DNA from: Phlebopus portentosus
Lineage: Eukaryota; Basidiomycota; Agaricomycetes; Boletales; Boletinellaceae
Assembly: GCA_037892935.1 (NCBI GenBank)
Contig: JAYXKI010000008.1
Location: 1,798,001 to 1,862,000, forward strand
DNA length: 64,000 nt
Direction: 5' to 3'
Shown: positions 1 to 64,000 of the stretch, one piece after another
Position numbering within the stretch: position 1 is the first letter of the stretch
How the letters are laid out: each line of letters starts with the position of its first letter
Notes under the pieces: model-generated
What the model was told of the DNA's origin: nothing
The model's database searches: none
What the model saw: the letters and a program-made list of their open reading frames with translations, nothing else
Made by a program: the position numbers and the translations under genes

Positions 1-890
1 CACTAGCAATGAGAGATCGAGACGCACATATCCGAGAGGGTCATCTTCAAACTGCTCTACTTCATGCATCCTCAGCGATACATTGAGTACGACAACGCCT
101 TCAACAAGGCCACCAACGGTCACTCGGCTCTCGATAATTCCCAGAGCAGATAGCCGTGCTGAGAAAACGGAGTGACTGGCTTACGACGCTATCATAGGCG
201 ACCCCGGACCGACCATTGCTTGTGCAACAGTTTCCGCGTCTTTCTTTGGAGGCAACGGACTGTCGAGGAGCATCCCTGCGGTGTAACGGAGAACTTGTAG
301 GAACGGTTCTGCGAACTGGGCCGGGACGAAGTTGAGGACTGTGCATAACTCGTCAGTGCGCATCTCAGACCGCCATCGTCCAAATACAGAGTGCGCAGTT
401 TCAAGATTTGAGAGATTGATTGCGTATGACGCAATCGGAAGAACCGAGATGGCGCAGGAGGAGTGGAAGAACGGAAACAAGCTGTTCCTTTGTGAGCTAC
501 AATGATGCCATCGATGAGACTCTTCAAAGGTCAAGAGGTGTATAATAAACCTGCCTGGTTTCGGAAAGAGTACAGGAAGCAAATCGAATCAACTTGAAGG
601 ATCGGGTGCACGGTGCCGGAATCGGCTTGTAGGTCCTGGAATACGTTTACGACGTCAACCAGAGCATTTGTGCTCGTCACTCCTTGCTGCGAGGTGATTA
701 AAAAATGAGGTGGCAGGTCGACAGAATAGAGCACCTTACCTGAGCGGTAGCTCCGAGCGTCGCGACAGCAGTGAGAGGATATACACTCCGGTCTTCCTGC
801 TTCCAGCTATCTTCACCTCGTGGATCGGAAGCGTACTCCTGTAAGCTTAATACGATCCATCTGAGAACAATTTCTGTCGTAATGCCACAT
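1..890. repeat. CSE1-derived tandem unit, copy A
   Basis: By eye, positions 162-843 match 1962-2643 base for base (offset 1800). Flanks diverge more: about 70-160 differs from 1870-1960 by an insertion, and 844-900 by scattered substitutions. The near-identity over 680 bp implies a recent duplication, gene conversion, or a local assembly duplication. Confidence 0.9.
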
Positions 891-1789
891 ACCCACTTGC
901 AACAAGGGCACGCAAAACATCTGCAGTGGCTTGGTGCCGTGGCGTCGCGATTGCACCAAGAATGCCAATCAAACGTTGCGGAAGATTTTGATAGGTGAGG
1001 ACGGGCGTCGTACACCCGTAAGCATGACACGCTTGACACCTACACGGAGTAATTCAGATAGAGCCGGAGGACAAAAGTCGCACACGCACATTTCATCAAG
1101 TAGTCATTTTCCGCAATCTTCCCCGGCAACCCATCTGACTCGACTCTAGAAGGTACAGCATTTAGAATTTGAGTTGCAACTTCGCGAGTGTCTTCTTGAT
1201 TAGACGTTGAGTCAAGATGTGTGATACAGCGATGGCGAGCAAAGCTTCATATGGTAATCGGGAGTTGCGCTTGATGGCGAGGAGACGTTCGATAGTTGTC
1301 GCGGCGTACGTATAAGTGACGCAATTGGAAGAACCGAGATGACACAGGAGCGAAAGAACGGAAACAAGCTGTTCCTTTGTGAGCTGCAATGATGCCGTCG
1401 ATGAAACTCTTCAAAGGTCAAGAGGTGTATAATAAACCTGCCTGGTTTTCGGAAAGAGTACAGGAAGCAAATCAAATCGATCGGATGGAATCGGCTTGTA
1501 GGTCCTCAAACACGTTTCGCGAAAAGAAGTCTACAACATCAATCAGAGCATTTGTGCTCATCACTCCTTGCTACGAGATGATATAAGACTGAGAGAGGCA
1601 GGTCGACAAAATAGAGCACCTTACCTGAGCGGTAGCTCCAAGCGTCGCGACACCAGTGAGAAGATATACACTCCGGTCTTCCCGCTCCCAGATATCTGCT
1701 TGCAACAAGGGCACGCAGAACATCAGCTGCGGCTGGCGCCGTGTCGTTCCTTCTGCAGTTCAGACCGCTAGCAATCGCAGCCGAACTTG

Positions 1790-2700
1790 CACTAGCAAAT
1801 GAGAGATCGAGACGCACATATCCGAGAGGGTCATCTTCAAACTGCTCTACTTCATGCATCCTCAGCGACACATTGGGTACGACAACGCCTTCAACAAGGC
1901 CATCGATAGTCTCTCGGCTCTCGAAAATTCCTCGAAAATTCCCAGAGGGGAGATCGTACTAAGAAAACGGAGTGACTGGCTTACGACGCTATCATAGGCG
2001 ACCCCGGACCGACCATTGCTTGTGCAACAGTTTCCGCGTCTTTCTTTGGAGGCAACGGACTGTCGAGGAGCATCCCTGCGGTGTAACGGAGAACTTGTAG
2101 GAACGGTTCTGCGAACTGGGCCGGGACGAAGTTGAGGACTGTGCATAACTCGTCAGTGCGCATCTCAGACCGCCATCGTCCAAATACAGAGTGCGCAGTT
2201 TCAAGATTTGAGAGATTGATTGCGTATGACGCAATCGGAAGAACCGAGATGGCGCAGGAGGAGTGGAAGAACGGAAACAAGCTGTTCCTTTGTGAGCTAC
2301 AATGATGCCATCGATGAGACTCTTCAAAGGTCAAGAGGTGTATAATAAACCTGCCTGGTTTCGGAAAGAGTACAGGAAGCAAATCGAATCAACTTGAAGG
2401 ATCGGGTGCACGGTGCCGGAATCGGCTTGTAGGTCCTGGAATACGTTTACGACGTCAACCAGAGCATTTGTGCTCGTCACTCCTTGCTGCGAGGTGATTA
2501 AAAAATGAGGTGGCAGGTCGACAGAATAGAGCACCTTACCTGAGCGGTAGCTCCGAGCGTCGCGACAGCAGTGAGAGGATATACACTCCGGTCTTCCTGC
2601 TTCCAGCTATCTTCACCTCGTGGATCGGAAGCGTACTCCTGTAGGCCTAATCCGATCCTTCTGAGAACAATTTCCGTCGTAAACTGCCTCATATCCGCTT
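1790..2700. repeat. CSE1-derived tandem unit, copy B
   Basis: Second copy of the unit at 1-890, starting with the same CACTAGCAA. The stretch between the copies (1162-1789) is an older, more divergent relative: 1321-1640 resembles 430-760 with many substitutions, and it alone keeps the VTYTYAATTIERLLAIK exon. Confidence 0.9.
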
Positions 2701-2810
2701 GCAACAAGGGCACGCAGAACATCTACATCATTTTCGCGCCGTGCCATTCCTTCTGCAGTCAACCCGCTAGCAATCGCAACCTAACTTGCACTAGCATCGC
2801 AATCGATCTT

Positions 2811-3187
2811 GCACTAGCAATGAGAGATCGAGACGCACATATCCGAGAGGGTCATCTTCAAACTGCTCTACTTCATGCATCCTCAGCGATACATTGAGTA
2901 CGACAACGCCTTCAACAAGGCCACCAACGGTCACTCGGCTCTCGATAATTTCCAGAGCAGATAGCCGTGCTGAGAAAACGGAGTGACTGGCTTACGACGC
3001 TATCATAGGCGACCCCGGACCGACCATTGCTTGTGCAACAGTTTCCGCGTCTTTCTTTGGAGGCAACGGACTGTCGAGGAGCATCCCTGCGGTGTAACGG
3101 AGAACTTGTAGGAACGGTTCTGCGAACTGGGCCGGGACGAAGTTGAGGACTGTGCATAACTCGTCAGTGCGCATCTCAGACCGCCAT
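2811..3187. repeat. CSE1-derived tandem unit, partial copy C
   Basis: Matches 1-376 at offset 2811 almost perfectly and stops near 3187 inside the GRWRSE segment. Beyond that point (3188-3546) the sequence follows the more N-terminal exportin-2 region instead, so this unit keeps the normal gene order at its upstream side and may be the edge of the original locus. Confidence 0.88.
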
Positions 3188-3613
3188 TGCCGAAATATAT
3201 AAGCGCAGTTTCAAGAACTGAGAGATCAATTGCGTATGCATTCGGTGCAGGATTCAGTGCGTTCACGAGTTCCTTAGCTCGAGCATGCAACCCATAACTG
3301 ACTTGGACATACCTTGACACGACCCTCCCATCGTTCCGGAAAATTGTATCCCGCGATTATCGAAAGAGTCTCCGCCACTTGTGCATGAAGGCTTTTGTCG
3401 AGCAGGCTCGCGAGAGATATCATGGCGGGAACAAATTGTGTATGCAGAGGGTGAATTTCAGAATCAAATTGGGGATAACTGGTCCATCCTACTAAAATTG
3501 GCCTTTTGCGACATATCTCACTCATTCTTTGCTCATTTCTCTCCATCCTTGTTGGAGTTTGAAATGGATCTTAAAAACATGGATTTAGCAACTTAGATTA
3601 TGCAAAGATAATT

Positions 3614-5164
3614 TTGCAAGTAAAGAATTTCGACATGCAAGCTTCAGAGAACAATACACATCATGACGATCTGCATCACCATGCAACAGATCAACCTACT
3701 GATTATGATCGACAAAGCCAAACTAAGAGAGACAATCAAGATCAGCAAAACATACCAACCATATTGCAACCTTTGACTCGGAACAAAGAAACAATTCAAA
3801 CAACTCACAAAATAAATGATCCTCCCTTTCCAGACCCTAAATCAGATACACATAATTTACAAGAAACATGCAACTACAACTTACCGAGGTAATTTTGCAG
3901 GCCCAACCACAAATACAATTTCCACACTGTTTGAGAAACAGATATGGTGAAGATCAATTTTTCAAATTAATACTCAAAAACCCATCATACTACAAACATT
4001 TTTACATTGAAAATGTATTAGTATTTTGATGGGAGGGCGAGAGGTACCTACTCTGTATACCCAATATATTAATCAATAACAGGAGAGCAAGAGAAATTGT
4101 GATCGAACATGCACATTCTATCCTAGGTCACTTGAGAGCACGCAAAACTTTGATGTACCTGAGAGATCAAGTATGGTGGAAAGATATGATAAATAACATA
4201 AATTCATTTTGTGATTCATATCATATATGCAAAGTGATCAAACCAAACCATCAGAGACCATTCGGACTATTAAACCCACTGACAGTACCTACTTGACCAT
4301 GGCAATCTATAGGAATGGATTTTGTTGGGCCATTTCCCAAATCTAAGAACCGTCTGAGTTCATTTGACATGATATATAATATGTTTACTTACTAGAATGG
4401 TAAACTTAGTACCATGAAAACAGATGTACCAAGCTAAAGAATTTGCAGAATTAATATTCGAAAATATATACAAATTACATGGCTTACCTGAGTCAATTGT
4501 CAGTGATCAAGGATCAATATTCACAAGTACTATGTGGCAACATTTGAATAATTTGTTGAATGTAAAATTGAAATTATTGAGTGCTTACCATCCACAAACT
4601 AATGGAGTGACTGAGAGAATGAACAAGACAATTGCTCAGATGCTGAGACAATGTGTCTCACTAAATAAAAAAGATTGGGTGATAAAACTACCTATGATAA
4701 AATTTGCAATCAATTCTGCAAGATTGGAAACAACAGGCTATGCACTATTTTTCCTGAATTATAGAAGAATGCCATGTTCCATGATTTAGAACGACCCTAG
4801 TAGAGACAAATATTTTGGAGTTAGGAGTTTTGCACAAAAACTGAAAGAGGCAATAATGCAAGCATATAACTTGATCCTGCAAGCACGTGTTAGACAAATG
4901 AGGCAAGCTAATAGAAAATGTAGAGAATCACCTTTTGAATTAGGAGGTCTAGTATATATCTCAACAAAGAATATGAACCTACCAAAGCAGAGAGCTAGAA
5001 AGCTAGTACCAAAATTTATTGGTCCCTATAAAATAACAAGAATTGCAGGAAACGACTTATATGAGATTGACTTACCAAGAGAATTGAAAATTTGGGGCAT
5101 ACACCTAATATTCCATGCATCACTGAAAGGATCCACTCAAAAACTCACATCAAGATTGACATGA
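3614..5164 (+). pseudogene. Ty3/gypsy retrotransposon integrase remnant
   Basis: Remnant of the pol polyprotein C-terminal half. Segments in order: pre-integrase linker (3614-3950); integrase start with YGEDQFFKLIL (about 3940); zinc-binding HHCC domain with HAHSILGH and the Cys pair in FCDSYHICK (4111-4250); first catalytic Asp in GMDFVGPFP (about 4313); second Asp in SDQGSIF (about 4500); the Glu in QTNGVTERMNKTI (about 4605); and a C-terminal domain with KFIGPYKITRIAGNDLYEIDLP (5010-5085, quoted in part as GPYKI). The frame is interrupted by stops near 4037, 4297 and 4787 and by shifts. Reverse transcriptase and RNase H are absent and no matching LTR pair is visible. It is a non-autonomous relic. 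Confidence 0.9.
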
Positions 5165-5881
5165 TCAGCAGATCAACAGAATCAGCATTCTAAATGTGAC
5201 TAGTAATAGGCTAGCAGTCACTAGAGCCAAACTACTGTTCACGTGATCAAGGCAATGGTCACAGGCATCAACAGCAATATACAGGTGCCTAAGAAGCATG
5301 CCACAAGTATGTAACCCCATGGACTACTTAACACCGCCGACCAGTAATTACCACTGTCAATTTACTACTGCTGACCATCACCTTAACACTGCTGACTAAG
5401 CACCCAATCTGACCTAATTAAAAGAAGTCATGGCCTACTGACATCATTCACTACTATTTACGATATTATCAGCTTCAAACACTGTTATCCTTGTCCTGAA
5501 TAATAACAACTTGTCATACTCGAATGAGACATTCTGTAACAAAGGATCGCGGTCAGTCTTGTTTGAAGTGGGCCAAACTCAGTGTAGTAAGCAAATGGCT
5601 TATTTTCATGCTCAAGCAAAGTAGTACTTATCGTCACGTTAGACTAGACTCTCCTCACTGTATTTCTTCAATTCACTGGCTTGGATCCCATTCTTAGATA
5701 TCTTTTGTGAGAACGGCCTCCATCCATCTTGAACTGTGCATATCTGTCTCAATGGCATCTTAACATAGTACACCGATTGTGTTCTCATAGTGCGTAAGAT
5801 CTTTCTCTGGCATCCTATTTGCTACTTCTGCTCATCTTTTTCTTACTTCATATTATCCGTGCTTTCTAGATAGAAACTATC
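5165..5881. other. Non-coding, possible 3' end of the Ty3 element
   Basis: No convincing gene. It contains diverged short repeats of the form ACTGCTGAC (5330-5400). A 3' LTR could lie here, but no second copy is in the window to compare with, so its limits cannot be set. Confidence 0.4.
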
Positions 5882-6476
5882 ATGATGCGTAACACCGACC
5901 TACTTCTCACTGCTTCTCAGATTAGAAAAGCAGCAGCGACGTTGATGAAGTCAAAGGAGGACTTCAAGGTGCGTGTTTATGATTCTATTCCTTAATTGTG
6001 TGCTTACAATATATAACACTGCAAGTACAAATAGGTTAAGGCCGAGGGTCCCCTTTATAAGGACACAGAGGAAGAAGTCAGTGAGGCGGCACCGCATAAT
6101 GCATTGCCTGCGAAAGAAGAGTTTCGCTGTGAACACTACTACACAGTGTTCAAAACATTCAGAGCGCTCAGAACGCATTGATATATCCAGTACGTCTAAC
6201 TTTTATTGAATCATGAAAAACTAATGTACATTGCTCCTTGATAAGTACCGACAAATATAAGTGCCACAAGTACAACAAACAATTCACAAGATGGTCACTC
6301 TTGAGAGACCATCTGGAGAAACAGTGCGTATTTGACTTATATTTATTTCTTTGCTGATTTTTTCGTCTAGTTCGAATAAGAAAACTCATGTTTGCAGCCA
6401 TTCTGACTGCGGAAAGCCTTTCTCTAACAAGTCGAACCTGCGTTGTCACTTAAAGAAATTTCATAACGATGCCTAA
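5882..6476 (+). pseudogene. C2H2 zinc-finger protein, four exons, one stop
   Basis: Four exons are predicted at 5882-5968, 6035-6189, 6246-6323 and 6371-6476. Their introns (66, 56 and 47 nt) all have GT-AG ends and keep one frame throughout. The protein begins MMRNTDLLLTASQIRKAA, has an acidic stretch, then three finger-like units ending at a TAA stop. Finger 3 is canonical (CSHSDC, then H-x4-H at its end). Finger 2 has KCHKYNKQF, with Tyr where the second Cys should be. Finger 1 (FRCEHYY) lacks its second Cys and contains an in-frame TGA at 6179-6181. The linker HTDKYKC across intron 2 is typical of C2H2 arrays. An in-frame TAG just upstream supports the start. It is likely a decayed DNA-binding protein gene; if the TGA is a sequence error it could be a diverged live gene. 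Confidence 0.68.
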
Positions 6477-6639
6477 AGTTAGCAATGTTTCCATTCTTGC
6501 TAGTCTTAGATTGACTCTTTCTTGATAAAGTAAAAAATCTGACTTGAAATATATTGGTCATGTATGATACAATGTGTTCATGTATATTTCAAAGACCTTT
6601 TAAACTCGTGAATGAAGAGAACTTGTTTCCATTGACGAG

Positions 6640-7000
6640 TTGACACATAAGCTCAAAGTTGGTGGTCCAACCAATGCCCTACTCGAGTGTGTGCCCGACT
6701 GGCCTATATATTATTCACATGACTCTGACCGATTTGATGCAGTCTTTATCTCGATCTTTCCATTGCTCCTTCATATAATGCCAACTTCGATGGTGATGTC
6801 GTATCATTGCCACCTTGTGTTTTTATTTCTGATCTCTGTGTAGCGTTCCTCAGGCCTAGGAGACTCGGGCCGAACTCAGTCAAATAGCATAGGTGCCCAG
6901 GTAGATCATTTCACCCCAAGCAAACAATACCTTTATGACTATTGTTCAGTATAGTCTTTGCGGTATCCGCAAGTTCACCTTGTGTGATTCTTTGTCTTGC
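6640..7000 (+). pseudogene. RPB1: RPB1 (RNA polymerase II largest subunit) fragment
   Basis: Translates, with frame changes, to RPB1 around the active site. It contains a relic of the V-K-L-M-P-Y segment (as VQPMPYSSV, about 6665), the magnesium-binding loop as NANFDGD at 6777-6797 (family form NADFDGD), then PQ-x-ETRAELSQIA (about 6850) and CGIRKFTL (about 6960). Several in-frame TAG codons fall where the family has Glu, Trp and Gln. An intron ending TGATGCAG just before the loop is still recognisable. Dead fragment. Confidence 0.8.
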
Positions 7001-7750
7001 GCTTTCTTATCTAGACCATACGATAGCGAGGGTCTTCAGTTCTTCACTGATGTTGAGGCGTGAAGAACATATATAAATCTGTCAAATACTGATTGCCCTG
7101 TGTGTGCCAGAGTTGATACCAGAAATAAAGTACCAGTGCCCTTTATTACTTAATTTTGCAAGCCGTTAAAGTAAGCAGGAACGGTGAAGGAAGATAGGAT
7201 GGAGGATGACGGTAGCAAGAAGAAAAGAAATTGACGCGTCGCATCACCCATTCATCACCCATTCATCGCCCGTTCATTGCCCACCACATTGATCGCCTGC
7301 AGATCACCTGCAGATCGCCCGCTGAACATCCCATTGGATTGCCCACTGAATGCGGTGATCGCCTGCGGAATGACCCATTGAGCGACCACTGATCGCCCAA
7401 CCGGGTGCAACCGGTGGCGAAATTACTAATTGCATCATTTGTAACATTTGAAATCTCACAAAGAGGGAAATCGCGAGTGACATAATAAATTGCCACCATG
7501 ATGCAACTTCAAATTTCCCTTTCCGTGGCAAACACGTTGCAATTTGTAATCTCAGATAGGTCGAAATCCCTTTTGCAATCAATTACGCAATTTATTGTCT
7601 CAACAAAGCCGACAGGCACGTTGCATTAATAAGTCACGACCCTGCCGCAATCACTGGCGCAATTATTAATTTCGTTTCTACTTTCGCTCGTTCGTTATCG
7701 CGGCCCTGCCGAAACCGACCTTTGCCTGCTGTGTTAATCCTGGCAATCGA

Positions 7751-7769
7751 TTTCGGCATTAAGCCGAAA
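7751..7769. repeat. Palindrome TTTCGGC-N5-GCCGAAA
   Basis: Perfect 7-bp inverted repeat around a 5-base centre. It belongs to a group of TCGGC/GCCGA palindromes found only around the neighbouring minus-strand gene. Confidence 0.8.
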
Positions 7770-7846
7770 CTGACAGTCAAAACACTGCGAACCTTTGCAT
7801 TCTTAAAATGTCTCATAAACAGGAAAATTAATTGCGGACAGACATG

Positions 7847-7861
7847 TCGGCATAGTGCCGA
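7847..7861. repeat. Palindrome TCGGCA-N3-TGCCGA
   Basis: Perfect 6-bp arms with a TAG centre, about 110 bp downstream of the stop of the gene at 7969-10988. Confidence 0.8.
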
Positions 7862-7968
7862 AATTCGTTGTTAAATGAATAATGACGTCGTAGCCTATTA
7901 CTTTCATGATTCAATAACAAAATCAGTTAATCAATTCGATGACATTACTACAATCCTGTAAAATGTAG

Positions 7969-10900
7969 CTAGTCACTGTCTATTTCTATAACTTCGATTC
8001 GCCTTCTGCCGCTTTCAACATCGTCCGTAGCGCTATCGAGTAACCGTTGAACGTCATTATTCATTCGCCAGTTTACAACTATAACCGGGGCCGAGTCAGT
8101 GTGATCTCTAGGCCAAACGTCCTTTGCTCCATTGCCTCGTTTATTCACCGAAGAAGTAAAAAGTCGATTTTTTTCCGCGAAGGGCACCCAAACCAACCTA
8201 TCAAAACGTTTTTTTAGCTCCGCGCGATACTTGCTAAACATTTCTCTTTTTTCCCGACCCCCAGCTACCATGCTTTCGCGAATCTCTAAGTAGAGCGTGT
8301 AGAACTCCATCTGATAATAGTTCTGACATCCCTTTCGATTCGGAGGAGTCATCATAGAGTCTAAAAAAGATTGTCGAAGCAGCTGTTCCATGCCTCTCGA
8401 GTCGAAGTTCTGAATCCGACACAGTTAAAGCAGCAAGTAAGATTGATCTCCTTGAAGAAAGCCTCGGTTACAGGCGATTGAGGCATTTTAACGTATGGTT
8501 CCTCGGATTTTTGCCGACGGACCCAGAACTTCTCGCCCATGTTCGCAAAAAAGAGCTTCCAGAGTTTCGTTGCGGCAAAATTGGAGCTATCCTCGTAGGC
8601 GTTGTAGCCTTCAATTGCATGATCGGTAATTTCTCTGACTGTAGTTCCCTTCATTGATGGAAGAACAATTCCAAATGACTCCACATCGAAAATCGGATCG
8701 TCTTCCTCCAAATCCACTCCGGCCGTTTTTGCCTGCTTATTCGTTCGGGTTTCAGGATGATTCGCCGGTCGAGGAGGTTCAATCGACAGTGACGTTGTGA
8801 TAAGTTTGAGGACGTCTGAATAGGTTTTCTGACCGAAGAGACGAGCAAGATCATCCCTATGGCAAATTCGACCTTGACCAAGATGAGGACAGCAGCCATT
8901 GAAATCAATCGACCTAATGAAGAAAAGCCCAAATGGACATAGGGCCACTTCCTGCTGAAGATCTTCGTCGTTATCGTGTCGAAGAATGGCCCATTTTAGA
9001 CCATCCCAGCGATCTCCCTCCTCCGGTCGAGCACATAGGCCGTTGTTCATGTATGCCGTTGCCGCTATCAGTGTCAACACCTCCGGATCTAGAACTTCCT
9101 TTCGCGGAGACTTTAAAATCCATTCGGTCAAATGCATTAGAGCTTGAAGACGAAAAGATTTAAAAATCCTTTAATTAAACAATCAACCAAAAATGCTAAG
9201 TCATAATATTAGATCACTCACCACCAAATTTGTACAGGTATCAAATACATCCAGTTCCGAACGGTCTCTTCGTATAAAGTCAATTGCCCGGCTTTACTAA
9301 GAGGAACGCGAGCCTCAAAGCGACTTGGAAAGTACGTGACTTGAATTGCATCGGTAAAAATCTTAAGCATACTCTCCATTTGCGATATCGACTTTTCGTC
9401 TTTCTCTCTGGCATTGAGAACATCGGATGAAAGAATGAACTTCGCAAAGTGAGACCAGTCCTTCAGAAATGTCGGCTCCTTTTCGACATTGTAGATGTTC
9501 AAGTATAAAACATGCTGATTTGCTGTGACTGGAAGTCCGAGTCGTAGTCCTGCCGCGTCCGTAAGTTGAGCGGCCTCGTCAACATAGCAATTCGATTTTT
9601 TCTGAAGTTGTCTCTTGACTCGCGTGTCATCGAGGCCCGTGAAATATCCCACAATCGCTTTGTGAGCATCTCGACGCACAAGACCAACATACTCGTTGAT
9701 TCCGGCCTCAAACCCTACATCGACCCACATTTCAAATTCGTCTTGATCGATTTGCTGACGGAGCTCGTCTAAGTCGAAAATGTCCGCGACACGCTCGAGT
9801 ATCTGATAAGGCGTAACGTCCGAGACGACCTCTCTGTGCTCACGGCTTTTCACTCCCTTCACCTCGTGCATAAAAAATGCATCTCTACCAATGCGCTGAA
9901 GCGTTTCGTCACCATTGTCCTGAGACTCGGCTACTTTTCTTCGAAACGCTCGAAGGAAATCGCCGATAATCCGTGCCGGTATGTCGTACTTTGTTCTAAC
10001 AAGCACTCCATTGCGTCGAGTAGCCCTTTGTTTCTCGGCATCGTACGACGCCGGGTAATGTCCGACGCGACTGGGAACAGCTTCTCTCAGTGCGGGAAGA
10101 GTAAAATTGTTGTAGACCATTCTTGCAAGGTTTTCTTGAAAATGGACGGATCTTTCGGCGCGTTCTGCAGCAGGCTGGAATTGTCCAGGCATAAAAAAGC
10201 GAATGAGGTGACGACTTGAACAAGATGCGAGTGCAAAATTTGGAATCTGCGTCAAAGGAACAGTAGAAAACTACCAAAATGATTAGATGCCAATTCAACA
10301 GATAATTTAATGTCGTTTTCGGCAAAATGCCGACACCGACCGCATAGTATAAATAACCATGCGCATCAAAGCAGAATCGATCCGTGCATTTACTTTCGGC
10401 AAAATGCCGACGCCGGATCCATGGGATGCTCAATGTGTCAGATCAGGTAAATAGCATAGCTATTTTTAGATTCGGCATTTTGCGGAATCTATTTTTACGG
10501 TCGCCGAAATGAACAATGTCACTCACTTCTCCGTTGTGCTCGACATTACAATTCATACGGACCCCCTTGGTGAGGGTATCCTTTGCTTCGGGCAGAACAT
10601 GGATCTGAAGAGGTGCCTTATATGGCAGGGTGTTTGATTTTCCGAAGAAGGAATCAAAGTCTTGGAACACGCGCCACTCGCCTTGCACATTGTCGGCAGT
10701 GTAAGAGTTGAGAGTTACGTAGGTTTGCTTTTTATCGTCAGGATGGACTCCTGTCAGCATGAATCTCGTGAATCGAACTTGCTTTTCGAAGTCGTCATTG
10801 GTGTCATTGAAATGTGTAAGTTCACCGGTATCCGCACTAAAAATTTTTCCTTCCTTTAAATCATGGGCCATGGCAATGAAGTGCTGAAGGTCAACATATC

Positions 10901-10988
10901 GCGACTCGGCGAAGCGGTCAACAACAGGATGTACCGGCATTTCAGAGTTTAACACTAGTTGAGCAAAGATGACAAAGCTTAGAATCAA
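7969..10988 (-). CDS. Unknown protein beside SNF2 helicase, C-terminal SIM
   Basis: I do not recognise the family. Exons (minus) are 10988-10527, 10246-9222, 9168 to about 8410, and about 8391-7969. Introns 10247-10526 and 9169-9221 have GTGAGT donors and AG acceptors and keep the frame. The join near 8400 is unresolved (small intron or a frameshift). The start is uncertain: the ATG at 10940 follows a good acceptor-like CAACTAG, so an upstream exon may exist. The product is about 850-900 residues, mostly soluble and mixed charge, with no signal peptide or membrane segment. It contains a Cys cluster (TCCFNC, near 8425), and ends in IEVIEIDSD, a SUMO-interaction-like motif at the extreme C-terminus. 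It lies 325 bp downstream of, and in the same orientation as, the SNF2 gene. Open reading over long exons suggests a real gene. Confidence 0.7.
10247..10526 (-). repeat. Long intron carrying three TCGGCA palindromes
   Basis: This 280-nt intron is about five times longer than its neighbours. It holds TCGGCA-AAA-TGCCGA at 10319-10333 and 10396-10410, and TCGGCA-TTT-TGCGGA (one mismatch) at 10472-10486. The spacing between copies is about 76 bp. Confidence 0.8.
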
Positions 10989-11313
10989 CAGGTATAGAAT
11001 TATTCAGAGGCCTACCTACCAGCAGCACTATATATGCATTGCTTGGAACATGAGGCTGCTGCGGAACCTTATGTCAAAACGCATGCTGCTCACAATAGTG
11101 CAATGAAAATCCGCTCTCGTCGGCCATAACAACATAACATATACATAATGATCAGATAGTTTATCCTGGAAAGACTTCGCGGACCGAATCATACGTAGCT
11201 TACTGAAAGCATGTGTTGTTTTCTGGCAGGCGACTGGACTTGATATGCAATATATATAGTGAACTAACTACACAGTACGGCATATGAAGCATTGATAATC
11301 CACCTAGATCCGA
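10989..11313. other. Intergenic region between the two minus-strand genes
   Basis: 325 bp with no ORF. It must hold the SNF2 gene terminator and the promoter or 5' exon of the downstream gene. A TATATATAGT sequence near 11250 (plus-strand reading) is AT-rich and could serve as a TATA-like element; this is weak. Confidence 0.4.
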
Positions 11314-14300
11314 CTATTTACGTGTAGATGGGTCTGCGGTCACTGATCTTTTAAGCATCTTCTGAAGTTCATCATTTCCGAATTTTGTCGAGCCGAGCAT
11401 ATTTCTGCTGCGCCCAGCTGCGGAAGAGCTCCCATTCGCTGCGGTCATACTGCGGTGCAAGAGAGTAGGGGGTAAGGCCCTGGTGGCGTCATCACTACCA
11501 GTTGCATCTTCTCCAGACGAGAACACAGCCTGCCTTTTCGCTGGAGGTGATTTCATTGGACCACTTGGGGATAGCGCGGATCGATTTCTCTTATGAAGCC
11601 TGCGCGGCTTTGCGATTGGAGTTCCTATTTCGGAGTCCGATGACGAGACATCGCCAGGAGGTTGGCTGTCCGGAACGATGACCGATCGCCTACCCAATCC
11701 TTTACTTTCCTTAAGTGAAAGATGAGCCAGATTAAGGTCATCAGAGATCCTTTTGAGCGATGGGAAAGGTGTCGGAGAAAGGCATGCAGCATTCGGCGAT
11801 GACAATGCGGTGGCACGAGGAGAAGAAAAATTGCTTATTGGATCATCAGAAAGCATGCCATCATGGTCACTGCTGCTTATCTGAATGACATCGCCGTAAG
11901 CATTGTCGTAGGCATTGTCGTAAGCATTGTCGTAAGAAGTGTCGTCATAGACTGTGTCATCGCTGATCTGAATAATATTATCGTCGTTCCGAGTCTCCTG
12001 AGCTCGCTTATGTCGCCTCGTTTGATCTACGATATCCGCGTTCGTACCAATCACCCGTGCCGGCATTTTGCCAAGAGAATTATGCGCCTCGTTTTTTGCT
12101 TTGCCTCCATTTGTCGGATTAGACAAAATGTCGACATCGGCCTCAGCCTCGTTTCCCGCCTTTCCATTGTTCCGTATCAGAATGCCAGTGCCGGTATCCG
12201 TCTCAGAATGAGAAAGCAGCTTAGAGCCGTCGTCGTCCTTTCGCGCGACGGGTCGGCCGCCTTCCTGGCAGTCCGATGCTTCAAATAAGTCGACCAACTG
12301 AGACCCTAGAGATGCCTCTCTGCTGGATTTTCCGCGGCGCTGCGCGCTCGATTCTTCAAGCTCCATTTCCACATCGGCGGTTTCCTGCACGTTCCGAGCA
12401 TCTGCCGCCATGGCCTTCTCTGTGCGAAAATTCTCTGTATCGCTTCTTGTGGGATCGGAAAGTTCGGAAGGCTTAGATAGCTTGTGGTCTGCTGTGCTCG
12501 TGCCAGGACGCTCTGACAGAACTTCCGTTCCTGTCTGAGGACGTGGCCTCAAGCCAACAACTGCGCTTCTCTCACCGCTTGCGTCCGATCTCGTGGCCGA
12601 GTCCGAAGCTACAGGCTCACTCGGATTTGCGGCAATAGTCGCAACAAATACCTCAGCTGCGCTTTGATTGGTTTTAATACCTGCCTCCTCAGGAACGACC
12701 CGGCTCATATCGGGCAGATCGAGTCCGGTGCTCGGATTGATTTCAACGGCTGCTGCCTCCGCAGGAACGTCCGGGCTCATATCGGGCAGATCGAGTTCAG
12801 TGCTCGGATTGATTTCAACGGCTGCTGCCTCCGCAGGAGCGTCCGGGCTGATATCCGGCAGGTCCAATCCAGTGCCGGCTGATGTAGAAGGCGGAGGCAA
12901 ATTTGTCGTTGATGAGGCTGCCGGCCTGGCCTCATCCGAGTCCTCGACCATCTCTTTGGACTTTGCAGCCGCCCTCCCTCTAGGTTTCGGCTTGGGTTTT
13001 GTTTTCTTCTTGGAGTTTGCCGTGCCGGACCCTTGAGAATCAGCTGCCGCGAGTGTCTTCTCATTAGCGGTTGTTGACACTCCATTTCCACTTCCCAAGT
13101 TTCCAGCAGATGATTTTGCATTGGATGTACCCGTCTTGCTCGTCTCTTTAGTACTCCTAGCCGACTTGCGTTGCTTCGGCTGCTTCGTGACAACGGACGT
13201 GTTAACATTCGTATCAGATGCTGCATCAGAATCATAACTAGTGATGGGCTCGTCGTCATTTTCTCCATCTGCCAACGTAGCAATTTTTGCTATCAGCACT
13301 TATTCCTTTAGTAGAAAGGATACTTACGATAGAATATATCCAACAACTTGCTTTTATTTATTCCCATAGCCGATAAAATGTCATCTGACGTGCCGGTTAC
13401 CCGAGGAACATAAACAATGCATTGCTGCTCGTTGGGCTGACGGTACATTCGCCCAATGATTTGCTCCTCCGTTTGACCAGACCAGACGGTGTCCTGAAGA
13501 AAATCATCGCTGAAGGCTCTCCTGACTGCAGCTTAGACACTTACTGCAAATATCATAAACCGGGCGGCGTGAAGGTTCAAACCTGCGTTACCAACAGAGG
13601 AAATAAAAAGAACGCGATAGTTCATCGAGGGATTCATAAAGACATCAATGGCCTCGTCACGCGTCCACGTGTGCGCGTTACACTTAATTTTCGATCCCGT
13701 TGCAGCAACGCACTGAATACCCGATAGCTCCATACCCTGAAAAATAATCAGGTAATTATGGGTATCGCAGGTGTTTAGCACTCACGCGGATTAAGTACTC
13801 GAGCGTTTTAACAAAATCGACGTATATAATGATCTTTGACCCTCCCTTGGAAGAAATTGGCCACTCAGGAATGCTCTGGCCCAAAGCTCCACTGCGCTCG
13901 ATTCTGCTCTCGTACTGTGAAGCCCAGGCGTCAAGCTCGTCTTTAAGCTTATCTTCCGGATCGATATCATTGCAAAAAACAAGCTGTCCATTTTCGAGTC
14001 TCGGCAAATCATCATCGGACTCAGCTTGCAGCAGCGCGAGTGTCAGCTTGGTAATCGACGCCCATTTCACGGACCTTCCCTGAACGAACTGCGCCCTTGT
14101 TCTCCAGTTGTGGGGATACTCGCTCGGTTTCTTGCCGTAAAATCCATTGTGGCCGACAGCAAGCCGGTACTCGGAGAAAAACGTCTAGATAATGTCAATC
14201 GGTGTTCAAATTCAAGATATTCGGAACTACCTTTGTCGGCAGTGTAAGAGGATCAGTGATCTTTTGTCTGCGGAATGCGATTACTTCACCGAATGTAGTT

Positions 14301-17180
14301 AGATAGTCATGTGCTCACATTTTACTCGCGGTATCTCTCCTGATAAAATCATATGTTGCCTCCTCCTGGACTCCCATCTCCAGGGAAAAGATAACTTTAC
14401 GAAGAGGTGGCAGTCCATTAATCACGTTTCCTTGGAAGTCCTTCGAGTTGTTTTGCCTCCGTATGACGCATGTTTCAAAAATCTCCCTCATCTTGGAGAC
14501 GCTCTCTTTACGGACCTTCTGCTTCAAGTACTCGCGGGTACCATACGCAGGAGAGAGGCCTTCTCCCGTCTCTAAGGCCTCCGCCAACTCACTCTGATCC
14601 ATCGGCCTTGTAGACTCGGTTTGCCTTATTACTTTATTCAGCTCCAACCTCAATTCGCGCTCCAGATCCTTGAGTCTGACGTCCTGATGAACGCCAGCGG
14701 CAAGGCCCAGCGAAACAAGATCCTGGTGCGGACATAAGCCAGATTGTCTTCCGGTATTATGCCGTCGCGATTGCGCACCTTCTCGCTATTATGAAGTGGT
14801 GTAGCTGAGCAAAGCACCATGCTTCCGCACCGAAGCCGGATGGCATGAGCGGCGCGAAGTATATGTCCCTCAGTCCGAAGCCATTGAGCTTCATCCCAGA
14901 ACGCTAAAGACCACCTCTGGTCGAAAATAGTGTGCTTCGTATTTCCGACGTCCGGACCAGTAAGCGGCTCAAAATGACGGGAGTTTTCGGCTCTAATACA
15001 TCTGGATGCCTCAACGCGAACAATCTGCCGATCGATGAGTAACTACTGTGATCGTTAAATAACTGTCTGGCGTACCGAATGCGATACTATCAGAATTGTT
15101 GTCAGACCTTCGCTCACTTTTGCGATCCAAACTTCGTCCCAAAAGCGTTCTCGGTCCCGCGCGATAGTGGGATAAATGACGATGTTCCAATATTTGGAGT
15201 CCAGCATACGCTTCGCCTCGCTATACCATTGGTTGACAAGAGCATTTGGAACAACAACCAAAATGTGGCCTGTAGGATACGTTCTGTCTGGAACACCCCA
15301 TCCCCAGCAAGCTGCAGCGTCTCATCGTTAGCAGGTAGTGTATGGACACGTTCTCGAATTCACTCACGCTCCTTACTCGACTGATCACGCGAGGCCTCGG
15401 CCTCGCCCACCTTCATGTATGCTGGAGATTAACAGAGATTTAGTCAGTTCGAGTATAGTGATGAGAATGCCGAACACAACGCCCTTACCAATTGGAGGAA
15501 CCTTGGCTTTCGTTACGATTAGGTGACGTAGGTATGCCATGACCATAAAACACTGCATTGTTTTTCCGACACCAACTCCGTCTGCAAGAATGACGTTCTC
15601 GCCATTAAAGAAACGCTTAACGCAGGCTGCCAAGCCGACATATTGATGCCATCTCGGCTCGAGAGGTCGTAATTTATGAGCTTTCATATCCTCCTCCGAC
15701 ATGTTCGTGAACTTGGCCGAGTCCGGGATATCTTCGAGCCACATTCCGAGGTCATGAATTACCGTATTAAAAAATGGCATATGACCATCCCCTAATCCAA
15801 GAAGACGACGAATCGTCGGCACATCTAGTTCCCGGAACTCGGAAACTCCGTGGTCGCCATAATCGTCCAGCCAGCTTTGACTCCCACCAAAGTCTTCAAT
15901 CGCCTCTGCAATTGACTCCTCGGGAAAAAATGACTCCTCATACATGCGCTCGAGCTCGCGGATTGCCTCGGGTGTGTTCAACGTCTCGAGCAGCTTTTCC
16001 AGACCTTTCGCTCTACCTAGTAGTTTGTCAAAAATAGTCACCGGAACTGCATTTTCGGCAAGAATGCCGGAGTACATACCCGACAGCCTTTTCGTGCCTA
16101 AATAAGAGTTAGCATGAGTATAATTTTTTTCAGTCAAATGAAATGTCAACTTTCTAACCTTTAGACTTCAGTTGATCAATCATTTCGCGTATGCCGTCTT
16201 GTTCTGATTGCGCCTCCAGTACTCCATCCTCACCGAGCGCTCTCAGCAACGAGCAATGAGCCTTTACTGTCGCAAATAGCCTTTGAAGCGCCTTGAACTT
16301 CTCGTTCAAGGGCATTGTAGCGGGGAGCTTGTGGAACGCTTCCCAGGCTTCTTCCGCGACCCTTTTTGAATCATTCACCTTGTTACGCAGACGCGGCTCA
16401 CGTCGGGCGCCACGGTCCCACGCAGCACCAAGGATTGAATTGAGAATGTGAATGGCTCGAAAGTGTACAGTGTTCGGCGTCAGAGCACATTCAGGACCAA
16501 AGAGATCCTTGCATATGTCGTGACCAGCCCGAGAATGCGAAATTTCTTTGACGCGAAGGCTTCCCATCAGACCTTGCTGTTTGCGTTTACGATAGTCAGT
16601 GATGTAACGAACTATCAAACAATGTGGGGCTTACACCAGTGGGCGGCGGCCACGGATGACCGAGCGACTTCGCTGCCTGCCAAGGCATCGCCTCATGCCT
16701 CACGAGGAGTTCATCGACGAGTGATGTGAATTTGGCACGGGTTGCGACGACCCTCCAGTAGCGATTGTAGAGTTGGGCTCCTTCCCGGACTTTATTTGCA
16801 TTTGTATTCTTTGTCGTATTGGCCTGCTGAGTCTCGGAACCTTTCTTGCTGACGAACTCGTTGAAAAACGCTTGGAGCTTCGCGAAGTCTTCTTGTTTAT
16901 CGGCGATTCCCTTCAGGTCCGGGTGGTCCATACTCATTCTGGTGACCCCATGAAGCGGATAGGATCCTTGAGGAAAATTCATCGTCTCCGCGAACGATGT
17001 CCATCGCCAAGGTATAGGGCCTTCAGGATCATCTATCGTGTCAACCTCCTGGGAGAGAATCATAAACGGAACCTTCATTATACCCATTTCAAAGCTTATG
17101 TAAGATGGCGAGATGTGACTTGCAAAATGAGATCGTAGTATGAGAGACTCGGAGAGATATGCGGAGGAGTGTCTAAGCAT
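11314..17180 (-). CDS. SNF2-family helicase with disordered SIM-bearing tail
   Basis: Multi-exon superfamily 2 ATPase. N-terminal part (17180-15490): unknown, with EVDTIDDPEGPIPW near the start; the ATG at 17087 or the one at 17180 could be used. Walker A is ILADGVGVGKTMQ (about 15575-15610). Motif Ia is ILVVVPNALVNQW (about 15240). The DEAQ box is AFWDEAQWLRTE (about 14890), and motif III is CSATPLHNS (about 14815). The C-terminal helicase lobe has GLNLHAARFMI (about 13560) and QTEEQIIGRMYRQP (about 13460). Short introns with GTGAGT, GTAAGG and GTTAGA donors separate about ten exons. The last exon (11314-13299) encodes a long Ser/Pro/acidic tail with three copies of a unit containing LDLPDMSPDVPAEAAAVEIN, a basic run (KKKTKPKPKPRGRAAAKSK), four YDNA repeats, and two SUMO-interaction-like motifs, IIQISDD and VIQISSSD. 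Probably a nuclear chromatin or DNA-repair type ATPase; the subfamily is not assigned. Confidence 0.82.
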
Positions 17181-17362
17181 AGCATGAGTCTATATATTCT
17201 CGGCTAGATGATGGTCTCACGAAGAAGCAAGTTTAAGTTCATATAGAAAGTAACACTAAACTCACAATAGACAAGCGCGACGTCGGTATGCCAATACCAA
17301 TGCTGAAAGATGACTAATGCTTTCCGAGTATGTCATTCATCGTGAAAACCCATTTACGGCGA
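17181..17362. other. Upstream region of the SNF2 gene
   Basis: Short non-coding gap. A TATATATTC sequence near 17191 lies within 15-105 bp of the possible starts of the minus-strand helicase gene and could be part of its promoter. Confidence 0.35.
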
Positions 17363-18180
<818 letters not shown>

Positions 18181-18640
18181 ACTTGATGGGGAAACGTGTC
18201 GATTTTTCGGCACATACTGTCATCACCGGAGACCAAAACCTGGAAGTTGACGAAGTTGGCGCGCCGAAGGGCAGCGCCATGCCTCTCACGTGTCAAGAAA
18301 GAGGTTAGTAGAAAGAGCATCTTGGCTGACGTGTGATTATAAATTGTTTGACAGTGACTCCGTACAATATCGCGTACTTACAAGAGCTCGTGCGGAATGG
18401 ATCGAAAGAATACCCTCGAGCGCGATATGTGATTCGAGATACCGGGGAGCGTATAGATCTTCGGTACAATAAGCGTACGGACGTCTTTCTCCAGTATTGA
18501 CTGATGCCCTATTTGAGTGCGTGCCCGACCTATATGTTCATGTCTGAACTCTGACCAATTTTATGTAGGCTTTTGTCTCAATCTTTCCGTCACTCCTCTG
18601 TACAATGCCGACTTCCATGGTGATGAAATGAACAAGACCG
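18181..18640 (+). pseudogene. RPB1: RPB1 fragment inside HSP70 chimera, copy 1
   Basis: Reads [19 protein letters not shown] (from 18183), an intron at about 18301-18352 beginning GTTAGT and ending GACAG, then [37 protein letters not shown] and KRTDVFLQY, a further damaged part, and the catalytic loop as NADFHGDEMN (18604-18633). The loop Asp to His change would abolish metal binding. At about 18640 the sequence returns to HSP70. Conserved RPB1 order is kept, so one contiguous genomic fragment was inserted or joined. Confidence 0.88.
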
Positions 18641-19130
18641 TTGACTGCTATCCTCAAAGGTGACACCTTGGAGAAGACCCAAGACCTCCTCTTGCTTGAT
18701 GTTGCTCCTCTGTCGCTCCTCTGTCGCTCAGTATCGAGACTGCTGGTGGTGTCATGACCGCGCTGATCAAGCGTAACATGACTGTCTCAATGAGAATCCG
18801 AAATCTTCTCGACGTACGCTGACGACCAGCCCGGTGTGCTTATCCAGGTCTATAGGGATGAGCGTGCGCGTACAAAGGACAACACCTTGCTCGGCAAGTT
18901 CGAGCTGTATCCCGCCTGTGTCTCGTGGTGTTCCGCAAGTTGAAGTCACGTTCGATATCGATGCTAACGGTATTCTCAACGTCTCTGCTTCGGACAAGAC
19001 GAAGGCAAGTCGAACCGTATCACCATCACCAATGACAAAAGCCATCTGCTGTCGAGGAGGCTAACGAACACATGGTCAAGGATGTTGATCAATTCAAGGC
19101 TGAAGATGAGGCTGATGCCGCGTACTTGTC
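18641..19130 (+). pseudogene. HSP70 3' part of chimera, copy 1
   Basis: Continues HSP70 downstream of the position where the first part stopped: relics of ILKGDT (about 18650), LLLLDVAPLS (about 18690), [14 protein letters not shown] (about 18730), [10 protein letters not shown] (about 18825), and [18 protein letters not shown] (18950-19003). Frames shift several times and an internal duplication of CCTCTGTCGCT occurs at 18707-18727. Decayed beyond 19130. Confidence 0.85.
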
Positions 19131-19598
19131 TGTATAAGTATAGTCTCGTCGTCAATGACAAGATGGCCTCCAAAGAATGTTTTCGATAATTGCCTAATAA
19201 AGCTATAAATTTGCACAATTTTTGAATACTGTGCTAGAGCATGAATACACAGGAAATATAAGACAAACTACGCAGAACTACACAGTGATGTACACGAAAC
19301 TACACAGATGGTCTTTTAAGTAGAGCTATAACGGTGCGTGTTAAACCGTAAAGTTCAGGAACTTGCAATCTATCAGCGAATCCGTGTAGGTAGGCTACAA
19401 TTCCCATGTAGTCAGGTGTTTTCTTTAAGAACAGCGAACGAACTGCACGGACATGCGATAATTGCGTCAATATGCAGTGATTTATCATCACCTAAAAAAT
19501 ACTAAATTGCCCGTAGTGTTGGTCGTGGGAGTCGCGTGACTGATAAGATAACTACTGTACATAATCTAAGTGAAACATAGTCAAGTCGTCAAGTCCTA
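19131..19598. other. Non-coding, includes a dispersed repeat end
   Basis: No gene. 19448-19492 (minus orientation) matches the repeat found at 55491-55532 (plus) and 58083-58122 (minus): TCACTGCATATT, then a spacer, then CATG-x-CCGTG. This may be the right edge of the same mobile unit that carries chimera copy 2. Confidence 0.55.
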
Positions 19599-20224
19599 AG
19601 GTAGGGAAAGTATAAACTCGACCAACCGTGACGCGACACGCTTACCCCATTTGGTCATCCACCCTCCCACAACATTTCAACAGAAATACACACAACACAA
19701 CACCTCAAATGAAAATTCTAACTCCATACATTTGTAGGGGGGATCCATACCTACATTTTGTTGGTCTTATTTCCTAAAAATATGGCTATTTGAGCTTCCT
19801 ATTTAAGGAAGAACCCTGACCTTATAAATTTACTCAGAATGTCATTTTTGCATGTTTTGGCACATCTTGAAAATTTTCGACCTAGATTTTTGCCGCTTAC
19901 ATATGCAAAATTATTATGTAAAGCTTGCATTTGTCATTTATTTGTCATACATTTGTAATAGCTTTGTCATATCCAAATCAAGTAGTTTTACTTGAAAGAC
20001 CAGAAAAGCATAGAGTAGCTAACCAAAGGCTTCAAACCAGCTCTAGGAAGCTAATCTACATTTGCAGAGCTTAAAATTCATGAGTCTCAAGGGAAATAAA
20101 ACAAAAGTCCTGGGTTGGGCCTCAGATTTTTGCTGCAGGGTCCTTCCAAATTGGGTTAAATCAGGGTCCATCAGGGTCATCAGTCACATGTGACAGGTTG
20201 GTCGAGTTTATACTTTCCCTACCT
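19599..20224. mobile_element. MITE, 626 bp, 29-bp perfect TIRs, TA TSD
   Basis: Inverted ends at 19599-19627 (begins AGGTAGGGAAAGTATAAACT) and 20196-20224 are perfect over 29 bp. TA dinucleotides flank both sides (19597-19598, 20225-20226). The inside is AT-rich with no ORF. TA duplication and TIR style fit a non-autonomous Tc1/mariner-type element. It sits 7 bp upstream of the Crinkler pseudogene start. Confidence 0.9.
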
Positions 20225-20231
20225 TACCACA

Positions 20232-21640
20232 ATGACGAGCATGCAGTTATCAACTCATTTCTGCCGCTAGCCACAACAACCACCTTGACGGTCAGTATTG
20301 GCAGATCTCAAAGTTCCGAGCATCCTCATCGACCGCAAATAGAAGGCTGCCTTTGGAAATACCTTTCCTGTCATCGTCCGTCGGGACTTGACGAAGGTCA
20401 AGGAAGAGCGGCCAGATGTCCTCAAGCATGTCGTTTCTGCAATGCTCACCATGTGGAGATTCATTAATTCAAAACTGTTCGTAGAGGTGAACAGGCCACA
20501 ATTGGAGAAGGATTTGAGTAACGTCGACCTCACTGACGAGACCAAGGCTGAAGGGCTTGGCGCTGGATAAAAGATAACTACACTCGGCCTCTCCGACAGT
20601 GGGATACTGCTCATGCAACTTATCGAGGTTCCTGGTGTATCATTCTTCTCCCTCTTTTCAAGCTGGTATCTGGCTTGACTCCTAGACTCACTTCCGTGTT
20701 CCCCATTATGTTCTTGGTCATCCATTCATGTTTTGTATTTACCTAAAGCTCCTTTAGTTTTGAAAGATCTTTGGTCTAGCACTCCGGAGCACTAGGATTT
20801 ACTGTTGACTAAACCTACTGAAGGTCTAGTTAAGAAAACGTTGAGTGGATACGACGTGGGCCTTCGGGAATTTCTCGCCGGTCCGCTGTGATGAAGCAGT
20901 GCAATTCATTAGAAGCCTTGGAACTTCCAAGATTGATGACAAACCCATGCTACTCTTGCATAAACTGGGGAACGATATGAATGATATCGTGGATTTAATG
21001 CTTGTTAGCAGATTGTTTTTTTACTAAGTCATCAAGGTGTGCTGCTTCTACTTCAACTTGATCCTGGTGGTCATCTTATGCTTTCATACGTGGTCTAGGT
21101 TCCTAGTCAACACGTCTGGGACCGGTAAAACTCGACTGCTATTTGAGGGCCTGACCAGGCACTGGGGGTTTAATTTTACGGCTATCGTTAATGATGAAAG
21201 CCATGGGGTCAGATCTGTGAACACGAAGGACACCATAGAAAAGTTCATCCCCCGGTCTCGACGCTTCACTGATAACCCTGTGGACCTAGATATTAAATAT
21301 CAGGACACCGCTTTTAGTAGTAATCATTATATTGCGGAACACTGCGTGTACCGGGTTCTTAGAGCTCGCGTTCTCATCTTTGAGCACTTCTTGAAGGTGG
21401 CCCGAGAAGTCTACCCCGATCGATCTATCAACGAATTCAAGAAGCACTGGCTCTTTCTCCAGCTGCTTCCTTCAGATTTCTTGGTGAAGATATATTTGAG
21501 AAGCTATCCGAAGACCTGAACGATGCTAGTGACAGACTCTTGATGATGGGAAACCACAGAATTCATGACGACCCAGATTGTAGGTTCGCTCCTGTCGGCT
21601 TTAAGGATACCTGGCTTATGCTTGCTTGACAGGTTTCCAT
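20232..21640 (+). pseudogene. Crinkler (CRN) protein with P-loop NTPase, broken
   Basis: Crinklers are modular secreted or intracellular effector-type proteins; fungal ones often carry an NTPase. The header domain (20330-20640) parallels that of the gene at 53267: both have ILID/LLID, K-AAF-N-F-VI, KEER and LT-W in the same order, and both have an intron at the same place after the I-x-V/I-P element (here about 20632-20689, donor GTGTAT). A second part (20825-21030) has MLLLHKLGNDMNDIV. The NTPase part has Walker A TSGTGKTRLLFEGL (21112-21155) followed by HWGFNF. The frame is broken by a TAG at about 20342, further stops in 20270-20300 and frameshifts, so it is dead. The MITE at 19599-20224 directly abuts its start. 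Confidence 0.75.
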
Positions 21641-22200
21641 GGCTTGCGCTACTCGGCGTCTATTATTTCTGCAGGTGAGACACGATGTCCCCTAAGTTAA
21701 TAATATCTGGGCACATTTTTATCTGGCGTATTTACACTGTAAATTATAGTATCCTGTCTATGATAAAGCAGGAGAATGGATATATTTTGATTGATTCTAC
21801 TGCAATGTGATGCAAAAGAAACTATTCTAAACTGATAGAATAGCTGCCAAATTCAGTCCAACAGTGAACAGAAATGAACAGAAATGAACAGAAAGTAAAC
21901 AAAAGTCAAACAGAATGACTTCTCCAGAAATGTAGAGCAGAGAATTTGTCCAAATTCATTCGAATCCATCTGAATCCATCCTAATTTGGCTGGATTCATT
22001 TAGTTTTCAGACCTGAGGTTTTTCCTGATGTCTATCAGTACTAGTGAATGTAGCAACAGGGTTCTCAACAACACTGCGAAAAAAATAATGGAGAACTCAA
22101 AGATGGAAAGATCATGCACTGAGCAGGCACTGAGTGTGCATTGATCACACACTGATCACGGGCACACTGATCGTGCTTTGTCATCACAAAATCGGGGGAA
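21641..22200. other. Non-coding spacer
   Basis: No gene. Contains a short tandem of GAACAGAAAT (about 21865-21895) and several TTGATCACAC/CACTGATCA words (22140-22180). Confidence 0.6.
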
Positions 22201-22207
22201 ATGTTAT

Positions 22208-25200
22208 TGGGAGTAAGCAACTGCCGCAAGATGAGCGTGCCCTCCCACGGTCCCCGGATGATGATGCCGGACATCGGAGTACCAAAAAAAGTGGACTATG
22301 GTTTTCGTGAATTTTTGTAGGCAAAAATCTGCTTTGTACATGTAATTAAAATTCGAGAAAAAATCATGTTTATGTTTGGATACATTGATAGCTTTGAGTT
22401 TGGTAAGGATATGATTTGAGTTCAGGAAATGGCCGAAAAACAATTGAAACAAGCACAAAATTGGTCATACAACATACAATAAATTTTAGTTTGCCTTGAG
22501 CTTACCAAAAATTATGGTTAGACATTTAAGAAAGATTTTCGATCACTTTGGGAGATCGGTTTTGGTCTTTTTCAAAGAGAAGAAGCCTGTCAGTATTTGA
22601 AGTAAACCGCATAGAGTCACACACGGTCACATGCGAGCAAGTCGCGTCGACTCGACGCGTCTCGGGACTCGGCTCGACATTGCTCACTTGCTCAAGATTT
22701 CGTCTCGACGTCTTAATTTGTCTGAAGCATGGTAAAACACAAAAAATGCACAGTTATATTTGTTGCATATTCAAGCTAATGTTTGCAGGAATGGTGGTTT
22801 CAAGAGCAAAGAAACAAGCGGCAAGAGAGAACAGACTCAAAAGAACTCTGAAGGACTTGGGCCCTCCTCCTGCTACACCTGCACCAGTCACTACTCGCTC
22901 CGCTGTGCTCGCAGAAAAGGAGAATCAAATTCGGGAGGCTTCAATCTATATAGAAAAGGCTAGCAGGGCTATTCAGCTTCAACAACTAGCAAGTGACAGT
23001 AAAACGGCACAAATCACTAACCTTCGAGACACCACCTCATCTCAGCAACGCAGACTCAAATCTCAGGACGCAAAAATTAGCAAGCTCAACTCCAAATTGA
23101 ACAAAAGCAATGGCTTACTTGAATCAAAGACTTCTGATCTCCAAGACGACCTCCAGAACGCTCGAAATCGCTGCACACTGTTTTTCAATCGTCTTCGGAA
23201 CTCTCAGAAGCGAGTTTTTCGCATGAAGAAGGCATCATCTGCTCTACATTCTGCACTATCTTCAACGCGAAGTGAACTGGAAGAGATGAAGAAGAAACTC
23301 ACAAGAATTGAAGTCGAGCTGCAATTCCAGCATTGACGGACCTGGGAGCTCCTTCGAACCATTTTTGATATCGAAACGAAACTTCGGGTAGCTCAAGACG
23401 AGCATCGAGCGATCCTATCAAAAAGCAGAAAAATCAAGTCATATTTCTATTCAGTCATTGATTCCGCTTCGATTCGAGAAGAAAAATTACATACCGAGAT
23501 CACTCTGACATGCAAGCAACGAAAAGCCTACCGAATGCATCTTTCTCGAGTCCTCAAGACTGTAAAACAACTGAAAAAACTTCGGGAAGAGGTAGTCAGT
23601 ACACTGGAATTCAAGGAGAAGGGTGTCTACAAACCTGCCATTAGATCTCTTGTTCGATCTCTTGTCGAGCTCTCTTGTCCACTTGCGAATGTTGGGAGGA
23701 TCCTTAGCTGTTTTATTGAATTCACTATGTCCATCGACCTTGCGGTGCCGCGACGACTTTCGGAGCGGAAGAAGATTCTTGACGCAAAATCTGTTCGCAG
23801 AATTGTTGAGGAGGGGAGCGTCGCTTCAGATGCTCAGCTGGGACTTGAATCTGTCAACACGAAACGTAAGTGATAAGACAATTTGTATCTGGGATGCTGA
23901 TAGTGGTGAGCTCACCTTCCATCTCCAGTGTTCACGGTTAGTGGCGACGGAACTACGCACAGAAATCAGATGTACGAATCGCTCAGCATGAACAATTACG
24001 TACCAGAGTCCTACGTGAAGAACGAGAATGCGAAGGTCCCTCGAATTCGAACGTTTGGTGTTCAGCACTCGAAGGACCATAAGGCCGATACCCAGCGCGA
24101 GGGCGAACTAGATCAAATGAAAGAGTCTTTGTCAATTTTTGCACGGTCCCCTCTAGCACAGAGAATCGACTTACCGGATCAACCTTTGAACGAGAATTTT
24201 CTCGCTATGAAGCTTGCTGGCCGTCAGAGCGATCACTCCGAGGACCAGAAAGCTTTATTTCGTCAGTACTCAGAGTGGAAGAAAGAACATACCGAAATTG
24301 GACTTGGGGAGATTTATTTCCATTCGCTTCCGGAAAACGAGCAGCTTCGGCTCGCTTCTGAGTCCGAGAAAGAGCTCATCGAGATGCTGGGAGGGGAGAA
24401 CGCATGGGAAGACCTAGAGGAAGACGAAAAGAAAAGCAAGAAACATGATTGCATGATCAATGTACTCAAGGAACTGGCTGGAGAAGCTTACCTAAAGTTA
24501 TCTGGAGATGAAAGGCGACAACTTGATCACTGGATCTTCGCTAGATGCGGAATGCATAAAGAGTTGAATTCAGTAAAGGGTGGAGTAACTGGAATGAAGA
24601 AAGCTTGGGACTCACTGGGTTTTGGACCTGTCTTGCTGATGAACAAGGATAACGAAGCTGCATACGAACTTGCTGAGGGTGACGAAGAAAATTCGGCGGG
24701 AAATCGAGCCGTGGAACTTTCAATTGGGGGGGCCGTGAAGCTTTGCTGTTTGATAGGAGCGCTATTAAATCACAAAGACGACAAAAAAGGTCAGCACGAC
24801 GTATTCCGATACTTCTTCAAAGAAGAATTTGGACGTACCTTCACATTTCCCGACACTTCCAACACTCGTTATTCCTCGTATCTTGACGCTTCTGCTGAAA
24901 TCATCAAAAGGCTGGACTTCTACATCGAGTACATGCATCATATTTGTGACTCGAAGGAGAAGCCCGGCCTAAATCATCTCGAAGCGAATGTTTTGAAAGG
25001 ACTGCAAGACTTACCCACGCGAACCGAGCTTGCTGTTCTGACTCTGTACCAGGAGGCCATCTCGCATCCCTATATCAGAAAAATTCGCTCATCCGAAATG
25101 AACGCGCTGGACCAGGGCCCTCTTCATCATCAAGTTCAGGAACACATTAAAAAGCTCATTAACTCACCTGAGCTTATTCTGACTCCAAACTCTGAGCCTG

Positions 25201-26365
25201 AACAGGCGAAACTGGGCGGTCTTGACTTCTGGAAACATCCCGATGCAATCGAATCGATCTGGGAGATGGCTTCGACACTTCCCAAGCTCCGTGAAATGTT
25301 TGTAACGTTTCTCAAGGAAGCATTAACGACCTGGGAGCGTTTCTCAGCAGAATTCAACAACGATGGAAAAATTGCAGGACTCACCACAGAAGACAAGAAA
25401 GAGATGTACTTACCCGCTACGAACGACGCGAATGAAGGGACCCTGGGCTCCTTTAGGGTGTTTGCGCGTCGTTACCCGTCTGCAAATTTGGACCTGTTCA
25501 ATGCGATATTCAGAATGCGGAGGAATGGAATGGAGGATTTTATAAAGGGAAAACTCACCGGTGAGGATGACTTGAAGTTTCTGCGAAAGGAGGCTCGCCT
25601 TCATCTTGCTAGTAAACGAGATAGAAAAAAAAAGACGGTACGTTACGGAGTGGAACAAAGCGTGCGTTATCGAGAAACGACGCAAAACAGATGAACGGAA
25701 TGGACGAAGAATGCGACGCGAAGAATACCTCAAGAACCTTGAGCTTGTTGAAATAGAAACCATCCCATCATTGACGGTCGCGCGTTTGAAGGATCAGATA
25801 GACAAGCTTAGGGACGAAGACAAGGAGATACCGAGAGAAAAGGAGTTGAGTAGAAAGGAGGACAGAGCCCGAGCATTAATTGCAGCATTAGAGAGGTACA
25901 AGATTCGGCACCAGACTCCCGGTTAGCTTGTTCTCATCAGATGAAAATGGACAACTGAATGCGTTCGCATCTGTAACTACATTCAAGTGATCTTATTTGC
26001 TTGTCGAGCACTTGCTCCAGAGTATACAGTACAAGCTAGTCAAGGACTGCGGAGTCGAAGCTGCGGGTGAATGAGTGAAAGAAGAAAGTTCAACAAATTT
26101 AGCAGATCACGAATCGATCAATTTCACATCCATATACCGATCAACGGACCGATCGACGATCAGATAAGATCTCTCAAGTTTTGAACTCTCGGTTTGGATC
26201 AAACTCAAAGCCTTTTTGTCATTTATAATGTATGTACATAATTTCTATCTTTTACTACTGCCTATGTGCCATTCCTACCGACACAATTCGGCCAAATAAG
26301 GAAATATTATCAGCTCCACCGGCAAACGCCGGGCACGATCGTCTCGCGGCAGTTGCTTACTCCCA
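22208..26365 (+). mobile_element. DNA transposon, 4158 bp, 35-bp TIRs, 7-bp TSD
   Basis: Left end 22208-22242 starts TGGGAGTAAGCAACTGCCGC; right end 26331-26365 is its reverse complement with 32 of 35 matches. The flanking ATGTTAT is directly repeated at 22201-22207 and 26366-26372. Inside is one gene with coiled-coil and transposase-like parts. TIR sequence and 7-bp duplication do not point me to a named superfamily; KDZ, hAT and P-type elements usually give 8 bp. Only two defects are seen in the gene, so the insertion is fairly young. Confidence 0.88.
22791..25926 (+). pseudogene. Putative transposase of the 4.16 kb element
   Basis: The ATG at 22791 directly follows a probable 5'UTR intron (donor about 22731, acceptor TTTGCAG at 22782-22788). 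Exon 1 (22791-23865) encodes a basic start (MVVSRAKKQAARENRLKR), then a long coiled coil rich in Ser/Lys/Gln. Intron 23866-23928 (GTAAGT...CCAG) joins it in frame to a globular domain with VSGDGTTHRN (about 23940), CGMHKELNSVKGG (about 24545), a C-terminal NDANEGTLGSFRV (about 25420), and a charged tail to 25926. The Asp in SGDGTT and the Glu in NDANEG are candidates for catalytic acids of an RNase H-type fold; this is inference. Defects: TGA at 23334-23336 (a CGA-to-TGA change would explain it) and a one-base slip in an A run at about 25626-25634, after which the other frame carries the tail. Confidence 0.7.
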
Positions 26366-26372
26366 ATGTTAT

Positions 26373-26967
26373 ATGTAGTTACATCGATTGTCAAAAAGAA
26401 AAATAATTGTGTCACCTTACCAGAGCATATATTATATAATAATAGGCGTGGAAACTTATTGTTAAATATAGCAATATATAGGCGATTTGTAATGCTTACT
26501 GTGTAATTATTCTTCGCCGGCACTGTTGTGCATACTTATCAGATATATTGCAGATTATTTTCTATTATATTTAACAATAAGAAGCAGATCCAAGACGAAT
26601 GATAATTACAAGCTTGGTATTATTCTGTTTTTTTTTATATTTGCGACTGCTACTAGAATCGCTAAAAATAGGTACATCCAAGTAAGGAAGATCACAGCCT
26701 GAGGCTGCATTGTCGAGTCATGTACAGGTAGATCTAAAAGCTATCACTTCAACATGGGATCGCTGAACCGTCCAACAACTGTACAACGAAAAAAGACTTC
26801 CAGTGTCCTTCAACGTAGTTTGGTGCATGCTTCAACTTACTCAGAGTCTTCCACAACGCATCTGACCCTGGCCATCTCATTAGACGGGAGACGGATCGAA
26901 GGGTGAGTCGCAGTCCAGATGTCCAACTCTCAATCGCGTCCATCCGAAGCCTAATAAAGTGAGTATT
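26373..26967. other. Non-coding, AT-rich
   Basis: No recognisable gene. A minus-strand open stretch at 26749-26943 (starting MDAIESWTSGLRLTLRS) has no motif I know and lies next to the RPB1 fragment; I cannot tell whether it is part of it. Confidence 0.4.
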
Positions 26968-28170
26968 TCAACACCTTACAGCATCATTCCATCTTGTTCT
27001 CACCTTCGCACAACTGTACTTCTCGCAGCACGCTCCCCGCGTGCTCTCGTCGATGATATCGAAGCTGCGAATGATACTGCGCAAGAAGAAGCGACCTTCT
27101 GAAAATTGATGTATATTACCTACCAAATCATCCTTCGTGAAATGGGATAATGCTCGATGTCCAGAGCCGATCGGAATACGCTTCCCCTCTACAGATTGCT
27201 GACCCAAGAGAGACGTCTGAGAGATGTTGATGAAGGAACCCTTGGAACCGACGACTATCATCTGTTTGACTGTATTGCCGTCCTCTTTGAGGTTCTTCTC
27301 AGTATATTGACCGGAGCGATCACGAACCAGACTGAGCTCCCGCTCGACTCGTCTCTCGAAAGATCCATGGCCGCATCTTCTATGGCTCTGGCAATATTCT
27401 GTTTCCGCATCTCAATCTGCTCCGTGATGGGCGCATTCGGTTTTTTTGTCTGGAACTATATCGCTGATATCGATACTGAATCCATTGTGGAACAGGCAAT
27501 AATTGACGATACTTCGCAGACTCATGAAGAGCGTCGTGTAGCTTCAGGGACCCTTTTCCGAAAATAACGCATACCAAGACTAAGCCGCCTTGGGACCTGG
27601 GATGCGCAAACATTATTCTTCTCAACAAAACCAAAGACGATCCCGTCATCCTCCAACAGTATACTGTCTTCGAAGACGGCGCTCTGCGACTTTCCTTAGG
27701 TCGACCGGAGATTGTTGATCCCACACGGAACGTCATGCTGAGAATTCGCTTGCTCGTCCATAAGTGTTTAGGTTTCAAAATGGTTGTTGTCGGGATCGTG
27801 CCGTCCCAGTTCGGTATTCGAAGCAGTGTATTCTGCACTTGTTGCCGATCGCGCAAGGTGGACCTGCGGATACCGCAAAGAGTATCCTGCGCGATACCCC
27901 TAACATGTTTCTTTGCTTGAGCCAATAAGACTGTCTGGAGACCCACGCTCTTTGACTGAGCTCGGCCTGAGTCTCCTCGCTCTGGGGAGCGCGACGGATA
28001 TATGAGAAACGATAACAAGGCGGAAGTGAGTCTACATATTTCATTGCCATCAGAGTCGGCATTGGAGAAGTAAGGGAAAGAATGATCAAGAGCCGTTAGA
28101 AATTGGTCAGAATTTAGACATGAACATATATATAGGTCGAGAACGCACTTGAAAAAAAAAAAATAGAACA
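26968..28170 (-). pseudogene. RPB1: RPB1 fragment downstream of the active site
   Basis: Minus-strand frames give successive RPB1 pieces: SEETQAELSQ (about 27985), a relic of the DTLCGIRK-x-TLRD segment (about 27870), WDGTIPTTTILKPKHLWTSK (27770-27830), RILSMTF, SQGGLVLV (about 27580), and SKGSFINISQTSLLGQQSVE (27190-27250) followed by HRALSHFTKDD (about 27145). In living RPB1 these follow the NADFDGD loop in this order, so the piece is colinear but broken by frameshifts. It is complementary in extent to the plus-strand RPB1 fragments elsewhere in the window, with overlap around the SEETxAELSQ segment. Confidence 0.85.
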
Positions 28171-28435
28171 TTCGTCGGATTGTGTTGGAGGAAATTTCTG
28201 TACTATTAATAGATTAAATCGGACGGATTGAGCCTACCGTACAGCATATGTGACTCGGTGCACATAGGCTGTTGTGACTCGTTCTCGTCTTGCTCGCTCG
28301 CTCACTGTCAGCGCTCTGCACTTTATCAGACATCAAATGGGAAAGATTCATAAACGTGCGATCGCATCCCATAACACGGAAACCGAACCTAAGCGCTTTG
28401 GGAAGAAATAAGATATACATGAGTCTACCTCTGCC
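28171..28435. other. Non-coding spacer
   Basis: No gene. It starts with an A9 run and separates the RPB1 fragment from the deaminase copy. Confidence 0.5.
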
Positions 28436-29147
28436 TCAGAACAGCATAAAGTCACTTAACGAAATGAAGTCAGCACTAGTATCACGATAGAAGATGAATA
28501 TTACGCACTCGTCTTCCACTGCTTCAGACCAGGGCATAGTAACACCGTGATCAGAGACTGAGGCGGCCGTGCTCTCAGAGAAGGTACACGGTCTCAGACG
28601 ACCCCGGCGCCTAAGATGATTGAAAAAATCTTTTGCCTCGGTCGCCATGAACTGGTTGCGTACCTTCGCCGAAATAAAGGCCACTGATAAACCCGACTGT
28701 GCGACCCTCGTGTATAGTAGTGTAACTGACCCAGCGCTTGCCTCATCGCTTTGAAGAACAACCAGCAACCGACGCACGACAACCGTGACACTCCAATGTA
28801 AGGGTATGCTGTAATTCGATGATCCAGGAAATACTGAAGGACGACAGCTTCCGCATGGACGAAAATGTACTTATGGAGGACCAGAGACTGACCTGAGCTC
28901 GTCCTTCTCGTCTTGAAGTCATCAAAGGTCATCCCCAAGCCTTGGTTGAGTTTAAAGAGAGTCTTGATATCGTCATCCTTGTTGAAATCAAAACTGAGTC
29001 GTCTTCGCTGGGGTCCAATGATTCGTTTTCCAGGCAGAAATGACAAATACGCTGGGCAAAAAATACATTCTCGCATCTTCGAGGGTCTGGAACATCTTCG
29101 AGGGTCTGGAATGATTCATTCCCCGGTGTATCTGTAGATAAAGCCAT
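28436..29147 (-). pseudogene. Truncated copy of OTT_1508-like deaminase gene
   Basis: A 5'-truncated duplicate of the gene at 30122-31909. It keeps the catalytic region (VHAEAVVLQYFLDHR, YIGVSRLSCVGC) and the same C-terminal end (SADFISLSDFML). A deletion after GSHSRVYQW near 28680 shifts the frame. Homology to the full gene ends near 29010, upstream of which the sequence differs and contains a 20-base tandem (CATCTTCGAGGGTCTGGAA twice, about 29072-29110). No intact start; non-functional. Confidence 0.85.
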
Positions 29148-29159
29148 TCTAAGTATGCA

Positions 29160-30121
29160 AAAGCTTCGAGTTCACTTTAGTGGAGAATGAATGGGAAATA
29201 ATATGATTTCTTACTTTGCGATGTACGGATAGTCATCATCTAAGATGCATTCCTGGTACACCCCGAAAACGTTCCCGATCTGCGCCTTTGGAGTCGGAGA
29301 GCAATATCGCTGCTCGTTATTGATAGGGGTGCTTCTATGCCCCAAGGGGGGAGGGGGAGATGCATTTCAAGTTAATCTTTTAATTAGCAGCCTCGTCTAC
29401 TAGCCACATAGCAATCCTGCCACCTAGTCATCAAGGACTAGATGATTGTAGCAGCAGATACTGCCCAGTCGACGACAGGCAGATGGTTGTTTGAGGTTGA
29501 GGTTGAGGGGATGGATGTGATGGACGTGTTTTTGGCCCTGTGGCGTGAACTTTATCATCACAATTCACATGCCACAGTAAACCCCTATTTCCGAAGCTGA
29601 AAATTTTGATCCGGAACTGGAATCCAGCCAAAAAGAGGCGGGCTTTCCAATCCTCCTGTTTCCTATATGAGCAGAAACGTAATTCTGTCCCCTATCATCA
29701 AGCACTGCACAGCTTTCATTGCTACCGACACTGCATTATGTCATGATGTAATTTTACGTTTCTTATTTTAAGAATCTTCGTAAATTGCACCGGGTCGCCG
29801 AGTAGAAAGTCTAGGGGAGCCCATTAAAACAAGAAAGATAAAAATGATAGTTAAGGATTAACGATACACGTGGAATGCCAGAAGGACTCATGCGCTACTG
29901 AGTAGAAGTCTTCCGCAGATTGAGTACTGTTTCGGAATGATGGATGGGGCACTCTTGGTTACACCGAGTTGCGCATCCGAGTTGCGCATCTTGTCCGGAA
30001 TTTGTTAGTTCGTTGATGGACTTTCCATTGACGGGATCGCTACTTAGTGTCAAATAGATTTAAATAGAACACAATGTATATCATTCATGCATTGTATTGT
30101 AATAACGAGTCTACCTCTGCC
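29160..30121. other. Non-coding region with a dispersed repeat
   Basis: No gene. 29765-30010 is a diverged copy of 33119-33350, sharing AAATTGCAC, AGAAAGTCTAGGGGAGCC and GTTGCGCATCTTGTCC in order. 29490-29520 has a GAGGTT-type short repeat. Confidence 0.65.
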
Positions 30122-31909
30122 TCAGACCAGCATAAAGTCACTTAACGAAATGAAGTCAGCACTAATATCACGATAGAAAATGAATATTACGCACTCATCT
30201 TCCATTGCTTCAGACCAGGGCATAGTAACACCGTGATCAGAGACTGAGGCGGCCGTGCTCTCAGAGAAGGTACGCGGTCTCTGACGACCCCGGCGCCCAA
30301 GATGATCGAAAAAATCTTTTGCCTCGGTCGCCATGAACTGGTTGCATACCTTCGCCAAATCAAGGGACGGAAAAACCCACTGATAAGCCCGACTGTGCGA
30401 CCCTCGTGTATAGTAGTGTTGCTGACCCAGCGCTTTCCTCATCGCTTTGAAGAACAACCAGCAACCGACGCACGACAACCGTGACACTCCAATGTAAGGG
30501 TATGCTGTAATTCGATGATCCAGGAAATACTGAAGGACGACAGCTTCCGCATGGACGAAAATGTGCTTATGGAGGACCAGAGGCTGACCTGAAGCCGTCC
30601 TTTTCGTCTTGAAGTCATCAAAGGTCATCCCCAAGTCTCGGTTGAGCTCAAAGAGAGTCTTGATATTGTTATCCTTGTTAAGATCATAATGGAGAAGTCT
30701 TTGCTGGGGTGGAATGATTTGTACATCAAGGTCCAAATTGTCGAGGATATGTCCACACGACGCTGATTTGCACAGAATCAGCAATTGTCGAATGCTGGAG
30801 TCTATCGACAATAGCTTTTCCACTAGCCGCGAGTACCTACTGTCTTCATCGCGACAGCTCCCTTGATCTTCCGATTTCCCTGCAAGCACTAACGAGCAGA
30901 ACTGTGAGACCGCTTTGAGACAGATCGGAGAGGAAAGAAACTCACTGCCAGGAATCTCGTCTAAAAATTCCAGATTGCCCAACCTCCTCGCCAAATCGTT
31001 TGCATCCGAACATGCCTTCAACACGGCTGTGGCACCTTTTCCCGGCACATGCTTCATATGCTCGTCATAGCGATCAAATACGTTGACGATTGCACTGACA
31101 AAGTCCCATTGAGTATCTTCCAGCCTCAATATGGAAGTGGAAGTGCCAGACGCAGACGGGAATGGCACACCAGGGCTGGATTCGGTGTGGTCGCCAGGGC
31201 TGGATTCGGTGTGGTCGCCAGGGCTGGATTCGGTGTGGTCGCCAGGGTTAGGTTTGAGATTCTTTTTCTTTTGCAGAAAATTGCGAAGCATGCTGTCCAA
31301 ACCAAATTCCTTCGCTTTATCGAAATACCGCCTCAGACGTTCTTTGCTGAAAGTATAACAGAGGCGATAAAGTTCAAGGGTTGGATGGACAACGATATCG
31401 GTCTCATCGGGCGTCGATTCTCGGCGATACCCGGGGGTGATTTCCTGCATTATGCGCAAGTTTCGAAGATGACCGAATATGGCCTCCAGGTGGCGCTTTG
31501 CACGGCTCAGCCTTTCCTTCGATGATCCATTCGCTCCAATGAAGAGAAGAAGTTTATCATCGCGCCCGCTCGGGGTTTCAACCGGGGGAACGAGGCCGAC
31601 TGCGACAGTCTCTCCTCTTCCCTGCGATACGGAAAGGGATGCCAATGCATCAAGTACTGGCATGAGCCGATGATGAGCGTTGGAATAATTGGAATGTACA
31701 GCGGAAGCGGAGAGAATCTCATTGATCCGGGTACGCTCGTCACGAGGCAATGCTAAAGTCGGAAGCACCAAGAACAAATTGTCGTCGCAGGCGGTGATAA
31801 TGCGCTCTGCCGTTGTGCACTGTTCGATGAGAAGTTTCTTGATAGCATTCTTTGACCTGTACACCGTCCAGCCCTCTTCTGGCTGTTCTGGAGCTTGGGA
31901 TAGCGACAT
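30122..31909 (-). CDS. OTT_1508-like nucleic acid deaminase family protein
   Basis: Single uninterrupted frame of 595 residues. It fits the fungal OTT_1508-type branch of the zinc-dependent deaminase superfamily: HAE at residues 453-455 supplies the zinc His and the proton-shuttle Glu, and CVGC at 480-483 supplies two zinc Cys, with the family's YIGVSR just before. The N-terminal 440 residues are family-specific and have no motif I know. Residues around 220-250 hold four copies of DHTESSPG, encoded by a 24-bp tandem repeat. No signal peptide or membrane segment. The superfamily removes amino groups from bases or nucleotides; the substrate of fungal members is unknown to me. A TATA box stands about 60 bp upstream. 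All catalytic residues are present, so it may be active. Confidence 0.82.
   Translation of the reverse strand: MSLSQAPEQPEEGWTVYRSKNAIKKLLIEQCTTAERIITACDDNLFLVLPTLALPRDERTRINEILSASAVHSNYSNAHHRLMPVLDALASLSVSQGRGETVAVGLVPPVETPSGRDDKLLLFIGANGSSKERLSRAKRHLEAIFGHLRNLRIMQEITPGYRRESTPDETDIVVHPTLELYRLCYTFSKERLRRYFDKAKEFGLDSMLRNFLQKKKNLKPNPGDHTESSPGDHTESSPGDHTESSPGVPFPSASGTSTSILRLEDTQWDFVSAIVNVFDRYDEHMKHVPGKGATAVLKACSDANDLARRLGNLEFLDEIPGSEFLSSPICLKAVSQFCSLVLAGKSEDQGSCRDEDSRYSRLVEKLLSIDSSIRQLLILCKSASCGHILDNLDLDVQIIPPQQRLLHYDLNKDNNIKTLFELNRDLGMTFDDFKTKRTASGQPLVLHKHIFVHAEAVVLQYFLDHRITAYPYIGVSRLSCVGCWLFFKAMRKALGQQHYYTRGSHSRAYQWVFPSLDLAKVCNQFMATEAKDFFDHLGRRGRQRPRTFSESTAASVSDHGVTMPWSEAMEDECVIFIFYRDISADFISLSDFMLV
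31152..31248 (-). repeat. 24-bp coding minisatellite (DHTESSPG)x4
   Basis: Four units of CCAGGGCTGGATTCGGTGTG plus GTCG (plus-strand reading), in frame with the deaminase gene. The near-identity of units suggests recent copy-number change. Confidence 0.85.
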
Positions 31910-32170
31910 GATGGTGGTTGCAATGTAAAGATGTAAAGTGTACTACTTACTTTGGGCAAGGCACGTGTTTATATAACGGTCCGAAGCCTGGTTCTTTTGT
32001 CCGTACTGCGCGGGATGACAAAAGAGAGATGACACATACGGTGGGATCCACAAACCCCAAATGACATGATGGCATGATGGTGGTTGCAATGTAAGGCGTG
32101 TTTATATGACGGCCCGAAGCCTGGTTCTTTTGTCCGTACTGCGCGGGGATGACAAAATAGAGATGATAAA
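31905..32170. repeat. Duplicated 5' end and promoter of the deaminase gene
   Basis: 31907-32030 is repeated at 32071-32165: both have CATGATGGTGGTTGCAATGTAA, in two parts, then CGTGTTTATAT, then CGAAGCCTGGTTCTTTTGTC and CGTACTGCGCGG. The duplicate includes the reversed start codon but no coding sequence beyond it. Confidence 0.8.
31966..31978 (-). promoter_or_regulatory. TATA box of the deaminase gene
   Basis: TTATATAAACACG on the minus strand, about 60 bp upstream of the ATG at 31909. The duplicated upstream copy has a weaker form (TCATATAAAC) near 32100. Confidence 0.55.
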
Positions 32171-32229
32171 GTCATGGACCGGTCCTTGAAACACCACCAG
32201 TCCTTGAAACACCCCTTTTGTAACTCAAT

Positions 32230-33458
32230 CACAAAACATCTCTATGATCTAAGAAGTGTTTTTATGGACTGTAAACCCCATAATTTACTGTCAGAAAAAA
32301 CATTGTGTATTTCCATAGTGTAGTTGTGGAGATATAGCTTAGATACTGCTTTTTTGATAGTGATCTGCACCTTCTTAAAAACATCCTGTCCAGTTATTTG
32401 AGATGTGTCTTATCTGTGGAAAAAAAGAAAAATATAGGAGTTATTTATGTTATGAAAAGTACATCTGTGCAAAGTTTCATGTAGGAATACTGAGTGGTTA
32501 TTTATAAATAAATTCAGGATGTCTCTGAGACAAGTCTTGAGGATGATCTGTGCGATTTGCAAAAGTCACGTGACTGGCATGCCAAGTAAATATAGACTTT
32601 GACCTTCAAACACAGACTAGAGATTCACAAAATATGGCATCATTATTAGGCTGAGGCTCTCAAAAGAGACCAAGGATGAATTATAACTAATTGATATGCT
32701 AAATATCAGATGGAGAGACACAGAACTCGAAATCTACTAAGCGTGGGAAAGTTGTGTTTCAAGAAGTGATGTTACAAGAATTTGGACTGAAATGATGAAT
32801 CAGATATAATAATTTTTCCACTAAACATTTCTGCTTGAGATTTTGTGTAGACAATCACTGTAGATGCTGTTTTCATGTGGCAAATTTTATTTGAAATAAT
32901 ATTTTGTAAATTTAATAGAAAAGCGGAATCAAAATGTACTGTTTCAAGGACTGGTCCATGACTGTATATACGGTGAGATCCACAAGTGCCACAATCAATC
33001 ATTAAGAGAGATAAGACAGAAATCAAGCAGTGTTGCTGCTGCTCCTCTTGATGGGGAGGGGCTTCATACCAGTTGTGATATGACCTTACTATACATATAA
33101 TTGTTATTCTTGTACCGTACAAGATTCTTTGTAAATTGCACTGGGTGGGTGCCAAGTAGAAAGTCTAGGGGAGCCAAGAAAGCAAGAAAGATAAGCTATG
33201 ATAATCAAGGATCAACAATAGATGTGGAGTTCCACCAGAAGGGCTCATGTGCTGCTGAGTAAAAGTCTTCTGCAGAATGAGTACTGTTGATTCAGAATGA
33301 TGGGACAGTCTTGGCTATGTCAAGTTGCGCATCTTGTCCAAGATTTCAAGTCGCACATACCACAGCTGCCATCCATTCTGACTGAGTCATCTTCCCATGC
33401 GTAGCTGTGAAAAGTTGCTAGAAGATGCAGTCCAAAAATCCCAAAGGAGATGAAAGAC
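32230..33458. other. Non-coding spacer
   Basis: No gene supported. 33119-33350 is the second copy of the dispersed repeat also found at 29765-30010. The phrase CAAGGACTGGTCCATGAC near 32946 echoes CATGGACCGGTCCTTGA near 32170 in inverted orientation, so the 32170-32950 stretch may itself be bounded by short inverted repeats. Confidence 0.5.
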
Positions 33459-34631
33459 TCACCCTGAGTTCGAAACGGCATCGAGTGCACAGTGCTTTAC
33501 TACAGTCCTCTGTAAACTCATCCGAGCATTTAGGGTCTGAAGAAGTAGAAAATTGAGCAAAGAATCTTGTTGGTATCTTTGTGAAGCGGACATACAGTAA
33601 GAAGTGTGTTGCTATTCATGAAGGAAAATAGTTGAACTGTTTGCAAGTGCAACTTAAGAGTCAAGACGAGCTCACATGTATAGATGGCCAACCAGCATAG
33701 TGCACATGAAGTGAAGGTTATTGTCGGGCATTGACATGAGGAAGACAAGGTCCAGAATCTGCAAAAGTAAAAAATATAGTCATATCAGTATGTTCATGAA
33801 AGAAAGGATGTACGCAAAGAAGTGATATGGGCAGTGCTGCTTCAATGCTCATATGCGATAGTCGGAAGATAACCAAGTCTGCCCCTGCATTCCTGTCAGA
33901 AGGTTCACCCTGCAATGCATCATTAAATATTTACGCTTAAACCCCGTATGCCTTTTATTCAGAAAGTACAATGACAGCACGCTGCAATGCAATATACAAC
34001 ATCAGAAGCTGAGGGTAAAGATAAAGATGGCATCTTGTCTGACAGTACGTACCTGATGCTAATGTCACAGGCAACAGACATGCCCAGCCATGCATCCATT
34101 ACTGGAATGATCTTCAAGCATGACGTCATGCGAGGAGATAGTATACCCATCATAGCTGACATGCAAGCTAGTGCGCCCTGGCCAATCGATAGGACCGAGA
34201 TTAGTCTGAAGGACCAGACCTTCCCTGAGAAGCACCTTATATGCCATGCCATGAAGTGCTGGATTGGTACGGATGTACTTTGGAATTAGTTCAGTACATA
34301 TCTGTGCAACATGAAATTCAAGGCAGTCAACTCACAGGGCATTGAAAAGAGAGGAGTAAGTCCAAGGCAAACTGCCCAGGGCCGGAACATCCACAAAGTT
34401 ACTAATGACGTAGTGCCACATTAATGCCGTGCTGGAGCCAGTCTGGAAGATGTCAATAATGGTGACCCAGATGACTAGACCCATTAGTTTCCAGTCATCT
34501 TTGTAGCCTGTGGAAAAGTATGCGAAAAGCTGAAGAAAGCAGACACCAAGCAGGAAAGTGTCGACAATGGCCTCAATGAGCAGCAGGCCAACGATGAGGC
34601 TGAAATTGACATCAGGAAGAATATCAGACAT
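33459..34631 (-). CDS. DUF6534-type fungal membrane protein
   Basis: Matches the layout of the large basidiomycete DUF6534 family of seven-helix proteins of unknown function. The ATG at 34631 stands just before helix 1. Exon 1 has LIVGLLLIEAIVDTFLLGV, then YFSTGYKDDWKL (about 34510), and ends at about 34337 with a GTGAGT donor. Exon 2 (about 34300-34050) has IQHFMAWHIR, SVLSIGQGALA and MDAWLGMSVACDI, ending at a GTACGT donor. Exon 3 has DLVIFRLSHMSIEAALP (about 33850). Further short exons give NNLHFMCTMLVGHLY, NSNTLLT and TLNAR, each set off by GTGAGC or GTATGT donors and AG acceptors, with the stop at 33459-33461. The LY-SNTLL-LNAR end is a hallmark of the family. No stop codon interrupts the exons, so it may be live. 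Confidence 0.72.
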
Positions 34632-35256
34632 GTAGGAGGCCCGAGCCTGTGAGGGCATTACATGTTTGATCTGGATGCTGTCAGTGTGTTGTGATAGGGA
34701 GGAACCGACAGACAGCCTAAGAGACGGAGCCTGAGGATAGGGTGCGTGCGGGCCTAAAGGAGGTCTCCTAGCCTTTCTAATAGATATAGCGCAGACGAGA
34801 GGGATGTTGTCCTGAGTCTCCAATGAAAACTCTTCACTTAAGTAATTGGCCGATCGGTGTTCAAGTTGGAGATTCCTAGATCGTGACGATGAACTCTTCC
34901 AAGCTTGCAAATCTGAAAGCGAAGCTGGGTATATCAGTACCTTAGTACGAAACAGCATCACCGCGCGTTGGGCATATACCTCTCTAGATAGATGCAGATG
35001 AGCTGGAAGTATATTTCCTAGTACGGCAGTAGAGGACATATATAAGTAAGTCAGTGCATAAATAAAAATATATAATCTTTTTATTACCTATGAAAGTCTT
35101 GTTCTAGATTCTCTAAGTCGATTAGCTTGGAAGACAAAATCAGAAGCCCTTTGTATACCTATAAGGTCTTACTCATAGATCATCTGTTCAGAATGTTCCA
35201 AATAGTAGAACCAGATAATCTATTGTGATCTATGTAATGCACTCCAGATGACTGTA
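34632..35256. other. Upstream region of the DUF6534-type gene
   Basis: An open stretch continues upstream to 35039 in the same frame, but the family starts right at the first helix, so I treat 34632-35039 as 5' leader. 35040-35256 shows nothing further. Confidence 0.4.
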
Positions 35257-35487
35257 TGAATAGAGTTGCAGTATTGGCAATAAACTCGAAATGCAACTCA
35301 TAGAACCATGAGTGCGCCATCAATCTCCTGAGGGCTGAAAGTCATCCTTCACCCTTGCTCCTCATCCTCCTCACCCACATCGATCCCTCTGCCCTACTCG
35401 ATCAAATATATGGAAACCTCACACAATTCAAATGAAAAAGTGCATACTCATCTCGGTTTATCTTCTGGCAGCTAATGCACTTTGTAG

Positions 35488-36560
35488 ATGGGAAGAGGAA
35501 CCACTATCCCTCCAATGATGAGAAGCGCCATTGTTCGCACGAGCAGAGTGTGTGCGTTGCCGGTGAAACAGATCAGCTACTATACAGATGTGCTATTAGC
35601 CAGTGTATACTTTGTGCTCAAGACCTGGTCTGCTGAGGAAGGTGCTAAAGAAGGACAGCTTAAAATCTGAAGAAGGTGTCGGCTGCTTGACTATGATGAT
35701 ACAAGGGTGAGTGGGGTTTGGTATGTTTAGAGTGACTTGTCTGAGCACAGCATCAATTCCAGTTCTTATGTGGCGCTCTTCATGACATCAGAAGGACTAT
35801 TACCTGGATGAGCTCAAAGAAATACTAAAGAAGACATGCGGTGTGACATGCTCTGAAAGTACCATTTGGAGAATGCTGCAGCACATCGGATTCAGTCTCA
35901 AGAAGGTTGAAATGAGGAACCCACAATACCTGAGACAGAGCTGATGATTTAAACTGTTCAGGTTACCAAACATGTGCAGGAGCGCAATGAGGCAGCAAGG
36001 GCAGAATATATCCTTCGAACTGAGAAGTACAGTCCAGAACAGCTTGTCTTTGTGGATGAAAGTGCCTGCGACCGTCAGACATATATACAAAATCAGGCAT
36101 GGGCATTGGAGGGTAAGTGCACTGTCTGCAAGGCATTCTTTCAGAGAGGAAAATGGTGAGTATGTATGTATATCAATGTAATAGTGTTCTTACTCTGACA
36201 GATATTCAATTCTTCCTGCAATCTCACTTGACGGCATCATAGATTGCCTCATTGTTGAGGCTCTTTCAATACAAACCTGTTTATGCATTTCATTTCTATG
36301 CTGGTCGATCAGTTACAACCCTTTCCTGCACCAAATTCTGTTGTCGTGATGGATAACTGTCTGATTCATAAGGCACCAGCCATTCATGAGCTCATAGAGT
36401 TGAGGTGAGTTGTCCAGAACGTAACTGGCAATACTCTGACTTATGAGTAAGGAAAGGGGAATGAAGCTCAAATTTCTTCCAGCATACTCACCAGACTATA
36501 ATCCCATTGAGCAAGCCTTCTCCGTGCTTAAGAGTAAGATACGGTGTGAAGGACTAATTG
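35488..36560 (+). pseudogene. Tc1/mariner-type DDE transposase, decayed
   Basis: Starts MGRGTTIPPMMRSAIVR. Following pieces in shifting frames: YYLDELKEIL and STIWRMLQHIGFSLKK (about 35800-35905), RTEKYSPEQLVFVDESACDR (about 36015-36075) with the first catalytic Asp, VVVMDNCLIHKAPAIHEL (about 36340-36395) with the second, and YSPDYNPIEQAFSVLKSKI (about 36485-36540) with the final acidic residue. Two short introns could explain some frame changes, but stops remain. The downstream TIR expected just after 36560 is not found. Confidence 0.85.
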
Positions 36561-36935
36561 CAAGGGATGGTGTCCCAAATGATTATAGCGTGTATTAGCA
36601 GATGTATTGTCTTGTCCATTCCATCACTCCTCAAGATGCACGGGGATTCTTTCATAATTCAGGATATATCTAGCTTTATTGTATGTGCAGCACTGTCTTT
36701 ACCCCATGTCATCTCGGAAGACTTTTTGAGCACTGTAGAATGTGGCAGACCATGATGAGATGAAAGTGATACATGTCATGATGTGGTGCTATGCGGGGTC
36801 TCACTTCCGGTGCTTCCAGTGGTTTCTCCATTATGGCATATGAGACTTATATAAGGCCTCGTTCTAGAGTGGCTGTGGGGTGCAACTCATCCTCTATCTC
36901 CCATCCTCTTCTCCATTGCGCCCTTTGTCCTTCCC

Positions 36936-38341
36936 TCATGTATTCTTCACACTGCACGTCTGCCTTTCGCCTGAGAAAACCTGTAACTCACGTGTCGGCA
37001 CCGACGGCAGACACAGACAGTGAGTACTCCTAAATTTATCCTATTGCTTAGTCAGCTTTGCTCATCTCAAGTAGTATCCACACTCACACTCACATCCACA
37101 TCTGCACTTGAGACACCTGCACTTGAGACACCCGCACCTGAGACATTCCCATCTCCTGTTCGTTGATACTTCTGAGTCGCCCACAGAAGATAACTTTATT
37201 GGTGCGTTTATCAGGTGCATAGAACCGGTTTTGATTTCGAGATGACTGACCATTTTAAAGGGGATGACAAATCAGCAGATCATTCAGAACCTACACTAAT
37301 TATAAAAGCAGGGCTCCTAATCCTGTCAGAAAATTCATGAAGTGGTCCCTGAATAAAATAAAAGATCATCAGGTGCAACTCAATCTTTAAAGGCAAAGAT
37401 CCAAGATTTAGAGGAACGAGTCACTGCTGGGGATGATGGGTTAGGAAAGCAGTTACAGGAGGTAGAGACGAAGATCAACAAAAACGTGAATCAGACAAAT
37501 TTCTATCTTACTTTGCATGACAATGCTATTCTTGGAGTGAGTTCTATTCTTACATGTATGCTATTTGTGTGCTAAACCTTGTTGATTGCAGAGTGCAAGA
37601 GCTATCGACTGCATACTGGTTCACCGCCTTATGGAGTCTATGCAAAAGACTGTGGTGATTGGTTTGAAGATTACGGCAGAGGCCTTTGATTTCTTTCGAG
37701 AGGAAGAACTTAAGGTCGAGGTCCAAGGACATAAGATTAAGGATGCTGATGCTAAAAAATGCATTTCCCTTACTGCATTCGGCTTGCAACCAGACTTTGA
37801 CTCACTTAAATTGCCGAGGCAAGACAATGTCAGCTTCAACTTCGATTCTTTCAAGCACTCTGTGATATGGGCGTCACAGACGATGTTCTTTTGGTGGCAC
37901 AGAGTACCCGTAAAGACAATCTTCATGGAGAAAGTTAGATCAGGACTTTTCCATAAGTTGAAAGCCTTGCTGCAGTATGTCGAGCTTTGCTATGATCTTC
38001 ATCATCAGTGAGCTACCGACACCTTAGATTTGGCTAAGCATTTTGCAAAGGCCGATTTGCTGCACAATATATTAGAAATGTACGCAAAGCTTGAAGGCAT
38101 TATGACCTGTGAGACCCTGACCTATGAAGATCATGACACTATTGCTATGATCAAATCGTTTATCGTACACGAGTCCACCGCGATGAAGCTTGAGAAGGCC
38201 ATCGAACTCCTCAGAGACAATGAAAAACTAAGACAAATCATTCAAACTGACAATGATACCAAAACAGTTACTCAATATGTAGCTGCAGCTGCTCATGGGC
38301 TGTTCATGGCGCCTCACACTCTTTCTGGGGTCGGAGAATGA
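36936..38341 (+). CDS. Unknown coiled-coil protein, one in-frame TGA
   Basis: No family recognised. A possible 5' exon runs from about 36936 (MYSSHCTSAFRLRKP) with an intron at about 37020-37071 (GTGAGT...CAAG) and a small repeat ETPALETPAPET. The better part starts about 37382: AKIQDLEERVTAGDDGLGKQ gives a coiled coil, an intron with donor GTGAGT (about 37536) and acceptor TTGCAG (about 37591) follows, then 140 residues with FDFFREEELKVEV and DNVSFNFDSFKHSV up to TGA at 38009-38011. The same frame continues to 38341 with LDLAKHFAKADLLHNILEMY, which suggests the stop is a single mutation (CGA to TGA). No membrane segments. It lies inside the region bounded by long inverted repeats and may be cargo of that element. 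Confidence 0.45.
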
Positions 38342-39690
38342 ATTAAGGCTTATAGAAGGGTCCCTGATGAGTTGCTTAGAATGACTGAAGGGCTCGATAA
38401 CTTGGGATTAATTTTGTTCCACGATTGGCCGAATACACAACGAGAGGTGGAATCAAACTGGAATGATGAGATTCTTGAAGAGGGGCATGCCGTTGTAGTG
38501 CCCTGGCCAGTCCTGTGCCAGGACACTCATACTATGGCTCTCCCCTACTTCAGATACCATATCCCTTCGCCGCCTACACCTCAGAGGACCAGGGCATACT
38601 CATACCACACTCTAGAGGCCATACGAGCACATATCTATAGATTCTAGCCTACGCTTCCCCTGCGGCGCCCTCCAAGAGCCCAGACGAGTCCGCCGCTGGC
38701 TCCCTGGCACCCATACACATCCGCCGAAGGCTCCTACCCAGCACCAGACACCATGGGAGATGTCCCCCAATCATTATAGGCCTTCGTTATTACGATTCCT
38801 CATATGTACAGCCTCGAGGCAGATTTGGACACCCCTGTGGCGGCTCCCCAAGCCTCAGATTGGTCCGGCGGCCACTCAGGCGTCCTCAGGTGCCCTCGCC
38901 GAGGCCTCCTACAACTTACCAGGCAGTCCCCCAAGGCCTATAGATTTATCTAGTATCATCCCTGCTCATATGCCACCAAAGGCCACACCTTTACGAATCC
39001 GCCGCCGATCGAGCGGCGAGTTGCAGATCCGCCGCTCCGGCGCCCTCCTTAGTTACCATGGATCGCCTACACTCTATATTGAGTGTGGCGGCGGCCTTGG
39101 GCGGCCTAGGGACCCTGACTGATGCGCCCTCGATCTCATATATGCGATATCGGCCTCCGAACATCGGCCCCAACGTTTCCTGACTTCCCCCAAGCGGCGG
39201 GTGACTCTAGACCATATATGGCAGTCAGGCATGTGGTACAGCGGCGTGCCAAGCCACCGACCGCCGCTGCCAAGCCAGACTCCGCCGGCGCCCGTTTTAT
39301 TGCAGATACTCGATATTTCATGCCATTGGATGATCCCCTCGCGATACAGCTCTTGGGCGACTCCTAGATGCTCCGGCGGCGGCCCTTGGCGAGCCCAGTG
39401 ACTCAGAAGATGTTGTCAGACAGTAGGACTCATCGGCGAGAGCAGTAGAGTATATATAGAGTGTATATTCATCAGTAGACGACACCACATATGAGAGATA
39501 GACGAGATAGAGAGCATATACAGCACCCAAGGGCCAGGGTTCGAGATTCCCTCACTCTGAGCTCCCCCACATGTACTGAGCTCCCCCCATTGACTATATA
39601 CTACCCCTGACTCGTCGTTCTATTCTCCTTCGGCGCCTCTGACATTTAGTGTGTGAGTTAGGACTGGGAACCTACCCCCAAACGTCCGCC
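38342..39690. other. GC-rich non-coding region with CGGCGG words
   Basis: Short frames in all directions and no conserved motif. 38640-39420 is rich in CCGCCG/CGGCGG and TATAGAT words and resembles the adjacent 182-bp tandem repeat in composition. Confidence 0.5.
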
Positions 39691-39699
39691 GCACTACAT

Positions 39700-40440
39700 C
39701 GTACCTGTCAGGCGGCCTCTATTCGACCTCAGCGGCTCTCCGGCGACACAGGCCTTCCATTGTATCCCCCTCGGCGTCTTTTCCAGTTACTCGCCGCACG
39801 TTGTCCCTTATATTCATCGTATACGGTCCCTACCTTTCATTTACCCAGTTTACGCTACCGCGGCGGATTTGTACGAGCTCCCTCGTCCCCGGCAGCCCCC
39901 TATTTGACCTCGGCGGCCCTCCGGCGACCCAGGCCTCCTTTCCTATTCCCCTTCGGCGTCCTTTCCAGTTACTCGCCGCACGTTGTCCCTTATATTCATC
40001 GTATACAGTCCCTACCTTTCATTTACCCAGTTTACGCTACCGCGGCGGATTTGTACGAGCTCCCTTGTCCCCGGCGGCCCCCTATTCGACCTCGGCGGCC
40101 CTCCGGCGACCCAGGCCTCCTTTCCTATTCCCCTTCGGCGTCCTTTCCAGTTACTCGCCGCACGTTGTCCCTTATATTCATCGTATACAGTCCCTACCTT
40201 TCATTTACCCAGTTTACGCTACCGCGGCGGATTTGTACGAGCTCCCTTGTCCCCAGCGGCCCCCTATTTGACCTCGGCGGCCCTCCGGCGACACAGGCCT
40301 TCCATTGTATTCCCCCTCGGCGTCTTTTTCACCTACTCGCCGCACGTTACGCCTCATATTCATCATATACAGTTCCTAGCTTCACCCTACTGAGATTGCA
40401 CTACTCCGGCGGACTCCTGTGACCTCCCCTTCGATCCGGC
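39700..40440. repeat. 182-bp tandem repeat, about four units
   Basis: The landmark TCGCCGCACG occurs at 39791, 39973, 40155 and 40337, exactly 182 bp apart. The first three units are nearly identical; the fourth is diverged. 182 is not a multiple of three, so the three plus frames permute from unit to unit, and all three stay open across most of the array (longest 39649-40422). I regard these frames as a by-product of stop-poor GC-rich sequence rather than a gene. Confidence 0.9.
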
Positions 40441-40674
40441 GGACCTACTACTCCATTCCTTTCATACCTCGGCGTCTCTAGGGCACTCCCCCACGTCTCT
40501 GACAGTTTTTGGCACCTGCCAGGTGGTTAGTGGTTAGAGTCTGATAGCTTGAGGCTTTGTTTCTGGAGGTTTCTTCACACATTCAGCTCCCTTAGTAGGA
40601 CGGACATCTGTAGCACCTTCAGATAGAGAGACCACCCACATTACCACACCGTCAAAGCCTTCAATAAGCTTGAC

Positions 40675-41241
40675 ATGGAAAAGCAAAAAATTTTGATACA
40701 ACAAATTGCATTGCAGGAGACTGCTGAGGGTAATCCCCTCGCATATTCTTTTCCAACAAGTGGAGCTGCACCTACCTTCAATGAAGCAGGTTTTTTCATC
40801 ATGAAACACTCACATAAAAACATAACCAACACCAAAACAACTCATAGTCTCGGAGATCGTATTAACCCAGTTGGTCAATCTCAAACAAATCTCAGTCTCA
40901 TAGATCGTATTGGCAAAATCAAAGGCAAAGGCAAAGGCAAAGGCAAAGGCAAAGGCAAAGGCAAAGGCAAAGGCAAAGGCAAAGGCAAAGGCAAAGGCAA
41001 AGGCAAAGGCAAAGGCAAAGGCAAAGGCAAAGGCAAAGGTAAAGCTACCGACATCAGCCAAATCGGAGCCTCCATTAGTGAAGATGAAGTCGAGGAAATC
41101 CCCCAGGTTGGACATCAACACTCCCTGTTGTCTCGAGTTTTCCCGAGAATCCCTACCTCCAACTTTTATCCTTATGAACCCAAACACCCACCAAAGAGAG
41201 AAGGTGAAGGTAGTCGGAAGAGGATGAAGAAGTGGCATTAG
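40675..41241 (+). CDS. Gly-Lys repeat protein, possibly gag-like
   Basis: 188-residue frame. Residues 1-80 include SLGDRINPVGQ and SLIDRIGK, which recall the short SLLDRI-type motifs of basidiomycete retroelement gag proteins (weak). Residues about 81-122 are Gly-Lys dipeptides encoded by a GGCAAA hexamer array. The tail has an acidic patch (SEDEVEEIP) and a basic end (KREGEGSRKRMKKWH). No catalytic domain. It could be a retroelement gag fragment or a spurious frame around a microsatellite. Confidence 0.4.
   Translation: MEKQKILIQQIALQETAEGNPLAYSFPTSGAAPTFNEAGFFIMKHSHKNITNTKTTHSLGDRINPVGQSQTNLSLIDRIGKIKGKGKGKGKGKGKGKGKGKGKGKGKGKGKGKGKGKGKGKGKATDISQIGASISEDEVEEIPQVGHQHSLLSRVFPRIPTSNFYPYEPKHPPKREGEGSRKRMKKWH
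40921..41040. repeat. (AAAGGC)n hexanucleotide microsatellite, about 20 units
   Basis: Uninterrupted AAAGGC units over about 120 bp. The array encodes Gly-Lys on the plus strand and (Phe-Ala)/(Leu-Pro) on the minus strand, so the long minus-strand frames here are shadows. Confidence 0.95.
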
Positions 41242-41828
41242 TAGCTACTCTGTCAGTCGGCTCTCCTTACTTGTTTTGTCATGTCTTCTGATTCTCCTCT
41301 CATCATCATCTAGTTCCCCTTCATCAACCAAGATGGTCCACCTTATTTATTTATTTTATCTCTCTCCCTACCTCTCTCTTTCTTTTCTTATGCATAGGCC
41401 ATTCCTTCGTCCCTCCTTTCATTGTGCATCGGACATCTGTTTGTTCTCCCTTCCTATGTGTATCTGTTGTGAGTTTTTAGCTCGTCCTTTTTCTCTCTGC
41501 ATTTGGTGTCTGTTGTGCACCCTTCCTTTCTTCCTTCCTTCACAATGACATGTACTATTTATGCGAACGATGATGCTTCTCATTATCGGAGGGATAGCAG
41601 TTCCTCTTCCCATCTACAAAGTGTATTAGCTGCCAGAAGATAAACCGAGACGAATATGCACTTTTTCATTTGAATTATGTGAGGTTTCCGTATGTTTGAT
41701 TGAGTAGGGTAGAGGGATCAACGTGAGTGAGGAGGATGAGGAGCAAGAGCGAAGGATGACTTTTAGCCCTCAGGAGATTGATGGCGCACTCATAGTCCCG
41801 TGAGTCACATTTCGAGTTTATTGCCAAT

Positions 41829-42809
41829 GGTGACTGGCATTCTCTATATCACATGTGCGCCGAGAAATTTATGTCGGAGCTTTTATATTTTCCATATAAG
41901 GTGCAAAATGTCGATCTCAGTTGTCCACTTTCTTGAATGATAGATGCACAGTGCTCAATGCTCCCAAACATCAAGAAGTGGGATCTTTGAGTTCATAATG
42001 ATATAAAAATGGCATAATATGGCATTTGCCAGTCTATCTCATTAAAACACATGACCAATATAAAAGATATTATAACTGGTGATCATACTGAAGCTATATT
42101 TCCCTGAATTTGAATGATCAGACCTTTAGGAGAAAAATTAGGACTCTCATGCCTTAATATGAGCACATAAAATGGTTCTGGAAGACTTTTGCAGCATCAA
42201 AAAATTGTAGGGAGAGTCAGCTTTTTGTCTTTCCAAAACTCAATATTTCATTGCAAAAAGTACCTGGAAGCAGTTTCATCTTTTCCAGAAACCTTATTGT
42301 ATGTATATATGTACTATATTTATGTCAGAAGAAATTGTTTCTTGTCCGGTATATGTCAATTCAAGTACTTTCACCATGAAAGTTCAAGTCACATGACCAA
42401 TAATTTCCTTTTCTAACTCTTCATCCCTCAAGAAGATAATTCTCCTTCGCTTGATTGCAACCAAGAATCATCACCAAAAATGCTTCATTGGTATTTTATG
42501 GTCCTAATCTTTAAATTGTTGAAAAAAAATTTTCAAGGATTTGCTTGGTTCTTTCAATATTGCTTGTGACTATACTGTATCTTGCTCATTTTTCAGAAAA
42601 TTTTTGATATTTTCAATACAATATACACTACCAGCTCAGAAATGCACAAATCAGAAATTTTCTGGCCATAACTATGTGTGGTACAGGTCTTTGTATGCAT
42701 GGTAAGTCAGATTCAAAAAGTGGAGAATAAGCGAGTTGCGGCATCTCATTGGCATGTGATGCTGGGGCTCGTGGGAATAAACATTTTTACATGGGGATTG
42801 CCAGTCACC
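41829..42809. mobile_element. MITE, 981 bp, 9-bp TSD, inserted in Tc1-type arm
   Basis: The ends GGTGACTGGCATTC (41829) and GATTGCCAGTCACC (ending 42809) are inverted with one mismatch in 14. ATTGCCAAT is duplicated at 41820-41828 and 42810-42818. The intact counterpart at about 35270-35295 (reverse complement) has a single ATTGCCAAT at the same place, so it is an empty site inside the window. A 9-bp duplication fits Mutator-like elements. No ORF of note; interior AT-rich. Confidence 0.85.
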
Positions 42810-42865
42810 ATTGCCAATACCGCAACTCTATTCATATGGTGACCTGACTCATAATATAATAAAAG

Positions 42866-43078
42866 ATGGAATGTTTACCTTCCGTCCTTCTCTATCTCCC
42901 CTTATGTTGCAATTGGATGATGTGCCTGTTGTGACAAGGTCATCACGGCAGGTGAAGCCATCCAGGAAACTCAGAGATGTCAGCGAAATCAAGAAGCAGA
43001 CTGCTCCTGTGTCTGCTGAGCCAAAGCGAGGCCCTGGTCGGCCACGCAAGGACTCTAAGGCAAGGGATGTTACTGTCC
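42866..43078 (+). CDS. Possible exon with AT-hook
   Basis: Open segment starting MFTFRPSLSPLMLQLDD, with a canonical AT-hook RGPGRPRK near 43035 and ending at a donor-like CAG|GTGAGA at about 43080. AT-hooks bind the minor groove of AT-rich DNA. No downstream exon was found that continues it convincingly; it could be the first exon of the DUF6698-like gene or a stray piece. Confidence 0.35.
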
Positions 43079-43645
43079 AGGTGAGACTTCTTCAGTTCTT
43101 CGAACAACACAACTAAATCGGTACGCTGCAGAAGGCTGCAGTCGCAGGAGCTGCACCTTCTTTTTCTATTCACAACACATAGTAACACTCAAGTCCCAGT
43201 ATTTTTACATGCATCTATGCACATACAGTATGGCATAATTTCCAACATTATAGGAAGACATGGTATGGCTTCGTTGTGGAGAAAAATCAAGGTTTGTTGG
43301 GTTTTCGGGGTTTTCTGAGGCGATGTGGCGATTTTTCATGTGATCTGCTTTTCTAAACAATTCTGAAAATGGCGGTAATAATCAACTGTGAGATATAATT
43401 TAGAATGCTTATATTGCCGGCTGGCATAATCTCGTCCACCTGATTGGTCAGTGTTCCATATCATAATTGCTGCCCAAGTCAAGATCGGACTCAACCTGTC
43501 AAATGGAAGTTTTTCATCTGACTGCCTGGTGGAAGACGAATCCCAGACTGTGGTATTTAAATTAGAGTCGCCTCCGAGTCCCCCCTCCTCCCTTTTTATT
43601 CCTCTCCTTGTGCTCTTGAGTCTTGTCGTGCCACGCCGGCAGGAG
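43079..43645. other. Non-coding spacer
   Basis: No gene seen. Confidence 0.4.
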
Positions 43646-45440
43646 ATGTCCAAGTCATCCTCCCACAAGTCGTCGACCAGGCCTGCTTTGTCTAACACAT
43701 CGTTGTCCTGCAAGCGCCCAAAATATTGTGTGGATGTGGAGTCATCGCCTCTACAAGATGAGGAGAGGTCCGAGCATGAGTTGGTGCTAGAAAGTGGCAG
43801 CATGCCAGATAAAGGTATAAACCCCACCTCGGATCCGCAGTCAACGTCCCATCCAGGAAGCTGGCAGTCAAGATCGTCCTCGAAGTCGAAGTCAAAGAAA
43901 TCAAAGGTGATGGATCAAGAAAGCAATTCTAATCCTGAGACGGACTCAGAGAAAGACGATGAGAGGTGAGCAAAGTGGAAGTCGAGCAGTAAATGTTTTG
44001 CTCCGAGTTGATATTATGGCTCATAATGGATTGTTTAGTGATATATACTCTCTATTTAAAGGGAAAGGTCGACATTTTGCCAGAGCATATGAATGCTGGA
44101 AGTCTCTGCGTAACATGCTCCTGAATGGCTTCAAATATAAGGAGCTCAATGATGCGGAGCTTGACCAGCTGTCAGATGCCAGGAACGTGTCCCTTTATTG
44201 TACACTTCACCTCCAGCTGATTGTATTATCATTCTAGTGCTGTCGAAAGTGCCAGGGTTTTCCGAGCGATGTTTGAGACTGACAGTCCTATCTACAATCA
44301 TCTCATGGGTGCCGGAGCAGATGACTTTGAACGTATAGTTGCAGCTGTTCGTTTTCGCCTTATCATTTATCTCCTCCGCTATAGTCTCGCTCTTTTCTTT
44401 TAGATGAAGGGTGGCTAATGCAGTGCGAGGTCAACGGACACGCTGAGAATCAAGACAAATATTCTCGATTACATTACATTCCCGTCTCGCAAGGATATTA
44501 ACGGCACAATGGTGTCGACATGCCTGCCTACAGGCAGAAAAGACTTATGAGGATTTGAGAATGATGTCATCGGGCAGCTTCTCATGCCCATTGAAGTAAA
44601 GCCTGAGGAGATCACAAATGAGTAGGTTGCTCTTCATGACATCGACTTAATGCTGATATGAACTACATTCGCAAGTTTTATAGATAAACTTCGGAGAGGC
44701 GCCACCCTGATCAAATGCAGGAATGGTATCGAAGTTCATCTCAATGGCAGACACCCGCACTCCTTTGCCTTTCTGGAAGGCAAATACTATCAAAATGATC
44801 CGCTGAAAGGATACCTCCAAGGTTCTATAATTGTTAAGGCAGGCATCAGAATGTTTCTCCTTGAGGCTCGATACTGACAAATTATATGAAGAGCTTTGCA
44901 GCAGTCTTCTTTGGCCCAGAGTCTGCCAATCCCATTGATGGCATTGTCAACATTAGCATGCGTGGAAAGGCCAGAGCTGCCGAAATCACAGACATGACGG
45001 AGGTCACTCCAGCTTCAATTGCGTATGCCGCTGCTCAGGTCAGTTTCACTAATCCTAGCATTCAGATCATTGAGACCATTGATTTGCCAGGCCTTCTACG
45101 GACTTAGCACAGCAAGGGAGTTCACGCCCCGAGGCTGCCCTAAAGCGTATGACATGTACCATCACATACACAAAATGTTCCATTCAAAGGATTCTTCGGT
45201 AAAGGAGTGCAATCAAGAACTGTTGGCTTAGTGGAACAGGTACTCCCCTCGTTCCCTTTTTCACTGTCGTCTCATTTTGGTCTAACGTTTTCAAGCGTGA
45301 TGTTTCCAGATTGTCCTGCACAGGAAGACTATGATAACAGTGGTGTATTGAGTGACATCGAGGATTTCTACCACCACTGTCGCCAGCAGCCCGGCTATGA
45401 AAGTAGAGACTCAGATGTTGACTTGGAGGACGGAAACTAA
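43646..45440 (+). pseudogene. DUF6698-like protein gene, broken
   Basis: The ATG at 43646 begins a Ser/Lys-rich start (MSKSSSHKSSTRP, then SRSSSKSKSKKSK), ending at a GTGAGC donor (about 43968). Downstream, in several frames, come the signatures of this basidiomycete-expanded family: LRIKTNILDYI (about 44450), GFENDVIGQLLMP (44551-44590), KYYQNDPLKGYLQGSIIVKAG (44780-44845, quoted in part as DPLKGYLQ), MTEVTPASIAYAAAQVSF (44995-45048), and a C-terminal ELLA-stop-WNR then FPDCPAQEDYDNSG. Nonsense codons TGA 44548-44550 (before GFEND, where the family has Arg) and TAG 45229-45231 (where the family has Trp) are single transitions. The frame also shifts near 44440. Function of the family is unknown. 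Confidence 0.7.
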
Positions 45441-46437
45441 TTCTTTACTCATTTCTTTGTTCTGCTGTAACTGGCTGATTTCTTGACGACTCATTTAATG
45501 GCTGTCATTAACATATATCCCTTTTTGTGCTGCCGAATCCTCTATTAATTGTGTGTTGCAAGTGGTTATATATTGAGTCTGTAGTTATTTCACCTCAGAA
45601 TAATTACTCGTTTATTGCACTATTGTTATCAAGTTTGCTAATACATATAAGCCAATGTATGTATTTAGAAACTACTATGCTCTCTCAAATACTTGACCAA
45701 CTATTATGTAATTCTGCAACTAAATTGAAATTATCATCTTCTCTCGCAATAAACTTGCAACAGTTTTACTTCTCTCACAATAAGAGCATAGATACCATAT
45801 AAATTCGATAGAGTTTTAAAGATATTATGTTTCAATCGCAAAGATTCGACAACTATTGAGTTATAATTTTATGTACTTCACAATATGTGCATAATAATTA
45901 TGTCAATATTATTTGTTTCTAAAAATTATCAGCCTGTAATTACAATAATTTAGAAGCTATTATGCATGAATTAAAAGAATAAGAAATTACTACACAGTTT
46001 AATAAGTATTACGGTACTTGTCAATAAAGAACTAACTGGTATATGTAATTGTAATATTTGCTCAATAAATTATGTATACTATATCAGTTATGTTTATTAT
46101 AATTTATTATAAGGAAATATAATTTCGTTCCGGATTTTGTGATGGTTTTGTCGAGAGACCGGGCCTGGGTGGGGGTCGCTGATGTAATCGGTCGTCGAGA
46201 GACGCCGAGCCCGCTTACCGTAAGCGAAGGGTCCACCTGCCCCTTACGGTGAAGCCGCCTCGGCCCCGCTTAGCAAGCCCTCCTGAGCCCCTCGGAGGGC
46301 GTGCCGTCGACCTCTGTGACGGGCACGCTCTCCATGGAGGTTTCCCTTTCCATCTTCGGGCTCTCCATTTTTTTTTTCACGGGGTATGTATTTTTATACT
46401 GTAATAAATAAATAAATAAAATTAAGACAAATGTATT
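45441..46437. other. Non-coding: AT-rich then a GC-rich island
   Basis: 45441-46125 is strongly AT-rich with no gene. 46145-46350 is a sharply bounded GC-rich block with small palindromes (CGCTTACCGTAAGCG, about 46211). It begins with TTTTGTCGAGAGACCGG (46149-46165), the same 17 bases found in the hairpins at 50853-50999. Confidence 0.6.
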
Positions 46438-49400
46438 TCATTTCACATTCCCAAAATCGAACGGCATTGCACGTAAATATCCCCCACCATGCCTTACCGT
46501 TTGATTGCACCTTGAGATGCTTCGCTTCACGCCCGCCAGAGCTTTCTGAAGTATACCATCCTTCCATTTCAGCTTCGTCGCAGACTCCATCGTGCTGCGT
46601 TCGGTCGCTGCCTTAAGGGCCTGCTCAAGCTCCTTGCTCGAGATCATGTCCTGCGTGGTACCTAAAGAAGCAGCAGCACCTGCCTTCGCGTCTTCTTACT
46701 TAGCCTCCTTCCACGTCCTTTCAATCGCAGCCTTCAGTTCCTCCTCATGCTTAGCGGTGAGTCTTGCTTCCAACACACGGAGTTCACTTTGCATGTCGAG
46801 CGGCGATCTCCGCTGCATCCGCACCCGGATTCTGCAGTTCAGCCCGCAGTTTTTCAGTAGCGGCGGTCACGGCCTGCTTTTGCTCCTGCTTGTATTTCTC
46901 CGCGAGTAACTTGTCCCTCTCCTCACGGAGAGCGGACTAGACAAAATCTAGAGAAATTATTGCTGGTAGTCAAAACTCAGTACACTCACCAAAGCAGCAT
47001 AGCAGCCTCGTGATCAGCGGCAGCCTTCATCGGCTAGTAACTTCGCTGACGTCTCTTTCTCCTGGACTGCAGCCGCCAGTTGAGTCTTCAGAGAATCCGA
47101 TGATGTCGCCACTGTGGCCTGACTGGCGAGGCGTTCCTTTTCATCGGACAGGTCCTTGACTTGCTTTCGCAGCTCAGCGACAGCCTCGTTCAACTTGGAA
47201 ATCTGATGATTCAGTTGCCCAGATCAGTTGTGAGATTCTTGCCCTAGAGACGAGTATTTCATTCGGAAGTCGGCGAGTGTAGCCTGCATGTCCTCAAACT
47301 GTAAGGTCAGTTGGTCAGGTCAGCGAAGCGTCTGTTTCAAAAGTGAGCCAAACATAAAAGTTTAGTCTAAGCATCCTTCTCGGCAGTGTAAGCCGCCTTC
47401 TCTTCCTCAGCCTTATGGAGATCGATCTGTAAGTCTTCGATCTCGTCCTTGAGAGCTTGGACATCATTCGGGTCAATACGATCGTACTAGTCATTGTCAA
47501 TAAGCCTTCAAGTATAAATACTATAAATACGGATCAGTTAACTTGCCTTCGTAAGAAGCTGAGCATTCCGTTCCTTCCATTGACGGCTCTCGTCTTCAAG
47601 CCGTTGAATCTGAGCATTCTTGGCATCAAGCTCAGCACGGAGCGTCTTCGCTTCTTCTTTAAGCGGATTCAGTTCTGATTGGAGGTGATTGAGTGTCGTC
47701 TCAAGCTGGCGTGCTTTGCGAGCTTGCGCTTCACTCTCTGCGCGAAGCGTAGCATTGCTTTCACGGAGAATGTTGAGTTGGTTAATCCTGTCCAACAGTT
47801 CGGCATGCTCAGCAGAATTACTGACAGCCTTCGCTGCATCTTCACGCTCCTTTTGAAAGAGTTAGAATGCATTGTAAGGATAAGCAGAACGGTGCGGACG
47901 AACATTTGACAGTGCCGTCCTTGTTTCCTCAAGAGCCTGGCTGAGATGGTCGATCTGTGCCTTTTGTCGTGCATTCTCCTGCTTGGAGAGCTCTAGTTGA
48001 AGGTCAACGATTTCCTTCTCCTTGCGCAGATAGGCTACCACGGAACGCAGCTCCACCACACGGCCATCCACATCATCACCGTCACCCAACTCTGGTACGG
48101 TCATGTTTGAATCCGCAGCTTGACGTATACGAGAGGCCTGTGAACTGACAGACTCCAGGTGCTGGTGAAGCAGGCTATTTTGTGCCGCAAGGTCTTTGCA
48201 ACTATATTCTTGCTTAGGGGGGATGTGTGAGGAAGTGAGCAGAACAGCTATGCTTACCGAGCTGTGAGATCTGCAATCTCCTTGTTAAGAACTTCTCGCT
48301 GCTGGTTCCAACTAGCTTCCGATGCAGTCAAGTTCGCCTGAGCAGTCTCGGCTTGAACCGTCTTCTCGCGTAACGAAGCCCGTGCCTCGCTGAGCTCCTT
48401 CTTGAAAGCGTCCACGACCTTGATCGACTCGGCATGAGCGACGATTTCGCGAGAATATTTATCTTCAGCGGCCTTTATACAGCAGGTAAGTTCACTGATG
48501 CTCTTGACATCATAATAGACCCACCTTGGCACGCTCCATCTGCTCTCGTATCTCATTCTCGCGAGATGTTTGATCAGTGCGCGAGGTCATCTCAGCGTTA
48601 GTAATATCAACAATTGTGTCCTCCAGCATCTTCTTGTCCTGAGTGTATGTCTCGCGCTCCTTTTCGAGCGTTTGCTGGAGCTCGCCGTTCTTCGTGTTAA
48701 GCCGAGTGATCTCATCCTGCAGAGATGATATTTTCTCCTCAAGTGCCTTCCGTTCAAACTAGATATGATGAAGATCAGTATATGATGCAGAGGACGAATA
48801 AACTCCTGTACCTCGACTTTAGCGATCTGAGCTTCGGTGGATGCCTTATACTCGTCATGCGTGGCAGACAGTGATTGCAGAGCAGCTTCACTGGCCTGGC
48901 TGATTTCCTGGAATTGCTGCACATGACTGCGGGCAGCGGCAAGATCAACTTCGGCAGCCTTCAATGCGGCCCTACGTGGTATCAAGAAAGTCAATAACCA
49001 ACTAATACAAAAATGCGGTCAAACTTACCGGAGTTCGGCGACTTCAACCTTGAGTTCTTGCTCCGAGCTGTCTTCGCCGGCGGGCGGACGTGAAGCGTCA
49101 CCAGTCGTGACAGTGACCGAGGAAGTACGTCGCTCGTAAACGGCAATCTTCTCTTCATTCATCTGCACCTGCTTGACAAGCTCATCCACTCGTTCTTGTA
49201 GGTGTTTCCGACTTGTATCAGCCTCCACAAGAGATTCTCGGGCCTTTGACAAGTTCTCCACCTGCCATAATATTCAATAACGTAGGAGACATTTTCAGAA
49301 GTATCTAACTTACGGAGCGATCAACCTTAGTTCGCAGTTCCTGAACTTTGATATCCTTCTGCAATGAAATTTGTCGGACTGTGTCGCGCTCGCGGGATAG

Positions 49401-50880
49401 CTGAGTTCGAAGATCCTGACTAAAGCATCAAAAATTGAATGTTATTACGCTAAAGTAAACTTGATATGGGGAACACTTACGCTTGGCCCTCCAGATTATG
49501 GATTTGAGACTCGAATCTTCGCCTATCGCTGCCGTTCGCCTTGTCAATGTCATTGTGCATTTTCTGCACGTTGGCAATCAAGTCCGCCATACGAGACCGC
49601 TCCAGAGACAGAATCTTGTTCTCATCAATTAGTCGAGTCTGCACATTCTACATCTCGAGTTAATATGAATCACAAGACGAGTAAATTAACGGCTACGCAC
49701 CTCCCAGATCTTCTTTTTTGCACAAAAATTGGAGCATTCGTTCCGCAATCACTCGATCTGGGTATTAGCAGAGGCTGATTCTTCGGCAGCATGGTTACAT
49801 GCGATATCCAGACGTGTGTATCGATCGTGCAGTTGTCGGTTCCGTTTCTGCAGATTTTGAGCTTCTCGCTCGTGCATGATGTACTGTTCCTGAGCCATGC
49901 GATGTCGCTCTAGCCCAAATGGTGAGCTTGACCCGTTGAGGACACAAGGGAAATAAACTCACCATTGAGGAATTCAATCCTCGCGTTACTGGATTCACGC
50001 TGGTATTGCAGAACTTCTTCGCGAAGCTTGATAGTACCAACGCCCATTTCTTTTCGGTATGCCTCGAAGTTAGCTCGGAACGGAATTCCTCGGGCTCCTT
50101 CTGTAATTCAGTTGGCTCGCGAACACGTACGTTCACCTGTGGAGACGATGAGCCCGCTTGTTGAGTAGAAGTAGCAGCTGGAAGTGCTCCGCCCCGTTCA
50201 TAACGAGAAAATCATAGTCTTCAGCGTGTCTCTCTCCTTGATATAAGCCCGAATCGTCGCCTGGTGGCCGGCTTGGGTACTCTCAAGTTGAGCTTCGGAC
50301 GTCGTGATTGCCTCGTCCGCCTCACGAATAGCTTCATTCTGCTCGTTCTCCGTTCGCGCCTTGTACTCCTGCTCGGCTTTTTTCACTCTTGCCAAAAACC
50401 TCCCGGATGAAACTAGCCTTGTCCGTCTGCTGTGGCTCTGGGATCGGCTTATAGAGGACGAGGTTATTCGTAGTGACGCCTTCCACGCTCGATGCTGGTT
50501 GAATAACCTGCATATCTTCATCCGAAGGCAGCGTCGCGTCCAGTAATCGAACCAGTTGAGGAGACGTTTGATTTGCAGGCCAAGATCATCAAGCTGCCAT
50601 TTCTGTAGAGCATCCTTTTCCTTCGTAAGGCTTTGCTTTGAAATGGCTCTCGTCGTCGAAATGATGCACACGTACGAGCCTGTCTTCCCTGCCCGATGCG
50701 TAGCACTTCCCTGAAGGGTGCATGTTCGATGTTGAGTGTGAACATAGAGGTAGGGAGCGACGGGCGACGAGCGACGAGCGCTGAGCGAATGGCGGAGGCT
50801 GAAGGCAAGCACTTAGATAAGAAAGAAGGAGGGGAAGGGGAGCACGGGACTTGGCCTTAGCCGGTCTCTCGACATTCACC
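46438..50880 (-). pseudogene. MLP1: TPR/MLP1 nuclear-basket protein, truncated
   Basis: Almost all minus-strand exons encode long coiled coil with family-specific anchors: ALQKWQLDDLGLQIKRLL (about 50580), TTNNLVLYKPIPE in another frame (about 50450), EAIREADEAITTSEAQLES (about 50300) followed by IRAYIKERDTLKTMI, NEEKIAVYERRTSSV (about 49140), VEVAELR, and FQEISQASEAALQSL with THDEYKASTEAQIAKVE (48815-48910). TPR/MLP1 forms the nuclear basket and helps mRNA surveillance. About 900 N-terminal residues are missing: homology begins right beside two hairpin repeats at 50853-50999. Frames shift between 50440 and 50600, and towards the 3' end an intron donor is lost near 47365 and stops occur near 47230. 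Many short introns are retained. Likely a truncated genomic copy rather than a working gene. Confidence 0.75.
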
Positions 50881-50917
50881 AAGTGCTTAGATTTTTGTCG
50901 AGAGACCGGCTAAGGCC
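50853..50917. repeat. Hairpin 1: 21-bp perfect inverted repeat, 23-nt loop
   Basis: Arms 50853-50873 (contains TTAGCCGGTCTCTCGAC) and 50897-50917 are perfect reverse complements. The loop contains AAGTGCTTAGATTTTT. Confidence 0.92.
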
Positions 50918-50936
50918 CAATCCGCGGATTGCCCAG

Positions 50937-50999
50937 CCATTAGCCGGTCTCTCGACAATAGCGTAGTGCTCAGATTTTTGTCGAGAGACCGGCTAATGG
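50937..50999. repeat. Hairpin 2: 20-bp perfect inverted repeat, 23-nt loop
   Basis: Arms 50937-50956 and 50980-50999 share the 17-base core of hairpin 1. The 23-nt loop is related (TAGTGCTCAGATTTTT), but the outermost bases of the arms differ (CCA against GGCC). In both hairpins the outer bases changed in a compensating way. Confidence 0.92.
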
Positions 51000-51797
51000 G
51001 TGGGAATTTGGAAGAGAACTTACGAAATGAGCCCATCAGCACCAAAACCTAGCCGACCTACCGGTCCTTGAGAAGGACCGGCAGCTCCAAGTCCTGCAGG
51101 CTTGTAATACTTGTAAATACCATCCGGCTGCATCCAGGAGTGCATTCTCAACAGAATCATGAGAGAGCAATGATGAGATGCTGCCCCCATAGCCCAAGAA
51201 TCCATCCAGTGGGACTTTCTTCAGATTTGTCCTTAGTTTTCAAGTTGTGCAAGCCAGAAAGATTAGATTTAGAGCCAGCAAAGAGAGGCATGAAGGAGCA
51301 AAGGAATGCATTCAGAATAGTGTATTGTTTACTGAGCAAAAATGAATATTTTTTCTTTCAGGATGAGGTGGAAAGAATTGAAGAAAAAAATGGTGGCTGG
51401 CTGGCTGGCTGTATGCACATGCAGCCACACATGTGCATTGATTGAGTGAGTGTGACCGAGAGGGGCCCCCAAATTGGGAGCGGCTGTGTGGGGCCGCGTG
51501 GGGTGCCGCTCGGCAGCCAGGGTCTGAGCGACGATCAGTGCCGATCGCTTAGCTCATCGGTCTCTCGCCACGATCTAAGTGTTGCTTTACTTGTAATCTC
51601 TTCGTTCACCAAATTGGAATCTAAATGCCTATTAACAAACATCAAATATATTTTGTGCCTAAATGCATTATTAAATTTCAAATTTCATTTGTCATCTAGT
51701 TATATTTGTTCCGGACTTAAATAACAGTTTGCCCGCTGTGGCTGTGTTTGGCTCGGACGCGTCAGAGCACGTGAAACGCGGGTGTGACAATACAATA
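51000..51797. other. Non-coding spacer
   Basis: No supported gene. A diverged relative of the hairpin motif, CGGTCTCTCGCC then TAAGTGTTGC, is at about 51557-51590. CAGTTTGCCCGCTGTG at 51725-51740 is repeated at 53212-53227, flanking the palindrome between. Confidence 0.55.
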
Positions 51798-53183
51798 CAC
51801 AGGGGGCAGAACCTTATTTTATAGGCTCAGAAATTTGATCCAGAATAGGAATATAAAATAAAATCTTTTAGAACCCATTTTTAATCATAAAGAATTAGAA
51901 ATATTTGAGATGCAAAAATAGAATTCAGAAGATTATTTTCTAATTCCTATATTTTAAGCATTAAGAATTATAAGTTTTTAAAATCACTTTTTTTTTTTAC
52001 TTTTTAAGCCTTGCATATTCTATTAAGTTTTATAAATTTACATAGTATTGAAATAGATATAAATATTTTATATACTTGATAGTGTTTTCTAGGATAAATT
52101 ATTTAAAATAAAAATCAGTCTGAAATATGTTTGAGAATATTATAAATAGGAGGACTTTAAACTTATAATTTTCTATATTGTTTTTCAAGTAAAGAAATTC
52201 TTATAAATATTTTAAATAAAAAAAGCTATAAAATACATTACTAATTTATAAGTTCTAAAGGGTTTTGAATATAATACAAAATTATAAATTAAGTCGGCTA
52301 TAGAATAACATATTTTGCAACCTTTAGAATATACTATTCTGAAGGCAATAGAATTTGCAATTCTTTAGACATAAGAACTTGTTTTAGATTAATAAATTTT
52401 ATGCATGTTATAACTTAAAATATAATTTGATACAAAAAGTTTAAGTTTTTGAGCTATAAAAATAGAAAATAAGCTAGAATTTTATATTTTAGAGTATCCT
52501 AAACTATATAAAATCAAATTTATGTAGCTCAAAAACTTAAACTTTTTGTATCAAATTATATTTTAAGTTATAACATGCATAAAATTTATTAATCTAAAAC
52601 AAGTTCTTATGTCTAAAGAATTGCAAATTCTATTGCCTTCAGAATAGTATATTCTAAAGGTTGCAAAATATGTTATATCTATAGCCGACTTAATTTATAA
52701 TTTTGTATTATATTCAAAACCCTTTAGAACTTATAAATTAGTAATGTATTTTATAGCTTTTTTTATTTAAAATATTTATAAGAATTTCTTTACTTGAAAA
52801 ACAATATAGAAAATTATAAGTTTAAAGTCCTCCTATTTATAATATTCTCAAACATATTTCAGACTGATTTTTATTTTAAATAATTTATCCTAGAAAACAC
52901 TATCAAGTATATAAAATATTTATATCTATTTCAATACTATGTAAATTTATAAAACTTAATAGAATATGCAAGGCTTAAAAAGTAAAAAAAAAAGTGATTT
53001 TAAAAACTTATAATTCTTAATGCTTAAAATATAGGAATTAGAAAATAATCTTCTGAATTCTATTTTTGCATCTCAAATATTTCTAATTCTTTATGATTAA
53101 AAATGGGTTCCAAAAGATTTTATTCTATATTCTTATTCTGGATCAAATTTCTGAGCCTATAAAATAAGGTTCTGCCCCCTATG
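51798..53183. mobile_element. 1386-bp AT-rich palindromic (foldback) element
   Basis: Left arm 51798-52456 and right arm 52524-53183 are inverted copies with very few differences over about 660 bp, around a 67-bp unpaired centre. The outer ends are CACAGGGGGCAGAACC (left) and its complement with one change (right: CATAGG...). ATA is repeated on both sides (51795-51797, 53184-53186). A CAC-type terminus with a 3-bp duplication would fit a CACTA/EnSpm-like non-autonomous element, but this is tentative. No ORF. Confidence 0.85.
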
Positions 53184-53266
53184 ATACTTATGAAAAAGGC
53201 AGTGTAAATACCAGTTTGCCCGCTGTGATCGTGATCGTCACACTTCCGCTTCTTCGGTTCCACTCT

Positions 53267-55160
53267 ATGACCACCCCAACGGGGTCAGCAAGCATGTCGG
53301 ATCAGAGAGTCTAGTGCCTCCTTATTGACCACGAGAAGAAGGCTGCCTTCGAAAATGCCTTTTCCGTCATCATCGGCCCTGACGCGTACATTGAAGAGTT
53401 AACGAAGAAGGCCAAGGAAGAGCGAACAGCTGACCTCGAGCACGTCGATGCTGCCAGGCTCACGGTGTGGAGATGCACGGATCCCGGAATCGACTTTGGC
53501 AATATGGACTCTGACGACTTTAATAAGCGACTCAAAGAGATCTTCTTCCCCGATGAGAAGAAAGTTAAGAAGCTCAATCCGAGGCTGGGGGTGGACCAAC
53601 TTGCAGATGAGACACTACTTTTCGAGATTCCCGGTGCGTCGCACTTCTTCCTCTTTTCAAGATGTAGCTTAATTGATTGTCCTGGACTTCTTGTAGCCAT
53701 CTCTACTAAGCGGCCAAGGTCTTCCGAAGCGGAGACTGGAGAAGACCGTCTCAACAAGCTTTTGAAAAAGGCGCCATCGTCCCTTACCAATGAGGAGGTA
53801 TTCCGAAAAACAGCCGGAGATTTTGTAAAGATGAACCGACCATTCGAACGTCACACGATTCCCATCGAGTTGCTCGATCCGCATTTCGGAAAGTTCAAGG
53901 ACAATTGCTCAGTGCCTCCGGAACCATGGTCTCAGGAGCTTCTTCTTGAACTCACTTCGGCGGCGTGCCAATGGTACGATAGTGAAACGGACCGCCGCTC
54001 GGCAATTCTAGACGTCTTGAACAAGAGTGGAATTCAAATGGCGGCGGAAACGATCAACCACACTGAGTACAAGACTGATGGCAATTGTCGAGTTGTCGTC
54101 ATGCCGGCTGCAATCAGGGAATGCAAGACTACGACAGGAATCAATTCCGCAGTCTTTCAAAGCGTCGGTTACTATGCGCAATTTCTCAATAATGCGAAGA
54201 AGAAGATTAAACAATCCCGCTTCCCTTGTGTTCTCTTCATTGACACCGGTATGTCGAAAGTTGTTGATTCTTTTATTTTAAACCCTGCTGATCGGGCATT
54301 TTAGGAACGCTCTTTGGTTTATATGGGTGTATATGGACGGGGAAGTACATACACGTGGAACCCCTGACCCCCGTATACGACCTAACATGCCACTCCACTG
54401 ACGAAATCTCCAGGGATGCAATAGCATCTGTCTGGAACGCTTTCAAGGAAACCATTCGTAACCTTGAATCGTACTATGATACCCTCGTTGATCCGCCTAT
54501 CACAATAAACCTCACGTTTCCTTATCCGACAAGCTACGTGGATGAGACTGACCAGGTAGTCAATTTCACGTATCTATCACGAATTGAAGGAAACCTGGTT
54601 TTTACTGCACAGACCAACGGCGACCCGAAAGAGAAAATATGCATCAAGTTCACGAGACGCTATTCAGAAACGGCACACCGATTACTTGCTGACCATGGGT
54701 ATACTCCGCAGCTTCGGCGGGTAGTCCCTCGTCCTGGAAATTGGTTGCAGGTTGTCATGGATTACTCGAATTATGCTCCACTTTCCGATGCCCACCTGAA
54801 CTCGGACGAACAGGAAAAAGTGAGATCTAGCGTACAACGAATTGTCCAGGTGCTTCATAAGAATGACATTGTTCATGGTGATATTCGAGAGGTCAATATC
54901 CTCATCGATAAGGAGACGCTATCTGTCCAGCTGATAGATTTCGATTGGGCAGGGACAGATGGGCAAGCCAGATATCCGAGACAGATCAACACCAAGTCTG
55001 TTCGACGTCCACATGGCGCATCTGATGGGAAACTGATCACCAAAGAGCACGATACGAAAATGGTGGACTTTCTGTTCGACGTCCCCATAGCACTTCTGAT
55101 GGGAAACTGATCACCAAAGAGCACGATATGACAATGGTGGACTTCCTGCTTGCTGAATAA
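53267..55160 (+). pseudogene. Crinkler (CRN) with nuclease-like and kinase modules
   Basis: Proposed exons: 53267-53633, 53697-54248 and 54305 to about 55110. Introns 53634-53696 (GTGCGT...GTAG) and 54249-54304 (GTATGT...TTAG) keep the frame. The header domain (53320-53633) has the Crinkler-type sequence of short beta/alpha elements with LTVWRC. The middle part resembles a PD-(D/E)xK nuclease: IRECKTTTG (about 54115) followed by QSVGYYAQF. The C-terminal part is protein-kinase-like with VHGDIREVNILI (54872-54907, catalytic loop HGD) and LIDFDWAG (about 54935-54958, DFD for the usual DFG). Defects: in-frame TAG at 53312-53314 and a 74-bp tandem duplication near the 3' end that shifts the last residues. 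This nuclease-kinase architecture is known from eukaryotic Crinklers. If the TAG is read around by an unseen splice it might be live; I call it broken. Confidence 0.72.
55006..55150. repeat. 74-bp tandem duplication at the CRN 3' end
   Basis: TCTGATGGGAAACTGATCAC begins at 55021 and again at 55095, offset 74. The copies share CAAAGAGCACGATA and ATGGTGGACTT. Since 74 is not a multiple of three, the frame changes after the first unit and ends in a new short tail. Confidence 0.9.
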
Positions 55161-55860
55161 TAGTTTTATTTCCTATGTTCTTTTACTGCCTTTTTCATAT
55201 GTATTGTCACTCGTGACTTCTGTGATTTTTGTCACACAGAACACCTCAAAATATAAAAATCACCATATCTCACTCAATTCTTGACCATTTTTTTGCATGA
55301 TCTAAGTTGTTAAATCCATAGTTTTAAGATCCATTTCAAACTCTAACAAGGATGAATAGAAATGAGGAAAGAATGAGTGAGATATGTTGCAAAAGGTGTG
55401 TTTCTTTGATGATGATATTTATTATATCATCGTGATCGATATTGATATGGAAATCTAAATTGATATTTTCTTTATCAGCAAAGAATATCATTCACTGCAT
55501 ATTGGGTCCCTAACACATGCCTGTGTAGCCGTACGTACCTAAGATAAGGAAATCTACGCAAAAATCTGTCTTACATCACACAGAAAATTTGATACATTAC
55601 ATACACAGATATATGCATTTCTGTGTAGATCATCAGCCAACATAAAAGTCTGGATAGTTTTGTCTAGCTGATGTGGTGCTTGATTAGATTTTGAGAGTTG
55701 ATATAAAAGAACTAGACTAAATTTGTATAATCGAACTATGTAAATCTACACAGATCTACGCATGCGAGACTGCGAGTGACGAGAGTGTCAGATGAACTTA
55801 GATGCATTTGTCGTCCTCTTTGTCTCTTGCCACCACTGTATTGCCACTCTATCCACCCCC
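55161..55860. other. Non-coding; holds left inverted-repeat end
   Basis: No gene. 55430-55490 has nested TGATATT/AATATCA words. 55491-55532 (TCACTGCATATT, spacer, CACATGCCTGTGTAG) is the inverted counterpart of 58083-58122 beyond the chimera, suggesting a mobile unit from about 55430 to 58200. Confidence 0.5.
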
Positions 55861-56632
55861 AGCACCTACAAATCATCTCCGTCCCTGCTTCATCCACCTC
55901 ATTCATGACTGTTTCATGGCACCGTCACTGAGGCCATCATCACCGTTCCTGCTTACTTTAACAATTCGCAAAGGACGCCGGTGTCATCTCTGGCCTCAAC
56001 TTCTTCCGAATCATCAACAAAACCATGGCAGCCGCTATCGCGTATGGTCTTGACAAGAAGCTCCAAGGCAAGTGTACCTTGGTGGAGGTACCTTTGATGT
56101 GTCGCTCTTGACCATTGAGGAGGGTATCTTCGAAGTCAAGGCGACTGCCGGCGACACTCACTTGGGTGGTGAGGACTTTGACAATCGCCTCGTAAACCAT
56201 TTCGTTCAGGAGTTCAAGTGCAAGAATAAGAAGGGTATGCATTTTTAATTCATTGCGATGATGCACGATCAACTGATTTTCTTAGATCTCTCATCGAACC
56301 TTCATGCTCTTCACCGACTCCGCACTGCCTGCGAGCGTGCGAAGTGTACACTGTCATCGGCAGTGCAGACGACCATCAAAATTGATTCGCTCTATGAGGG
56401 TATCGACTTCTACTCCTCGATCACCTGTGCACGATTCGAGAAGCTGTTCCAGGACCAGGATCTCTTCCGTTCCATGCTTGAGCCTGTCGAGAGGCTTATC
56501 CGGGACTTCAAGATTGGCAAGTCCGATGTCTATGAGAATGTCCTTGTCAGCGGTTCCACCCGTATCCTCCATATTGTCAAGCTCTTTTCTGACTTCTTCA
56601 ACAGCAAGGCGCCATGCAAGTCTATCAACCCA
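55861..56632 (+). pseudogene. HSP70 5' part of chimera, copy 2
   Basis: Second copy of 17365-18135, with the same missing start, the same leading non-HSP70 sequence (CACCTACAAATCATCTCCGT) and the same retained intron. Here the intron acceptor (CTTAG, about 56285) is intact. Motifs seen: [49 protein letters not shown] deletion near 55970 and small indels separate it from copy 1. HSP70 stops at 56632, where a foreign reversed piece begins. Confidence 0.88.
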
Positions 56633-57021
56633 AGGTCAACTTGGCTGGCTGTACGGGAAGGAACAAGTTTGATGGCACTGAGACGCAACTTCTCCTCTCT
56701 GACTTTCGCGGCCTGCTCTTCAAGGACACGTTTATAATCAAAGGGCATGACACGAACGAATAATGAGAGGAGATGATGGAAATCGTGAAGAACGCGATTG
56801 GCGACCTCTGAACCAGTATAGTGACGATGATCCTCGATAAGACTGCGTAAGAGAGCAATTTCCTTTGGATCGGTGACCTTTCCGAGTTCCACCATTTCCA
56901 TGTTGACCTTTGAGGCGAAAGTATGCACAAGATTCAGTACGTATGCTATTCCTCCGCTCATACCAGCGGCGAAGTTACGACCAGTTGTACCGAGCACTAC
57001 AAGACGGCCACCAGTCATATT
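56633..57021 (-). pseudogene. GLT1: GLT1 (glutamate synthase) C-terminal fragment insert
   Basis: Minus-strand frame reads NMTGGRLVVLGTTGRNFAAG, MSGGIAYVL, NMEMVELGKVTDPKEIALL, LIEDHRHYTGSEVANRVL and [18 protein letters not shown], then [11 protein letters not shown]. This is the gltB-like C-terminal domain of the large NADH-glutamate synthase, followed by its linker. The 389-bp fragment is open throughout, has no intron, and lies in reverse between two halves of a sequence that is continuous in chimera copy 1 (copy 1 joins CAACCCA to GATGAGGCTG directly). It is therefore a later insertion. Confidence 0.9.
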
Positions 57022-57717
57022 GATGAGGCTGTCGTGGACGTCTTCGTGGTAACTTGATGGGGAAACGTGTCGATTTTTCAGCACATACTGTCATCACCGG
57101 AGATCCAAACTGGAACTTGACGAAGTTGGCGTGCGCCGAAGAGCATCACCATGCCTCTCACGTACCAAGAAAGAGGTTAGTAGGAAGAGTGTCTTGATTG
57201 ACGTGCGATTTAAAATTGTTTGACAGTGACTCCGTACAATATTACATACTTACAAGAGCTCATGCGGAATAGATTGAGAGAATGCCCTCAAGCATGATAT
57301 GTGATTCAAGATACCGGGGAGCGTATAGATCTTCGGTACAATAAGCGCACGGACGTCTTTCTTTAGTATCGACGCAGTTATGTCCTCTTCAACCGACAGC
57401 CATCGTTGCGCGAGATGTCTATGATGTGTCTCAGGGTCCAACTAATGCCCTATTTGAATGCGTGCCCGACCTATATGTTCGTGTCTGAACTCTGACCAAT
57501 TTTATGCAAGCTTTCGTCTCAATCAATGCCGACTTCCATGGTGATGAATTGAACTGGTGGTGAAATGAACATGCAGTATGTCGTATCACTTCCGCTTTGT
57601 GTTATTGTCTCTGATCTCCGTGTAGCGTTCCCCAGAGCGAGGAGACTGGGGCCGAACTCAGTCAAATAGGGTGGGTCCTCAGGCAGATCATTTCGCTCTA
57701 AGCGAACAAGACCGTTG
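57022..57717 (+). pseudogene. RPB1: RPB1 fragment inside chimera, copy 2
   Basis: Same join as copy 1 but longer. It has LMGKRVDFS (about 57058), the GTTAGT...GACAG intron (about 57176-57225), TPYNI, then VLFNRQPSLREMSMM (57380-57415) that copy 1 lacks, the loop NADFHGD (57525-57545) with the same Asp-to-His change, and PQ-EETGAELSQIGWVLRQII (57630-57690). After QANK-like sequence it returns to HSP70. The shared loop mutation shows both chimeras descend from one already mutated ancestor. Confidence 0.87.
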
Positions 57718-57780
57718 ACTGCTATCCTCAAAGGTGACACCTTGGAGAAGACCAAGACCCCCTCTTGCTTCATGTATCTA
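57718..57780 (+). pseudogene. HSP70 3' stub of chimera, copy 2
   Basis: Only CTATCCTCAAAGGTGACACC and the next 30 bases remain of the part that continues for 450 bp in copy 1. Homology ends at about 57772. Confidence 0.8.
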
Positions 57781-58663
57781 TCTTGAGCCGCGTCTAAAGT
57801 TCTTACTGAGTTCACATGTATTTTGATAATTTCTAATCAAAAATGGTCTGAAACGGAAAACAAAATTTCTAAATGCCGAGGCAGCAAAGTAGAGAGTAAA
57901 TGTGTGCAGGCCTACACATGAAAATGTAGGTCATGTATGCATATCTACATGTATGTGCTGCCTATTTCATCTAGATGGTCTGTGCTAAACCAGTGCTGGT
58001 TATACATTCGCAATTTAACACGGATCTTGTGTAGATGACATACAAAGCTAGTGTAGTCACGGGTTATGTGACCTACCCAAATCTACACGGACATGTGATA
58101 TATTTCTTAATATGCAGTGATTGAGGTAGATTTTTTTTGATGATATTTTCAATATCAGAGTGTCTTTTATTTTCAATATCATTCTATCAATGTCAGTGAT
58201 AATTTACACGATGAGTGGGCGCGATGAGGGTGCATAGTGGGCATGTTGTGGGTGCACGCGGGGCAGAGAGAGGGTGACCTGCGGGCGGGATGGGGGCGCA
58301 CTGTGAGTGCAGTAAGGGCATGCTGGAGGCACATAGCGGGCACATTGAGAGCGCAGAGAGGGCATACAGTGTGTGCGGGTGCATGAAGAGGGTCCGGAGT
58401 GCACAAAAGAAGTCGGAGAACATAGAACTGGCATTTCGCGCTGTTTTGGAGGTCTTTGAGGGACTATATTGTCAAAGCATATTATTGACATTTTTCCATT
58501 CTAACAAACTGTACATGCATAAGTACATGCAACGTAAAGACAATATGCGTATAAGTACGCAATAACACTAGTTGTATACAGGGATCCCGCACTGGATGAG
58601 TCCGCATCGATAATGCACACTGACTATTACACAACAGACTCGAGAAAAGCACTACAGTTTGCA
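57781..58663. other. Non-coding; right inverted-repeat end and G-rich block
   Basis: No gene. 58083-58122 is the inverted partner of 55491-55532. 58205-58410 is a purine-rich, GC-rich low-complexity block with GGGCGC/GGGCAC words; its open frames are compositional. Confidence 0.55.
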
Positions 58664-61495
58664 TTAATTTTTATCCATGAGACGCTTCGTTTTCTTATTG
58701 GTCTTCAGCTTCTGAGACCATTTCAGCATGTGTACCCAAGTAGCCCTGCCTCTGCGAATGTCATGAAGTCTGCTCACGAACCAGCGTTCATTACCAGGGC
58801 TCCAGTACCTGACATTTGACGTCACGGAGTCCCATTGCTTCGGGGATGGCCACCAAGAATAGAACATAACATCACCATCTACAGCGTGCGCAGCCACTAG
58901 GCAGAAGAGGATAAAGAATAAAACTTACTTTTGCTAACTTTGTATGTGCCGCACAGAAAGAGGAGTTCCGATTCTGTAAGACTATCCTCCCAGTACGTCT
59001 GACCATCAGGAAGCACGAAGCTTCGTCCGACTGTACCGACGTCTTCACCTGGACCCGTCAAGTCAATCATACTCAGGTCAGAACTGAATACTTCCATAAT
59101 AGAGCGCCGGACAGGTCCACCAAGACCAATGGCATGACGAGCTCTAGGTTGGAGCATGAAAACTTGAAGCAACTTTTCATATTGGGCATAAGCAAATGGT
59201 CCTGGAGGTTCATCGAGCAATCAATAGCCGAGGTCCCATGGTAAAGGCTGTACTTTGGCATTGAGCTCGCAAACTAAGTGCAGAGTGCGGAATGGCGAGC
59301 CTTGTTCAGCGAGGAGTTTAACAAGGCTGTTTATGTCAAAATGACCCTTGCGAACTTGACCGACCCCACGCCTAAGTACCTCCACCACCAAGGAAGGTTC
59401 TTCTAATGCAAGAATGAATGAATGATCAATCGAGCGAACCAGTTAGGCGACTTGGCCAACTGCGGTCTTCTGTATCCCGAGAGCGAAAGCAACATCTCGC
59501 AACTCCCTTCCGAGAGGAGACTTTAGATTGTCGGGATAAATATCTAGGACCGCTGCGGGAACTGATTGGCCATCTAGGAGATGTTGAACGAATTCGGTGA
59601 TACCAACCATTTCCTGGAGCGAGAAATCATCTCGTGATGACTCAACATCGTAGAAAATTCCGCGCGTCGTCGCCCAGCCATTTTCGGGAGTACCTCCAGG
59701 CGCAATGCTCTGGTTGAGTAAAGAAAGTGCGTGCACATTTCGTAGAAGGAAGCCATAATGGTAATATAGCATCTTGTCCAATGATACATCGTGCAAAATT
59801 CTGACGTCGACATCGGAACGTATATAATACCTATCCTTCAAAGCCTCCTGGAACCGCTTCTCTGTCATTACTACCTCATCCGGCAAATCTTCAGCGGAAT
59901 GCATAGGGAAATGGTCAGTCTCCTGTAATTCGTCTTCATTCGTCTCGAGTATCTCGTCATTGACAAAGGTTGCTGATTCCCAGTACGCTGAACTTCTTGC
60001 GATATTGAGCGGTGTTCGCCTTTCCGCTCTCGACATTTGATCACTGGAAAGTCGCAGCTATCGTCGGAGTCGGAGAACATTTTGGGAGATTCGGCATCCG
60101 CATCAAAATCAGTACAGATGTCCCACTCATTGCGCGTAACGGAGTAAGCCATGTAATCGTTGTAGTCCTTTTTCGCGACACGACGTTGCACATATCCCCA
60201 AGAGAACTTTTCCCAGTGAAAAACGCTCGACTTCTTGGTGATATTATATCCATCTCATTGGTTTCTCAAACACTTTCTTTCGGCTTCCGTCATCCTGGTC
60301 AGCTTTTCCTCATCTTCCGCATGTTGTCTAGCCCAAAATGTATCTGGTGACTCGAAGGGAAGCTAGCGGGATCCCTTCTCTATTTGTCCAGGTCGAGTTT
60401 CAACAAGCCTGAAGTAGGGTTCTATGGGAGGCAGCTCAGTGTCCTTTGCATTAAAAGATTTGTCGAACTTGTTGTTCGCATTCGCATTTTCCGATATAAT
60501 CCCGGCACTCAAGGGAGTTGGATGATTTTTGGCAGAGCTAGTTTTGATGGAGGCAGCAAGGTGATCCAAGTCGTAGTCCCAAAGGTCATTTGAGACATTG
60601 GAAAAAGAGGAGAGGGAAGGAAAGGAAGGAAGGGAAGTAAGAAGGCTCATCTCCGGAATGGACCAATCAAGTTCTACACTGCTAGGTCTGGTCTGAGTAG
60701 CCCCCGCGAAGCGAACATCAATTTTATCGTGTAATGGAGGCTTGTACATTGCACCATCGCCCCAGAATATCCAAAATGGTATATGTTTTTGGATTAATTT
60801 GATCGGCTGGCGAAGGTCGGGTACGCTCTGCGAGAAATCTATAAAGGCACTTATACGACCCTCCTTGACGTCCAAATTTCCAATGGGGGAGTTTGCCAGT
60901 TCTTGAAGCCATTTTTTGGGGAGATCTGCTTCTTTCACTATCTCCATCCAATTCAGAACGAGAGCAATGAGATATGTTGCCATGCCAGAAAGAATGCAAA
61001 ATGCGCGACGGGCAGCTCTGGCTCTACGAGAGACAATATCCATTTCTGAATGTTTCGAAGAGTGGCGCAGTTTGCAAGGGAAGATTGGAAGAGAAGAATC
61101 GAGTGGCGTATTCACGTATCGAAGAAGGCTTTGACATAGGTGAAACATCAGAGATTCAAACATTCCCCATGCGTCGATCTGGGAAGACACAAGACTGAAC
61201 TGTCCATCAACAATTACAAAGTCAAGGAGCGGAAACACTCCAAAAAATAGCGCATTTGGAACTAGTGCAGCACAGAGATATGGAAACTGTTCGTTATAAT
61301 AACGAGGTAGCATTGCTTCACTGAGACTGGTGAATCTTGAGTCCAATCTCTTAGGTAGCCACGAAGTATTAAACGCTAGCCAATACTATTTATTGTTACT
61401 GCGGAATACTCTCCTGAGGTCGCGGTCAATTGGATGCAAAGGTGTCAGGTTATCGCGACGAGCAAGCTGCAATGCTACATCCAGAGGAAAAGACA
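58664..61495 (-). pseudogene. Unknown conserved-looking protein, three in-frame stops
   Basis: No family recognised. The ATG at 61495 starts MSFPLDVALQLARRDN. The frame runs to TAG 61386-61388 and continues unchanged with YWLAFNTSWLPKRLDSRF to about 60363, including a hydrophobic part (ALFFGVFPLLDFVIVDGQF) and a Ser-rich linker. Introns near 60240-60360 lead to an acidic part (DFDADAESPKMFSDSDDSCD) and then 60036-59443 (YYIRSDVDVRILHDVSLDKM). TAA 59443-59445 and TGA 59221-59223 interrupt, but the same frame resumes with LVRSIDHSFILALEEPS and LLDEPPGPFAYAQYEKL. A final exon (58897-58664) has VMFYSWWPSPKQWD and a Lys-rich end. All three stops are one C-to-T change from CAG, CAA and CGA. About 850 residues in all. 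Confidence 0.6.
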
Positions 61496-61599
61496 TTTTG
61501 AAAATAAGCTGAAAGAGCGATGCGAGGCTTGAATTGCACGAAGGCACTGTAGTGGTCGAAGATATGGACCTTTTTAGAAGCTCGATTATGTTCAGGCTT

Positions 61600-61735
61600 G
61601 AACGCAAAACCCCGATTAAACTAAGGCTTCAACTTTTTGTAATGTACTGAGCGTGAAACCCTGATTAAACCAAGGCTACGGCCTTTTTTTGATGCTTTGA
61701 GAGTGAAACCCTGATTAAACCAGGGCTCCAGATGA
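61600..61735. repeat. Short tandem repeat, about 50-bp unit, three copies
   Basis: AACCC-C/T-GATTAAAC followed by A-GGCT occurs at about 61608, 61655 and 61709, with spacers ending GAGCGTGA or GAGAGTGA. It lies about 110 bp upstream of the unknown gene's start. Confidence 0.75.
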
Positions 61736-62860
61736 ATGCGGATTTTGCACGATCGCGAGCTGGTCTGGTGACTCTGGTCGTGATATGTTTCACGTGATGC
61801 GCGTGCCACGTCCTGTGACTTCAATTTGCAGATCTACATCGCAAAAAAGTCAATGCTATTGTATTCACTTATAAGCACATAAAATCACCAGAACAGCCAA
61901 AATAAGTGAAAGCGTATAAAGTGATATCCTCAGTTTAAAGGTGAGGTACAAGATAGTGCAAGCTGGTCAGAAGAATTGGAATTTTGACAAGTCATGTGAA
62001 GATCTGAAAGTCTGCCTAAAATGTAAAAGGATATATATCAGTCTCTTCATTATGTATAATATTAGAATGACTGTCAAGCTATACAGGGAGTTCAATCTAG
62101 TATATGGTTGTGCAAGAAGTATTTATGCTCTTAATTATTGTTGAATTTTATAAGACTGTGTAATGCTGACTAGACAGTACAATTTATATAAAGCTATTAC
62201 ATTTTGTACAAGTACTACTTGGTAATATACACTGATACTCACCATTTTAAAATGATAGAATGAAAGTGAAAGAGCCAGAGAGGATTACAGTCAGTTACCT
62301 GTAAATACAGAAAGCGAGTTCCTTCAGTAAGAGAGCAAACCAAGCAGCTACAGTGAGAGTCCATCAGTTCCAGTTCTTGAGATTTTTCAGCATAAGATGT
62401 CTTCAGGCTGTTAGGTACATGTCATCAAAAGTGTCCTCTTTATACTGGGAGTCTTCTTGAGTTTGGCTGAGGTTGTTGTCTATGGCTAGTTAACCTGTGA
62501 GATCTTAGGCTTCATCCTCTTCTTACTCTACTTCAGGTTCATCTGGTCTGAGTATCATTTGCCAGTCTTCGTCATTAGAGAGGCTTTCATCTTACTTGCT
62601 GAGTCAGTATCACCTGCTTTGATCTCAGCCAGGATATTGGTGATGGATGTCTCATCTTCTGAATCTTCTTCATCATCTTTGAGTATATTAGGGTCATCTT
62701 GATCATCAAAGATCTCCCTAAGCAAAAACAAAGAGTAAGTTATAGTTAAACTACAACTGTAAGGACTCAAACATTTTCCTTTTCCTTTCTTACATTATCA
62801 TTTATTTTAATATTCTTTTTCCTTTTCTTTTCTTTTTCTTATGCGCTTATTCATCCATTT
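61736..62860. other. Non-coding; one acidic minus-strand frame
   Basis: A minus-strand open stretch at 62555-62770 encodes an acidic segment (FDDQDDPNILKDDEEDSEDE). No start context, motif or splice partner supports it as a gene. Nothing else seen. Confidence 0.4.
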
Positions 62861-62869
62861 GCCGGAACA

Positions 62870-63500
62870 TTCCACAATGTTCTATCACGCTCACTAATCA
62901 TCCCATTCCTTGTCATGTGACTTCCCATTAGAGTAGACCTTTCCCACACTCAAAGTCTATATAAGTAGATAGTTTGACTCTTTCGTTCCTTGTCTTTCTA
63001 TTCTACTTACCTTCACTGCGACCTAGCATTCGACGGTCTGGACTTAAGCCTCATCTTAGCTGTCTTGACCTGAGTGACGTGTTTGGGATTATCTCATCCA
63101 CGCTTGTTTGTTGTTGTGTTGGCCTGCCTCAACTCAGCCCTTAAGCTGTCTGCCTAACATAATAGAAAGACCTACCTCTGGCTCACGCCCGATTCCATTG
63201 TCATCGAGCACTCACCTATGACGTGTCCCCTGAAGTATATGTTCGAAGGACAACATCGAACGAAACCCGGTTCCTACCGTGCAGACAACAAACCCCTATC
63301 TTGCCCGTCAAAGTCCAATTGACTCCGACGTGACCCAATAGTACCCCAAGTATCAACCAATCATATCACCGTGGTGCTCCGAATCACCATTCTCTGGAAC
63401 TCCCATCAAACGTTCTCGTGGGTAACACATAGAGTCCAGTCGTCGACTAGCATCTCCTTTATTATCTACCTCGGAGCCTTTCATTTAGTCGTCAATTTCA
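62870..63500. other. Possible LTR / leader of a retroelement
   Basis: A TATATAAG box at 62958-62965, followed by a pyrimidine-rich, ORF-free leader and then a gag-like frame, is the layout of an LTR plus 5' leader. No second LTR is in the window, so the ends and primer-binding site are not defined. Confidence 0.4.
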
Positions 63501-63555
63501 AAGACGAGCCAGTTATCCAAAGTCGGTCCCGCCCAAACAGCATCCCGATCCCCGT

Positions 63556-64000
63556 TCCACCCCCAGCCTATCAAGGTGGAGCTAACTGACAAGCAACGAG
63601 TGGCCCTCTCTGCGAACTCTAGGTGGAGCGCTTCGCGAGGATATTACATTGTCAAAGCAGGAAATCAAGTCTTTGACGCCTGGTGGGACGAGACTGCCAA
63701 GAGGTGGTACTCCCAGAGGGAAGGAAAGTCCCTCCACTAGAGAGTGAAACAAGAAGGCGACGTAGATGAGCCCTCACCTCCTACTCTGACGCAACCAATG
63801 GCCCCCTTACCAGACCCATCAAATTTGACCACTCAAGCATCGGCTCCCCCTGTTGAGCCTTCACCAGCGTTTGGAAAATTCTGAGAGCCAGTGCCGCTCA
63901 TACTGAGTGAAGAAGATGAAGAAGAAGAGGAAGAAGAACACAAGATGTCATTGTCAAAGGAAGCGATGACTGATCTCGCGACGGCAGTCGTGCTAGCGCT
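63556..64000 (+). pseudogene. Retrotransposon gag-like fragment, runs off the window
   Basis: The frame reads VELTDKQRVALSANSRWS, YYIVKAGNQVFDAWWDE and RWYSQREGKSLH, then TAG at 63738-63740, a Pro-rich part (PSPPTLTQPMAPLPDP), TGA at 63882-63884, and an acidic run of Glu (EEDEEEEEEEHK). Composition and position resemble the N-terminal gag region of basidiomycete Ty3-type elements. Two stops make this copy defective; the rest lies beyond 64000. Confidence 0.55.

What the first reader, a model, noticed from the sequence alone, without database searches (positions are those of the whole stretch)
22208..26365. Near-complete DNA transposon with a transposase family I cannot place
Matched 35-bp TIRs (TGGGAGTAAGC...), a 7-bp direct repeat ATGTTAT and a single large gene define the element by structure alone. 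The protein combines a long N-terminal coiled coil with a domain carrying VSGDGTT, CGMHKELN and NDANEG. I know of no named superfamily with this combination, so it may be an undescribed class.
Basis: partly seen in the sequence, partly recalled or inferred. Interest (0 to 1): 0.8.

Follow-up and report, generated by a model that had tools for sequence, protein, structure and literature searches.

The report
Mushroom DNA transposon with hAT-like transposase
This is a real cut-and-paste transposon from a mushroom genome; its enzyme is predicted to fold like that of the hAT transposons but could not be matched to them by sequence, and its relatives in the databases are mostly labelled only as hypothetical proteins.

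The parts
22201..22207 (.). left 7-bp target site duplication ATGTTAT
22208..22242 (+). left terminal inverted repeat TGGGAGTAAGCAACTGCCGC...
22791..23865 (+). first large exon from a plausible start ATG (two earlier in-frame Met codons exist): coiled-coil-like part (about 22900-23610, by eye), then an HTH-like helical region (about 23625-23865, by eye); interrupted by in-frame TGA 23334-23336
   Evidence: (weak coiled-coil hits); helices from the model of relative P0002
23866..23928 (+). intron, GTAAGT..CAG, inferred from the protein P0001 (..SVNTKLFTVSGDG..)
23929..25694 (+). catalytic exon: predicted RNase H core with helical insertion. D codon 23946-23948, second D 24231-24233, CxxH 24546-24557, TRY Arg 24867-24869, E 25434-25436
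25576..25926 (+). C-terminal part in another frame (frame break near the A-run 25625-25633)
26331..26365 (-). right terminal inverted repeat
26366..26372 (.). right 7-bp target site duplication ATGTTAT

Best explanation
A damaged copy of a cut-and-paste DNA transposon from a large, to my knowledge unnamed lineage found in Agaricomycetes, whose transposase is built and probably works like hAT transposases. The coiled-coil-like part would oligomerise the protein, and the HTH-like region would help bind the ends, which begin TGG and share GCAA (inferred). A DDE RNase H core split by an all-helical insertion would cut the ends (fold and acids predicted; cutting inferred). By analogy with Hermes, flanking DNA would be released through a hairpin, with the conserved TR[Y/F] in place of the hAT RW motif (inferred). 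The excised element is joined to target strands staggered by 7 bp, giving the TSD (7-bp TSD shown). Full-length copies have probably mobilised short copies with the same ends (shared ends and TSDs shown, trans-mobilisation inferred).
Confidence: 0.8

Rival explanations
1. It is an ordinary but divergent subgroup of the hAT superfamily (compare the rust hAT7 families with 7-bp TSD), not a separate lineage.
For: Hermes fold match; 7-bp TSD hAT families exist in rusts (PMC12730594, passages read); TSD preference resembles nTnnnnAn, a hAT consensus that I recall.
Against: No Pfam hAT domain, no profile similarity to 12 mushroom hAT proteins. A degenerate canonical hAT in the same genome has DNASN, CMPH and VAVERVFS motifs unlike these. 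The paper places hAT7 with fungal hAT and Ac/Tam3 by sequence. The hAT profile used here is shallow and most of its rows lack the N-terminal part, so a weak similarity could have been missed.
Confidence: 0.35
2. It belongs to KDZ (Kyakuja-Dileera-Zisupton), the known basidiomycete superfamily.
For: Same hosts; Kyakuja also makes 7-bp TSDs (PMC12730594); KDZ elements of Cryptococcus have TIRs (139-241 bp) and TSDs of 4-8 bp (PMC12810828, passages).
Against: No KDZ Pfam match in the window ORF or 20 members. The genome's 10 KDZ matches lie at other places. Kyakuja lacks TIRs and ends CA..TG; Dileera and Zisupton make 8-bp TSDs.
Confidence: 0.07
3. It belongs to the P superfamily (coiled coil, RNase H, 7-8 bp TSD, for example Galileo).
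For: P transposases have a coiled coil and some members make 7-bp TSDs (recalled; a Galileo paper, PMC2775673, was seen only as title and start of abstract).
Against: No Pfam match of any transposase kind; no P transposase among the rows shown, which does not exclude it.
Confidence: 0.05

Closest known systems
Hermes (hAT superfamily) transposase, PDB 6dwz / 4d1q / 8sjd
   Same: RNase H core plus large helical insertion (predicted here); order D, D, CxxH, TR-aromatic, E (Hermes motifs recalled); short TIRs; TSD with T near the 5' and A near the 3' end
   Different: About 8-11% identity over the structural alignments, no profile similarity; coiled-coil-like and HTH-like N-terminus, no BED zinc finger matched; 105 residues from the second D to the C of CxxH, against about 33 in the canonical hAT of this genome (counted by eye); 7-bp TSD
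hAT7 families of rust fungi (PMC12730594)
   Same: 7-bp TSD, basidiomycete hosts
   Different: hAT7 is recognised as hAT by sequence and clusters with fungal hAT and Ac/Tam3; this family was not recognisable by sequence
Kyakuja (KDZ) of mushrooms (PMC12730594)
   Same: 7-bp TSD, same hosts
   Different: Kyakuja has no TIRs and CA..TG ends; the families of that paper carry a TET/JBP gene; here there are TIRs, no KDZ match and one gene found

Membership tests
hAT | DDE RNase H core interrupted by an all-helical insertion domain | tested here: met
hAT | sequence homology to hAT transposases / Dimer_Tnp_hAT (PF05699) | tested here: not met
   0 of 20 members match any hAT Pfam at E<=1; HHalign 0.2% probability against a shallow profile of 12
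hAT | 8-bp TSD | tested here: not met
   11 of 16 exact 7 bp, 0 of 16 exact 8 bp; 5-, 6- and 7-bp hAT subgroups are described in PMC12730594
hAT | target preference nTnnnnAn (recalled) | tested here: inconclusive
   T2/A6 pooled 14 of 22, p 4e-4, post hoc, small sample, other positions skewed too
hAT | CxxH and RW motifs in the insertion (recalled) | tested here: inconclusive
   C and H invariant; TR followed by Y or F with invariant R. Equivalence with Hermes residues is by order and position only
hAT | hairpin on flanking DNA during excision | not testable with these tools
   needs biochemistry or excision footprints
KDZ | KDZ catalytic domain PF18758 | tested here: not met
   no match; KDZ loci of this genome lie elsewhere
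KDZ (Kyakuja) | CA..TG ends without TIRs, 7-bp TSD | tested here: not met
   7-bp TSD shared, but TIRs beginning TGG are present
P superfamily | P-type RNase H with GTP-binding insertion (recalled) | tested here: inconclusive
   no Pfam match; not among listed structure matches, which does not exclude it
Dada | 6-7 bp TSD (recalled) and insertion into multicopy small RNA genes | not tested
   PMC3706591 seen only as listing and start of abstract

The most novel reading that the evidence does not exclude
A previously unnamed superfamily of cut-and-paste transposons, centred on Agaricomycetes, that shares a structural ancestor with hAT but has lost detectable sequence similarity to it and evolved its own end sequences, 7-bp target spacing and coiled-coil N-terminus.
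Probability: 0.5. Interest if true: 0.68.

Novelty: new variant of a known kind. Interest (0 to 1): 0.55.

Why it matters
Two searches gave 270 and 169 database proteins over threshold. Those listed with a name are mostly hypothetical proteins, and two carry names such as Myosin-10 and eIF3 subunit A that probably come from the coiled coil. They would enter mushroom gene counts as host genes and be missed by transposon pipelines that rely on Pfam. Ends beginning TGG with GCAA a few bases in, and a 7-bp TSD, give a direct way to look for the family. A transposase with a Hermes-like fold but no detectable sequence similarity is also a useful test of how hAT-type end cutting and target spacing (7 versus 8 bp) are set.

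Tried and rejected
Pfam scans of the window ORF and NCBIfam scans of it and P0002 found nothing (NCBIfam is built for prokaryotes, so its silence says little). Coiled-coil hits of the N-terminal piece are below the families' cut-offs. A PDB sequence search with the family profile gave only keratin and an alanine-tRNA ligase, E 0.25 and 1.8. The viral structure library's one match at E<=0.001 was a hAT-type protein of a pandoravirus. No P element transposase was listed among the structure matches. The 8-bp TSD reading was rejected because the sibling copy does not support it. Eight paper searches listed no paper whose title or start of abstract described this family; some lists were cut (15 of 20, 10 of 14,924, 12 of 31). 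Of the papers I saw the abstract, passages and one section of PMC12730594 and passages of PMC9674265 and PMC12810828. Repbase, Dfam and most subscription journals were not searched, so absence from print is not shown. A giant-element reading of nine like-scoring transposase fragments was dropped: the end motifs near them form inward-facing pairs of about 4.9, 5.0 or 8.4 kb that do not contain the fragment, so a duplicated large segment is likelier. A search for an exact 24-base telomere repeat, to place them, found none.

Full report
What is there. The window lies in a 38.4-Mb, 23-contig genome (contig C8). The best database protein is from Sanghuangporus sanghuang (97% identity over 80% of the query), so the host is very probably a Sanghuangporus-like mushroom; the genome itself is unnamed. 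The element spans 22208-26365 (4,158 bp). Its TIRs are 35 bp with 3 mismatches, the first 20 bp perfect, and it is flanked by ATGTTAT on both sides.

Sibling copy. The 20-bp end occurs at four places without mismatch: both ends here and both ends of a copy on contig C9; two further places have 3 mismatches and the control found one. The C9 copy is 97.9% and 97.5% identical over its two parts and has a different 7-bp TSD, CGTACAT. It is split by about 23.8 kb of inserted DNA, read by eye as an LTR-type insertion (TG..CA, 5-bp duplication TTCGA).

Family in the same genome. A six-frame search with the catalytic ORF gives 90 matching pieces. The examined relatives have related ends, such as TGGTGATCGGCAATGG, TGGTGACTGGCAATTCC or TGGGGGTCGGCAAT. 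The window's own ends, TGGGAGTAAGCAAC, are a variant that shares TGG and GCAA with them. The pattern TGGTGRYYGGCAAY has 55 sites and its backwards control 1; TGGGGRTCGGCAAT has 12 and 0. Six inward-facing pairs of these sites are 0.8-1.8 kb apart, too short for the full gene; I read the ends of four of the six.

TSD length. In 16 elements with both ends seen (12 with the gene or part of it, 4 short ones), 11 have an exact 7-bp TSD and none an exact 6- or 8-bp one at the TGG..CCA boundary; one has 6 of 7 matching (L025), two have exchanged TSDs (L037, L039), and two have none adjacent (L026 and the short copy on C10). Loci where I did not see both ends: L027 right only, L033 and L034 left only, L028, L030, L032, L035 and L038 none by my pattern. 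Bases at TSD positions 2 and 6 prefer T and A (14 of 22 pooled over the 11 exact TSDs, p 4e-4; 17 of 26 with the two exchanged ones), like the hAT consensus nTnnnnAn that I recall; positions 1 and 7 also lean to C and G (11 of 22), and the test is post hoc.

Gene. A plausible start is the ATG at 22791, though two in-frame Met codons lie upstream in the same ORF; a 63-bp intron at 23866-23928 follows from the protein P0001. There is an in-frame TGA at 23334-23336 and a frame break near an A-run at 25625-25633, so this copy is not intact as assembled; the sibling does not share the stop. Long relatives have a coiled-coil-like stretch before the catalytic domain (by eye; weak coiled-coil Pfam hits for the window piece). 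The HTH-like label rests on the helix pattern of the P0002 model and was not tested by a search.

Relatives. Two protein searches gave 270 and 169 proteins over threshold, 120 listed each; only the candidates sharing most words were scored. Every organism named in the listings is an Agaricomycete by my knowledge of the genera. None of those listed has a precomputed Pfam domain; one has PF11932. In 78 aligned proteins the C and H of CxxH, the R of TR[Y/F] and the E are invariant and both D are at 90% or more.

Sequence. No transposase Pfam family matches the ORF or 20 members. KDZ and hAT copies exist elsewhere in the genome and do not coincide with this family's places. HHalign of 78 family members against 12 mushroom hAT proteins gave 0.2% probability, E 0.34, against 0.1% (E 0.57 and 0.71) for reversed controls. 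That hAT profile is shallow and several rows lack the N-terminal part, so the test is limited. The relation to hAT is therefore seen in the fold only.

Verdict. The element and its 7-bp TSD are confirmed. It works most likely like hAT (0.8) but should not be filed as a hAT member: sequence homology and the 8-bp TSD were tested and not met. It is a new variant of a known kind; a separately named superfamily is possible and depends on a structure-guided tree and on Repbase, neither of which I could consult.

Noticed in passing
L037 and L039 (contig C1 2776509-2781166 and 2805401-2810058): Two 99.8% identical 4,658-bp copies in opposite orientation have exchanged TSDs (CTAGCTA exact across the pair; TTTGTAG with a 1-bp offset), the mark of an inversion or ectopic recombination between them, or of misassembly.
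   Followed up: partly
Contigs C7, C12 (three), C15, C16, C18, C20, C21: Nine like-scoring fragments of a related transposase lie at repeated distances (about 17.6 kb in five of nine) from the same end motif, suggesting a large duplicated segment; their sequences were not read.
   Followed up: partly
L031 and L029 (contig C2 239348-250376): An element with TSD ATATATG sits inside another with TSD TGAGTTA, both of this family: nested insertion.
   Followed up: partly
L021 and L022 (contig C9, about 275167-298977): About 23.8 kb inserted in the sibling copy, LTR-type by its ends and 5-bp duplication TTCGA.
   Followed up: partly
window 42797-42810: A lone end motif TGGTGACTGGCAAT (minus strand; C8:1840797-1840810) of a sibling subfamily lies in the window without a found partner.
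   Followed up: no
window 51801-53180: Very long, nearly perfect inverted repeat (arms of about 650 bp with a short spacer), in an AT-rich stretch.
   Followed up: no
window 35273-41828: Inverted repeats of over 200 bp, interrupted by mismatches, about 6.1 kb apart.
   Followed up: no
window 19597-20226: Perfect inverted repeat of about 31 bp at the ends of a roughly 630-bp stretch, like a small non-autonomous element.
   Followed up: no
window 53315-55107: Crinkler-type N-terminal domain and, in the next ORF, a kinase-like domain.
   Followed up: no
window 26971-29115 and 30125-31942: Pieces of an Rpb1-type RNA polymerase subunit beside the element, and two OTT_1508-like deaminase domains.
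   Followed up: no
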